NCBI GenBank assembly: GCA_021299385.1
Contig: JAJTGZ010000005.1
Coordinates: 1-53,372, forward strand
Direction of reading: 5' to 3'
Source of the DNA: Phycisphaeraceae bacterium
GTDB lineage: Bacteria; Planctomycetota; Phycisphaerae; Phycisphaerales; UBA1924
DNA: 53,372 nt
Below the pieces are notes generated by a model. It was not told the origin of the DNA. It ran no database searches and saw only the letters and a program-made list of their open reading frames with translations. This document shows, piece after piece, positions 1 to 53,372 of the stretch (position 1 is the first letter of the stretch; every line of letters starts with the position of its first letter). Both the position numbers and the translations under genes were made by a program.

Positions 1-2316
1 CCACACCGGCACCTGATGTCCCCACCAAAGTTGCCGGCTGATGCACCAATCCCTGATGCCATCGTGCCACTGCTCAAATGTCTTGGCGTAGCGCTCGGGT
101 TGGAAGGAGATGGTGTTGGCAGGATCACCTATTGCTTCCAGAGCACCCGAAGGGTTGGCGGGCGGGGACGCCCGCCCCACCTTTGGTGGGGTATCGGTGG
201 GGCGGGCGTCCTCGCCCGCCGTGGGTCCGCTCCCGGTGGGGCGGGCGTCCTCGCCCGCCGCCGCACCGCCCGCAGCCTCCGACAACACAACCCTCAAAAA
301 CCGATACTCCCCCGGCTTGGTCACCAACCCAGCCTTCACGGCATTGTTCTCAATATACCCAAGTTTCTCATCAAACTCCTCGGCGTCGCGGACGATGCGG
401 TCGAACCATTCATCCTGCCACACGCTCCCCTTTGTGCCGCGGGCCTTGTTGATCTCGTGTGCCGTGAACGACTTGATGCTGTGCATGATCTCGCCGAGTG
501 TGTGCCAGACACCATCCTCACGCTCGGTGGGCTTGACGAGCATGTGCACATGGTCCGGCATCACCACGACAGCAAAGAACCTCGCCCGCTTGCCGTGCCA
601 ATGGAAACAGGCGTCGAGGACGACCTGGCGTTCATTCTCGGTGAGCGTGCCTTTGCTGGTCCGGAACGTTACGAAGTAGGTGCTGCCGCCGCGCTCGAAG
701 TGGGGGAGGCGGCGGATGGAGATGGTTAGGTTTTCCGAGATGCCTTGGTCCCAGGTGTGGGGGATTGCAGAGCCAGCTTTGAAGGCTCGCTTGGGGAGGG
801 GTGAGAGAGATTGGGGTTGGTTGGAGGCAGGCGGGGACGCCTGCCCCACCACCTGGGATGCCTGCCCCACCCCTACGCCCGGTGGGGCGGGCGTCCCCGC
901 CCGCCGCACTTGTGCTGACGCTTGTGCCTCTGCCATGGCAGGCAAGGACGCCTGCCCTACCTTTGTTGTGTTGGAGGAGTGATCAGCAAGCGCCGCGTTG
1001 GCTGAGGCCGCCAGCCTCGGGTCGGTTACCTTCACATACCACTGGTCGCTCAAGTACGGCTCGATGATCGCCTTGCTCCGGTCGCTGTGCTTGACGCTGT
1101 GCCGGTAGGGCTTGGTCCCCTCGTGCCAGCCGCGGGCCTTGAACTCCATGACCACGAGTTTGCGGGCCTCCTCGCGCTTCTTGCCCAGGAAGTTGTGGGC
1201 ACCTTTGAGTTCGCTCGCGTCGCTCCAGCCGTGCTTGTCGCTGATCGTCGCGTCGGGTGCAAAGATGTTGACCACCGGCAGGTTGTGCCGCTGGCCGATC
1301 TCCCAGTCGTTGGGGTCGTGCGCCGGCGTTACCTTCAAGAACCCCGTGGCCATCTTCGCCTTCGGGTCGGCCTTCTCCTCGTCGCTGCGGGCGAACCGCT
1401 CGGGAAGCACAACATAACTGTCCTCGATGATCGGGATCACCCGCCCGATCAACGGCAGTTCAACATGCAGCCCACGCAGGGCCTTTGCCCTCGGGTCGTG
1501 CGGGTTGATAGCCACGGCGGTGTCGCCCAGGTAGGTCTCAGGCCGCGTCGTCGCAACCGTTACCCACGCCGGTGTGTCGTTCTCGTGCGCGGCGTCCTCG
1601 GGCAAAGCCCACCCACGCCGGCGGAGTTCGCCCCACGATACAGGCACCGCGTTCGCACCCTCGGGCACGTGCACCAATGGGTAGCGCAGGAAGTAAAAAT
1701 TCCCGTCGATCTCCTCGTCGTAGCACTCATCATCAGCCACGGCGGTTTGCAGCACCGGGTCCCAGTTGACCAGCCTCTTGCCGCGGTAGATCAGCCCATC
1801 CTTGAACAATCTGAAGAACGCCTCATAGACCGCCGAGGCGCACTGGGTGTCCATCGTAAAGCGCTGGCGGTCCCAGTCGCACGAGCAGCCCATGAGTTTG
1901 AGCTGGTTGGTGATCGTCGCTTCATACTCGTCCTTGAAGGCCTGAATCTTGGCGACAAACTTCTCACGCGAAAACTGCTGCCGGCGTAATCCCTCCTCCT
2001 TGAGCACGCGCTTTTCGACCACCGCCTGCGTCGCGATACCCGCGTGGTCGGTCCCGGCCATCCAGAGCGTCTCAAACCCCTTCATCCGATGCGCACGCAC
2101 CAAAATATCCTGCAGCGTGTTGTTCAGCGCGTGCCCAAGGTGCAACGCCGCTGTAACGTTCGGCGGTGGGATCAGCACGCAATAAGGCTCGGCCTCGCCC
2201 CGCAGCACACGCGATGGGTCCGCCGCGAATGCGCGTGCCACATCCCACCGCCCGCGGATGCGGGCCTCGTGCTCGGCGGGTATATACAACGGCGGCAGCG
2301 GCTCGGGCGTAGACAT
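1..2316 (-). CDS. valS: Valyl-tRNA synthetase (partial, interrupted in frame by a RAYT domain)
   Basis: Charges tRNA-Val with valine in the cytoplasm. Read from ATG at 2316 (MSTPEPLPPLY). The class I HIGH motif appears as HLGH in a PPPNVTAALHLGHALNN context. The CP1 editing domain follows (TTRPET, VTPAHDPNDWEIG), then SDQWYVKVTDP (near residue 424). Typical ValRS would continue straight into xFxPERYxKTxxxW-RDWCISRQLWWGH. Here that block reappears only at about 1-125 (PERYAKTFEQW ... DWCISRQLWWGHQVPVW). Between them lie about 275 extra residues (about 452-724) encoding REP palindromes and a Y1-type transposase. Read codon by codon, positions 1-1080 contain no stop in this frame, so the insert is continuous with both halves. 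The KMSKS half and C-terminus lie beyond the left edge. Confidence 0.93.
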   Translation of the reverse strand, partial: MSTPEPLPPLYIPAEHEARIRGRWDVARAFAADPSRVLRGEAEPYCVLIPPPNVTAALHLGHALNNTLQDILVRAHRMKGFETLWMAGTDHAGIATQAVVEKRVLKEEGLRRQQFSREKFVAKIQAFKDEYEATITNQLKLMGCSCDWDRQRFTMDTQCASAVYEAFFRLFKDGLIYRGKRLVNWDPVLQTAVADDECYDEEIDGNFYFLRYPLVHVPEGANAVPVSWGELRRRGWALPEDAAHENDTPAWVTVATTRPETYLGDTAVAINPHDPRAKALRGLHVELPLIGRVIPIIEDSYVVLPERFARSDEEKADPKAKMATGFLKVTPAHDPNDWEIGQRHNLPVVNIFAPDATISDKHGWSDASELKGAHNFLGKKREEARKLVVMEFKARGWHEGTKPYRHSVKHSDRSKAIIEPYLSDQWYVKVTDPRLAASANAALADHSSNTTKVGQASLPAMAEAQASAQVRRAGTPAPPGVGVGQASQVVGQASPPASNQPQSLSPLPKRAFKAGSAIPHTWDQGISENLTISIRRLPHFERGGSTYFVTFRTSKGTLTENERQVVLDACFHWHGKRARFFAVVVMPDHVHMLVKPTEREDGVWHTLGEIMHSIKSFTAHEINKARGTKGSVWQDEWFDRIVRDAEEFDEKLGYIENNAVKAGLVTKPGEYRFLRVVLSEAAGGAAAGEDARPTGSGPTAGEDARPTDTPPKVGRASPPANPSGALEAIGDPANTISFQPERYAKTFEQWHDGIRDWCISRQLWWGHQVPVW
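157..259. repeat. REP palindrome cluster, downstream side of the valS-embedded RAYT
   Basis: Three hairpin units lie at 157-181 (minus orientation), 196-220 and 235-259 (plus orientation). The last two are identical to each other. The head is GGTGGGGCGGGC, with a short loop and a complementary CGCCCGCC arm. In the valS frame they encode repeats of AGEDARPT type. With the cluster at 826-961 they bracket the transposase, the arrangement called a REPtron when it occurs outside genes. Confidence 0.85.
826..961. repeat. REP palindrome cluster, upstream side of the valS-embedded RAYT
   Basis: Three full GC-rich hairpin units about 25 bp long lie at 826-850, 881-905 and 937-961, with a partial unit at 851-871. 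Each is a GGTGGGGCxGGCG arm facing CGCCxGCC. The outer two read on the minus strand and the middle one on the plus strand, a BIME-like mixed arrangement. They are translated in the valS frame as low-complexity segments such as KVGQASLPA and VVGQASPPAS. Confidence 0.85.
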
Positions 2317-2397
2317 GCACGCAGGATAGTGGGCGAGACCACACCCCGGCGTCGGGCACAGCCACGCACGCCTGGCCCAACCCACTACGCTTACGCC

Positions 2398-3465
2398 ATG
2401 CAACAGCGGGCCAAGTCGATCCTCACCGCGATCACCGTTACGGCCCTGCTCGTCGCCGGCGGGGTGGCCGTGGTCCTCATCAGCCGAGCGGCGCGCGGGC
2501 CGACCTACGGCGGGCAGGGCACAGCGATGGAGCAGGCCAGGGCGACGCTCGCACCGGGCGTCGTAACCGCCGCCGACGCGCTCAAGGCCGCCGACTCACT
2601 CATCGTCAACGCCAAGTGGTCCGAGGCGATCAAAGAGCTCCGCAAAGCGGCCACGGCCTTCCCGACCGACCAGGCCCTGCGCATCCAACTGGCCAACGCC
2701 CTGCAAGGTGCACAGCGATGGAGCGAGGCACGCGCCGAGCTGGAAGAAGCCATCTCCATTGGCCCCGCCTCGGCCTCGATGCACGTCCAAACCGGCACCC
2801 TGGCCAACAAGGCCGGGGAACTCGACAAGGCCGTGGCCCACTATCAAGAGGCCCAACGCTTCGAACCTAACGAGCCACGCCACCCGCTCTTTCTGGGCAT
2901 GATCCAGCTCAAGCAAGGCCAGGAAGACGCGGCCATCGCCTCCCTCTACCGCGCTACACGCCTGGATGAGCACCTCGGCGAGGCCTGGGGCACGATGGCC
3001 GAGATCGAACTTCGGCGGAACAACACCACCATCGCCCTGCAGCACATCGAGCACGCCCGCGAGGCGCAGCCCGAGTTCTTGCGTTGGCGTCTTGTGCAGT
3101 CGCGCCTCTATCGGCGCATGGGTCAGCCGCACAAGAGCGTGGACCTGCTGGTGAATCTGCCTCAGTCTGATCGCCTTGCTCCCGCCACGGCCCGTGAACT
3201 CGCCGACGCCTTCTCGATGCTCGGCCGGCACGCCGACGCCGTCGCGCTGCTAGAGCAGGCCGCTCTCGCGGCTGCGTTTGAGCACAAAGGGGCCTTGTTC
3301 ATCGATGCCGCCCGCGCCGCCGAGCGTGGCGGGGATATCGACAAGGCCAAGAGCCTCGCCGCCCAGGCCCTCTCGGCCGGCAACCAACAGGCCGCAGTGC
3401 TCATCGCTGACCTCAGCAAGATTGCACCCCCACCCCCACCTGCACCAGAAGCAAACCCCAAGTAA
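2398..3465 (+). CDS. Tetratricopeptide repeat protein, membrane-anchored
   Basis: 355 residues from ATG at 2398, 81 bp from the divergent valS start. A single N-terminal hydrophobic helix (about residues 8-28, LTAITVTALLVAGGVAVVL) looks like a membrane anchor or uncleaved signal. From about residue 60 onward there are tandem TPR-like helices, for example AKWSEAIKELRKAATAFP, QRWSEARAELEEAI and GELDKAVAHYQEAQRFEP. It ends in a Pro-rich tail (IAPPPPPAPEANPK). TPRs mediate protein-protein contacts; no catalytic motif is visible and the partner is unknown. It converges on thiG with only 6 bp between the stop codons. Confidence 0.85.
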   Translation: MQQRAKSILTAITVTALLVAGGVAVVLISRAARGPTYGGQGTAMEQARATLAPGVVTAADALKAADSLIVNAKWSEAIKELRKAATAFPTDQALRIQLANALQGAQRWSEARAELEEAISIGPASASMHVQTGTLANKAGELDKAVAHYQEAQRFEPNEPRHPLFLGMIQLKQGQEDAAIASLYRATRLDEHLGEAWGTMAEIELRRNNTTIALQHIEHAREAQPEFLRWRLVQSRLYRRMGQPHKSVDLLVNLPQSDRLAPATARELADAFSMLGRHADAVALLEQAALAAAFEHKGALFIDAARAAERGGDIDKAKSLAAQALSAGNQQAAVLIADLSKIAPPPPPAPEANPK

Positions 3466-3471
3466 CCCCGC

Positions 3472-4365
3472 CTACTCCCCCGGGATCACACTCACAACCC
3501 CCTCCCACGGCGAGCTCGCCGAGGCGTACAACTTCTTGGCAATCCGCCCGGCCAGTAAACTCTCGCGCCCGGCGATGCACGCGTGGCGCATCGCACGGGC
3601 CATCCGCACTGGGTCGCCAGCGTGCGCAACGGCGGTGTTGAGCAGCACGCCGTCGGCGCCGAGTTCCATCGCCTCGGCCACGTCGCTCGCCGCCCCCACG
3701 CCCGCATCAACGATCACCGGGTATCCCTTGTCCCCACCCTTGAGTAGCTCCAGGCACAGGACGATGTTGTTGGCGTTGAGCACGCCCTGCCCGCTGCCGA
3801 TCGGCGAGCCGGCGGGCATCACGCTGGTGGCCCCCGCCTCTTTGACTCGCAACGCCGCGATCGGGTCGTCGCTGCAATACGCTAGCACGTCAAAGCCCTC
3901 TTTGACCAGTTGCCTGGTCGCCTCGACCGTCGCGATCGGGTCGGGCAGCAGCGTCTTGCGGTCGCCGAGCACCTCAAGTTTCACCCACCCGGCCCCGGGG
4001 TTGTTCATCTGTTCAAGCAGCTCGCGCCCGAGCATCGCCACGCGCACGGCATCGTCGGCCGAGAAGCACCCGGCGGTGTTGGGCAACACGGTATAACGCG
4101 ACAAATCCAGCGCATCGAGCAGGCTCTGCCCCTTCTCGTTGTACAGCCGCTCACGCCGAACCGCAACGGTTACGACCTGCGCCCCGCTCTCTTCGAGCGC
4201 CCGCCGCATCACCTCGTGCGAGGCATACTTACCCGTTCCGACGATCAGCCGGCTGTCAAAACGCCGGCCACCGATGACAAGAGGCTGCTCGGGCAAGGCC
4301 TCCGCACCCGGTGCGGAGTTCGGATCGTTCCTCGGCGGTGAGATCGGCTTAGTCGGTGCGTTCAC
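3472..4365 (-). CDS. thiG: Thiazole synthase ThiG
   Basis: Forms the thiazole phosphate ring of thiamine from deoxyxylulose phosphate, dehydroglycine and ThiS thiocarboxylate. 297 residues with a GTG start at 4365. Family landmarks are IVGTGKY (residues 41-47), the probable Schiff-base lysine in [10 protein letters not shown] (K129), [21 protein letters not shown], and the phosphate-binding end [31 protein letters not shown]. The first 25 residues are Pro-rich and not conserved in the family, so the true start could be slightly downstream. ThiS, ThiF and ThiH are not adjacent. This is a lone thi gene. Confidence 0.95.
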
Positions 4366-4393
4366 CGATAATCATACGGCCACGCCCACCCCA

Positions 4394-5452
4394 CTACGCC
4401 AGGCGGATCAGATCCTCCCGCTCGGCTGCCGATAAAATCCCCTTGGCGTCGCGCAACCACCGCCGGGCGTCCTGCACGTACCCCGCCGTCGGCTTGAGAG
4501 TCCGCCCAGCCTGCTCTGCCCGTGCGCACCAATAGCGGTTGAACCTTCTCATCAACAACTCCCGCGTGAGTTTGGCCGCCATGCTCGCCAGGGCGATGGG
4601 TAAAAACGCCTCCTCACCCTCCGGTTGGAACAGCGCGTGCATCATGCCAGCCTCTTCACTCTCGGCATCCCCCCCCGGCCCCTGCACGCACAACTCATAC
4701 CGCGCACGCTCGGGGGTCTGCTCAAGCATCGTCACACCACCGCGGTCCTCTCGCTCAGCCTGCGCCAACAGCGGCATCCATTCATAAATCGCCGGCCCAT
4801 ACTCCGTCCGTCCACCCTGCCGGTCGCACACCACCCTGGGCCCCCCGCTCGCCAGCCCGCGCGAGGCACCCACGGCAAACTCATCCCACACCCACTGCAT
4901 GTGCCCGGCAACCCCCAGCCCCGTCGCCGCCGACTTGCTCCCCGCATTCTTGACGATCCGGTTGAACGTCGCTTCGCCGATCACCGTCGCCGACAGGTCC
5001 AGCAGCCGAACTCCCGCATCCGCCAGCACCCCCGCCAGCAGGTTCCCGGCAATCCCCACACCCGCACCCGCGCCCGCCCCATCCAGCGCAATCGCCTCAC
5101 CACCATACCACGCGTGCGGCTCCGCCTGCGCTCCGAGCAACCCCAGCAGTTCCGCATCCGTCCCCGCCCGATCCCCGCGCGCCGCGAGAATCGCCAAAAC
5201 CCCTGCTTGCAGGTGTTCTAGCGGGTGTGCCGTGTCGTTGGCACGCTTGAGCTTCTTGCTGTCGGCAATCGCCACGCGGCCTCGTGCATCCCGTGGCTTC
5301 TTGCACACACCCCGGCTGAGCACCTGCCACAGGTCCGGCGCACCCTGCCCAGGCTCCCAACCCTCGACTGCAAAGACCGCTCGCGCAACGACCAACGGCC
5401 CGAGCATCGGTCCATACCCCGCCTCGTCGATCCCGGCTATCACCAGCCCCAT
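4394..5452 (-). CDS. RNase HII-like protein, enlarged planctomycete type
   Basis: 352 residues from ATG at 5452. This start was chosen because the RNase HII signature GIDEAGYGPMLGPLVVA begins six residues in; the frame is open further upstream but carries no homology. Conserved family points are the D-E pair of IDEAG, DSKKL, VVCDRQGG (matching the third acidic motif), ASMAAKLTRELLM and the C-terminal GYVQDA. RNase HII removes RNA from RNA/DNA hybrids. This protein is about 150 residues longer than bacterial RNase HII, with the extra sequence between DSKKL and VVCDRQGG. Activity on R-loops or single ribonucleotides is inferred. It diverges from the phospholipase D gene with 57 bp between starts. 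Confidence 0.7.
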   Translation of the reverse strand: MGLVIAGIDEAGYGPMLGPLVVARAVFAVEGWEPGQGAPDLWQVLSRGVCKKPRDARGRVAIADSKKLKRANDTAHPLEHLQAGVLAILAARGDRAGTDAELLGLLGAQAEPHAWYGGEAIALDGAGAGAGVGIAGNLLAGVLADAGVRLLDLSATVIGEATFNRIVKNAGSKSAATGLGVAGHMQWVWDEFAVGASRGLASGGPRVVCDRQGGRTEYGPAIYEWMPLLAQAEREDRGGVTMLEQTPERARYELCVQGPGGDAESEEAGMMHALFQPEGEEAFLPIALASMAAKLTRELLMRRFNRYWCARAEQAGRTLKPTAGYVQDARRWLRDAKGILSAAEREDLIRLA

Positions 5453-5509
5453 CCCGCAGGGTACACATGCCCACCAACCCCGAGCCCCACGGCGTATATG
5501 CTCCAACCC

Positions 5510-7003
5510 ATGCCCGCATGGATTATCGATCCCGTTGCGTGGCTGCGGGGGTGGAACGCCTTGGGCGTTGCCCTGCTCTTGATCGAGTGGCTCATCCGCG
5601 TCCTGTTGATCGTCCGCATCGTTCGCCGGCGCTGCCCGGGGCCTGAGTCGCTCGGGTGGATCGTCCTCATCGGGCTGGTCCCCTTCTTCGGCCTCTTCTT
5701 CTACGCCTTCATGGGCGAACGCCAACTCGGCATGCGCCGCGTCCGCAGGCACGAGCAGATCGCACGCTCGGTCGACAAGGCTGCCGTCGCCAACGCCCTC
5801 GCCGGCATGCAAGACTGGTGGCAGACCCACGGCCAGGCCCAGCAGCTCGCCCGCGCCGCCCAGACACTCACCGACATCCCACCCGTCGCCGGCAACACCC
5901 TCGAACTCATCGACTCGGCCTCAGACCTGCTCGACCGCCTGATCGCCGACATCGACCGCGCCGAGCACCACGTCAACATGCTCTACTACATCTGGGGCAA
6001 CTCAGCACACGCCGGGGTCGTCTGCGATGCCCTCGCCCGCGCCGCCGGGCGGGGCGTCGCATGCCGGGTGATGGCCGATGCCGTCGGCTCACGCGTGTGG
6101 CTCAAAGGCCCTTGGCCCGCCCGCCTGCGCGCCGCCGGCGTACACGTCCAGGCCGGGCTGCCCGTCAACCTCTTCCGCCGCAGGCTGCACCGCATCGACC
6201 TGCGCAACCACCGCAAGATCACCGTCATCGACGGCCACATCGCCTACTGCGGCAGCCAGAACCTCACCGACGAGCGCGTCCGCACCCGGCGCATCCCCCC
6301 TCGCTACCGCTTCTGGATCGACGCCACCTGCCGCATTCAAGGCCCCGCCGCGACCGCGCTCCAGGCCGCGTTCTTGGCCGACTGGCTCACCAGCACCGAC
6401 GAAGCATCGATCCCCGATATCAAGCAGTACCTCGCCGTCGCCAAGCCCAGCGGCGACTCGATCGTGCACGTCGTCCCCTCCGGCCCCACCTCGCGTGTCG
6501 ATGCCATCCACCAGTCGCTGGTAACGATGCTCAGCGTCGCCCAACGCGAGATCATGATGACCACGCCCTACTTTGTGCCCGACGCCGCGATCAAAGCCGC
6601 GATCGTCTCGGCGTCGCTGCGGGGCGTGCAGGTAACGCTGATCCTGCCCGAGCAACTCGACAACGCCATCGTCGCCGCCGCGGCGAGGGCGCACTACGCC
6701 GAACTGCTCGAGGCGGGCGTCCGCATCTTCCACCACCAGGGCGGCCTCCTGCACGCCAAGGCCGCCGTCGTCGACGGCGAACTGGCAATGATCGGCTCTG
6801 CCAACCTGGACATGCGCAGCTTCTGGATCAACTTTGAGTGCACCCTGCTCGTCTACGACGCACCCTTCGCCCAACGCGTCCGCGACCTGCACAAAAAATA
6901 CCTCGGCGAATCGACCGAGGTCAGCAAACCCCAATGGGACAAACGCACCTGGGCCCAGAACCTACGCGACAACTCCGCACAACTCCTAGCACCGCTGCTC
7001 TGA
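5510..7003 (+). CDS. cls: Cardiolipin synthase / phospholipase D family protein
   Basis: 497 residues from ATG 5510 (MPAWIIDPVAW); ATG 5498 is an alternative. Two N-terminal membrane helices (about residues 10-32 and 46-66) form the usual PLDc_N anchor ending in FFYAFMGER. Two HKD active sites follow: NHRKITVIDG with GSQN near residue 233, and HAKAAVVDG with GSANLDMRS near residue 414. The two-HKD membrane architecture and about 490-residue length fit bacterial cardiolipin synthases, which condense phosphatidylglycerol at the inner membrane. Substrate is inferred from architecture. Confidence 0.88.
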   Translation: MPAWIIDPVAWLRGWNALGVALLLIEWLIRVLLIVRIVRRRCPGPESLGWIVLIGLVPFFGLFFYAFMGERQLGMRRVRRHEQIARSVDKAAVANALAGMQDWWQTHGQAQQLARAAQTLTDIPPVAGNTLELIDSASDLLDRLIADIDRAEHHVNMLYYIWGNSAHAGVVCDALARAAGRGVACRVMADAVGSRVWLKGPWPARLRAAGVHVQAGLPVNLFRRRLHRIDLRNHRKITVIDGHIAYCGSQNLTDERVRTRRIPPRYRFWIDATCRIQGPAATALQAAFLADWLTSTDEASIPDIKQYLAVAKPSGDSIVHVVPSGPTSRVDAIHQSLVTMLSVAQREIMMTTPYFVPDAAIKAAIVSASLRGVQVTLILPEQLDNAIVAAAARAHYAELLEAGVRIFHHQGGLLHAKAAVVDGELAMIGSANLDMRSFWINFECTLLVYDAPFAQRVRDLHKKYLGESTEVSKPQWDKRTWAQNLRDNSAQLLAPLL

Positions 7004-7042
7004 CACGAACAGCGCATTTGGCCATTTGACCATTTCTCCCCC

Positions 7043-7576
7043 TCACCCTTGCCCATCCCTCCCCGTCGCCTCGTCCAAAAAACTTTGCAGCCTCAAACTC
7101 GTCGGAAACACCACCCCCATCCCCACCAGCACCACCCCGGCCACCCCCAAGCACAGCCAGTCCCCCGTCAGCATCATCCCCACGCACGCCAGCAGCGCGA
7201 CCCCCTCTAACACCGCCAAACGCGATAGCGCCAGTTTCTGGTACAACTGCATGACCACCCCGATCGCCTGCTCGTCATCCTGCCGGGCTTTCCAAACCTC
7301 CCCGGCACGCTTGGCAAAGACCCCACCCATCAACACCAGCGGCACCGTCGAGAGGATCAACAACCCACCAGCACCCACCACAAACGCGTTGAACCCCCAC
7401 AGCATCGGCGGCACGCTCGGGCTCGATCGGCTCAGACTCACGATCGTCGCTACCCCGGCAAAGACCAGCGTCCCGGCGATGAGCGCCAAGGCCGCCATCT
7501 GGCTCCGCCGAAGATTCACCCTCGCGCCGGAGGCCGGCCCGGAACCAGGCTCGGGCGAACGAGTAGAAGGTTGCAT
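7043..7576 (-). CDS. Small polytopic membrane protein, unknown function
   Basis: 177 residues from ATG 7576; a GTG six bases further upstream is possible. Four hydrophobic segments can be seen (about residues 28-48, 62-87, 124-141 and 143-160). A cytoplasmic-looking loop between helices 2 and 3 is charged (AKRAGEVWKARQDDEQ). I do not recognise the family. It converges on the phospholipase D gene with about 40 bp between stops. The length and clean hydrophobic pattern support a real gene. Confidence 0.65.
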   Translation of the reverse strand: MQPSTRSPEPGSGPASGARVNLRRSQMAALALIAGTLVFAGVATIVSLSRSSPSVPPMLWGFNAFVVGAGGLLILSTVPLVLMGGVFAKRAGEVWKARQDDEQAIGVVMQLYQKLALSRLAVLEGVALLACVGMMLTGDWLCLGVAGVVLVGMGVVFPTSLRLQSFLDEATGRDGQG

Positions 7577-7686
7577 CTGCACACTAAAGCATACCGAAGC
7601 CCAGATGGATCAGCAGAGAACAATGATCGGTCTTTGATAGTACCAAACAAAATCCATTCGATCTATCCGCACCCCCGGAGCACCCC

Positions 7687-8040
7687 ATGCAGCGCAACCA
7701 ACTCATCACACGCGCCTCAATCTGTGCCCTTGGCCTGGCCCTGCTCTGGACGGCTTATCGCGCCACACTCGCCTCCTCGGCCCCGGCCTACGCCGGCCCC
7801 ACCACCTACCCAGAACTGATCGGCAAGACGGTCATCGTCCAGTTTCGTCGCGACGCCCTGGGCATCGCCGGCGAGCAGATCACCGGGTGGAGCGAGGTTC
7901 GCAACGGGGCCATCGGCGTGCAGGGGGATGTCCTGGCCTTCAACGACAACTGGATCGTCATCCGAGGCCTGGACAGCATTGGCGAAAAGCGGGATATCTG
8001 GGTCCCCAACCACGCCGTCTTGAACATCATCAGCCGATAA
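7687..8040 (+). CDS. Small secreted protein, unknown function
   Basis: 117 residues. A GGAG-type ribosome site (7675-7680) precedes ATG 7687 at good spacing. The N-terminus is a classic signal peptide, basic then hydrophobic, with a likely cut after AYA (residues 35-37). The mature part is about 80 residues, rich in beta-type residues (TVIVQFRRDALG, NDNWIVIRGL, DIWVPNHAVLNI), possibly a small SH3- or Sm-like barrel. It has no recognised family. Confidence 0.6.
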   Translation: MQRNQLITRASICALGLALLWTAYRATLASSAPAYAGPTTYPELIGKTVIVQFRRDALGIAGEQITGWSEVRNGAIGVQGDVLAFNDNWIVIRGLDSIGEKRDIWVPNHAVLNIISR

Positions 8041-8191
8041 GGTGCGCCTGCGGGCATTTGCGCCCTCTTGTCCACGCCGGCGGGGCGCGGGCCTAGTGTG
8101 CCCGTGCCGGTCTGTGCAAGGAAGGTGTATTGACGACCGCCACGGGTCGATCTCTCTGATCGATCCCCTTTGCACGCCAGGAGCCTGCCCG

Positions 8192-8953
8192 ATGAGCCAC
8201 ACGCGTTACCGCACGATCCTGCTCTTTGGCCCCCCCGGTGCGGGCAAGGGGACGCAAGGAAAAATCCTCGGGCATGTGCCCGGGTTTTACCACCTCTCCT
8301 GCGGGGACGTCTTCCGCAACGTGGATGTCAGCACCCCCCTGGGGCGCACGTTTGTGGAGTATTCCAGCAAGGGCCTGCTCGTGCCCGACGAGCCGACGGT
8401 GCAGATGTGGAGCCAGCACATGCACGCGCGCACGGTCATGGGGATCTACAAGCCCAACGTCGACCTGCTGGTCCTCGACGGCATCCCGCGCAACCCCGCC
8501 CAGGCCAGGCTGCTGGACAAGCACCTCAAGGTCCTGAAAATCGTGCACCTGGTCTGCCGGGATGAGGACAAGATGATCGAGCGCCTCCGCCGGCGGGCCA
8601 TCAAAGAGAACCGCTTTGACGACGCACGCGAGGACGTGATCCGCAAAAGGTGGGAGGTCTACAAGGAAGAGACCTACCCGGTTCTGAAGTTCTACGACAA
8701 ATCGCTGATCGCCGAGGTCGAGGCGATGGACTCGCCCGGTGAAGTGCTCATCAGGGTGCTGAGGGAGATCGTCCCCGTGCAGGACCAGCACTTCGGCAAC
8801 CGCCTCTCGGGCGAGGCCGGGGCCATGGCCACCGACAAGGCCGACAAGGCCACCCTGGCCAAGAAAGACGCACGCGCCCAGGCCATCGACCGGCGCGGCA
8901 ACGCCAACGGGCAGAGCCACTCCGTTCGGAAAAAGCCCGCCAAGCAGCGCTAA
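8192..8953 (+). CDS. adk: Adenylate kinase family protein with basic C-terminal tail
   Basis: 253 residues from ATG 8192, preceded by AGGAG at 8179-8183. The Walker A loop GPPGAGKGT sits at residues 13-21. FYHLSCGDVFR corresponds to the AMP-binding helix and LVLDGIPRNPAQA to the DGFPRT region. RLRRRAIKENRFDDA is a short LID carrying no zinc cysteines, so it is a short-LID form. Residues from about 210 are a Lys/Arg/Ala-rich low-complexity tail (DKADKATLAKKDARAQA...), absent from standard adenylate kinases. The core should catalyse ATP + AMP = 2 ADP; another nucleoside monophosphate substrate cannot be excluded. It ends 4 bp inside the convergent peptidase gene. Confidence 0.85.
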   Translation: MSHTRYRTILLFGPPGAGKGTQGKILGHVPGFYHLSCGDVFRNVDVSTPLGRTFVEYSSKGLLVPDEPTVQMWSQHMHARTVMGIYKPNVDLLVLDGIPRNPAQARLLDKHLKVLKIVHLVCRDEDKMIERLRRRAIKENRFDDAREDVIRKRWEVYKEETYPVLKFYDKSLIAEVEAMDSPGEVLIRVLREIVPVQDQHFGNRLSGEAGAMATDKADKATLAKKDARAQAIDRRGNANGQSHSVRKKPAKQR

Positions 8954-10170
8954 GGGGCATTCTCAGGCTCGGGCTTGACCAAGAGCGCCGCCGCGTTGCG
9001 CCATGAAGCGTCGATCGCCGCCCACGGCTTGCCGAAGGCCTTGGTTGACGCCACGTCCAGCGAATCCCCCTTGCAGACACTGGCGACGAAGGCGTTGCGG
9101 GCCTGTGCGCCGAACTGTTCGGTCTGCCAGGCGAGCATGTCTTCCCCTTGGGTGTAGACGTGGCGGTCGTACTGTTCATCCTCGGGCTTGAGGGGGAAGG
9201 GTGCGATGGCCTCCCACGGGGCGAGCTGGTCTTGTGCGGCCCAGTCGGCGATGGTGCGCTGCCGGGCCTCGGTTGCGCCGGGGCGGTAGTTTGCACTGGC
9301 AAGTTCGGCGATCCCTTCAAGCAGCCACCAGGGGGCGTCTGTCGCGTTTGGCCCGTGTACAAACGTGGCGACGTGGGCATACTCGTGGGCTAGGTACCCC
9401 CTGATATCGCGGACGCTGTCGGGTGTTACCAGCACCTTGATGGCCTCGCCAGGCTCGTTCCAGCCGCCGAGGGGCTCGGTGTAGCTGAGCCAGATCGAGT
9501 GCTGGAGGTGGGCCAGGGAGCGGTAGAGTTTGATCTCCTGCACAACGGTGGGTTTGACACCCAGAAAGTCATCGACGTGCGCCCGGACTTCAGGCATCGC
9601 GGCGCCGGCGATGCTGGCGGTCTTGGCCACAACGGCGTCGGCGGGGTTGAACTTCACACGTGCGCCGGCAAAGGTTGCCGTCGCGGGGTGTTCGGCGGTA
9701 CACCACGCCTCGCCGGCGTAGAGCCATGCGCCGGCCTCGGTGCGGACGAAGACAGCGTCAAACTCGGTCGATCGCGTGCGTTTAGAGGTCGGGAGTTTCC
9801 AGGTCGTCTTCAGCCTGCACACGAAGCGGTCTGGGCCAGAGCCCTGAATCCCTCGGCCAGGCTCGGCTGGAGTGGCCTTGAGTTTGTAGACTTCGACTCG
9901 GTTCTTGACCCAGTCGTCGGCCCAGCGCCCCTGCTCGGTGCGGAAGACCTGGTCCCCCAGCGGGCCGGCTTCGGGGACGACCAGGGCCATGTATGCCGGT
10001 TTGTCTTGGGCCAGAACCGCCCGCTCGATCTGGGTGAGCAGGCCGGCGACCCCCGCAGGAACAGCCGGGGTGGGTGCCTGGGGGGTAGTAGGGGGGGTGG
10101 TGGTTGGCTGACCGTAGAGCGGGGTGATGGGCAACAGGAATGCCAGGATGAGCAGGAACGTGCTGGGCAT
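8950..10170 (-). CDS. Secreted zinc metallopeptidase-like protein (HExxH, peptidase MA-like)
   Basis: 406 residues from ATG 10170. This start gives a clean signal peptide (MPSTFLLILAFLLPITPLYG). An open stretch further upstream lacks one. After a Thr/Pro-rich linker, residues 50-190 resemble an NTF2-like or Cif-like domain. Then comes GYLAHEYAHVATF near residue 260, followed about 20 residues later by LLEGIAELAS. This HEXXH...E pattern is the zinc site of peptidase MA/gluzincin-type enzymes. Function as a periplasmic or secreted peptidase is inferred. It diverges from pstS across about 160 bp. Confidence 0.75.
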   Translation of the reverse strand: MPSTFLLILAFLLPITPLYGQPTTTPPTTPQAPTPAVPAGVAGLLTQIERAVLAQDKPAYMALVVPEAGPLGDQVFRTEQGRWADDWVKNRVEVYKLKATPAEPGRGIQGSGPDRFVCRLKTTWKLPTSKRTRSTEFDAVFVRTEAGAWLYAGEAWCTAEHPATATFAGARVKFNPADAVVAKTASIAGAAMPEVRAHVDDFLGVKPTVVQEIKLYRSLAHLQHSIWLSYTEPLGGWNEPGEAIKVLVTPDSVRDIRGYLAHEYAHVATFVHGPNATDAPWWLLEGIAELASANYRPGATEARQRTIADWAAQDQLAPWEAIAPFPLKPEDEQYDRHVYTQGEDMLAWQTEQFGAQARNAFVASVCKGDSLDVASTKAFGKPWAAIDASWRNAAALLVKPEPENAP

Positions 10171-10333
10171 AGATGTAGGGTAACACCTCCCCTGTATTTG
10201 TTGATGAATCTTCACGGAAGATTAGCGCAGTTAGAGGGCAGAGCAGGGGGGGGGTGTCTACAAAAGGGTGTATTGTTCTGGGCCGGGTGTAATCGGCTCG
10301 GGAAGTTTTCCTCATACGCCTATGGAGTTCATT

Positions 10334-11302
10334 GTGAACAAGTTACTGCTTGCTGGCCTTTCGGTGTTTGGTTGTATGTCGTTGGCTGCCCAAGGTGCAC
10401 CACCGGTTGTGGACTCGGCCTTACCCGTGTACAAGGCCGCTGAGGGGGTCTCCGGCTCGCTCAAGTCGGTCGGTTCCGACACCATGAACAACGTCATGAC
10501 CCACTGGATGGAAGAGTTCAAGAAGTTCTACCCGAACGTTCAGACCTCCCTGGAGGGCAAGGGGAGCAGTACGGCCCCGGCGGCGCTGATCGAGGGCCAG
10601 GCCCAGTTCGGGCCCATGAGCCGCCCGATGAAAAATGACGAGATGGACAAGTTTGAGAAGAAGTTCGGGTACAAGCCGATGGGTATCCGCACGTCGATCG
10701 ACGCGCTAGCGATCTTTGTCCACAAGGATGCGCCCGTCAGCGAGATCACGATGGACCAGGCCAAGGCGATCTTCTCCGTTGAGGGCAAGGACATGACCTG
10801 GGGGGACCTGGGCGTCAAGAACGCCGACTGGGCGAGCAAGCCGATCAGCCTGTACGGGCGCAACAGCGCCTCGGGCACCTACGGCTACTTCAAGGAGCAC
10901 GTGCTGGGCAAGAAGGACTACAAGCCGACGGTCAAGGAGCAGCCCGGCTCATCGGCCGTGGTGCAGGCGATCGCCACCGACAAGTATGCCATGGGTTATT
11001 CGGGGATTGGGTACCGCACGGCCGACGTCAAGGCCCTGAAGGTCAAGAAGGACGACAAGAGCCCCGCGGTCGACCCGACGGCCGAGACCTGCTACGACGG
11101 GAGTTACCCGATCGCCCGGTTCCTGCTGGTGTATGTCAACGCCAAGCCAGGCGAGGCCGTGGACCCGACCCGCGCTGAGTTCATCAAGATGATCTTCAGC
11201 CAGGCCGGGCAGGAGTCGGTGATCAAGGACGGGTACATCCCGGTGACGGCTGAGATTGCCCGCGAGGACCTCAAGAGCCTGGGCATCAAGGCCGGGTTCT
11301 GA
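10334..11302 (+). CDS. pstS: Phosphate ABC transporter substrate-binding protein PstS
   Basis: 322 residues. The start is placed at GTG 10334 because GGAG (10324-10327) lies six bases before it. The ATG at 10322 overlaps that ribosome site and would give four extra residues. The signal peptide is NKLLLAGLSVFGCMSLAAQG. The mature protein shows GSDTMNNVM and GKGSSTAPAAL, with GPMSRPM and YGRNSASGTYGYF, matching phosphate-binding loops of the PstS/PhoU-associated family. It binds phosphate outside the membrane and delivers it to PstCA. First gene of pstSCAB. No Pho-box-like direct repeats were found upstream. Confidence 0.95.
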   Translation: MNKLLLAGLSVFGCMSLAAQGAPPVVDSALPVYKAAEGVSGSLKSVGSDTMNNVMTHWMEEFKKFYPNVQTSLEGKGSSTAPAALIEGQAQFGPMSRPMKNDEMDKFEKKFGYKPMGIRTSIDALAIFVHKDAPVSEITMDQAKAIFSVEGKDMTWGDLGVKNADWASKPISLYGRNSASGTYGYFKEHVLGKKDYKPTVKEQPGSSAVVQAIATDKYAMGYSGIGYRTADVKALKVKKDDKSPAVDPTAETCYDGSYPIARFLLVYVNAKPGEAVDPTRAEFIKMIFSQAGQESVIKDGYIPVTAEIAREDLKSLGIKAGF

Positions 11303-11344
11303 TTGAGGGCCTGTAGCGGGATAAATTCAGACAAGCGCTAGAAG

Positions 11345-11379
11345 CCCGGCGGGTACAACCAGTGCCCGCCGGGTTCTTT
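11345..11379 (+). terminator. Intrinsic terminator-like hairpin after pstS
   Basis: A perfect 9-bp stem, CCCGGCGGG (11345-11353) pairing with CCCGCCGGG (11365-11373), has an 11-base loop and is followed by TTCTTT. It sits between pstS and pstC. It would lower transcription of the transporter genes relative to the abundant binding protein, a common arrangement in pst operons. Confidence 0.75.
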
Positions 11380-11447
11380 GCTGCGGGGGTGTGCCCCGGC
11401 TTGTGGGCCAGTGGTGTTGGGACGGCGGAGGTTCTGGAACAATCGCG

Positions 11448-14246
11448 ATGGCCCGGCGTGTTACCAGTCAGCGTGTGCGGTTTCTTGACGCGGCCAGCCG
11501 TGTGGTGATCACTATCGGGGGTGTGGGGATCGTCGCGGCGGTGCTGGCGATCATGGTGTATCTGGGCGCCAATGTGCTGCCGTTGTTCTCCTCTGGGCGG
11601 CTGGTGGCGGCGCAGACTCGGGGTGTAACACTGGCGGGGGAGCCGGTGCTGGGGGTGATCGATGAGTACCGGGGCGGGACGCTGTTCATGCTGCGCGACG
11701 GGCGGGCGCAGGGGGTGCAGACGGACTCTTGGACGACGTTCGCTCCCGAGGGTGTTGCCGTTGAGGGTGGGAAGGCCTCGGCCATCAGTCAGGTCAACGA
11801 CGCCGGGAGCACGGCGATCGGGCTGGGCGACGGGAGGGTGCAGGTTGTTACCTTCGGGTTTGAGACCGACTTTATTGCACCGGAGGATGCCACGCCCGCG
11901 ATGAAGGCCCTGGAGCGTGGGCAGCGGCTGACGCTGGATGCGGGGTACGTGGAGATGACACCGCAGCGGCAGTTGCGGCGGACAGTGCCCAAGGTCGTAG
12001 CCACGGCCCCGGTAGAGTTGGGGGCGGGGTCTGGTGGCGTTGAGCGGATCGACTTTCGAGCCTCCAGCGGGGCGCAATACCTGGTGGTGCTGCGTGGTGA
12101 TGGGACGCTGGTCTTCAACACCGTCTCGATCACTCGGCCGCTGGGTGGTGGGAAGCCGCGGACCCGGCTGGAGAGTGAGGTGATCCCGTTTGCGTCGCCC
12201 AAGGGTCTGCCGGCGGTGCCGGACTACCTGTTTGCCAAAGACGGCGGGACGCAGGTGCTGGCGATCTGGAACGACGGGACGGTGCAGCGGTATACCAAGC
12301 CGCTGGGCGAGCAATGGCAGCTTGGCGAGACAACGGACGTGCTGCCGGAGGGGGGCAGGACGATCACCGCCGCGCGGATGCTGCTCGGGAGCAGGACGCT
12401 GGTGCTGGGCGACAGTGCCGGCGAGGTGCGCGGCGTGTTCGCGGCCCGCAGCGGGACGATGCGGACGCCCGACGGGGAGGTGCTCGTCGTGGCCCACCGG
12501 TTTGAGACTGGGTACGGCCTGCCGATCACGGCTATTGGCAACTCGATGCGCGACCGGTGCTTTGTCGTCGGCGATGGGGGTGGGAACCTGGTCGTCTGGC
12601 ACATGACCAGCGGCAAGGAGATCGTGCGCCTGGCGCGGGCACTGCCGGGGGCGATCGCGCTGGCGTCGGTGGCGCCGAAACTCGACGGCCTGGGCGCGAT
12701 CGATGCGCAGGGGAAGATGGTGAGCATCGCGATGGGGGTGGGGCATCCGGAGGCGTCGGTGCGTGCGCTGTTTGGGCGGGTGTGGTACGAGGGGGACCCT
12801 GCACCGGCGTTTACGTACCAGGCGAGCACGGGGGAGGACACGGCCGAGACGAAGTATTCCAAGGTGCCGTTGATCTTTGGGACGATCAAGGCGACGCTCT
12901 ATGCGATGCTCTTTGCGGTGCCGATCGCGCTGCTGGCGGCGTTGTACACCAGCGAGTTCCTGCACCCGAGGGTGAAGAACGGGATCAAGCCCGTCATCGA
13001 GATGATGGCGTCGTTGCCATCGGTGGTGCTGGGGTTTTTGGCGGCGATCGTGATCGCGCCGATTTTTCGCGACATCCTGCCGGGGGTGCTCACGTCGCTG
13101 CTGGTGGTGCCCGCGGCGGTGCTGACGGGCGCGTACCTGTGGCAGTTGGTGCCGATCCGTGTGGCCAGCCGGCTCTCGAACGTGCAGCACCTGCTGCTGG
13201 TGGTCGTGATCGTGCTGGTTGCGGGTGTGGCGTCGATCGGCCTTGGGCGGGCAGCGCAGGGGGTGCTCTTTACGCCGACGGCTGATGAGCAGTTGGTGAT
13301 GGCTGGGAGCACGCGGGTGGTGCCCAGGGCAGAGTGGCCCGAGTCGTTGCGGGACGTGCGGTCGCTGAGCGCCGAGCAGGCGAGGCCTTTCCGTGGGGAG
13401 GGTTTTTATTACCGCGATGGTGGGCTGGTGCGGCCGGTGGGGGATATCCGCGAGCCGGCGACGGCACAGCTGATCGCGATCAACGGCCTGGACAGGGCGG
13501 ATATGCGGCTGTGGCTGGACGGGGTGATCGGCGGGCCGTGGCCGGGGTGGATACTGGTGATGACCGCGCCGGGATTGATCCTGACGGTGCTGCTGCGGGC
13601 GCGGTTTGTTGATCCGTTCGTGCAGGCGCTGCCGTTTGCGCGTGTGGGGATATCGGCGGCGCTGCTGGAGTTGGGCAAGTTCGTGGGGACGCTGGTGGTG
13701 GGGCTGGGTGTGGCCGGGGTGCTGGCGTGGGTAGTCACGGCGTCGGGGCTTGATCCGCGCGATTCGATCCTCGGCTCGTACACGCAGCGAAACACGCTGG
13801 TGGTCGGGATCGTGATGGGCTTTGCGGTTATCCCGATCATTTACACCATCAGCGAGGACGCCCTCTCGGCGGTGCCGGGGCAGCTGCGCTCGGCGAGCCT
13901 GGGGTGCGGGGCGACGCGGTGGCAGACGGCCACGCGGGTGGTGCTGCCGATCGCGCTGTCGGGCATTTTCTCGGCCGTGATGATCGGGCTTGGGCGTGCA
14001 GCCGGTGAGACGATGATCGTGCTGATGGCAACGGGCAATACGCCTGGGATGAGCATGAACATCTTCAGCGGGTTCCGCACTTTGGCGGCGAACATTGCCG
14101 TTGAGATGCCCGAGGCGTCTAAGGCGAGCACGCACTATTACGTGCTCTTCTTGGGTGCGTTGTGCCTGTTCGCGTTGACGTTTGTGGTCAACACCCTGGC
14201 CGAGTTTGTCCGCATCCGTGTGCGGCGGAGGTCGGCTGCGCTATGA
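11448..14246 (+). CDS. pstC: Phosphate ABC transporter permease PstC, giant form
   Basis: 932 residues from ATG 11448 (MARRVTSQRVRF). One N-terminal helix (about 17-43) is followed by about 400 residues of repeated beta-strand motifs (GTLFMLRDG, VLAIWNDGTVQRY, LVLGDSAGEVRG, CFVVGDGGGNLVVW), which look like a beta-propeller. The inner-membrane permease domain starts near residue 472 (LIFGTIKATLYAMLFAVPIALLAAL). Another insert (about residues 600-705) separates its helices. The C-terminal EAA-type loop is GCGATRWQTATRVVLPIALSG. E. coli PstC is about 320 residues; long versions exist in some Gram-negatives. It overlaps pstA by ATGA, implying translational coupling. Confidence 0.9.
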   Translation: MARRVTSQRVRFLDAASRVVITIGGVGIVAAVLAIMVYLGANVLPLFSSGRLVAAQTRGVTLAGEPVLGVIDEYRGGTLFMLRDGRAQGVQTDSWTTFAPEGVAVEGGKASAISQVNDAGSTAIGLGDGRVQVVTFGFETDFIAPEDATPAMKALERGQRLTLDAGYVEMTPQRQLRRTVPKVVATAPVELGAGSGGVERIDFRASSGAQYLVVLRGDGTLVFNTVSITRPLGGGKPRTRLESEVIPFASPKGLPAVPDYLFAKDGGTQVLAIWNDGTVQRYTKPLGEQWQLGETTDVLPEGGRTITAARMLLGSRTLVLGDSAGEVRGVFAARSGTMRTPDGEVLVVAHRFETGYGLPITAIGNSMRDRCFVVGDGGGNLVVWHMTSGKEIVRLARALPGAIALASVAPKLDGLGAIDAQGKMVSIAMGVGHPEASVRALFGRVWYEGDPAPAFTYQASTGEDTAETKYSKVPLIFGTIKATLYAMLFAVPIALLAALYTSEFLHPRVKNGIKPVIEMMASLPSVVLGFLAAIVIAPIFRDILPGVLTSLLVVPAAVLTGAYLWQLVPIRVASRLSNVQHLLLVVVIVLVAGVASIGLGRAAQGVLFTPTADEQLVMAGSTRVVPRAEWPESLRDVRSLSAEQARPFRGEGFYYRDGGLVRPVGDIREPATAQLIAINGLDRADMRLWLDGVIGGPWPGWILVMTAPGLILTVLLRARFVDPFVQALPFARVGISAALLELGKFVGTLVVGLGVAGVLAWVVTASGLDPRDSILGSYTQRNTLVVGIVMGFAVIPIIYTISEDALSAVPGQLRSASLGCGATRWQTATRVVLPIALSGIFSAVMIGLGRAAGETMIVLMATGNTPGMSMNIFSGFRTLAANIAVEMPEASKASTHYYVLFLGALCLFALTFVVNTLAEFVRIRVRRRSAAL

Positions 14247-16693
14247 CAACGGGGATGCCGGGCAATCTCGATCCAGCCGTGCCGCAGGCCGCGGGAGGGA
14301 AGTGGAACGCCCGCTCTCGTTCGACGCCGTTGGCGGCGCGTGGGGAGCCGATGGTCTGGCTCACCGGGGGGGCGCTGGCGGTCTGTGCGATCATGGTGGT
14401 GGGGCTGCTGGCGATCGTGCTCTTTGGGGGTCTGCGTACGTTCTGGCCCAGGCCGATTGAGTTGGTGAAACTTGTGGGCGTTGGTGGGAAGCCGGGTGAG
14501 GTTTTCTTGGGCACGGTTGTGCGGACGGATAGTTACACGCCCGACCCGACGGAGCGTGCGCGGATCAAGGCTCTGGCCCAGGCCGGGGCGTTGGCCCCTG
14601 ATGCTGTTGATTCCGACGGGCTGCCAATACGCCGGCTGTACCGCGTTGGGAACAAGGAGTTTCGTGAGCAGCCCTTCAAGTGGGTGCCGGTCTACCAGAT
14701 CGCCAGCACGAGCCTTGAGCCGAGCGCGACGCTGCTGGAGCGTCGGGCCTGGGGCGTGTGGCACGGGTTCCCGACGGCGACGGTGCAGATCGTGGAGAAG
14801 GAAGTGCCCGGGCCAGCCTCGGCGGTTGTCAAGGCCGAGGTGGCCGGGGGCGACGGGGCTCGCGTAGAGCGGGAGGTAGTCGGCGAGGGTGCCGGGGGGA
14901 GGGTGCTGGTGCGTGAGAAGCGCACGTGGGAGGGCACGCCGGAGGTTGTGATGCAGGCGTTTTTGGCCCAGCACCCCTCGGCCGTGGGGCGGGCGGCGGA
15001 GATCGCCAGGCTCAAGGAGGTTGAGATCGGGCAGATCAACCTGGGGCTGGAGGCCGAGCGCCTGCGGGTGCGCGATGCGGAGATCGCGCTGGCCCGCTCG
15101 GAGTTCGGTGGGGCCGATGGGCTGCTGGGGGAGGGTTTGGCCGGGGTGGTGGTGGTGGTGGCCTCGGCCACCACGGCGTTGGTGTGCATCGGTGCGTTGG
15201 TGGCTCGCCTGCGGGCGCGGAAGCCCGTTGAGCAGGGGTTCTTGCCTGAGCCAGACCGGCGCGGGGCGTTGATCAACGCGCTGCTGCTGACGGTGGGGCT
15301 GGGCCTCGGGCTGCTGGCTTATGCGGAGAACCCGTGGGCGGCAAGGAAGGTTACCGCTCAGGATGTGCAGGCTGTGCGGGCGAGCGCGGAGCAGGAGATC
15401 GCCCGGCTTAACGGCCGGTACCGGGAGGTGCAACGCGAGATCGCCCAGGTGGACACCCTGGACGACCAGTGGCGTGTGGTCTTTACCGAGCCGAGCACGG
15501 GGCGGTTTGCACCCGTACGGCAGACCGAGCCGGACCAGCCGATGCGCATCTCGGCGGTGGTGCGTGCGGTGCAGCCCAACGGGATGAGTTTCCTCGGCAA
15601 GTTGGGTGTGTACCTCAGCCGGTGGGGTGAGTTTTTGTTCGACGTGCCCCGCGAGGCGAACACCGAGGGTGGGATTTATCCGGTCATCTTCGGGACTGTT
15701 GCGTTGACGATTTTGCTTTCGATCGTGGTGGTGCCGTTGGGTGTGATCGCGGCGTTGTACCTGCGTGAGTATGCCAAGCAGGGCGCGCTGACGTCGCTGA
15801 TCCGGATAGCGATCAACAACCTGGCGGGCGTGCCGAGCATCGTGTTTGGTGTCTTTGGCCTGGGGTTCTTTGTCTACACGGTTGGTGCGTTTGTGGATAC
15901 CGGCTCGGGGGTGCTGCCGGGTGAGCGTGTGTCGCTGCTTGGGGTGGTCGATACGCGGCAGGTGGTGGCGTGGTGGGTCGGCGTGCTGCTGATGGGTGGC
16001 CTGGTGGTGGGTGCGGTGCTGATGGGGAACCTGGCGACGCCCGTGCCGGGCAAGCACGCAACGCGGCTGCAAGAGAACGTGGGGAAGATCGCCTTTGGCG
16101 CGTGGTGCCTGGCGTCGCTGGGGTCGTTGGCGTTGCTGGCGTACACGCCGTATTTCCGCGGGTTCTTTGAGGCGCGTGCCCCGTCGCCGACGTTCGCATC
16201 CAAGGGGATGCTCTGGAGCGCCGCGACGCTGGCGCTGCTGACGCTGCCCGTGGTGATCGTGGCAACGGAAGAGGCGATCGCTGCGGTGCCCCGGACGATG
16301 CGTGAGGGGAGTTACGGGTGCGGGGCGAGCAAGTGGCAGACGATGCAGCGGATCGTGCTGCCGCGGGCGATGCCGGGGATCATGACGGGGATGATCCTGG
16401 CGATGGCGCGCGGCGCCGGCGAGGTAGCCCCGCTGATGCTCGTCGGTGCGGTCAAGCTGGCCGAGAGTTTGCCAGTGGACGGCAACGTGCCGTTTGTGCA
16501 CCTTGACCGCCCATTCATGCACCTGGGGTTCCATATCTACGACGTTGGCTTCCAAAGCCCCGACAGCGAGGCCGCACGCCCGGTGGTCTGGTGCACAACG
16601 CTGGTGCTGATCGTTGTGGTCGTTGCGCTGAACATCACCGCCATCCGCATCCGCTCGAACCTGCGGCGGAAGTTCCTGGGGGAGGCGTTCTGA
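14243..16693 (+). CDS. pstA: Phosphate ABC transporter permease PstA, giant form
   Basis: 816 residues; its ATG (14243) overlaps the pstC stop. An N-terminal helix lies at about 40-65. A soluble domain to about residue 290 includes a helical [23 protein letters not shown] stretch. Two more helices (about 296-320 and 335-355) and a second soluble segment precede the permease domain from about residue 477 ([21 protein letters not shown]). The EAA-type loop that docks with PstB is [21 protein letters not shown], then [14 protein letters not shown], typical of PstA. About 500 residues longer than E. coli PstA. It pairs with PstC as the phosphate channel. Confidence 0.9.
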
Positions 16694-16734
16694 TGAAGCA
16701 CGTGCGTCCGACTGGCCGCGAGCAGAAACCATGA
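16693..16734 (+). CDS. 13-codon mini-ORF bridging pstA and pstB
   Basis: Reads [13 protein letters not shown] and stop. Its ATG (16693-16695) overlaps the last base of the pstA stop as TGATG. Its own stop overlaps the pstB ATG as ATGA (16731-16734). A very strong purine-rich site, GGGGGAGG (16677-16684), sits eight bases before its ATG, better than anything just before pstB. It may pass ribosomes from pstA to pstB by termination-reinitiation. That it is translated is inference. Confidence 0.4.
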
Positions 16735-17792
16735 GCCTTGAAAGCACAGAACAGGTTGACACGTTCCAAGCCCGGCGTGAGATAGACCGGCTTATTGTTC
16801 ACCCGAATTTCGTCCCACCAACCCCTGCGACAGAGCACCCAACGATGCCGACGGACCAACCCAAGCAAACCGCCAGCGCCGAGCCTGCGGCCGCACCGGC
16901 TGGCGGTCTGACGGCTGGCGCTGCCCAGCCCCCGGCTGCCGGGCTGCTCTACCCCCGCACGGGGCCGACGGATTTTCTTGAGTGCGTGCGTCTGGGGCAC
17001 CCCTACCCGCCGGCGGTGCACGCGGCACTCGGGCGCGAGAAGCCCCTGCTAGAGGTCCAGGACTTTTCGCTCTTCTACGGCCAGTCCAGGGCACTCTACA
17101 GCATCAACATGTCGATCCCCAACAAGAAGGTTACAGCGATGATCGGCCCATCCGGCTGCGGCAAGAGCACGCTGCTGCGGTCGATCAACCGCCTCAACGA
17201 CCTGATCGATTCGGTGAGCGTTACGGGGGACATGCTTCTGTCGGGGCGGAGTGTCTATGCGCCCAACGTTGATGTGATCGATATCCGCAAACGCATCGGG
17301 ATGGTCTTTCAGAAGTCCAACCCATTCCCGATGAGCATCTTTGAGAACGTGGTCTATTCGCTGCGCATCGACGGCGAGCGGCGCAAGGGCGTGCTGGAGC
17401 AGACGTGCGAGAAGGCCCTGCGTGCCGCGGCGTTGTGGAACGAGGTCAAGGACCGCCTGAAGGAATCAGCCCTGGGCCTGTCGGGCGGTCAGCAGCAGCG
17501 GATTTGTATCGCGCGGGCGATCGCCGCCGAGCCGGAGGTGCTGCTGATGGACGAGCCGTGCAGCGCGCTGGACCCGATCGCAACGCTGAAGGTCGAGGAG
17601 TTCATCCGCGAGATCGCCGGTCGGATCACGGTGGTGATCGTTACGCACAACATGCAGCAGGCCGCGCGGGTGAGCGATTACACGGCGTTTATGTACCTTG
17701 GCCGGCTTGTTGAGTTTGGCCCGACGGCGGACATCTTCCAGAAACCCAAGCTGCCCGAGACGGAGCAGTATGTAACCGGGCGGTTTGGCTAA
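16731..17792 (+). CDS. pstB: Phosphate ABC transporter ATP-binding protein PstB
   Basis: 353 residues. The ATPase hydrolyses ATP at the cytoplasmic face of PstCA. Walker A is GPSGCGKST (near residue 138), preceded by the PstB hallmark [33 protein letters not shown] is the PstB-specific Q-loop. The ABC signature is LSGGQQQR (near 250), Walker [13 protein letters not shown], and the switch His is in VTHNMQQA. The first about 100 residues are an Ala/Pro/Thr-rich extension not seen in E. coli PstB (257 residues). A downstream ATG at 16844 is an alternative start. No phoU follows. Confidence 0.96.
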
Positions 17793-17817
17793 GAGGTTGA
17801 TACAGAAGGCCAAAGAT

Positions 17818-17860
17818 GCGGGCTGGAAGCCCGCTCCACCAATATCTAGCCCGCTCCACC
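17818..17860. repeat. REP-like hairpin plus half copy after pstB
   Basis: A 7-bp inverted repeat, GCGGGCT-GGA-AGCCCGC (17818-17834), is followed by TCCACC, then a spacer and a second AGCCCGCTCCACC half. On the minus strand each reads GGTGGAGCGGGCT, the same head as the REP units embedded in valS and in the 43-48 kb repeats. It lies in the 129-bp gap between convergent pstB and queC, where it may also act as a bidirectional terminator. Confidence 0.65.
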
Positions 17861-17921
17861 AAGTTTGGAGTCGGCCACAGGGCTCTGAGACCGTCTGTAT
17901 GAGGGCCGGGTGTATGCAGGT

Positions 17922-18659
17922 TCACGCGTAGCGGGTCGGGTCGGCGACTCCGGCCTGGGCGAAGCCGCGTGCGCGGATCAGGCAGCTGTCGCAGTGCCTG
18001 CACGCCGCCCCGCCGGGAGCAGGGTCGTAGCACGAGTGCGTCAGCGCGAGGTTTACACCAAGTTCGTAGCCCCGGGCGATGATCTGAGCCTTGTTCAGCG
18101 CGACCAGCGGTGTGTGGATCGTCCAGGGCCGGCCGGCGGGGCTGCCAGGCCCGGCACCGGTGCCCTGGCGGGTCGCCAGGTTGAGCGTGCCGGTGAGCGA
18201 GGTGATGAACTCAGGCCGGCAGTCGGGGTAGCCCGAATAGTCCACCGCGTTGATTCCCACGAAGAGGTCGGCCGCGTCGAGGGTCTCGGCAAAGCCCGCA
18301 GCGAGGGAGAGGAAGACCAAGTTGCGGGCCGGGACATAGGTAACCGGGATGTGCCCGGCGAGCTGGGCCTCGGGACGGTCCTTGGGCACCGGCGTTTCGC
18401 CCGTTAGTGCGCTGCCGCCGATGGCGCGCAGGTCGAGCGCGAGGACCTTGTGGCTGGCGCACCGGAGTTGCCTGGCCACGGCCGCGGCGGCAGCAAGCTC
18501 GGCGTGGTGGCGCTGGCGGTAGTCGATCGTCAGCGCGTGGCAGACAAATCCCCACTGCTGCGCGATCGCCAGCGTTACGGCCGAGTCGATACCACCAGAG
18601 AGGAGCACAACGGCATGCTTTTCGGCGTGGGCTGGCATGGGGCGAAGGTAGATGGGCAT
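17922..18659 (-). CDS. queC: 7-cyano-7-deazaguanine synthase QueC
   Basis: Makes preQ0, precursor of queuosine in tRNA or of 7-deazaguanine DNA modifications, from 7-carboxy-7-deazaguanine, ammonia and ATP. 245 residues from ATG 18659; ATG 18638 (MPAHAEK) is equally plausible. The PP-loop is VVLLSGGIDSAV. ALTIDYRQRH, YVPARN and GINAVDYSGYPDCRPEF are family blocks. The zinc-binding cysteines appear near the C-terminus as CYD...CRHCDSC. QueD, QueE and QueF are not adjacent. Confidence 0.96.
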   Translation of the reverse strand: MPIYLRPMPAHAEKHAVVLLSGGIDSAVTLAIAQQWGFVCHALTIDYRQRHHAELAAAAAVARQLRCASHKVLALDLRAIGGSALTGETPVPKDRPEAQLAGHIPVTYVPARNLVFLSLAAGFAETLDAADLFVGINAVDYSGYPDCRPEFITSLTGTLNLATRQGTGAGPGSPAGRPWTIHTPLVALNKAQIIARGYELGVNLALTHSCYDPAPGGAACRHCDSCLIRARGFAQAGVADPTRYA

Positions 18660-18680
18660 CGAGAGTGCGTGTGCCCGAGG

Positions 18681-20255
18681 TCAACCCCCGAGGGCCGGCT
18701 CGGGCTTGGGGGTTTGTGTTGTCAACCAGCGGTCGATGGCCTCGACGACGTCCTCGTGCAGTTTGCGGGCCTTGCCCGCGTCGCCGCCGAAGTTGTTGAC
18801 CATGACGACAAAGGCGAGTATGCGCCCATCGCGTTCGTGGCGGACGTAGCCGCTCAGGCAGAGGACGCCGCGGATGAAGCCTGTCTTGGCGCGGAGCTCG
18901 TTCTGGAGTTTGCGGTCGCGGAAGCGGGCCTCGAGTCTTCCCTCGTCGGCATCGGCCATGGACTCGTAGAACGGGTCAAAGAGCACCGGGTCGCGTTGCA
19001 TCGCGGCCAGGAAGCGGGCCAGTGTCAGCGGTGGGATCTGGTTCTCCCGGCTGAGGCCCGAGCCGTCGGCGATTTGCACCGAGCCGATATCCGGCCCGAG
19101 CATCTCTTGCAGCCTGCCACGGACGACCGTCGCGCCATTGGGCCATGAGCCGGGCTGCCCGGTGACCTCGAAGGCCATGCGTTTGCTGAGGCACTCGGCG
19201 TAGAGGTTCTGCGAATCGACGTTGCACCGCCGCATCACGGTGGCGATGGGTGTGCTGACGACGGCAAAGGGTGTCCCCTTGCCCATGTCCTCCGTCGGGT
19301 GGATCAGCCGGACGGGGACGGTGGGTGTGGCGAGCATCCCCTTAGCGGCCAGGGCATCGGCGAGCAGTCGAGCGAGCATCAGGCCCGGGTCGGCGACGGT
19401 TACCTCGATCGGCTCGCGCTGCCCGGCCTTGCTTGTAACGCGCATGGAGCCGTAGAGGCGGAAGGCAAAGACAGCGTCCGAGGGCGTCTGCTGCGCCCAC
19501 AGGCTTGTCGAGCCGTCGCGTGAGGTGCGTGCGCCGGAGGTGTCGATCTGTATCCACGGCGCGCTGGGCTGCGACTGCACGCCGGGCGGGTCGCCGATGC
19601 GGTCGCCGTTGCGGGGGAAGATCTCCAGCACGTTGGTGTGAAAGTTCAGGCCTGTTACGGGGGCGCAGTACCAGAGGTTCAGCTGCTTGTCAGGCCACCC
19701 TGGGTTGATGGCGATGCGGTCAAAGACGCGATCATCGACGATGATCTCGGTGACGCCGCGGACGCCGGCCTTCTCGGCGGCGGCGACGATCTGCCCGATG
19801 AAGCCGGGGACGTCCCAGTTGTTCTCGGCCAACAGTTTGGGGTCCCCAAGGGCCGGGTCGCCGGCACCCTTGATGACTAGGCGTGTGCCGTCGATGATGA
19901 ACTGGGTCTTGAACTCAAAGTCGCGTCCCAGCACCGAAAGGGCGACACCCGAGGTGAGCAGCTTGAGGTTGCTGGCGGGGATCATGGCCCGCCTGGCATC
20001 GATGGTTACCAGCGGCGTGCCGCTCTGGCAGTCAATGACGGCGATGCCGACCTCGGTGCCCGTGGCCATCTTGGCGTTGGCCACGAGGTTGCGGACGGTC
20101 GATTCGAGTTGCTGGCCCAGCGCCAGCAGCGGGGTGAGCACAGCCAGGAGCATCGCAGCCGTGGGCAGCAGGCGACAATGAGCAGGGGTGCTTGGGCGCG
20201 GTTTGCGGGGGCACAACATCGGCAGGGGCGCGATCCTAGCGAGAGTGGTTGGCAT
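18681..20255 (-). CDS. dacB: D-Ala-D-Ala carboxypeptidase/endopeptidase, PBP4 (S13) family
   Basis: Trims or cleaves peptidoglycan cross-links in the periplasm. 524 residues from ATG 20255; ATG 20219 would also give a signal peptide (TAAMLLAVLTPLLALGQ). The three penicillin-binding motifs are present: SxxK as PASNLKLL (about residue 94), SxN as VDSQNLYAE (about 346), and KTG as RAKTGFIRG (about 457). IADGSGLSREN is also characteristic of S13. A complete enzyme shows peptidoglycan processing is retained in this planctomycete-like organism. Confidence 0.93.
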   Translation of the reverse strand: MPTTLARIAPLPMLCPRKPRPSTPAHCRLLPTAAMLLAVLTPLLALGQQLESTVRNLVANAKMATGTEVGIAVIDCQSGTPLVTIDARRAMIPASNLKLLTSGVALSVLGRDFEFKTQFIIDGTRLVIKGAGDPALGDPKLLAENNWDVPGFIGQIVAAAEKAGVRGVTEIIVDDRVFDRIAINPGWPDKQLNLWYCAPVTGLNFHTNVLEIFPRNGDRIGDPPGVQSQPSAPWIQIDTSGARTSRDGSTSLWAQQTPSDAVFAFRLYGSMRVTSKAGQREPIEVTVADPGLMLARLLADALAAKGMLATPTVPVRLIHPTEDMGKGTPFAVVSTPIATVMRRCNVDSQNLYAECLSKRMAFEVTGQPGSWPNGATVVRGRLQEMLGPDIGSVQIADGSGLSRENQIPPLTLARFLAAMQRDPVLFDPFYESMADADEGRLEARFRDRKLQNELRAKTGFIRGVLCLSGYVRHERDGRILAFVVMVNNFGGDAGKARKLHEDVVEAIDRWLTTQTPKPEPALGG

Positions 20256-20405
20256 CAACGGCAACTTCGGCTCTGGGGCGTGCCCGGCTGCAAAAGTTGG
20301 GCCTTTGCCTGCAAGATCAGGCTTGGGCGCTCACCCCGCGTCTGGATAACCCGGTGCCCGGGCAATGGCCCCTGCGTGCGCGTGCCAAAGGGCTTACGAT
20401 CACGC

Positions 20406-20807
20406 ATGGTGCTCTCTGAAGCAGACGCTCAGGCCAACGCCCCCCGCATCCTCATCGTCGATGACCATGAGCAGAACGTCGAGTTGCTTGAGGCGTATCT
20501 CGAAGAAGTCCACGCACGGGTTGAGACCGCCGGCGACGGGATGGCCGCACTGCGGGCGGTCCAGCAGCAGGCGCCGGACCTGATCCTGCTGGACGTGATG
20601 ATGCCCAAGATGAGCGGCTTCCAGGTCGCTCAGAAGTTGCGCGCCGCCGAGGCCACCCGGCACATCCCCATCATCATGGTTACGGCACTCGGCGAGGTCA
20701 GCGACATCGAGCGTGCCCAGGACTTGGGCATCACCGACTATCTCACCAAGCCCGTCAACAAGGTTGACCTGCTCGCCCGTGTGCGTGCTGCACTGAAACT
20801 CTCATGA
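20406..20807 (+). CDS. Single-domain response regulator (CheY-like)
   Basis: 133 residues from ATG 20406. This is a receiver domain only: acidic pair ILIVDDHEQN, phospho-acceptor Asp in LILLDVMMPKMSG (about residue 63), MVTALG for the Thr switch, and LTKPVN for the conserved Lys. There is no output domain. It resembles the receivers of PleD/DivK-like proteins. Its stop overlaps the argC ATG by 4 bp (ATGA), so the two are probably translationally coupled, although no functional link is obvious. The cognate kinase is not here. Confidence 0.9.
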   Translation: MVLSEADAQANAPRILIVDDHEQNVELLEAYLEEVHARVETAGDGMAALRAVQQQAPDLILLDVMMPKMSGFQVAQKLRAAEATRHIPIIMVTALGEVSDIERAQDLGITDYLTKPVNKVDLLARVRAALKLS

Positions 20808-21871
20808 CCCCTATGCCCGAACCGAATATCCATGCCGCCATCCTCGGCCCGACCGGCTACACGGGACTGGAACTGATTGAGATTCTCTCTCGGCACCCTC
20901 GCATCAGGCCGGCGTACCTGGCGAGCGCGCGGGAGAACCCGCCGCGGATCGACGCCGAGTTCCCGCGCCTGCACGGCGTGCTGCCCGGCGAAACCGCACA
21001 GTGCCAGCCGATCGAACATGACGCGATTGCCAGGTCATGCCAGATCGCGTTCCTCTGCCTCCCGCACGAGGCGGCGATGGAGCACGTGCCGCAACTGCTC
21101 GCACGCGGCGTCAAGGTTGTGGACCTCTCCGCGGCTTACCGCCTGCGCGATGCCAAGACCTATGAACGTTTTTATGGCCACCCCCACACCGATGCCCCTG
21201 GCCTGGCCACGGCCGTCTACGGCCTGCCCGAACTCAACCGCGCGCACATCCGCACCGCCCGCCTGGTTGCCAACCCCGGCTGCTACCCGACGGCGGCGGC
21301 CCTTGCGCTGCACCCATTGCTGCGTGCCGGGCTGATCGAGCCACGCGGGATCATCGTCAACGCCGCCAGCGGGGCCAGCGGTGCGGGGCGTGAGGCCAAA
21401 CCGCACCTGACGATCGTCGAGGCGGGGGACAACTTCAGCGCGTACGGCATCGGGGCGCACCGCCACCAGCCTGAGATCATCCAGACGCTGCACCTATCAA
21501 CGAGCGCGGTCGGCTCGCCGGGCGGGTCGCGTGTGCCGCCGGTGTTGTTTGTGCCGCATTTGCTGCCCGTTGAGCGTGGGATACTCGAAACGATCTACGC
21601 CGTCCCGGCCAGCCCGCACGCCGACACCGCCCGGCTGACGGAGGCCCTCACCACGGCGTATGCGCACGAGCGGCTGGTGGTCGTGCGCAAGGATGCACCG
21701 AGCCTGCGCGACGTGCAACGCACCAACTTTGTCCATATCAACGCCCGCGTCGTGGGTGGCCACGCCGTGATCGTCGCGGCGATCGACAACCTGCTCAAGG
21801 GGGCAAGCGGGCAGGCGGTGCAGAACGCCAACTTGATGCTCGGGCTAGATGAATATGCCGGTCTGTGCTGA
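20804..21871 (+). CDS. argC: N-acetyl-gamma-glutamyl-phosphate reductase
   Basis: 355 residues. Third step of arginine biosynthesis, reducing N-acetylglutamyl phosphate with NADPH. The dinucleotide loop is AAILGPTGYTGLELI. FLCLPHEAAM and VVDLSAAYRLRD are family motifs. The catalytic cysteine lies in VANPGCYPTAA (about residue 159). ASGASGAGREAKPHL and HRHQPEI complete the active site. It is complete and collinear with ArgC enzymes (about 345 residues). No other arg gene is adjacent; the partner in the transcript is the receiver-domain gene just upstream. Confidence 0.96.
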   Translation: MTPMPEPNIHAAILGPTGYTGLELIEILSRHPRIRPAYLASARENPPRIDAEFPRLHGVLPGETAQCQPIEHDAIARSCQIAFLCLPHEAAMEHVPQLLARGVKVVDLSAAYRLRDAKTYERFYGHPHTDAPGLATAVYGLPELNRAHIRTARLVANPGCYPTAAALALHPLLRAGLIEPRGIIVNAASGASGAGREAKPHLTIVEAGDNFSAYGIGAHRHQPEIIQTLHLSTSAVGSPGGSRVPPVLFVPHLLPVERGILETIYAVPASPHADTARLTEALTTAYAHERLVVVRKDAPSLRDVQRTNFVHINARVVGGHAVIVAAIDNLLKGASGQAVQNANLMLGLDEYAGLC

Positions 21872-21889
21872 GCGACGACGGCGTGCAGG

Positions 21890-23077
21890 TCAATGCGTCG
21901 AGGCTGTGCGCCGTGCCGAGGCCGTCGCGCCAAGCCAAGCAACAAGCACCACGGCCACGCCGGGCAGCGCCCACCACGTCTGTCGGTGGATAAATGCGAG
22001 CGTATAGAAGGGTGCCCCCGCAGCAACCGCGGCGAGCCAGAAGGCCACACGCCCGGCGGTGGGCGTACTGATGCGCAAGCCGTCGCGTGCTCGCACGGGC
22101 CACATGCAGCAGAGGACGTATGCCGGGAATACCAGGCCGTAGAGGCCCATGAACGCGCGGTAGATGATCTCGCCGAGCGTGAGGTCTGCATAGGTTGATT
22201 TCAGGCTCGGGGCCAGCAGCGTCAGCACCGCGACAATCGCCGCCGGCAGGGCGAGGCCCACGCGCCACGCCGCGGCTTTGCCAGCGGGGCGCTCCATCGC
22301 GTGGGCCCGTACGGTGTAGAGCAACTGCCACCCGGTGCACAGGAGCAAGAAGACCAGCAGCGGCCCGCCGGGCGTGATCGCCTGCCCGCTGGCGATTGTC
22401 AGCAGCAGTGGGGAGGCGACGAGTGTGCCGAGGATCATCGGCGGGAAGAACCATCCGAAGCCGAGGCTGAACGCGGCGGTTGCCCGCCCGCCGCACTCGA
22501 TGCGGGCGCGGTGGAACGTTGCATCCAGGTATGGGCAGAGCAGAAACCCGAGCGCACAGACAACAGCCATCGGCCAGAGGTGGTTGCTCGGCAGCGTGCC
22601 GTGCGTCGCAAGGGGGGGCAATGCCTGCGTGAGCAAGAGGTAGACGATCCCCGCTGCCGAGAGCGCCCACGTGATGAAACCGGCAACGAGGAACCGGCGT
22701 GCCAAGGCCCCCGGCGTGATCGCCGAGAGGATCAACAGCACTGGCAAAGCCCACCCTAAGTTCAACCCCCAGATCGTGGGCAGGAGCCTTCCGATCCACG
22801 CGGCAAAATAAACCTGGAACGCGATCGTCAACGCCGAGAACGCCCAGACGGCAACCCTGTGTTCACGCAGCATTTGCCGGCTGGAATCGGGCGTCGGCAT
22901 CACCCACGCCAGCGCCGCCGCGCCGATGATGTTCGGTAGCGCAAAGGCCACGAACGACCACACCCCCAGGTCGCGCAGCAACAGCGCGGGCAAAAACATC
23001 CCGATGCACCACGTCCACGAGCAGGCAAGATAAACCCCCCACGGCAACGGTCGCGCAGTATGGAGAGGCTCACTCAT
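21890..23077 (-). CDS. Polytopic membrane protein, unknown function
   Basis: 395 residues from ATG 23077 (MSEPLHTARPLPWG). About ten to eleven hydrophobic segments run through the whole protein, with short polar loops. PxxxG/FFPP-type Pro-rich turns occur (SLGFGWFFPPMILG). The helix count and size are transporter-like (APC or SSS type), but no signature motif is clear. Its start lies only 11 bp after the fahA stop, so it is probably the last gene of a three-gene unit with fahA and the unknown gene at 24502-25449. Confidence 0.75.
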   Translation of the reverse strand: MSEPLHTARPLPWGVYLACSWTWCIGMFLPALLLRDLGVWSFVAFALPNIIGAAALAWVMPTPDSSRQMLREHRVAVWAFSALTIAFQVYFAAWIGRLLPTIWGLNLGWALPVLLILSAITPGALARRFLVAGFITWALSAAGIVYLLLTQALPPLATHGTLPSNHLWPMAVVCALGFLLCPYLDATFHRARIECGGRATAAFSLGFGWFFPPMILGTLVASPLLLTIASGQAITPGGPLLVFLLLCTGWQLLYTVRAHAMERPAGKAAAWRVGLALPAAIVAVLTLLAPSLKSTYADLTLGEIIYRAFMGLYGLVFPAYVLCCMWPVRARDGLRISTPTAGRVAFWLAAVAAGAPFYTLAFIHRQTWWALPGVAVVLVAWLGATASARRTASTH

Positions 23078-23088
23078 GCACGCACGCC

Positions 23089-24474
23089 TCACACCGCCGG
23101 TTGAATAATTCCCCGGCACTCCCCAAAGCCGATCCTCGGTGCGCCCGGCCGCTCGCACCACGCACGCATGATCACCTCGTCGCCGTCTTCGAGGAACGTC
23201 CGGCTCTCACCCGTTGGCAGCGCCAAGGGCACGCGCGGCAGTGGCTTGCCGTCAGGACCGTTGCCCTGCCAGGTGCGCTCTAGCAGACACCCCCGGCTGT
23301 CGGGGGCCGGGCCAGAGATCGTACCGCTCGCCAGCAAATCCCCGGCCAACAGCGGGCACCCGTTGCTGGTGTGGTGGGCGATCAACTGCGCAACTGTCCA
23401 GTACATCTCTAGAAAGTTCCCCCGGCAGACGCGCATCGGCTCCACACCCTGGGCACGCATCGCCGACGAGGTCAGCAGCACCTCCAGGTTGATATCCAGC
23501 CCCCACGGGGCCTGGCCGCGGAGATACTCCAGCGGCTGCGGGTCGTCGCCCTGGCGTGCCGGGCCGGGGACGCGGTAAGGCTCGATCGCCTGGCGCGTAA
23601 CGATCCACGGGCTGATCGAGGTGGCGAAGTTCTTGGACAAGAACGGCCCGAGCGGCTGATACTCCCACGCCTGGATGTCGCGGGCCGACCAGTCGTTGAC
23701 GAGCACAAAGCCGAAGATCGAGTCATCCACCTCGTCGATCGGCACGCGCGTGCCCAGGGCGTTCTCTTTACCGATTACAACGCCCAGTTCCAGTTCATAG
23801 TCCAAGCGCTTGCACGCACCGAAGATCGGCGAGTCCTGCCCCTCGGGCTTGGTCTGGCCCATCGGGCGCGTGATCGGCGTGCCCGAGGCGACAACCGAGG
23901 ACGCCCGCCCGTGGTAGCCGATCGGCACGTGCTTGTAGTTGGGCAGCAGCGGGTTATCCGGCCGGAACATCGCCCCGACCGTACGGGCGTGGTGGATGCT
24001 GGCGTAAAAATCGGTGTAGTTGTCCACCACGCACGGCTCGACCATCTGCACGCTGGCCATCGGCCGGGCTGCCTTCTCGCGCAGACGCCGGCTGGACTGC
24101 CCACCGGGCGGACCATCGAGAAGCCAACCCTGCACCCGGCGGCGCAACTCACGCCACACAGCCGGCTCGGCCATCAGCAAGTTGGTGTTGGCCATGTGCA
24201 GGGCAGAGTGGGCAATCTCGATCGTTTCGTCGTTGCCCAGCGCCCCGGCGTGCACGAGCATGTCCAGGTCGATCACGTGGTCCCCGCAGGCCACAACCAC
24301 GAAGACTGCTTCAGACTCTTGATCCAAAGCGATCCCCAGCGGGAGGTTCTGGATGGGAAAATCAGACCCGGGCGCGTGCGCAGACGGGAGCCAGCTCCGC
24401 AGGTCGGGGTGCATGGTCGGGTCGGAGGGGTTGCTCGGGTCAGTTGGTCTAGCCGGGGCGGTGCTGGTGGGCAT
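23089..24474 (-). CDS. fahA: Fumarylacetoacetase
   Basis: 461 residues. Hydrolyses fumarylacetoacetate to fumarate and acetoacetate, the last step of tyrosine/homogentisate catabolism. It has the N-terminal beta domain seen in true FAH (residues about 25-130), then NYTDFYASIHHA (metal Asp and catalytic His), MGQTKPEGQDSP, YELELGVVIGK (metal Glu residues) and VLVNDWSARDIQAWEY (metal Asp). GSCLLERT-type turnover appears as GCLLERTWQG. Full length matches the family (about 420 residues). Homogentisate dioxygenase and maleylacetoacetate isomerase are not in the window. Confidence 0.95.
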   Translation of the reverse strand: MPTSTAPARPTDPSNPSDPTMHPDLRSWLPSAHAPGSDFPIQNLPLGIALDQESEAVFVVVACGDHVIDLDMLVHAGALGNDETIEIAHSALHMANTNLLMAEPAVWRELRRRVQGWLLDGPPGGQSSRRLREKAARPMASVQMVEPCVVDNYTDFYASIHHARTVGAMFRPDNPLLPNYKHVPIGYHGRASSVVASGTPITRPMGQTKPEGQDSPIFGACKRLDYELELGVVIGKENALGTRVPIDEVDDSIFGFVLVNDWSARDIQAWEYQPLGPFLSKNFATSISPWIVTRQAIEPYRVPGPARQGDDPQPLEYLRGQAPWGLDINLEVLLTSSAMRAQGVEPMRVCRGNFLEMYWTVAQLIAHHTSNGCPLLAGDLLASGTISGPAPDSRGCLLERTWQGNGPDGKPLPRVPLALPTGESRTFLEDGDEVIMRAWCERPGAPRIGFGECRGIIQPAV

Positions 24475-24501
24475 GGGGGGAGGTTATGCCCCGGCACCGG
24501 C

Positions 24502-25449
24502 TCACGCGTGCAGGCCGAGCTTGGCGAGGTCGTCGATCGGCTCAGCGAAGGAGCACGATCCAAAGCAGATGGCAAAAACCTCGCGAGCCTCGCCGAGCTG
24601 CTCTGTGCTGATCTTCAGCGACCGCCAACTGATGCCCGAGTCATCCAGCGCGAAGGCCTCGGGGGTTGTTTCCTTGAGGATGCTCACCAGCACGCCGCGA
24701 TCAACCTCGAGCGCGTGGGCAGCCGCGGCTGCAAAGAAGACGTTGATAAACCCGTGCATCACGGCAGTGGGGCTGTCGGGCTTGTACGTCAGCCTCTGCT
24801 CCCCGCGCACCGGGTGGTGCAGCCCGGCGGTGCACTTGATCGGCACCTCCGCCTGGTTAAAGACGTGCAGAAACTCACCCACGCGCTCGGGCGTGGGGAT
24901 CATCTCCGGCGCGACGCCACCGGTGCGAAGTTTCGCCCCGTACCCCGTCCCTGCCAAGGCCGTGGCAAACGAGCGGAAGTCCCCCTCGGGGGGGATCTCA
25001 AAGAACGGGAAGAGGTCCTCAGGCAGTTTGTCGATCGCCTTGTCGATGATCTCGGGCGTTTGTACCTTGATCTCGATGGTGTCGATCACCGCGCTGTGCG
25101 CGTGCTTGTGCGTGTGCCCGTCCCCGGCGGCGTGGCCCTTGTTGAACGACTCGATTGCGCGCAACCCCTGCTCGAAGGGCACGTCCAGCAGCACGCTGAT
25201 CCCCCACGCCTCCGGCGCCGGTTCATCGCCCGGCACCGCATCGTGGCGGAGGTGCGGGGCCAAGGCCTCGGCAAACTCATCGAGCCGACTGATCGGTGTG
25301 ATGAACCGCGCCAGCGCATACGCCTGCGCCGACCGCCGCTGCCGGGCAAACTCACCGACCGCCGCGTTCATCGCCAGCCCGGCGGGTGGGAACAAACCCG
25401 CGTAGTCGATCAGCCCGTGCAAAAATGTCCGCAGTGTCTCGTGAGCCAT
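24502..25449 (-). CDS. Unrecognised cytoplasmic protein upstream of fahA
   Basis: 315 residues from ATG 25449, 27 bp before fahA, so very probably co-transcribed. The start was chosen because the sequence upstream in this frame is low-complexity and antisense to another gene. There is no signal peptide or membrane helix. Features include LIDYAGLFPPAGLAM near the N-terminus, a His-rich loop (GDGHTHKHAHS) around residue 108, KLRTGGVAPEMIP, IKCTAGLHHPVRG and MHGFINVFFAA. The TAGLHH and KLRTGG phrases suggest an alpha/beta-barrel enzyme binding a phosphate or metal. This is inference; I do not recognise a named family. Confidence 0.7.
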   Translation of the reverse strand: MAHETLRTFLHGLIDYAGLFPPAGLAMNAAVGEFARQRRSAQAYALARFITPISRLDEFAEALAPHLRHDAVPGDEPAPEAWGISVLLDVPFEQGLRAIESFNKGHAAGDGHTHKHAHSAVIDTIEIKVQTPEIIDKAIDKLPEDLFPFFEIPPEGDFRSFATALAGTGYGAKLRTGGVAPEMIPTPERVGEFLHVFNQAEVPIKCTAGLHHPVRGEQRLTYKPDSPTAVMHGFINVFFAAAAAHALEVDRGVLVSILKETTPEAFALDDSGISWRSLKISTEQLGEAREVFAICFGSCSFAEPIDDLAKLGLHA

Positions 25450-25617
25450 GGACAATAATAGACCGATCGCACCCGCCCGAGCCGCGCGCCGCCGCACGCA
25501 AACAGCAATACACCCGTCCACCACGCCGGATAAAACTTTGGCCAATCCTTGCCAAACCCCCAGCGCCGGCAGACTATCGCTGGCAACCACCCGTCCACCC
25601 GCACCCCACCCGCGAAC

Positions 25618-26142
25618 ATGCAAACCCTCCCATACGGCTTCGAGCACAACCCGTTTATCATCTTCACCTTCCTGGCCGCCCCGGCGATCCTGACCAATGC
25701 CTGCACGCTGATGACCCTCTCGACGGGCAACCGCCTGGCCCGTAGCATCGACCGCATGCGCAGCATCGCGTCGGCGATCACGGCGGGCCAGGCCGGCCCG
25801 GCCATGCTCTCGCGCGAGCTGGCCATCGAGCAGTTCCGCCCCGCAAGCCACCGCTGCCGAGTGCTTATCCGAGCGCTGCGGGCGTGCTATCTTGCTGTCG
25901 GGTCCTTCGCCGCCGGTACCTGTATCGCCATCCTCGGCGCGACGCTCGGCTACTTCCAGCACGAAGGCGCAGCCCGCCTCTGCGTCGTGGTCATGCTGGC
26001 GGTCTGCAGCTTTGGGATGCTCTCAATCGTCTACGCTGCGGTCAACCTCGTGCGCGAGACCACCAGCACCTTGGAGATGCTCCGCGCCGAAGCACGCGGC
26101 ATTATCACGACCGTCCCATCGCTGGCCGGGCCGAAGGGCTAA
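25618..26142 (+). CDS. DUF2721-type membrane protein
   Basis: 174 residues from ATG 25618. The N-terminal helix with LAAPAILTNACTLMTLSTGNRLARSIDRMR matches the DUF2721 pattern (ILTNxxxLLxLxxxNRLxRxxDRxR). A central amphipathic stretch and two more helices (about 93-115 and 120-143) follow. Function unknown. It diverges from the 24502-25449 gene and ends 17 bp before the stop of the convergent protease gene. Confidence 0.8.
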   Translation: MQTLPYGFEHNPFIIFTFLAAPAILTNACTLMTLSTGNRLARSIDRMRSIASAITAGQAGPAMLSRELAIEQFRPASHRCRVLIRALRACYLAVGSFAAGTCIAILGATLGYFQHEGAARLCVVVMLAVCSFGMLSIVYAAVNLVRETTSTLEMLRAEARGIITTVPSLAGPKG

Positions 26143-26158
26143 CCCGCCCCACGCTACC

Positions 26159-29026
26159 TCAGCACCCGGTAAAGAACCGGTTCAAGAAGACGATGATGTC
26201 GTCGGCCGTGAAATCCCCGTCCGCCCCGTCGCTCTGCCCAGGCCCGGCAACATCGGCGGCAGGATTGCCCGCAAAGAACCCGTTGAGATAGACGATGATG
26301 TCGTCGGCCGTCAGGTCGCCGTCCGCACCGGGCGCCTGCCCTGGGCCTGAAACATCCGACAATCCGCACGGGTCCGGCGTGAACGCCAGCTGCAGCGTGC
26401 CACCCCCGTAGGCAACGGTCCCGACGCTGTTGCGGTACCCACCCACACGCAGCAGCACGACCTGCCCGCGCACAACCGCAGCGGTTAGGCGTGATGCCAG
26501 CGGCGAGCCGGTACTGCACATCGGCGACGCGTCATCATCGCAGTCCGTCGCCGTGTTGTCCGTGCTGCCAGGGCACGTCGCATAGGAAGCAATCCGCGTG
26601 TCCCAGTTGGTCCCGCACGTCTGAGCCAGCAGCGTGCCGTTGCTGGGCGCGGCGAAGCTGTACCAGATGTCCTTGTCGATCCCGTTGTGCCCGAAAGCCG
26701 TGCAGAGCACCTCGGCCGTCCCCTCGGTCGTCGCGCCGGTGGTGTCAAAGGAATATGTACCCGGCGCGATGGCGATCGCCCTCGTGCACGCGTCATTGCT
26801 CGGCGGCGGCACCGTGGGCACAAAGTCCGTCCGCAGGTTGAAGGTCCCCTGCGGCGTCCCCACGGCCGTCGCGACGCGGATATGCACGCTCTGGCCAGAG
26901 GTCAGCGTCGCCGAGGCGTACGAGGTTTTGTTGGTCGTGCTCCCGCACGGCCCTGTGCCCGCGCCCGCGTCGTTGCTGCACGCCAGCGAGGTGCCCCCGC
27001 AACCGTTGTTGAGGATCGAGAGCACGGTGTCAACCGCCGAGCCGCACGTATCAATCTGCAAAGCCCCGGCTGCGGGGGCGGTGAAGCTGTACCACACGTC
27101 GGGCTGCTGGGTCGTTACGCACGAGCTCGACCCATCGATCGTTGCAAAGGCGTTCGTCCCCGTGATCGTCGTCCCTGCGGTCAGGGCGATCGCATTGGCG
27201 CACGTGTTGTTGACCGGGACAAGCGTTCGGCTGGCGTTCATCGAATACGTGTTCAACGGTGCCGTGCCCGTCAGATAGACGTTCAGATAGACCTCCACGG
27301 CCGCCCCCGTGCTGTTGAGGTAACTGATCGATTCAGCCCCTGTCGTGCTGATCGACTGCGTCACCGCCGCACCACCGCAGGTGGTGTAGAGCTTCATATC
27401 GATGTTCCCCGTCGTGGCCGTGAAACTCAGCGAGGCGTTCAACTGCGCGCCAGCCGGCAGGTTGAAGCGGTACCAATCCGTATTCACGGCCTTGACGACC
27501 AGCCCCGTGTAACTCTGCGCCGTCGCCAGATCGATGAACCGCGCTGCCGCGCACGTGTCGTTCGGCTCTAGGGAATCATCGGGGAACCCGTTGAGGGCGG
27601 TCTGGACCTGGGTCAGGAAGGGTGCGAACCGACCGTAGGTGTCGTACTGGAAACTCGCCGGCGCGCCGCAGGCCGAGCTCCCGCACGAGAGCACGCCGAC
27701 GAGTTGCTTGTTGGCGTCGTTGGTCATGATCCCCGAGCCGGAGGAACCACCCTCTGTTACCCCGGTGGTCCAGTCCGTCCGCAGCGACTCGGCGTTGATC
27801 TGCCCATCCGCCGCTGCGCACGTCGACGACCGCGAGACGGTGCCGAAACTGATCCTCTTCCACGACCCCGACGGGTGGTGTATCCCCGCCACCGCCGTGC
27901 CGTTGACCGGCACCGTCCCCGTCCAGCCCATGTAAAACAGCCCGCCGGGAAGCAGGCCCGTCAGCCGAAGCAGCGTCGAGTCGCTCGTGGACCGCGTGGC
28001 AACCAGCACAGCGCCGGTCGTCCGCGGCACAGATGCCAGAGCCGGCACCGTGCCATTGCAAGTTGCGGTCTGATACAGCCAGTAGGCATCCACCGTGTTC
28101 GCCACCGCCGGGGTATCGACGCAGTGAGAGGCCGTCAGAAAATACGGCGTCATATCATTGCTCGTCGTCGAGAGCAACTGCCCCGTGCACTCAAACGTGC
28201 CCGATCCATTCGATAAGTAATACAACGCCACCGCACGCGACTGATTCGCCCACGCAGGCTCGCACGTAACATCACGGTGGCAGTTGCCCGCGCGCGGCGT
28301 GGGGACGGGCACCGGCTCCGAAGCAGGCCCCGGCGCAGGATCAGCCGGCGCGCTCTTGACCACGTCGCGGTATATGTGCTGCAGCGTATCGACCCCGAAC
28401 GGCAGCCCCAGCCCACCTGTGCCAGGGGGCATGTAGAGCTCCAGCCGGGCGGTGTCCGACCAGATCGTCGGCGTGTACTGCACCCCCGTGCCAAAGTCCC
28501 CAGCACCCTCATACACCCCGCCCCCACCGGCCGGGTTGTTCGCCTCAAAGACCACCAGCAACGCCCCCTCGGGCAACTGCATCCCTACCAGCTGTGCTCG
28601 CACGCCATAGGCACCCTCGCTGCGCACATCGCACGTCCACAGCCGGCCGCCGTCGGGCAGCGGCGTCCAGACGCCATCAGTCCCCGCGAGCGTAAAGGGG
28701 CGGGCCACACCCACACGCATCGGCCTCTTCCTTGCATCCCCCTTGAGGTCCTCGGCCAGCAGTGCCGCGTGGTCCAGCACCGGCAGCGAGACCACGGGCA
28801 CAACCCTGGCGCCCAACCCAAACTGCTTGCTCAACGGCACAAAGACCGGCTCGGCCCCGGGCTGCACCGGCAACCCCGGAATGCCAAACGCCTCCAGCCC
28901 AGGCTGTCCATCATCAAACGCCGCTGCCTGCATTTGCCCAGTTGGTTGGCCAGATGCGACACCCGCAGCCAAACCAACAGCCAGCCCAGCCAGAGCCACG
29001 CTCGCCAATGCCACACAACCATGCAC
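26159..29026 (-). CDS. Secreted trypsin-like serine protease with PPC-type modules and GC-type dockerin
   Basis: 955 residues. GTG 29026 is preferred: GAGGAG sits seven bases upstream and the product starts with a tidy signal peptide (HGCVALASVALAGLAVG...ASGQ). A second GTG at 29041 would place the ribosome site inside the gene. The protease domain covers about residues 240-490: His in LTASHCVD, Asp in STSDSTLLRL, Ser in TEGGSSGSGI. Next come three beta-rich repeats with NDxCxxAxxI starts (LEPNDTCAAARFI, VNNTCANAIAL, SNDACTRAIAI), like PPC domains. The end is two Ca-binding-like repeats (GADGDLTADDIIVYLNGFFA and DGDFTADDIIVFLNRFF), then Thr-Gly-Cys. This GC ending marks Phycisphaerales surface or secreted proteins. 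Confidence 0.9.
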   Translation of the reverse strand: MHGCVALASVALAGLAVGLAAGVASGQPTGQMQAAAFDDGQPGLEAFGIPGLPVQPGAEPVFVPLSKQFGLGARVVPVVSLPVLDHAALLAEDLKGDARKRPMRVGVARPFTLAGTDGVWTPLPDGGRLWTCDVRSEGAYGVRAQLVGMQLPEGALLVVFEANNPAGGGGVYEGAGDFGTGVQYTPTIWSDTARLELYMPPGTGGLGLPFGVDTLQHIYRDVVKSAPADPAPGPASEPVPVPTPRAGNCHRDVTCEPAWANQSRAVALYYLSNGSGTFECTGQLLSTTSNDMTPYFLTASHCVDTPAVANTVDAYWLYQTATCNGTVPALASVPRTTGAVLVATRSTSDSTLLRLTGLLPGGLFYMGWTGTVPVNGTAVAGIHHPSGSWKRISFGTVSRSSTCAAADGQINAESLRTDWTTGVTEGGSSGSGIMTNDANKQLVGVLSCGSSACGAPASFQYDTYGRFAPFLTQVQTALNGFPDDSLEPNDTCAAARFIDLATAQSYTGLVVKAVNTDWYRFNLPAGAQLNASLSFTATTGNIDMKLYTTCGGAAVTQSISTTGAESISYLNSTGAAVEVYLNVYLTGTAPLNTYSMNASRTLVPVNNTCANAIALTAGTTITGTNAFATIDGSSSCVTTQQPDVWYSFTAPAAGALQIDTCGSAVDTVLSILNNGCGGTSLACSNDAGAGTGPCGSTTNKTSYASATLTSGQSVHIRVATAVGTPQGTFNLRTDFVPTVPPPSNDACTRAIAIAPGTYSFDTTGATTEGTAEVLCTAFGHNGIDKDIWYSFAAPSNGTLLAQTCGTNWDTRIASYATCPGSTDNTATDCDDDASPMCSTGSPLASRLTAAVVRGQVVLLRVGGYRNSVGTVAYGGGTLQLAFTPDPCGLSDVSGPGQAPGADGDLTADDIIVYLNGFFAGNPAADVAGPGQSDGADGDFTADDIIVFLNRFFTGC

Positions 29027-29322
29027 CCGCGTACTCCTCACTGCATACTCCGATCTGGTCCGCTATGGAAGTTGTTTGATCGTCAACCCGTGCAAATAGC
29101 CCCGTCTTATCTCTCGGCCCACAACCGCCGGGCATAATCGAAGGATACGTCGGGCGGGCAGACCGCCCGCTTCATGCACGCAAGAGCAGATTCGATACGA
29201 CCACCCCGGCGGTTGCATTTCCAACCCCCGTTATGCCCGAGAACCTTCTCGGCAGATCATCCCATCCATGAGCTTAGAAAGTTTCCAGACTGGACTTTGT
29301 TAGTAAGTCTGTACCCCATCGA
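29027..29322. other. Intergenic gap with REP-like palindrome
   Basis: 296 bp between the protease start and the M1 peptidase stop, both on the minus strand. The only structure seen is a perfect 7-bp inverted repeat, CGGGCGG-GCAGA-CCGCCCG (29151-29169), akin to the GC-rich REP stems in valS but without a GGTGG head. It is not followed by a T-run on either strand. A promoter for the protease gene is expected here but I could not assign one. Confidence 0.5.
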
Positions 29323-31071
29323 TCACGGCTCGGTCTGGATTTCTGCCAACACCTCCGCGTTCGGGTCCGCACGCATCTTGCTCACGTCCTGCTTGCTCGG
29401 GATGGTCACCTCAGCCAGGCGGGAATCGCTCTCGACATACACCCACTTCTCACTCCCATCCTCAAACTTCAACCAGATCGGCAGCGTAAATGCCCAGGCT
29501 GGATTCTGACCATCCATCTCCTGCACTTGCCGCACCGTCAGGGTGATCTGTTCGTCTGCAAACCTTCGTGAAACCTTGACAGTCGGCATCCCCGGTCTGC
29601 GCAGCCACTGGTCAAAGAACCGCTCCAGGCTCTGCCCGCTCACCTCCTCCATCACCTTGCGGAAGTCATCCGTCTCGGCGGAGCGACCCTGGAACCTATC
29701 GATATACACCCGCACGCCCTTCCAAAACACCTCCGCCCCAAGCCGCTGCCGGAGCATGTGCAGCACCACCCCGCCGCGCACGTATGGGTCCTCCGCCTTC
29801 ATAAACGTGTCGTCCGGCTCCCCATACAACTTGCTCACCACCGGCACACCCACTGGCAGCACCTCCCGTGCCGAGACCGTCAGCTTCCGCCTCGCATCGT
29901 TAACGGCCTTGCGGTACGCCCCCTCACCTTCCTTGTGCTCAATCCACAACCACTCGCCGAATGTCGCCCAACCCTCGTTGAGCCACAGGTGCTCCCAAGA
30001 CTTGCACGAGATCAAGTTCCCCATCCACTGGTGCACCACCTCGTGGGCGATCAGGTCGTCATGGTCCCCCTCCCTGCCCGACGCCGCATACTCGGCAAGA
30101 ACCGTTGCGCTGGTGTTCTCCATCCCACCCCAATTAAACCCGCGCACGATCACCTGCGCATACTTCTCCCACGGATACGGCTCATCGAACAACCCCTCAT
30201 AGAACGCCACCATCTCCGGCGTGTTCTTGAAGACCTTTGCCAACTGCACCCCCTTGCCCACCGGCCCATAGACCGGCATCCACAACCCCGGCCGCTTGGA
30301 CTCCGGCCCGCCCACCTCCACCACGTCAAACTTCCCGACCGCCAGCATCACCAGGTACGAAGCATGCCCCTTGCGCTGCACCCACGTCCACCGCACACCC
30401 TTGCCCGGCACCTCTTCCTTTGCCTCCAGCGCCCCATTGCTGATGACCGTAAACCCCGCCGGTGCCGTAACAATCAAGCTCGACGCCAACTGGTCGTTCG
30501 GAAAGTCATGGCACGGGAACCAGAAACTATTCCAGTTCGGCTGCCCCTGGCTAAAAATCTGTGGCGTGCGGTCCGCCCGCCCCTGCTGCCCCGTCAACCA
30601 GACCAGCCCCGCGCCATCGCGCGACGTGTTCGCCGCGCTGTAGACGATCCGCGTAACCACCCCCACCCCAGGCTGCGCGGGCTTGGGCAGCGTGATCGTC
30701 AGCAGTTCATCCTTGTGCTCGAAGGCCGCCTTGATCCCATCGACCGTAACCTCGCCGATGGTTAGCGATTCTCGGGCGTTGAGCGTCATCGTCCCCCGCG
30801 CCGGCCCCACCGCCGCGCTCGTCAGCGTCAGCACCCCGTCAAACTTCGCCACGCCCATGTCGGCAATGTTGATCTCCAGCACCATCTGCTGATGGTCAAA
30901 CTCCACCGACGGCGGATAGTTTGTCAAGTCCCGCCCCGTCGCCGGGTCCCACCGCCACTGCCAAGCCGTCCCCTCCTGACGGCGGTCCCCCTCCTGCCCG
31001 CGCGCCCAGGGGGTGGCAAGAGATAGTGCAACAAATCCCAACACCAGCACGGCAAGCGATCGGTTTTTCAC
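29323..31071 (-). CDS. Secreted M1-family aminopeptidase
   Basis: 582 residues from GTG 31071 (KNRSLAVLVLGFVALSLATPWARGQ, a good signal peptide). An upstream TTG (31098) adds nine non-conserved residues. The M1 exopeptidase motif is WGGMENTSA (about residue 318). The zinc site is HEVVHQWMGN (about 345), with the third ligand in LNEGWATF. An N-terminal beta domain precedes it and a helical C-domain follows. It removes N-terminal residues from peptides outside the cytoplasm. It is downstream of a UbiD-type gene and ends at 29323. Confidence 0.93.
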   Translation of the reverse strand: MKNRSLAVLVLGFVALSLATPWARGQEGDRRQEGTAWQWRWDPATGRDLTNYPPSVEFDHQQMVLEINIADMGVAKFDGVLTLTSAAVGPARGTMTLNARESLTIGEVTVDGIKAAFEHKDELLTITLPKPAQPGVGVVTRIVYSAANTSRDGAGLVWLTGQQGRADRTPQIFSQGQPNWNSFWFPCHDFPNDQLASSLIVTAPAGFTVISNGALEAKEEVPGKGVRWTWVQRKGHASYLVMLAVGKFDVVEVGGPESKRPGLWMPVYGPVGKGVQLAKVFKNTPEMVAFYEGLFDEPYPWEKYAQVIVRGFNWGGMENTSATVLAEYAASGREGDHDDLIAHEVVHQWMGNLISCKSWEHLWLNEGWATFGEWLWIEHKEGEGAYRKAVNDARRKLTVSAREVLPVGVPVVSKLYGEPDDTFMKAEDPYVRGGVVLHMLRQRLGAEVFWKGVRVYIDRFQGRSAETDDFRKVMEEVSGQSLERFFDQWLRRPGMPTVKVSRRFADEQITLTVRQVQEMDGQNPAWAFTLPIWLKFEDGSEKWVYVESDSRLAEVTIPSKQDVSKMRADPNAEVLAEIQTEP

Positions 31072-31107
31072 GCCCCACTGTACCAACCCCAAACCCAACC
31101 CCGCACA

Positions 31108-33264
31108 TCACTCCCCCAGCCCATACTCCTGCCAGCGCTGCGCAACGCGCCCTTGCACCTCATCGCTCATCGCCAGCACGGGTGGCCACTGCCGCGCGGG
31201 CACCCCCAGCCGTGAATCACTCGGCGATTTCTCCGTGCCGTCAAACCCCAGCCGGTGCGCACTGCTCCCAGCGCTGTGGTGCCGAAGAACATCGCGTCCC
31301 GGGTCGCAGTGCGCGCACCAGAAGAAAAACGCACGGTCGATATCACTGACATCCACACCCCGCCCCAGCACGATCACAAACGGTGGCAAATCCTCCGCCC
31401 GCAGCCCCAGCACACCGTGATCCACCGCATAGATCGCCCGCAGCACCCCGATCCCCTGCCCGGGCTTGGTCTTGTCAATCCCCACCAGCATCCACCCACC
31501 CCCCAATTCCCCCGGCACCGCCACCTGTCGCACCCCCGGGATCTTGCCGACCGCCTCCGCATACGCCCCTAGCCGCCCCGCATCGCGGACAACCGGCCCG
31601 ACCTCATGCCCCACGCCGTGCAAGCCCTCCCCCGCACGCTTACCCGTGCAGTCAAAGCCGATCTTTGTCCCCGCGCCCACATACGGCGCGGCATGGTCCA
31701 AAATGTCTACCGGCCCGTGGGCCAACTCCACATCCCGCAGCGGGTGGCAACGCTCACCCGCTCTCCTGAGCACCCCCAGCGTGTCGTGCACGTCGCAGTC
31801 GGCATCGACGACAAAGACCGTCTTGGTCCAGGCCATCTGCCCCGCACCCCACACGCTGTGCATCAACCTACGCCCCTGCAACGGGTACGCCTTCTTGCAC
31901 GCCAGAACCGCGCAGTTGTGAAACGCCCCAAACTGCGGCAGGTCATAATCCTCAATATCGTGCACCACCGTCTTGAGCAACGGGAAAAACACACGCTCCG
32001 TCGCCTTGCCCAAGTAGTAATCCTCTTGCGGCGGCAGACCCACCACCGTCGTTGGATAAATCGCTCCGCGCCGGTGCGTGATGGCTGTTACCTCCACCAT
32101 CGGGTACCGATCCGGCAACGAATAAAACCCCGTGTGGTCCCCAAACGGCCCCTCAAAGACACCCCCCGGCCCCAGCCCGTACGGGTCCTTTGCCGGCCTC
32201 TGCCCATTGGCCCACTTGCCCATCTCCACCCGCGGGTCATAGTCAATAAACCCCGCCTCATCGCTCACCCAACCCTCGATGACGATCTCACTGTTGCCCG
32301 GCACCCACAACGGCACCGTGACCCCCTTGACCAGCCCGATCCCGCCACCATTGAAAAACCCCGCCAGGAGCAACTCGCTGATACCAGGCGGCAGCGGCGC
32401 AGTCGCCGCATACGGCAGCACGCTCTCACCACCAAGCGCAATCGCCACGGGCATCCTCTGCCCCTTGGCCTTCCACGACCTCCAGTGCCTCGCCCCGTCG
32501 TGGTGCATGTGCCAGTGCATCGCCACACGCTGGGGCCCGAGCAACTGCACGCGGTACATCCCGATATTCGCGCTGCTCGGCTTGGCCTGCCCGATGTCAT
32601 CGGCGTGGATCGTGTGCACGCCCGCCAGCGTGATGTAACGCCCCCGAAACTTCGCATCCCACTGTGCACCACTCCCAAGCCCCTCGATCCCATCGTTCAC
32701 GCCCGCCGGGTACCCGAGTGCCGCAAAGTCCCCATCATGCGGCCAGCAGCGGAGGATCGGCAGCCGCGTCAGGTCGATCCCATCGCCCGTCTTGACCACC
32801 TCCTGGCACGCCCCGCGACCACGCATCCGCTTGGGTGGTATCCGCAGCAACGGCAAAAACTGCCGGGCCTTACCGATCAACTCCCCAAGCGATCTCGGCG
32901 GCTCAGGCTTGACCAGCCCCCCGATCCGCGCACCGATCGCATCAAACCCGCTCGCACCCCCAACCCCAGCATACCGCTCACACCCCAGCGCCATCTCCAT
33001 CCGCCGGTAACTACCCATCGCGTTGATCAGCACCGGGAAATCACTCCCCGACACGTTCTCAAACAGCAGTGCGCGACCACCACGCCCAAAGAACCGCGGA
33101 TCGTTCCGCCGCGCCGACGCGCTCGGCCCATTCGGTGCCGCCGACTTGCTCTCCCGGTCGGCAATCGCCGAAATCTCCAGCACCGGATCGACCAACGCCC
33201 GCACCCGCGCCAGTTCCCCAGCCCTCTCCAGCGCGGCCACAAACTCACCGGTGCTTCTGTACAT
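31108..33264 (-). CDS. UbiD-family decarboxylase
   Basis: 718 residues from ATG 33264 (MYRSTGEFVAALERAGEL). Family landmarks are LLFENVSGSDFPVLINAMGSYRRMEMALG, TRLPILRCWPHDGD, HWHMHHDGARHW, EGPFGDHTGFYS, YPTTVVGLPPQEDYYLGKATERVF, SVWGAGQMAWTKTVFVVD and FDCTGKRAGEG. UbiD enzymes decarboxylate aromatic or unsaturated acids using prenylated flavin supplied by UbiX. It is longer than E. coli UbiD (497) and has an extra C-terminal region; such long forms are annotated in menaquinone/futalosine pathways, but the substrate here is unknown. UbiX is not adjacent. Confidence 0.9.
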   Translation of the reverse strand: MYRSTGEFVAALERAGELARVRALVDPVLEISAIADRESKSAAPNGPSASARRNDPRFFGRGGRALLFENVSGSDFPVLINAMGSYRRMEMALGCERYAGVGGASGFDAIGARIGGLVKPEPPRSLGELIGKARQFLPLLRIPPKRMRGRGACQEVVKTGDGIDLTRLPILRCWPHDGDFAALGYPAGVNDGIEGLGSGAQWDAKFRGRYITLAGVHTIHADDIGQAKPSSANIGMYRVQLLGPQRVAMHWHMHHDGARHWRSWKAKGQRMPVAIALGGESVLPYAATAPLPPGISELLLAGFFNGGGIGLVKGVTVPLWVPGNSEIVIEGWVSDEAGFIDYDPRVEMGKWANGQRPAKDPYGLGPGGVFEGPFGDHTGFYSLPDRYPMVEVTAITHRRGAIYPTTVVGLPPQEDYYLGKATERVFFPLLKTVVHDIEDYDLPQFGAFHNCAVLACKKAYPLQGRRLMHSVWGAGQMAWTKTVFVVDADCDVHDTLGVLRRAGERCHPLRDVELAHGPVDILDHAAPYVGAGTKIGFDCTGKRAGEGLHGVGHEVGPVVRDAGRLGAYAEAVGKIPGVRQVAVPGELGGGWMLVGIDKTKPGQGIGVLRAIYAVDHGVLGLRAEDLPPFVIVLGRGVDVSDIDRAFFFWCAHCDPGRDVLRHHSAGSSAHRLGFDGTEKSPSDSRLGVPARQWPPVLAMSDEVQGRVAQRWQEYGLGE

Positions 33265-33315
33265 CGCCCCAACCGTAGACAACCAACTTCCCACATCCCC
33301 ACGCTAAACTCCCAC

Positions 33316-34302
33316 ATGTCAACCCCCGCGCCCTCCTCTGCGCCCACCCCCGCGACCACGCTCAACCTCCCCCTGCTCCGCTCGGGCAAGGTCCGCGACG
33401 TCTACGAACTCCCCCCCGACGCAACAAACCACACCCCTCGCCTCCTGCTCGTCGCCTCCGACCGCATCTCCGCCTTCGACGTCGTCATGCCCACCCCCAT
33501 CCCCGGCAAGGGTCGCCTCCTGACCCAGATGTCCAACTTCTGGTTCGACTTCATCAAGTCCCACCGCATCTGCGAGGTCCACACCCTCACCGCAACCCCA
33601 GCCGACCTCCCAACCTCCATCGCCCCACCAGGCTCACCCCAACAGGCCTATCTCGAAGGCCGATGCACCATCGGCCAGCGCTGCGCCGTTATTCCCATCG
33701 AGTGCGTTGTCCGTGGCTACCTCGAAGGCTCCGGCTGGAAGGAATACCAAGCCACCGGCAAGGTCTGCGGCATCACCCTCCCCCCCGGCCTGAGCCAGTG
33801 CGACAAACTCCCCGAGCCGATCTTTACCCCCGCCACCAAGGCCGCCCAAGGCCACGACGAGAACATCACTTTTGAGCAGGCCGCAGACGCCGTCGGGCTA
33901 GAGACCATCACCACCCTCCGCGACCTCTCGCTGACGATCTACAGCAAGGCCGCCGAGCACGCCCTCGCCCGCGGCATCATCATCGCCGACACCAAGTTCG
34001 AGTTCGGCATCCCCGAAGCCGCCCTCGCCAAGGCCGCCCGCGTCTGGCAACCGCCGATCCTCATCGACGAGGCCCTCACCCCCGACAGCTCCCGCTTCTG
34101 GCCCGCCGACACCTATGAGCCGGGCCGGGCGCAGCGCAGTTTCGATAAGCAGTTCCTCCGCGAATACCTCCAAGACCTCGTCGAGGCCGGCAAGTGGGAC
34201 AAAAACCCACCCGGTCCACCACTCCCAGAGCATGTCGTCCAAGCAACACTTGCAAAGTATCAAGAGGCCTTTGACCGCATCACCGGCGAGCCAACACCCT
34301 AA
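33316..34302 (+). CDS. purC: Phosphoribosylaminoimidazole-succinocarboxamide synthase (SAICAR synthetase)
   Basis: 328 residues from ATG 33316, divergent from the UbiD gene across 51 bp. Joins CAIR and aspartate with ATP in purine synthesis. Motifs are LLRSGKVRDVYEL, LLVASDRISAFDVVMP, CVVRGYLEGSGWKEY, PIFTPATKAAQGHDENI, IADTKFEFG and IDEALTPDSSRFWP. It is the eukaryote/actinobacterial-length form. The N-terminal 15 residues are Ala/Pro-rich. purK is nearby on the other strand (35387-36502), though not in the same transcript. Confidence 0.96.
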   Translation: MSTPAPSSAPTPATTLNLPLLRSGKVRDVYELPPDATNHTPRLLLVASDRISAFDVVMPTPIPGKGRLLTQMSNFWFDFIKSHRICEVHTLTATPADLPTSIAPPGSPQQAYLEGRCTIGQRCAVIPIECVVRGYLEGSGWKEYQATGKVCGITLPPGLSQCDKLPEPIFTPATKAAQGHDENITFEQAADAVGLETITTLRDLSLTIYSKAAEHALARGIIIADTKFEFGIPEAALAKAARVWQPPILIDEALTPDSSRFWPADTYEPGRAQRSFDKQFLREYLQDLVEAGKWDKNPPGPPLPEHVVQATLAKYQEAFDRITGEPTP

Positions 34303-34332
34303 CCCATCAACAAACCCCCTCTACCCTCACCC

Positions 34333-34599
34333 ATGCTCGGCACGGCCCAAACCAGCCCGCCACCTGCACCCCCGCCGAGCGGATCGAGCAGCGTGCAGCC
34401 CATCTGGATCATCGCCTCCCTCATCGGGCTGTTCGTGCTGACATCTGCCCTCCTCACCCTCGCACGCCGCTTCACGTTCCCCAATACTGACAACCCCAAA
34501 CCCAAGCCCAAACGCCCCGGCCCAAGCCCCTGGCAGCAGTCCGCCGACCGCATCCCACTCGAAGACACCGAGATCAAAGAAGAACCCGACCGCTTCTGA
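34333..34599 (+). CDS. Small single-helix membrane protein
   Basis: 88 residues between purC and the SDR gene, same strand. One hydrophobic helix (about residues 23-43, PIWIIASLIGLFVLTSALLTL) is flanked by a Pro/Ser-rich N-terminus and a Lys/Pro-rich cytoplasmic tail ending ADRIPLEDTEIKEEPDRF. No recognised family. Supported by position in a tight run of plus-strand genes (31 bp after purC, 24 bp before the next). Confidence 0.55.
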   Translation: MLGTAQTSPPPAPPPSGSSSVQPIWIIASLIGLFVLTSALLTLARRFTFPNTDNPKPKPKRPGPSPWQQSADRIPLEDTEIKEEPDRF

Positions 34600-34623
34600 C
34601 CCGGCCGTCTGCGCAGACACCCC

Positions 34624-35394
34624 ATGAAAGGCGACCGCCCCATCGCGATCATCACCGGCGCAGCCAAGCGCGTCGGTCGCGCCATCGCCGTCGCCCTGGC
34701 CAAGCAAGGGTGCGACATCATCGCGACCTACAACACATCCTCGGCCGCCGCGGAGGTCACCGCCGAGCAGGTGCAGATAGACGCCCCCCGCGCCACCATC
34801 ATCCTCAAGCAGCTCGACCTGGAAGACCTCAACAGCGTCGACCTCTTGGCCGCGCAACTCAGCGAACAACTCCCACGCTTAGACGTGCTCATCCACAACG
34901 CCAGCCTCTACGAACCGACGCCCACCCAGCGCCTCACCCCCGAGGCCTGCCAACGGTTTTATCGCGTCAACGCCCTCGCCCCGCTGATGCTCTCACGCAC
35001 GCTCGCCGGCAAACTCGCCTCCAGCAAACTCCCCGGCGGCGGCGCGATCGTCACCATGTGCGACATCCACGCCATGGGCGCACTCGGCCAGCCCCGGCGC
35101 GACCACCTCGCCTATTCCATGTCCAAAGCCGCACTCTTAGAGATGACCCTGGTCCTGGCCCGCGAACTCGCCCCGCGCGTCCGCGTCAACGCCGTCGCCC
35201 CCGGCGTAGTCGCCTTCCCCGAAGCCGGCCGCGAATCCGACGCCGACGCCCAAGCCCGCTACCTCTCCCGCGTCCCCCTCGCCCGCGCTGGCACACCCGC
35301 CGACGCCGCCGAGGCCGTCGCCTGGCTCGCACTCCGCGCCCACTACTGCACAGGCCAGGTCATCAACGTCGACGGCGGGCGCTCAATCACCTGA
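34624..35394 (+). CDS. Short-chain dehydrogenase resembling pteridine reductase (FolM/PTR1-like)
   Basis: 256 residues. The NADP-binding glycine loop is IITGAAKRVGRAIAV, with Lys-Arg typical of pteridine reductases. LIHNASLYEPTP parallels the NASxFxPTP block of PTR1. The catalytic Tyr-Lys is AYSMSKAAL. Where most SDRs carry the catalytic Ser, this protein has VTMCDIHAMG, i.e. Asp as in PTR1. The NVDGG ending is intact. Likely reduces dihydropterins or dihydrofolate; a general SDR role is possible. The stop overlaps the end of purK by 8 bp, tail to tail. Confidence 0.8.
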   Translation: MKGDRPIAIITGAAKRVGRAIAVALAKQGCDIIATYNTSSAAAEVTAEQVQIDAPRATIILKQLDLEDLNSVDLLAAQLSEQLPRLDVLIHNASLYEPTPTQRLTPEACQRFYRVNALAPLMLSRTLAGKLASSKLPGGGAIVTMCDIHAMGALGQPRRDHLAYSMSKAALLEMTLVLARELAPRVRVNAVAPGVVAFPEAGRESDADAQARYLSRVPLARAGTPADAAEAVAWLALRAHYCTGQVINVDGGRSIT

Positions 35395-36502
35395 GCAGCC
35401 CACGCACCTGCCCGATCCGCTCCATCAATTCCCCCCGGCTGCCCGCCAGCACGTTGACATGCCCCAGCTTCCGCCCCGCCCGCGCCTCCTTGGCATAGTC
35501 GTGCAACTTCGCCCCCGCGATCCGCAGCACCTGCCGCGCATCGGGCATCGACCCGATCAGGTTCACCATACCCGCGTGCACACCCGGCGCGACCATCCCC
35601 GCATCCCCGAGCGGCAACCCCAGCACCGCCCGCACATGGTTCTCAAACTGGCTCGTCGCCGAGGCATCGATCGTCCAGTGCCCGCTGTTGTGCACCCGCG
35701 GGGCGATCTCATTGAACACCAGCTCCCCACCCACCTCAAACAACTCAATTGCCAGCACCCCCACATACTCCAGCGCACCAAGCACACCCCCGGCATATTC
35801 CTCCGCCCGCGCACGCACCCCCTCGCTGACACCCTCCGCCGGCGATGTGCTCACCCTCAAAATCCCCCCAGCATGCTCGTTGCACACCAGCGGATAAAAC
35901 CGCGTCTGCCCATCCACCCCACGCGCCGCGATGATCGACAGTTCCCGCGCAAACGGCACAAACCCCTCCGCTATCAACCCCCCCGCCGTCGCCCCCAACG
36001 CCCCCCAGCACGCCGCCACCTCCTCCGCCTTGCGCACCACCACCTGCCCCTTGCCGTCATACCCAAACCGCCTCGTCTTGACCACGCACGGCAGCCCCAC
36101 CTCCCTGACCGCACCCTCCAGTTCCCCCAGCGTCCTAGCCGCCACAAACGCCGGCGTCGGTATCCCCAGCGACCTCGCCAGGTTCTTCTCCAGCACCCGG
36201 TCCTGCGCCACACGCAGCGCAAGGCTCCCAGGGCGCACCGGCACGCCGCGCCGCTCGATCTCTTCTAGCAGCGCAACGGGAACATTCTCCCACTCTGTCG
36301 TAACCACGTCCACGCCGCGCAGAAAAGCATCCAGCCGTGCCGGCCTCTCAAAGTCATCAACATGCAACCCCCCAACATGCCCCGCCACGGCGTCTTCACG
36401 CTGGTCCCAGCATCGCGTCTGCACACCCAACTCGTGCGCCGCCAGCGCGAGCATCCGCCCGAGCTGCCCACCGCCCAAAATGCCCAGCCGCACCCTGCCC
36501 AT
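35387..36502 (-). CDS. purK: 5-(carboxyamino)imidazole ribonucleotide synthase
   Basis: 371 residues from ATG 36502 (MGRVRLGILGGGQLGRML). The 15 codons upstream in the same frame lack homology. ATP-grasp enzyme that carboxylates AIR with bicarbonate and ATP. Motifs are GGGQLGRM, VVTTEWENVP, PCVVKTRRFGYDGKGQ, EGFVPFARELSIIAAR, ELVFNEIAPRVHNSGHWTIDA and SQFENHVRAVLGLPLG. Complete, typical length. PurE is not in the window. Confidence 0.95.
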   Translation of the reverse strand: MGRVRLGILGGGQLGRMLALAAHELGVQTRCWDQREDAVAGHVGGLHVDDFERPARLDAFLRGVDVVTTEWENVPVALLEEIERRGVPVRPGSLALRVAQDRVLEKNLARSLGIPTPAFVAARTLGELEGAVREVGLPCVVKTRRFGYDGKGQVVVRKAEEVAACWGALGATAGGLIAEGFVPFARELSIIAARGVDGQTRFYPLVCNEHAGGILRVSTSPAEGVSEGVRARAEEYAGGVLGALEYVGVLAIELFEVGGELVFNEIAPRVHNSGHWTIDASATSQFENHVRAVLGLPLGDAGMVAPGVHAGMVNLIGSMPDARQVLRIAGAKLHDYAKEARAGRKLGHVNVLAGSRGELMERIGQVRGLLR

Positions 36503-36543
36503 CGCGCCAGCGTACGCACGCACACCGCTTTGTTCCGCCCCCA

Positions 36544-37725
36544 TCACGCCGCCGCGTCGCTCGCCGGGCGAACCTCCGCCAGCGATCCGAGCATCACGGC
36601 GATCTGCTCAGGCGTCAGCACCCCGTCGCACACCCCCGCTGCCACCACCGCCTTGGGCATCCCATAGACCACGCACGAGGCCGCATCCTGCGTCAGGATC
36701 GTCCCACCCCTGGCCTTGATTTCACGCGCCCCCGAGGCCCCGTCCTCGCCCATCCCTGTCAGCACGACCGCGAGCACCTTCCCCGACACCACCTTCGCCG
36801 CCGTGGAGAACAGCACGTTTACGCTCGGGCGATACAACTCACTCTTGGGCTCCTCGGACGTAGAAATCGTTACCTTCCCGCCAGCGCCCCGAACCAGGTG
36901 CGTGTGCACCCCGCCCTGGCACATATAAATCGTGCCAGGGTGCAGCGGCATGCCCACCTCCGCGTGCACCACCGTCATGTTGCACATCTCATCAAGACGC
37001 TGCGCTAAACTCCGCGTAAACAGCACCGGCATGTGCTGGGCCACCACCACCGGGCAGCTCAGATCCGCCGGCAACGCCGACAGGATCACCTCCAACACAG
37101 GCGGCCCACCCGTGCTCGAACCAATTACGATCAACCCAAACTCGTCGTGATCAAACCGGTGCTCAGGCTTGATCCGCCACACCTGCCCCTCGGGCAGTGC
37201 CACCCTTGGCAACCCAGACGGCGCTCGCACCGGCGTAGCCGCAGCTTCCAAAGGGAACGATCCACTCGGGGCGATCGCCCTGATCTTGGCGATCAACTCA
37301 TCCCGCATCGCCTCGACCTTGTCCGAGATCGTCGACTGGTCCTTGGCAATCACCTCCGCAGCACCGAACCGCAACGCCTGCAACGCCGCGTGGCTACCCG
37401 CCGACGTCAGGCTCGAACACATCAGCACCGCAGGCGGTGGGTTGCACTCACGCTTGATCGCACGCAAGCACGTCATCCCGTCCACCCCGGGCATCTCCAC
37501 GTCCAGCGTTACAACGTCCGGCCGCAACGCCTTGACCTTCTCCAGCCCGTCCTTGCCGTCCCGCGCTGTACCCACCACCCGCATGCCAGGCTCTGAGTCG
37601 ATCAACTTTGATAACGCCCGACGAAAAAACGGCGAATCATCTACCACCAACACCCCAATCTGCCTTGGCGCGCCAGCACCCGCAGTGCTCGATCCGGCGA
37701 TAGTGGGGGGGGGAGGCATAGACAT
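36544..37725 (-). CDS. cheB: CheB-type protein-glutamate methylesterase with receiver domain
   Basis: 393 residues from ATG 37725; the frame is open upstream without homology. The receiver domain (about residues 24-140) has VLVVDDSPFFRR, phospho-Asp in VVTLDVEMPGVDG (about 74) and MCSSLT. The methylesterase domain (about 195-380) has the catalytic Ser in VIGSSTGGPP, His in VVAQHMP, Asp in LTGMGEDGASG, and DAASCVVYGMPKA near the end. It demethylates or deamidates chemoreceptors after phosphorylation by CheA. No cheA, cheR, cheW or receptor is adjacent, so it is an orphan here. Confidence 0.94.
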   Translation of the reverse strand: MSMPPPPTIAGSSTAGAGAPRQIGVLVVDDSPFFRRALSKLIDSEPGMRVVGTARDGKDGLEKVKALRPDVVTLDVEMPGVDGMTCLRAIKRECNPPPAVLMCSSLTSAGSHAALQALRFGAAEVIAKDQSTISDKVEAMRDELIAKIRAIAPSGSFPLEAAATPVRAPSGLPRVALPEGQVWRIKPEHRFDHDEFGLIVIGSSTGGPPVLEVILSALPADLSCPVVVAQHMPVLFTRSLAQRLDEMCNMTVVHAEVGMPLHPGTIYMCQGGVHTHLVRGAGGKVTISTSEEPKSELYRPSVNVLFSTAAKVVSGKVLAVVLTGMGEDGASGAREIKARGGTILTQDAASCVVYGMPKAVVAAGVCDGVLTPEQIAVMLGSLAEVRPASDAAA

Positions 37726-37984
37726 GGTGAGGCTTGATCTGCGTCGATCCCTATGGCTTTTATCGACGCCCACCACACACAAATCCATGCCCATGCACAC
37801 AAAACGCACTACCCCCCAGCACCACCCACCCATCCCGGTGGGCAGACTCAAACCCACCAGGCACGCCCCAACCCCAGGGCAAAACCCTCGCCGGCACACC
37901 CACACGCTCTTTTATCGGCCCCCAACTACAAACACGCACCTGCACGCCCAAACCTCGCCGTGCTCGGCACACTTCTTCCTGTAA
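37726..37984. other. Intergenic leader region between cheB and tRNA-Leu
   Basis: 259 bp, C-rich on the plus strand. It forms the upstream region of cheB (minus strand). I see no small gene, inverted repeat or recognisable promoter in it. Confidence 0.4.
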
Positions 37985-38068
37985 TGCCCGGGACAGGACT
38001 TGAACCTGCACACCCTTGCGGGCTCTACCACCTCAAGGTAGCGCGTCTGCCAGTTTCGCCACCCGGGC
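37985..38068 (-). tRNA. tRNA-Leu (anticodon GAG)
   Basis: 84 nt. The 7-bp acceptor stem is GCCCGGG (38068-38062) with CCCGGGC (37992-37986) and discriminator A at 37985. The D arm has TGGCAGACGC. The anticodon arm is CTACC-TTGAGGT-GGTAG, giving GAG. A long variable arm (AGCCCGCAAGGGTGT), typical of class II leucine tRNA, and a T arm with GGTTCAAGTCC follow. CCA is not encoded. It reads CUC/CUU. Confidence 0.97.
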
Positions 38069-38159
38069 TGAGTGGATAGCAGTATAAGCCATCGAGACCC
38101 GCCCGGCAATCACCCCCCCTTTGCTCCCGCACGCCCACACAGGACATAACCTGACCGCA

Positions 38160-39320
38160 ATGCCTACACACGCTGCCACCCCCGCCCCAGGCCCCCTCTC
38201 GAAAAAACTCCACCGCGCGCTCGATGAACAATCTCCCCTCCTCCAGGTCAAAGACCTCGCCGTCAGCTTCGACAACCGCAACGGCCCACGCATCCAGGCC
38301 GTTGACGGCGTGCGCATGACCATCTACCCACGCCAGACCCTCGCCGTCGTCGGCGAATCCGGATGCGGCAAGTCCGTAACCGCCATGAGCGCACTGCACC
38401 TCATCCCACGCCCACCAGGCCGATGGGACCGTGGCCAGATGATGTTCGCCACCGACGACGGCCCACGCGACCTGCTCACCTACAACGAACAAGAAATCCG
38501 CAACGTCCGCGGCAACGAGATCGCCATGATCTTCCAAGAGCCGATGACCAGCCTCAACCCAGTCTACACCATCGGCGACCAGATCCTCGAAGCCATCCTC
38601 CTGCACCAAAGAGTCGACGCCGACCAGGCACGCCAGATCGCCATCGCCGCCATGACCGACGTCGGCATCACACAGGCCGCCGACCGCCTTGCCGCCTATC
38701 CACATCAGTTCTCAGGGGGCATGCGCCAACGCGTCATGATCGCCATGGCCCTGGCCTGCCAGCCCAAACTCCTCCTCGCCGACGAGCCGACCACCGCCCT
38801 GGACGTAACGATCCAGGCCCAGATCCTCGACCTCCTGCGCGAGCTCCAACGCACCCGGCAGATGAGCATCATGCTCATCACCCACGCCCTGGGCGTCGTC
38901 GCCGAGAACGCCGACGTCGTCTGCGTCATGTATGCCGGGCGCGTCGTCGAATACGCACGCGTCTTTGACCTCTTCGACAACCCCATGCACCCCTACACGC
39001 GCGGCCTGCTGGCAAGCATCCCCAAAACCCGCGAACTCACCGACCGCCTCATCACCATCCGTGAGGTCGTCGACGACCCCGCCCAGTTCGCACGCCTGCC
39101 CGGCCACGACAAAGGCCTCCGCCCCTGGTGGCCCTGGCACCAGCAACCCGCCGACCTCGCCCCCAACCCAGGCCCAGGCGGCGACTACGCCCTCGTCGAG
39201 GTCGCACGCGATCACTGGGTCGGCTGCTGGCGAACCCCCGGCATCACGGGCCTGAGCGAACGCTTCCCCGACCTCGACTACCGCATCGCCGACGACCCAA
39301 GCCAACGCCAAACAGGCTGA
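38160..39320 (+). CDS. Oligopeptide/dipeptide ABC transporter ATP-binding protein (OppD/DppD type)
   Basis: 386 residues from ATG 38160. Walker A is [12 protein letters not shown] (about residue 64). [21 protein letters not shown] is the Opp/Dpp-family Q-loop. The signature is [15 protein letters not shown], Walker [17 protein letters not shown], switch His in LITHALG. The C-terminal oligo_HPY motif ([15 protein letters not shown]) identifies peptide or nickel uptake ATPases. The usual iron-sulfur-like CRFxPRCP tail is replaced by VGCWRTPG. No permease, binding protein or OppF gene is adjacent. Confidence 0.9.
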
Positions 39321-39352
39321 ACACCCAACCAGCAAACCTATCCTCCGCCACT

Positions 39353-41251
<1,899 letters not shown>

Positions 41252-41313
41252 ACCCGCAACCCGGTTACACTACATCTTCGCTCCACCCCCTGGGCAACCC
41301 CACGGAGACCACC

Positions 41314-43605
41314 ATGAACGCCACCCGCTCCATCACCGGCGCACTCGCGCTCGCCGCCCTCGCCGGCAGCGCACTGGCACAACTCGCACCGGGCACCGGC
41401 GAGCAGGTCAAACGCAACATCGCCCGCTTCTACGCCCCCTACTTCACCGACGCCGACCGCGTACCCAGCTACGCCACCGAAAAGATCATCGCCACCACGG
41501 CCAAAAACCCCCCAGGCGTCATCGTCCCAACCTTCGAGAAACTCCCCGACGGCAGGCACCGCGCACGCATCGACATCACCCCCGGCACCTCCCTCTACGG
41601 CACCGGCGAGGTCGGCGGACCACTCCTCCGCAACGGACGCACCGTAACACTCTGGAACACCGACGCCTTCGGCTACAAGCCAGACTCACCCAGCCTCTAC
41701 CAGAGCCACCCCTGGGTCCTGGCCGTACGACCCAACGGCACCGCCTTCGGCGTCCTGGCCGACACCACCTGGCGCACCGAGATCAACCTCGAAACAGGCA
41801 TCGACTTCATCGCCGAGGGCAACCCCTTCCCCCTCTTTATCATCGAGCGCGACACACCCCAAGACGTCATCAAGGGCCTCACCGAACTCATCGACCCCAT
41901 GCCACTGCCCCCCAAGTGGGCCATCGGCTTCCAGCAGTGTCGATACTCCTACAACCCCGAGAGCCGCGTCCGCGAGATCGCGCAGGGCTTCCGCGACCGC
42001 AAAATCCCCGCCACCGTCCTCTGGTTCGATATCGACTACATGGCCGGCTACCGCGCCTGGACCTTTGACCCCACCCAGTTCCCCAACCCAAGGCAGCTCA
42101 ACGAAGACCTCGGCAAGCAAGGCTGGAAGCGCATCTGGATGATCAACCCAGGCCAGAAGTACGACCCCTCCCTCAGCGAGGCTGAAAAATCCGCCGCCTC
42201 CAAAATCAGCCCCGCCATGCTCGCCGCCTGGCAGGCCCAGGCTGATGTCGCCAAGGGCGTCCGCTCCACAGGCGACGCCATCGACGCCTGGGTCAAGGAC
42301 GCCAAAGGCCAGGTCTATCAAGGTGCCGTCTGGCCCGGCATGTGCGTCTTCCCCGACTACACCAGCCCCGCCGTGCGCACCTGGTGGGCCGGGCTCTACA
42401 AGCCCTTCATGGACCAGGGCATCGACGGCGTATGGAACGACATGAACGAACCGGCCATCTTCAACGTCGCCAGCAAAACCATGCCCGAGGACAACATGCA
42501 CGTCGGCGGCCTCGAACCCTTCGGCAAAGTCGAGCCAGGCAACCACGCTCGCTTCCACAACGTCTACGGCATGCTCATGGCCAAGGGAACCTACGCCGGC
42601 ATCGCCGCCGCCAACCCCGAAAAACGCCCCTTCGTCCTCACCCGCGCAGGCTACATCGGCAGCCAGCGCTACGCCGCCACATGGACCGGCGACAACAGCG
42701 CCGATTGGAACGACCTCGAACAGTCCATACCCATGGTCCTCAACCTCGGCATCAGCGGCCAGCCCTTTAGCGGCCCCGATATCGGTGGCTTCAACGGCAG
42801 CGGCCCACGCGACCAGGCCGAGCGCGCCCTCCACTTCGCCCGCTGGATGGGCATCGGCGCACTCCTCCCCTTCAGCCGCGCACACACCGCCAAGGGGAAC
42901 GTCGATAAAGAGCCCTGGTCCTTCGGCCCCGAGACCGAGGCCGTCTGCCGAATGGCACTCGAACGCCGCTACCGCCTCATGCCCTACCTCTACACCCTCT
43001 TCTACGAGGCCAGCCTCACCAACATGCCCGTCGCTCGCCCCGTCTTCTTCGCCGACCCCAAAGACCCCGCCCTCCGCGGCGAGGACGACGCCTTCCTCCT
43101 CGGCGACGCACTCCTGGTCGTCCCCCAACTCATGCCCGACGGCACACGCAGGCCCATCGAACCAAAGGGCACCTGGCGCACCATCGAACTCGTCTCCACA
43201 ACACCCGGCACCAACGCCACCACCACCACCAACGCACACAAAGACCTCCCTGTCCTCAAACTCCGCGGCGGCGCGATCCTCCCCGTCGGCCCGATCCAAC
43301 AGTTCACCGACGAAAAACCACTCGACCCCCTCACACTCATCGTCTCCCTCGACGCCGCCGGCAGCGCCAAGGGCGAACTCTACGAAGACGCAGGCGACGG
43401 TTACGGCTACAAAAAAGGTGAGTTCCTCACCACCCGCTACGTCGCCGCCACCCAGGGCGACTCCCTCGTCATCGACATCACCGGCACCGACGGCCAGATG
43501 CCCCGCCCCGCACGCAAACTCATCGTCCAAATCCTCACCGACACCGGCTCCATCATCACCGCCGAGGGCACCGACGGCAAACCCCTGACCATCAAACTCA
43601 AGTAA
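41314..43605 (+). CDS. Secreted glycoside hydrolase family 31 (alpha-glucosidase)
   Basis: 763 residues, with a CGGAGA ribosome site before ATG 41314. The signal peptide is ALALAALAGSALAQ. The N-terminal beta-sandwich (to about residue 190) holds TSLYGTGEVGG. The barrel begins at PPKWAIGFQQCRYSYNPE and has IPATVLWFDIDYM. The nucleophile Asp is in GVWNDMNEPAIF (about residue 375) and the acid/base in ATWTGDNSADW (about 458). GPDIGGFNG follows, and a C-terminal beta domain has LYEDAGDGYGY. Acts on alpha-linked gluco-oligosaccharides outside the cytoplasm; exact linkage not predictable. Confidence 0.94.
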   Translation: MNATRSITGALALAALAGSALAQLAPGTGEQVKRNIARFYAPYFTDADRVPSYATEKIIATTAKNPPGVIVPTFEKLPDGRHRARIDITPGTSLYGTGEVGGPLLRNGRTVTLWNTDAFGYKPDSPSLYQSHPWVLAVRPNGTAFGVLADTTWRTEINLETGIDFIAEGNPFPLFIIERDTPQDVIKGLTELIDPMPLPPKWAIGFQQCRYSYNPESRVREIAQGFRDRKIPATVLWFDIDYMAGYRAWTFDPTQFPNPRQLNEDLGKQGWKRIWMINPGQKYDPSLSEAEKSAASKISPAMLAAWQAQADVAKGVRSTGDAIDAWVKDAKGQVYQGAVWPGMCVFPDYTSPAVRTWWAGLYKPFMDQGIDGVWNDMNEPAIFNVASKTMPEDNMHVGGLEPFGKVEPGNHARFHNVYGMLMAKGTYAGIAAANPEKRPFVLTRAGYIGSQRYAATWTGDNSADWNDLEQSIPMVLNLGISGQPFSGPDIGGFNGSGPRDQAERALHFARWMGIGALLPFSRAHTAKGNVDKEPWSFGPETEAVCRMALERRYRLMPYLYTLFYEASLTNMPVARPVFFADPKDPALRGEDDAFLLGDALLVVPQLMPDGTRRPIEPKGTWRTIELVSTTPGTNATTTTNAHKDLPVLKLRGGAILPVGPIQQFTDEKPLDPLTLIVSLDAAGSAKGELYEDAGDGYGYKKGEFLTTRYVAATQGDSLVIDITGTDGQMPRPARKLIVQILTDTGSIITAEGTDGKPLTIKLK

Positions 43606-43620
43606 CAAACAGTGCATCCA

Positions 43621-43830
43621 GAACCCCTCTCCCGAGGGGAGGGGCGGGGGTGGAGGTTGATTCTCAGTGGTGCAGGCTTCCAGCCTGCACAGCAAACAGA
43701 TTTCACCACAGACTCACAGGGCACAGAGAATTACAGATGCATTAGGTTTGTCTTCCCTCCACAATCCCTGCATCCCTCTTCTCTGTGCCTCGGTGCCTCT
43801 GTGGCAAACTGCCTTTACGCACAGGTTGAA
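43621..43830 (+). repeat. Composite intergenic repeat, copy A
   Basis: About 210 bp. It starts with GAACCCCTCTCCCGAGGGGA (hairpin 1), then GTGGTGCAGGCTTCCAGCCT with GCAC (hairpin 2), then ACCACAGACTCACAGGGCAC, a variable middle, and CTCTGTGCCTCGGTGCCTCT with GTGG. The last block is partly complementary to the third. Same order and orientation as copies at 44109 and 48344. Lies between GH31 and DUF2798. Confidence 0.85.
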
Positions 43831-43843
43831 AACCTCCGCCCTC

Positions 43844-44071
43844 TCACCGCGTGATCTTGCCCACGATCCGCCGCGTCGCCGGCACCACCAGCATCGCCGT
43901 CGGCCACGCCACGATCCCTCCCAGCGCCCACCCGCGCAACCAAATTCCAAAGAACCCACTGGCAAAGCCCCCCCGCGCCACCGTCAGCGCCAGCGATATC
44001 ACCATACTCATGATGAAAACCATGATCGTGACAAACAGCACCGTCGAATACTTCTTATCAAACCTGACCAT
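43844..44071 (-). CDS. DUF2798 small membrane protein
   Basis: 75 residues from ATG 44071. Reading further upstream would run into repeat copy B and produces only repeat-encoded peptide. Two hydrophobic helices (about residues 10-32 and 40-62) with MVISLALTVARGGFASGFFGIWLRGW and WPTAMLVVPATRRIV match the two-helix DUF2798 pattern (small proteins often about 75 residues). Function unknown. It is bracketed by same-orientation copies A and B of the composite repeat. Confidence 0.8.
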   Translation of the reverse strand: MVRFDKKYSTVLFVTIMVFIMSMVISLALTVARGGFASGFFGIWLRGWALGGIVAWPTAMLVVPATRRIVGKITR

Positions 44072-44108
44072 GCCCCCAACTATCGGCAACCCCCACCATC
44101 CCACAACA

Positions 44109-44305
44109 GAACCCCTCCCCCGAGGGCAGGGGCAGGAGTGGGGTTGTCTCTGGGTGGTGCAGGCACCCAGCCTGCACGGCAAACAGACTTAACCACCGAG
44201 GCACAGAGGCACTGAAAAAATACGAATGGTTCGTCTTTCCTGCACAACCACTGCATCTCTCTCTCTGTGCCTCGGAGCCTCTGTGGTGAATTGCCTTTAC
44301 ACACA
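44109..44305 (+). repeat. Composite intergenic repeat, copy B
   Basis: About 197 bp. GAACCCCTCCCCCGAGGGCA, GGTGGTGCAGGCACCCAGCC with TGCAC, ACCACCGAGGCACAGAGGCA, a variable middle, then CTGTGCCTCGGAGCCTCTGT with GGT. The third and last blocks are inverted relative to each other and could pair across the middle. It ends two bases before the RNase Y stop codon, so it forms the 3' flank of that gene. Confidence 0.85.
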
Positions 44306-44307
44306 CC

Positions 44308-45891
44308 TCACCGAGCAATCTCAATCGCCCGCGTCTCCCGCAGCACCGTAACCTTGATCTCACCCGGGAACGTCATCTCCTCACTGACCCGCTTGGCGAT
44401 CGACTGCGCCACCGCATACGCCTCGTCGTCCCCAACGCGTTTACAGTCCACCATCACCCGCACCTCGCGACCGGCCTGAATCGCGTACGCCTCCGTAACC
44501 CCCGCGTGCTTCATCGCGATGTCCTGCAGCTGTTCCAGACGCTGGATGTACTTTTCCAGGCTCTCTCGCCGAGCGCCCGGGCGTGAACTGCTGATCGCAT
44601 CGGCCGCCATCACGATCGGCGTATAAAAACTCGTGCTCGGCACGTCCCCGTGGTGCCCAGCGATCGCGTTGAGCACCGGCTCACGCTCACCATACTGCTT
44701 GGCAAAGTCGTACCCGATCTTCGGGTGCGTCCCCTCCACCTCGTGGTCCATCGACTTGCCGATGTCGTGCAGGTACCCGCACCGCCTCGCCAACGTCCCG
44801 TCCAGCCCGAGCTGGTCAGCAATAAGCTGGCACAAAAACCCAACCTCAATCGAGTGCCGCAGCACGTTCTGCCCGTAACTGCTCCTAAAGTGCATCCGCC
44901 CCATCGCCTCGACGACCTTCGGGTGCATCCCGCGCAGGTTGATCTCCGCCGCCGCATCCCGGCCATACTTGCCGATCCTCTCGTCCATCTCTGACCGCAC
45001 CTTCTCCACAACCTCCTCGATCCGCGACGGGTGCATCCTCCCGTCGGCGATCAACCTCTGCAAACTCTCCACCGCGATCGCCTGCCGAACCTTGTCAAAG
45101 CACGACACCACAATCACCCCCGGCGTGTCGTCAACGATGATGTCCACACCCGTCGCCTTCTCGATCGCCCGGATGTTCCGCCCCTCGCGACCGATGATCC
45201 TCCCCTTCATGTCATCCGACGGGATCGGCACCGACCGCACCGTGCTCTCGCTGGTGTGCTCACTGGCACACCGCTGGATCGCCATCAGCGTGATCTCACG
45301 CGCCTTCTCCTTCGCATCCCGCTCGGCGTCCTCGATCGTCCTGCGCACAATCTTCGCCGCCTCCGCCTGGCTCTCCTGCTCAACCCGCTCCAGCAGCATC
45401 GCCCGCGCCTGCTCCACGCTCATCCCAGACACCGACAGCAACTTCTCACGCTGCGCGGCGAGCACCTCCCCGAGTTCCTTCTCCCGAGCCGCAGCCCCCG
45501 CCAGCCGATCGGCCAGCCCCGCCTCCACCCGTGCCAACTGCTCGTCCCGTGCCGTCAACTGATCGAGCTTCCTGTCCACCAGGTCCTCGCGCTTGGCCAG
45601 GCGACGCTCCGTCTCGCGCAACTCCTCCCGCTGGGCGCTCGTCTCCCGCTCAAACTTCTCCTTCCGCTCCAGCAGTTTCTTGTCCCCCTCCAGCTCCGCC
45701 CGCCCGACGATCGAACGCGCTTCCTCACCCGCACGCGCCTTGAGGCTCTCCGCCTCGCGTGCAGCCTCCTTGGCACCCCCCAGCCCGATCTGCCGAAGCA
45801 CCAACCACCCGATCACCACACCAACAACAACCCCGGCAAGCGCCCCAAACGCCACCGAGGTCAAATCAACTTGCGACAACATAAAAATCAT
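44308..45891 (-). CDS. rny: Ribonuclease Y
   Basis: 527 residues. GGAG six bases before ATG 45891 supports this start; a second ATG lies three codons in. An endoribonuclease anchored to the membrane that initiates mRNA decay. Order: N-terminal helix (about 11-33), long charged coiled coil (about 35-190), KH domain with SDDMKGRIIGREGRNIRAIE (about 225-245), TPGVIVVSCFD, then the HD domain with CGYLHDIGKSMDHE (about 374) and AIAGHHGD. It ends with MVDCKRVGDDEAYA and the conserved PGEIKVTVLRETRA. All key residues are present. Confidence 0.97.
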   Translation of the reverse strand: MIFMLSQVDLTSVAFGALAGVVVGVVIGWLVLRQIGLGGAKEAAREAESLKARAGEEARSIVGRAELEGDKKLLERKEKFERETSAQREELRETERRLAKREDLVDRKLDQLTARDEQLARVEAGLADRLAGAAAREKELGEVLAAQREKLLSVSGMSVEQARAMLLERVEQESQAEAAKIVRRTIEDAERDAKEKAREITLMAIQRCASEHTSESTVRSVPIPSDDMKGRIIGREGRNIRAIEKATGVDIIVDDTPGVIVVSCFDKVRQAIAVESLQRLIADGRMHPSRIEEVVEKVRSEMDERIGKYGRDAAAEINLRGMHPKVVEAMGRMHFRSSYGQNVLRHSIEVGFLCQLIADQLGLDGTLARRCGYLHDIGKSMDHEVEGTHPKIGYDFAKQYGEREPVLNAIAGHHGDVPSTSFYTPIVMAADAISSSRPGARRESLEKYIQRLEQLQDIAMKHAGVTEAYAIQAGREVRVMVDCKRVGDDEAYAVAQSIAKRVSEEMTFPGEIKVTVLRETRAIEIAR

Positions 45892-46397
45892 GCCGCGCTC
45901 CGCTCGCCCGTACACACACTCGTGTACAAGCCGCCCTGCGAACGCGCACAGCCCACCCGCCAGAACACCCGGCAGAGTCGCCCACAATCAATCCACGCGA
46001 CGACCCCGGCAACCCAGCACTCACCCGCCGGCCCAACACACCCAACCCACACCCGCGCCCTAGCGCGCAGCAAAGATTCGGGCTGCTCCCAAACCACTCA
46101 CGCCCATCTGGAGCCTGTCAGGCCGCATTCTACAAAAACCAAAGGCTGCCGACACACAACGTACGTCAAACATGGCTGATCTATCGCGGGAAACCATCAA
46201 CGAACCCACTCCCGCGGGCTGCACACGCGGCACCGCCGCCTGTGCACATCCTGTGAACGACCGGAAACGGCTGGCCGTGCCGATCGGAAAACGACCGACC
46301 CTTCCCAGGCCGGCACCTCATTAGATCGCCCCTCAGCCCCAATGTCAAGGCTCGGTCAAGATTTCTATCCTGCCCCCACCCCCACCCCATTCCACCC
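45892..46397. other. Long 5' leader region of RNase Y (no gene)
   Basis: 506 bp between the RNase Y start and the VOC gene stop. No credible coding sequence. The plus-strand distal part (46250-46312) has near-repeats ACGACCGGAAACGG and TCGGAAAACGACCG around a CCGATCGG palindrome. The only promoter seen (46320-46348) would give a leader of about 420 nt to rny. Such leaders can hold self-cleavage sites or a regulatory RNA; which applies here is not shown by the sequence. Confidence 0.45.
46320..46348 (-). promoter_or_regulatory. Near-consensus sigma-70 promoter upstream of rny
   Basis: On the minus strand, TTGACA (46348-46343), 17 bases, then TCTAAT (46325-46320). The -35 is a perfect match and the -10 has one mismatch, with ideal spacing, which is uncommon in DNA this GC-rich. 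It points to RNase Y, with transcription expected to start near 46313. Confidence 0.6.
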
Positions 46398-46868
46398 TCA
46401 CCTCTGCCGAAGCTCGAACACATACGCATCAGGGTCCAAAACCCGCACGCTGGTTCGTGCCTTGTCCGGGCTAGGCGCCTCCCCCGGCACCGCACCCACC
46501 CACCGCACCCGATCCCGCCCAACCCCCGCCTCGATCCCCAGCAGCCGGGTAACCTCACCCTCCAGGTCATCCACCGGCAGCGAGATCGCCGTCAGGCTCC
46601 CGGCCTGGCTCCCCATCACCCGCTTGCCAAACGACTCACGCAGCACAATCTCCACCCCCGCAAACCGCTCGCTCCGCAGCGTCTTGCTCTCGAGCAGCAT
46701 CCCCACCCGATCAGACGCCACAACACGAAAATCCAGCACCCGCTCATAAAAGACCACCGACCGATCCAGCTGCTCAACATCCAGCCGGATCGAGACAGCA
46801 ACACCGGCAGTGGGGGGGTGCGACGTTCCAGGCGACGCCGACGGTGCGGATACATTGCCCATATCCAC
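46398..46868 (-). CDS. VOC-family (glyoxalase-like) protein
   Basis: 156 residues. GTG 46868 is chosen because GAGG lies eight bases upstream; ATG 46862 (MGNVSAPSA) is two codons in. After a Ser/Pro-rich start, VAVSIRLDVEQLDRSVVFYERVLDFRVVASD and TAISLPVDDLEGEVTRL give the two beta-alpha-beta-beta-beta units. The ending VRVLDPDAYVFELRQR is typical of VOC folds. Metal ligands are not fully conserved, so it may be a binding protein rather than a glyoxalase. Third gene of a three-gene run from 47429. Confidence 0.75.
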   Translation of the reverse strand: MDMGNVSAPSASPGTSHPPTAGVAVSIRLDVEQLDRSVVFYERVLDFRVVASDRVGMLLESKTLRSERFAGVEIVLRESFGKRVMGSQAGSLTAISLPVDDLEGEVTRLLGIEAGVGRDRVRWVGAVPGEAPSPDKARTSVRVLDPDAYVFELRQR

Positions 46869-46881
46869 GAGTGTAACCTCT

Positions 46882-47238
46882 TCACCGCCCCACAGGTGGC
46901 GAGCCAGGCGGCCGAATCCGTGGCGGCACCGCCCCACGCCGCGACCCCCGCGGCTCCTCACCCGGCGGCGACAACTTCTTCTTCACCCACGCCAGCACAC
47001 CACCACCCAGCAGCACCGACCCGATCACACCCATCACCGCCCCGACCACCCCCGTGATCACCCACCGCAACGCCGACGCACCCACCAACTTCGAGTCCAC
47101 ATCCGGCGAGTGCGTCGCCAGCGGGTCATTGAGCCCCTGCTGATAAAGCGACGCGATGCTCATCAGCGCCATCACAATCCCCAGCACTGCCAGTGCCGTG
47201 CCCAGGATTGTCAGGATCAGGCCGATCGTCAGTTTCAT
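46882..47238 (-). CDS. Two-helix membrane protein, unknown function
   Basis: 118 residues. Its ATG (47238) overlaps the stop of the preceding gene by ATGA. Two hydrophobic helices (about residues 4-30 and 57-84) flank a short polar loop (LYQQGLNDPLATHSPDVDSK). The C-terminal about 30 residues are basic and Pro/Arg-rich (PRGSRRGAVPPRIRPPG). No recognised family. Confidence 0.6.
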   Translation of the reverse strand: MKLTIGLILTILGTALAVLGIVMALMSIASLYQQGLNDPLATHSPDVDSKLVGASALRWVITGVVGAVMGVIGSVLLGGGVLAWVKKKLSPPGEEPRGSRRGAVPPRIRPPGSPPVGR

Positions 47239-47429
47239 GGGTTATCGTGATGCTTGTGCAGTTTCTGCTGCTGGTTGTGTTGCCGCTCATAGATGCGGGC
47301 AATGCCCATTGCCGCCTCTCCCAGTCGCTCATGGGCCCGCACGAACCGCACAAAGAGCCAGAGAATCAGCCCACAAAACGCTAGGTAAATAGGCATGATG
47401 AAAAGGATCATGAATAAATCATTACTCAT
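47235..47429 (-). CDS. Tiny membrane protein, unknown function
   Basis: 64 residues from ATG 47429. One long hydrophobic segment (about residues 4-30, LFMILFIMPIYLAFCGLILWLF) is followed by a charged helix and a His/Gln-rich end (YERQHNQQQKLHKHHDNP). The 4-bp overlap with the next gene argues that it is real and translationally coupled. The low-GC hydrophobic start stands out from surrounding DNA. Confidence 0.55.
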   Translation of the reverse strand: MSNDLFMILFIMPIYLAFCGLILWLFVRFVRAHERLGEAAMGIARIYERQHNQQQKLHKHHDNP

Positions 47430-47480
47430 AAGCAACTTCCCGCAGCCTTCCCAACCCCGGCCGCCAACCGCGACACCCGA

Positions 47481-48341
47481 TCACACCTTCCGAACAGTCC
47501 GCTGCTCAATCCTCTTCTCACTCTTGGTCTGCACCAGCCGGTCAACATAACTCCCCGGCGTGTGCACCATATCCGCCTCCAACTCCCCGATCGGCACGAT
47601 CTTCTCAACCTCCGCGATCACAAAGCTCGCCGCCGTCGCCATCATCGGGTTGAAGTTCCGTGCCGTCTTGCGATAGACCAGGTTCCCAAACGCATCGCCG
47701 ACGTGCGCCTTGACAAGAGCAAGGTCGGCAAACAACCCCGTCTCCAGCACATACTCCCGGCGTTTGGGCACATCCTCCCCCCTCGGGCGCACCCTCGGCT
47801 CCATCTGCTGGTACGTCCCCGACGTTGCCACGGGCGTCCGGTTCTGCCACCGCGTGTCATCACTCGGTCGGCAGAACTCGCGTATCTCCTTCCCCGCCGC
47901 CACGGGCGTGCCGACACCGGTGGCCGTGTAAAACGCCGGGATCCCAGCCCCACCCGCCCTGATCCGCTCGGCCAGCGTCCCCTGCGGGTTGAACTCGATC
48001 TCCAGCTCCCCCGCCAGATACTGCCTCTCAAACTCGGCGTTCTCGCCGACGTAACTGCTGATCATCTTGCCGATCTGCCGGGTCTTGAGCAGCAGCCCAA
48101 GCCCCCAGTCATCAACCCCGGCGTTGTTGCTGATGCACGTGAGGCTCTTGACTCCCGAGTCGCGCAGCGCCAGGATCAACTGCTCAGGGATGCCGCACAA
48201 CCCAAACCCCCCGACCATCACCGTCATCCCATCGCGCAGCACGCCCTTGGCCTTCAGGTCGGCAAACGCATCAGCTACGCTCGTGTGAATCTTTCCAGGC
48301 ATCCCCAAGGCTAGACCCCCAATCAGCACTGTTCTTGCCAT
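47481..48341 (-). CDS. 3-oxoacid CoA-transferase subunit A
   Basis: 286 residues from ATG 48341; the internal Met of MPGKIHTS is an alternative start. Motifs are GMTVMVGGFGLCGIPEQLI (glycine-rich CoA loop of subunit A), LTCISNNAGVDDWGLGLL, SYVGENAEFERQYLAGELEIEFNPQGTLAERIRAGGAGIPAFYT, and ADLALVKAHVGDAFGNLVYRKTARNFNPMMATAA. It transfers CoA between succinyl-CoA and 3-oxoacids. It is longer than usual (about 235) by an insert near residue 165-195 (NRTPVATSGTYQQMEPRVRP). Subunit B, which carries the catalytic Glu, is not adjacent. Confidence 0.88.
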   Translation of the reverse strand: MARTVLIGGLALGMPGKIHTSVADAFADLKAKGVLRDGMTVMVGGFGLCGIPEQLILALRDSGVKSLTCISNNAGVDDWGLGLLLKTRQIGKMISSYVGENAEFERQYLAGELEIEFNPQGTLAERIRAGGAGIPAFYTATGVGTPVAAGKEIREFCRPSDDTRWQNRTPVATSGTYQQMEPRVRPRGEDVPKRREYVLETGLFADLALVKAHVGDAFGNLVYRKTARNFNPMMATAASFVIAEVEKIVPIGELEADMVHTPGSYVDRLVQTKSEKRIEQRTVRKV

Positions 48342-48343
48342 TA

Positions 48344-48540
48344 GAACCCCTCCCCCTCGGGGAGGGGCAGGGGTGGGGTTCTCTCCCGGTGGTGCAGGCT
48401 TCCAGCCTGCACGGCAATCAGATTCCACCACCAAGGCACAGAGGCACCGAGTAAGACAGAAGCCTGAATGAACTCTCTACATCACAACCCCTGCATCTCT
48501 CATCTCTGTCCCTCTGTGCCTCTCTGTTGAACTGTCTTTC
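48344..48540 (+). repeat. Composite intergenic repeat, copy C
   Basis: About 197 bp. GAACCCCTCCCCCTCGGGGA, GGTGGTGCAGGCTTCCAGCC with TGCAC, CACCAAGGCACAGAGGCACC, a variable middle, then CTGTCCCTCTGTGCCTCTCT. It starts two bases upstream of the CoA-transferase ATG and runs into the TerC coding region, where it supplies the TerC stop codon and last residues. Confidence 0.85.
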
Positions 48541-49687
48541 CAGACTTCCCCCTCGGCCGCACCACCAAACTCCCCACCACCCCCGCCAGCAAGCACAACC
48601 CGATCACCGACAGGCTCACCCACGTCGGCAGGTGCACACCCTTCCAGTGCCCCATCGGCACCGCCGGGTCCACGCTCATGTCCAGCATCCCAAACAAGTT
48701 CGCCACACCCGCCGGGATCGGCACAAACCGCAACTCCGGCGAGATCACCATCTTCAGCCCCACAAAGATCAGAATCACCGCCAGGCTCACCTTCAAATAC
48801 CGAAACGCATGCATCAGGCTCGAGATCGCAAAGTACAGCGACCGCAGCCCCAAGATCGCAAAGTCGTTCGCCGTGAAGATGATGTACCGCTCCTTGCTCT
48901 GCCCCAGCGCCGCCGGCACGCTGTCGACCGCAAAGAGCACGTCCGTCGCCTCCACCACGCACAGCACCAAAAACAACGGCGTCGCAACCCACGCCCCCAC
49001 CCGCAGCGCTTTCCCCGCCGCCTGCCCGACCTCCACACCCTCCACCCCGTGCCGAACAAAGAACTTGTCCCCGTGCATCTTCTCGCTGACCGGGAAGAAA
49101 AACCTTGCCACACGCAGCGCGATCGACCTGCTCGGGTCAAAGTGCTCATCATCGCTCTTGAGCATCTTCACGGCCGTCCACAGCAGCACCAATCCAAAGA
49201 CGATCAACGCCGGCTCAAAGAGGTGCACAAGCTCCGTCCCCACGCCGATCATCAACCCGCGAAAGACGATCGCCCCCAGAATCCCCCAGAACAGCACCCG
49301 GTGCTGATACCTGTCAGGCACTGCAAAGTGCGCGAAGATGAGCGTAAAGACAAACAGGTTGTCCACGCTCATCATGTACTCAAGCACCCAGACCGTGAAA
49401 TACTCCACGAGAGCCGTCCGCCCCGTCATCGCCGAGCCGTCGTTGGCCTGCGCCAGCGCCCCGAGCAACTGGTGGTCATAGACCACATAGATCACCCCGC
49501 TAAAGGCGATCCCCAGCAGCATGAAGATACCCGTCATCAGCAGGGCCTTACCCGCGGCGATCCGCTCACGCCGGCGCGCAAAGATGAACAGGTCCACAAA
49601 CAAAATCAGCAGCACCAGCGCAACAAAGCCCCCCCAGAGCACCACCGACCACGAACCGGCTGACATAACGCCTGATAAACTGCTCAT
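48500..49687 (-). CDS. TerC-family integral membrane protein
   Basis: 395 residues from ATG 49687 (MSSLSGVMSAGSW). About eight to nine helices. Family motifs are VLEYMMSVDNLFVFTLIFAHF (first acidic motif), RVLFWGILGAIVFRGLMI, VVEATDVLFAVDSVPAALGQSKERYIIFTANDFAILGLRSLYF (second acidic motif) and YLKVSLAVILIFVGLKM. TerC proteins are linked to tellurite resistance and metal (Mn) loading of exported proteins. The last residues (QQRGTEGQR) are encoded by the composite repeat, so the native C-terminus may have been replaced. Confidence 0.93.
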   Translation of the reverse strand: MSSLSGVMSAGSWSVVLWGGFVALVLLILFVDLFIFARRRERIAAGKALLMTGIFMLLGIAFSGVIYVVYDHQLLGALAQANDGSAMTGRTALVEYFTVWVLEYMMSVDNLFVFTLIFAHFAVPDRYQHRVLFWGILGAIVFRGLMIGVGTELVHLFEPALIVFGLVLLWTAVKMLKSDDEHFDPSRSIALRVARFFFPVSEKMHGDKFFVRHGVEGVEVGQAAGKALRVGAWVATPLFLVLCVVEATDVLFAVDSVPAALGQSKERYIIFTANDFAILGLRSLYFAISSLMHAFRYLKVSLAVILIFVGLKMVISPELRFVPIPAGVANLFGMLDMSVDPAVPMGHWKGVHLPTWVSLSVIGLCLLAGVVGSLVVRPRGKSGKTVQQRGTEGQR

Positions 49688-49720
49688 CACCGGCAGTGTA
49701 ACACCCCGCCCCCGGCACAC

Positions 49721-50716
49721 TTACCCGCGCAGCAGCCGGCCGACCTTCCACCCCTGCACCGCCGTCAGCAGCAGGTGCGCCGCCACGCGCGCCGTGCGCC
49801 CCGGCCCACTAGCCGGCTCGTCGTGCGTGGGGCAAAGCTCCATGATGTCCACGCACGCCAACTTCGGGTGCTGGCAGAGCACCGACAGCAACCTGGCCCC
49901 CTCACGCACCGACAAACCCGCCGGGTTCACAGCCGAGACCCCCGGCGCGTGCGATCCATCAAGCACATCCAGATCAAAGCTCACAAAGAGATGGTCAAAC
50001 TCCCCGAGCACCTCGGTGATCCCCTCCGCATCCAACTCCCCGGCCATCGCACGCTCACCCAGATCATCATCCGCATAGACCCCGCCATGCCCGGCGAACC
50101 ACTCCGCATGCTCGCGCTTGTTCACCAGCGTGTTTGCGCCAATGACCAGCAACGACCCGATGCCAGACTCGTCAATGAGTTTACGGAACGCCATCCCCGA
50201 GCCAACAGTGGGGCGGACGTCCAGGTGCGCATCAAAGTACACACCCGCCCACCGTCCGCCACGCTTGCCCTTCGCTTGCATCACGCCGCGTACAAACGGG
50301 TACGTCAGATCATGCCCACCACCGAGCCCGATCGGCAGCGCAACGCGCCCGGCCACGTGCGCAGCCGACTCGACCACTCGGTCATGCGTCCGCGCCAGCG
50401 CGACCTCACCCGCGCCTGCCGCCGGCACCACGTCCCCCGCATCGCCGACGACTGGCCAGCGGATCCCCGCAGGCTCCGCCACGCCATACCGCCCGAGCGC
50501 GGCGCGAATCGCCCCCGGCCCATCGGCCGCGCCGGCGCGCCCGCCGTTGAGCCGAACACCCAGATCATCAGCAAGCCCCAGCAGACCAACTTCCGCCCCC
50601 GCCAAACCAGGGCGCACCAGCGATGCGAACCGCTCCGTCGATACGCTCGGCCAGGCCCCCGTCCTCGTGTGCGGCACGCCGGTTGGTCTCGCAGGTTTAC
50701 GAACAGTCCGCTTCAC
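49721..50716 (-). CDS. hutG: Arginase-fold ureohydrolase, probable formimidoylglutamase
   Basis: 331 residues from GTG 50716; start uncertain, no clear ribosome site, and the frame is open upstream. The binuclear Mn site is present: GLGGGHDLTYP (about residue 132), VYFDAHLDVRP (about 163) and SFDLDVLDGSHAPGVSAVNPAG (about 250). GGGH rather than GGDH, and APGVSAxxxxG after the SFDLD motif, are more like HutG than agmatinase. That fits hutH 1.3 kb away. HutG splits formiminoglutamate to glutamate and formamide. Agmatinase or arginase remains possible. Confidence 0.8.
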   Translation of the reverse strand: MKRTVRKPARPTGVPHTRTGAWPSVSTERFASLVRPGLAGAEVGLLGLADDLGVRLNGGRAGAADGPGAIRAALGRYGVAEPAGIRWPVVGDAGDVVPAAGAGEVALARTHDRVVESAAHVAGRVALPIGLGGGHDLTYPFVRGVMQAKGKRGGRWAGVYFDAHLDVRPTVGSGMAFRKLIDESGIGSLLVIGANTLVNKREHAEWFAGHGGVYADDDLGERAMAGELDAEGITEVLGEFDHLFVSFDLDVLDGSHAPGVSAVNPAGLSVREGARLLSVLCQHPKLACVDIMELCPTHDEPASGPGRTARVAAHLLLTAVQGWKVGRLLRG

Positions 50717-50868
50717 ACCGCAGCATACGGCCCGCGAACACGCTCCGCCGAGCACTATTTCACATGCACCCCGTTGACACCCCGCTACCGGAACAGGTAA
50801 CCTACACATCCACGCGTGTGCGTGCAGGTCCGTCCCCGTTCACGATCCTCTATCTGGGAGATGCTCCA

Positions 50869-51126
50869 ATGGCCAATGGAAAGTTCGTCATCAGCAAAGA
50901 CGCCGCGGGTGAGTTCCGCTGGCTGCTGCGCGAGGGCGCCGGCAAGCCGATCGCCGACAGCGCCGGCGGGTTCAACACGCACGCCGACTGCCTCAAGAAC
51001 GTCCACCTCGTCATCCAGAACGCCAAGAACGCCGCCGTCGAGGACACCACAGGCCACGCCCCAGCACCCAAGGGCAAACCGGCTGGGAAGAAGAAAGCCG
51101 CCCAAAAGAAAGCCAAGAAAAAGTAA
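50869..51126 (+). CDS. DUF1508 (YegP-like) protein with Lys-rich tail
   Basis: 85 residues. GGGAG (50856-50860) precedes ATG 50869. A single DUF1508 unit covers residues 1-55: GKFVISKDAAGEFRWLLREG, then AGGFNTHADCLKNVHLVIQNA. Most relatives carry one or two such units and nothing more. The remaining about 28 residues are Lys/Ala/Pro-rich (PKGKPAGKKKAAQKKAKKK), like histone-H1-type tails, and would bind nucleic acid or other polyanions. Function unknown. Confidence 0.85.
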   Translation: MANGKFVISKDAAGEFRWLLREGAGKPIADSAGGFNTHADCLKNVHLVIQNAKNAAVEDTTGHAPAPKGKPAGKKKAAQKKAKKK

Positions 51127-51134
51127 GCACCCAC

Positions 51135-51641
51135 ATGCCCCCGGCGCAGATCACCCCGGCCACGAGCTCCCCCCAGCTCGCAGACGCCGCTCGCCTGTTT
51201 GCCGAGTATGCACGCAGCATCGCGCCCATCGCCGGCGCGTCGCTGGCCCAACAGGGGTTCGCTGCTGAACTGGCCTGCCTGCCGGGCAAATACGCCGCGC
51301 CGCGCGGCGTGATCGTCCTTGGTCTGCTTGACGCCCTCCCCGTCGCGTGCGCCGCTCTCCGCCCGCTCGACGCGGTCGATCCGACCGCCGGTCGCGACGT
51401 GGCCGAGGTCAAGCGGATGTACGTCCAACCCCACGCGAGCGGGCTGGGCGTCGGCCGAGCGATGATGGAGTCGCTGTTCGCCTTCGCACGCAGCGCGGGG
51501 TACCGGGTGCTCAAACTCGACACCTCCGCCGAGATGACCGAGGCGATCGGGCTGTACACGGCCATGGGGTTCGTCCGCTGCCGGCGCTACAACGATGACC
51601 CGGACCCAACAACGCTCTGGTTCGAGCACAGGCTGGGTTGA
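51135..51641 (+). CDS. GNAT-family N-acetyltransferase
   Basis: 168 residues, eight bases after the DUF1508 gene. Acetyl-CoA-binding motif A is VKRMYVQPHASGLGVGRAMMESLFAFARSAG (Q/RxxGxG/A form), and motif B is LKLDTSAEMTEAIGLYTAMGFV. The ending RRYNDDPDPTTLWFEHRL is typical of small-molecule or amino-acid acetyltransferases. Substrate unknown. Position between hutG-like and hutH genes might hint at amino-acid metabolism, but that is weak. Confidence 0.88.
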   Translation: MPPAQITPATSSPQLADAARLFAEYARSIAPIAGASLAQQGFAAELACLPGKYAAPRGVIVLGLLDALPVACAALRPLDAVDPTAGRDVAEVKRMYVQPHASGLGVGRAMMESLFAFARSAGYRVLKLDTSAEMTEAIGLYTAMGFVRCRRYNDDPDPTTLWFEHRLG

Positions 51642-52009
51642 GGGACTCGTCTACGCTTGTAGGCCCGAGCCAATCGACCCTATCCCCTGCAATTTAACAT
51701 AACATACATTATCGGACTTTATTGCCAGGGCACAAACAGCGGTGGGGGCCTCCTTTGATTCGCCCAGAAGTGGCTCGGGCGCACATTTATGGATATCCAA
51801 AAACACGACACCCCGTTGCCGGGCCCTGGGCGGGCACTGGCGGGCACGGCTGCCGGGAGGATCAACGGGTCCACCCACACCCTCGGCGAGGCTCCTAAGT
51901 GATCGTGGCGCATCTCCACTCTACGGCGCAATGTTCAGGGGATCGGGAACCGATCACGCTGCCGAGCGTCGGCTCTGGCGTCTTTGCTCATTCGGGCCAA
52001 CACTTGCGT
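51642..52009 (+). other. Structured upstream region of hutH, candidate regulatory RNA
   Basis: 368 bp without a gene. An AT-rich patch (51687-51722) interrupts the GC-rich background and may hold a promoter. Downstream are several long-range pairings: GGGGCCTC (51745-51752) with GAGGCTCC (51888-51895), enclosing CCCGTTG (51812-51818) with CAACGGG (51863-51869) and CGCCC (51761-51765) with GGGCG. Then GTGATCG (51899-51905) pairs with CGATCAC (51951-51957), competing with a local hairpin GATCGG/CCGATC (51941-51955). The nested stems and the exclusive pair resemble a leader switch. No known riboswitch consensus was recognised. Confidence 0.4.
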
Positions 52010-53372
52010 ATGAGTAAACGCCCATCGGCACGATCACTCCGCGCCCTCACCGGTCGCCCGCCGAGGCGGGATTTGGGCGCGGGTGGGCCTCCCATCGCGC
52101 TCGGGCCGGGCACTCGGCTAGAGATCGACGGCGTCGCCCGCGTCGCCCGCGGCGGTGCCGAAGTACGCATTTCCCAGGCTGCAATCTCGGCGATGAAGGA
52201 CTCGCGCCGGGTGATCGAGAAATGTCTCAGCGACGGCGACGCGCACTACGGGGTCAACACCGGCTTCGGAGCCTTGGCCAAGCAGCGGATCAGTATGGGG
52301 GACCTGGCCGACCTGCAATGCAACCTGGTGCGATCCCACGCGGCGGGGGTTTGCGAGGCTCTGGATATCGGCACGACGCGCGCGATGATGCTTTGCCTGG
52401 CCGCGTCGCTGGCGCGGGGATTGTCGGGTGTTCGGCCTGAGGTCGTTGCGCTCTTGGTGGGGATGCTCAACGCGGGTGTGGTGCCGGTGGTGCCATCGGT
52501 TGGGTCGGTCGGCGCCTCGGGGGACCTGGCCCCGCTCTCGGCCGTGGCGCTGGCGATGATCGGCGAGGGGACGTGCCGGGTGGTCGGCGGGCGGGGTGGG
52601 GTGAGGGGAAATGGGGTCTTGCCGGTTATGTCAAGCTCGATTGCGCTGCGCAAGGCCGGGTTGAAACCCATTTCTTTGGCGCCCAAGGAGGGATTGGCGC
52701 TCATCAACGGCACGCACCTGATGGCCGGCTCGGGCGCGCTGCTCGTGCATGATGCCCGGCACCTGCTGCACGCGGCGACGGTGGGGTTGGCGATGAGCAT
52801 CGATGCGTGCCGGGCGTCGCACGGGTTTTTAGATGCTCGTTTGTACGCCGCACGCAAGCAGGTCGGTCCTGGTGAGGTGGCCGGGGTGCTGCGGGGGTTG
52901 CTTGCGGGGAGTTTGATCGTCAAGAGCCACGTAGCCAACGACCCGCGCGTGCAAGACCCGTATTCGCTGCGGGCGGGGCCGATGGTGCTGGGGGCCGTGC
53001 GCGATGCGCTGGCGGGTGTGGCCGGGGCGATCTCGCAGGAGTTGCAGGCTGTTACAGACAACCCGCTGATCCTCGGCGGGGTGGTGCGGTCGGGTGCGAA
53101 CTTCCACGGCATGCCTGTGGCGATCCCGTTGGACACGCTGGCAATTGCGCTGTGCCACATCGCGGGCGTGAGCGAGCGGCGGAGTTTTCTGATGACTGGT
53201 GCGTTCGAGCCTGAGAGCCACCTCAAGCCGTTTTTGGCCCCGCAGCCCGGGTTGCAGAGCGGGTTGATGGTGGCGCAGTACGCCGCGGCGGCGTGCGTCA
53301 ATGAGATGATCGGGCTGGCGACCCCAGCGAGCGTGGCAAACATCCCGACGTGCGCAGGGATGGAGGATTACA
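52010..53372 (+). CDS. hutH: Histidine ammonia-lyase (partial at right edge)
   Basis: First step of histidine degradation: histidine to urocanate plus ammonia. 454 codons from ATG 52010, open to the window end; full enzymes have about 510. The self-forming MIO cofactor triad Ala-Ser-Gly is at residues 169-171 (VGSVGASGDLAPLS). HYGVNTGFGALA, LQCNLVRSHAAG, NGTHLM and QDPYSLR are intact, as is ELQAVTDNPLI with ANFHG. There is an extended N-terminus of about 35 residues before LEIDGVARVARG, so a later start is possible. Confidence 0.95.
   Translation, partial: MSKRPSARSLRALTGRPPRRDLGAGGPPIALGPGTRLEIDGVARVARGGAEVRISQAAISAMKDSRRVIEKCLSDGDAHYGVNTGFGALAKQRISMGDLADLQCNLVRSHAAGVCEALDIGTTRAMMLCLAASLARGLSGVRPEVVALLVGMLNAGVVPVVPSVGSVGASGDLAPLSAVALAMIGEGTCRVVGGRGGVRGNGVLPVMSSSIALRKAGLKPISLAPKEGLALINGTHLMAGSGALLVHDARHLLHAATVGLAMSIDACRASHGFLDARLYAARKQVGPGEVAGVLRGLLAGSLIVKSHVANDPRVQDPYSLRAGPMVLGAVRDALAGVAGAISQELQAVTDNPLILGGVVRSGANFHGMPVAIPLDTLAIALCHIAGVSERRSFLMTGAFEPESHLKPFLAPQPGLQSGLMVAQYAAAACVNEMIGLATPASVANIPTCAGMEDY

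Follow-up and report, generated by a model that had tools for sequence, protein, structure and literature searches.

The window analysed here comprises all 53,372 nucleotides of contig C87 from the assembly of a Phycisphaeraceae bacterium (GCA_021299385.1), a bin of 2.63 Mb that consists of 111 contigs and is 95% complete. The left edge of the window is the end of this contig and truncates the valS gene, which reads on the minus strand as a stop-free frame from the ATG codon at position 2316 up to the contig edge, as had been described in a previous reading of the letters alone (hereafter the sequence-only reading). The C-terminal half of ValRS, likewise open and including the KMSKS motif and the stop codon, was located at the end of contig C43 (positions 6364-4907). 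Contig C43 very probably continues the valS gene of the window, because the next gene on C43 is also found 3' of valS in 30 related loci; the link between the two parts of the split gene, which spans an unassembled gap between C87 and C43, is provided by conserved gene order and not by sequence. Searches of the bin with PF00133 and with a flank-joined ValRS query detected no second valS gene, which answers the concern that the copy in the window might be a pseudogene.

The Pfam domains found in the deduced protein are restricted to class I synthetase, LeuRS editing and Y1_Tnp domains. The tRNA-synt_1 match is split into two stretches, the second of which is followed by the Y1_Tnp domain at residues 577-658. 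A comparison with the empty valS gene of a relative (G035, L229) revealed an insert of 864 additional nucleotides, a multiple of three, with intact ValRS flanks on both sides, at a position where a loop of only about 4-13 residues is found in relatives. In the Thermus thermophilus ValRS structure 1gax, the insertion point falls between residues 363 and 377, after the editing domain, where the sequence-only reading had placed it; the site is presumably a surface loop. The central part of the insert encodes a REP-associated tyrosine transposase (RAYT) in which both the HUH motif and the tyrosine helix noted earlier are present. Separate translation of this RAYT appears unlikely, because the approximately 38 codons preceding its core contain no start codon; an internal start might lie further upstream. 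The coordinates of all features are compiled in Table 1.

Table 1. Features of the valS locus and its insert (positions refer to the window)
Feature	Position	Strand	Evidence
5' part of valS, 772 codons to the contig edge, insert included	1..2316	-	open frame; Pfam tRNA-synt_1; NCBIfam valS
ValRS HIGH-type motif HLGH	2131..2142	-	translation; invariant in alignment A3
In-frame insert (REP cluster, RAYT, REP cluster; ~288 codons)	112..987	-	empty-site comparison with L229; 1gax
REP, N-terminal side, opposite orientation	882..905	+	hairpin search
REP, N-terminal side, GTGG head and GGCAGGCG-TCCC hairpin	826..849	-	hairpin search
RAYT domain, 149 aa	289..735	-	NCBIfam REP_Tyr_transpos (NF047646), 92.1 bits (cut-off 80); Y1_Tnp; solved TnpArep 4er8 matched by a profile of window RAYT relatives, E 2.4e-9; AlphaFold, confident separate domain
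HUH motif (HVH, within DHVHM)	544..552	-	sequence; (nearly) invariant in alignments A1 and A3
Catalytic tyrosine codon, Tyr helix YIENNAVKAGLV (YIENN)	355..357	-	sequence; nearly invariant in A1 and A3
Inverted REP, C-terminal side, GTGG and GGCGGGCG-TCCT hairpin	236..259	+	hairpin search
Inverted REP, C-terminal side	197..220	+	hairpin search
REP, C-terminal side, opposite orientation	157..180	-	hairpin search
ValRS resumes (ISFQPERYAKTFEQWHDGIRDWCISRQLWWGHQVPVW)	1..111	-	reading, 1gax mapping; remainder of valS on contig C43

The two REP clusters that had been noticed around the RAYT consist of five GTGG-headed hairpins with an 8-bp stem and a 4-nt loop, distributed over both sides of the transposase, and none is expected by chance. 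RAYTs have been described as genes flanked by a pair of inverted GT(A/G)G-headed REPs, and the REPs at 849(-) and 236(+) show the REPtron arrangement defined in that work (PMC2817692); the REP at 197(+) is inverted as well. According to an AlphaFold prediction, the window RAYT folds on its own, with pLDDT values of mostly 80-96, between disordered linkers encoded by the REPs, and it may also fold independently in the cell. The models of the window protein and of a second protein (L083) contain a confident RAYT domain and a poorly predicted synthetase core, the editing domain being confident in the window model, and therefore no claim about a surface loop was based on them. Only synthetases occurred among the matches listed by Foldseek.

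The arrangement is not confined to this gene. A close match of the window RAYT (E 1e-18) is carried by 75 of 400 genomes of the order, and most of the close matches in relatives lie within open frames of 400-1700 codons. Reading of the flanks and NCBIfam scans yielded 98 different RAYTs that are embedded in a total of 11 host proteins, always in sense orientation and in frame: 36 in ValRS, 19 in RdgB, 16 in LeuRS, 9 in DUF1156 proteins, 7 in IleRS, 6 in PurH and one each in AlaRS, HscA/DnaK, MiaA, RecG and Kbl. The same genome contains a further example on contig C88, a complete leuS frame of 1221 codons (leuS_bact, 947 bits) with a second RAYT in frame. Because the hosts had originally been found through their open frame, the 35 other loci were searched for halves of these hosts in every frame; none directly flanked the RAYT, and the reference hosts thus showed no antisense or out-of-frame insertion in these loci. 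Most carriers are metagenome bins; the set also includes an RdgB-embedded RAYT in a single-contig chromosome of 4.1 Mb (L116, CP053450.1) and a RAYT in a DUF1156 host of the named strain Desulfoferrobacter suflitae DRH4 (L113). RAYT-bearing proteins of the anti-phage-associated DUF1156 family occur in many phyla (L091, L092, L102, L104, L105, L113, L127, L131 and L135), and they represent most of the carriers that are labelled as belonging to groups other than Planctomycetota, which include Verrucomicrobiota, Chloroflexota, Bacteroidota, Acidobacteriota, Thermodesulfobacteriota, Armatimonadota and Elusimicrobiota. In Phycisphaerales, free-standing RAYTs of this lineage are rare; they occur commonly in Deltaproteobacteria, Cyanobacteria and other parts of Planctomycetota, where the frames are mostly short.

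The ValRS segment that extends from SDQW to the W preceding IRDWCISRQLWWGH measures 39-78 residues when empty and 223-327 residues when it contains a RAYT. The same segment comprises 109-150 residues in three genomes that lack a RAYT there and have low-complexity expansions instead, for instance repeated SKGLE (L245, L251 and L253). Seven comparisons of empty and occupied ValRS genes gave length differences that are all multiples of three, and empty and occupied sisters were detected within one genus. Among the embedded RAYTs that could be assessed for flanking repeats, 58 of 95 are bordered on both sides by matched inverted REPs with a GT(A/G)G head, compared with 0 of 475 shuffles. The stems always match within an element, and the hairpins differ between elements; in some LeuRS copies a GTAC head takes the place of GT(A/G)G.

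The catalytic residues are widely retained, the HUH motif being matched in 97 and the tyrosine motif in 91 of the 98 embedded RAYTs. Clear catalytic losses were recognized on reading in L080, L049 and L151, and several of the other misses reflect contig cuts or the strictness of the search pattern. As judged from sequence comparison, the embedded RAYTs are under purifying selection, with dN/dS values of 0.09-0.47 in pairs with usable dS. On a RAYT tree with 131 rows, the host labels require 25 changes compared with 83.5 after shuffling. The RAYTs of MiaA and Kbl nest in the LeuRS clade, and that of HscA stands beside a ValRS copy. One IleRS clade (support value 97) spans two insertion sites, with L112, L114 and L137 at the one and L103, L119, L124 and L133 at the other, suggesting that the element may have moved within one gene. 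The window RAYT is not the sister of the same-site RAYTs in two genomes of the same genus. These trees are quick reconstructions with weak backbones, which leaves the number of origins as opposed to exchanges uncertain.

Occupancy of the ValRS loop requires 16 changes on a ValRS tree computed without the insert, close to the shuffled mean of 19.6 and hence near random. Essentiality of the host protein may protect the element, as suggested earlier, but occupancy has been gained or lost repeatedly, so that embedding in the essential ValRS does not prevent loss of the element over long times. In a Mantel test for ValRS, the distances of host and RAYT showed no significant correlation, as could result from exchange or from noise, and strict co-descent of the two is not supported. 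In the comparison of L089 with L087 and L090, the insert is more alike than the host gene at four-fold sites. The RdgB pair L195/L139 is only suggestive of homing by gene conversion, because a second block of high identity lies downstream and the pattern is thus not unique to the insert. This block, located downstream of rdgB at positions 2960-3659 of L195, displays 96-99% identity to L139 against about 87% in its surroundings.

Taken together, we assign a probability of roughly 0.7 to the reading that the window element is a complete REPtron in a loop of ValRS, translated as an unspliced internal domain, and that in Phycisphaerales its lineage is embedded almost exclusively in housekeeping enzymes. 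This agrees with the core of the sequence-only reading, a RAYT inserted in frame as a domain of an essential synthetase, and shows the arrangement to be far more widespread than that reading had supposed. According to the proposed course of events, the REPtron would have entered the ValRS loop in frame, and expression of the host gene would yield a synthetase-RAYT fusion protein that is presumably stable and active. The RAYT domain, tethered by flexible REP-encoded linkers, would retain its HUH/Tyr single-strand nuclease and act on cognate REPs, which it might thereby mobilise. The REPtron would be inherited with the host gene and at times be lost; at other times it would move to the equivalent loop in the gene of a relative in the manner of an intein, probably by strand transfer or by recombination across the conserved flanks as the route between genomes, and it would only rarely jump to another gene.

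A purely passive origin deserves consideration before the others. REPs might have entered flexible linkers first, RAYTs arriving together with these REPs or inside them, and products out of frame would not have survived; nothing about the process would be intein-like, and the RAYT might be inert. The publication of intragenic REPs (PMC3733652), the tolerance of the ValRS loop for low-complexity expansions that lack a RAYT and the almost random scatter of ValRS occupancy all speak for such survivorship, which we nevertheless regard as unlikely: it leaves unexplained why RAYTs from different genera group according to their host gene, why the HUH and tyrosine motifs are retained together with low dN/dS values and why free-standing members are rare in the order. 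These same signs of selection and the long association with one gene and loop would fit a domestication of the RAYT as a useful synthetase domain, for example in DNA repair or regulation. The eleven hosts are functionally unrelated, however, the ValRS loop by itself accounts for 16 changes of occupancy, a single genus containing sisters with and without the insert, and some copies have lost the catalytic tyrosine or HUH motif, so that domestication is judged improbable and ranks behind passive survivorship.

Removal of the insert before the enzyme works, either by protein splicing or by RNA excision, would account for its tolerance in essential enzymes and is considered very improbable. The Pfam scan found no Hint or intein domain, in line with the earlier description of the insert as intein-like but devoid of splicing motifs, and an intein was rejected on this basis. 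Rfam yielded no ribozyme or other match up to E 1 in positions 1-2400 of the window, and an IStron or group I intron was rejected because a self-splicing intron RNA was not found in this search; moreover, the linkers outside the RAYT keep the frame, which RNA excision would not require. The least probable explanation, given almost no weight, is an assembly artefact or a pseudogene, although the contig ends within valS and the sequence comes from a metagenome bin. The same architecture recurs in dozens of independent assemblies, among them the single-contig chromosome and the named strain, which also rules out a frameshift hidden by a sequencing error; the gene is the only valS of the bin, and its C-terminal half was located in conserved gene order. 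An artefact or pseudogene was rejected on these grounds.

The preferred reading of an embedded REPtron can be placed among known systems. With the REPtrons of TnpAREP (Y1 HUH) type the insert shares an HUH/Tyr transposase between inverted REPs and cognate REPs dispersed in the genome; known RAYTs have been described as separate genes, whereas the RAYTs reported here form in-frame internal domains, mostly without a nearby ATG. Inteins with homing endonucleases reside in frame at recurring sites of conserved genes, cluster by host gene, are patchily distributed and contain a DNA-cutting enzyme. Embedded RAYTs share these features, their distribution being patchy among relatives, but they lack a splicing domain, apparently stay in the protein, use an HUH single-strand enzyme and occupy length-tolerant loops. 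Tied to gene and site, yet patchy and apparently exchanged, they would behave much like intein alleles. The WHO elements of yeasts perform intein-like homing into FBA1 without protein splicing (PMC7282813); these elements are not related to RAYTs and substitute the 3' end of their target gene whenever they integrate, whereas here host sequence is found in the proper order on either side of the insert. Intragenic REPs and Rickettsia palindromic elements occur in frame in housekeeping genes, including those of tRNA synthetases, and encode only the repeat, 20-82 aa in length, without a transposase (PMC3733652); in contrast, the RAYT domain of the window insert is complete. The presence of REPs alone within genes is already published, and a literature search that covered few subscription journals or preprints found no report of embedded RAYTs, of transposase domains in synthetases or of planctomycete ValRS with IS200. 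A survey of TnpAY1 proteins put aside a few unexpectedly long ones, which it attributed to gene fusion or faulty annotation (PMC6006769), and the present set gives reason against discarding such long transposase fusions.

The data point to a transposase lineage that appears to persist recurrently within indispensable proteins, in at least eleven unrelated hosts and apparently without self-splicing. Embedded RAYTs represent natural experiments in domain insertion and suggest an intein-like homing route via single-strand HUH chemistry. More tentatively, and at somewhat less than even odds, they may constitute a distinct class of mobile elements, with HUH-based, intein-like homing into loops of essential proteins, expression by the host and mature synthetases that keep an active ssDNA transposase. 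The idea that ValRS in the living cell might carry an active DNA nuclease lends itself to direct testing.

The bin contains 75 exact cores of the ValRS-type REP found in the window, compared with 4 for controls, and 62 copies of the REP core of the leuS RAYT (CCACGCTCCGCGTGG, with a GTAC head), often as inverted pairs, compared with 0 for controls. Two REPs of the LeuRS-RAYT type were also noted in frame in the C-terminal half of valS (L013; positions 6124-6165 of C43). About 60 of the 75 ValRS-type copies are located on small phage-like contigs and not chromosome-wide, with one orientation per contig. The REP-laden contigs C83 of G000 (L258), C103 (L259), C12 (L260) and C8 (L261) probably represent a phage or prophage in the same bin, with genes encoding phage terminase, portal, head protease, tape-measure, tail-fibre and primase proteins.
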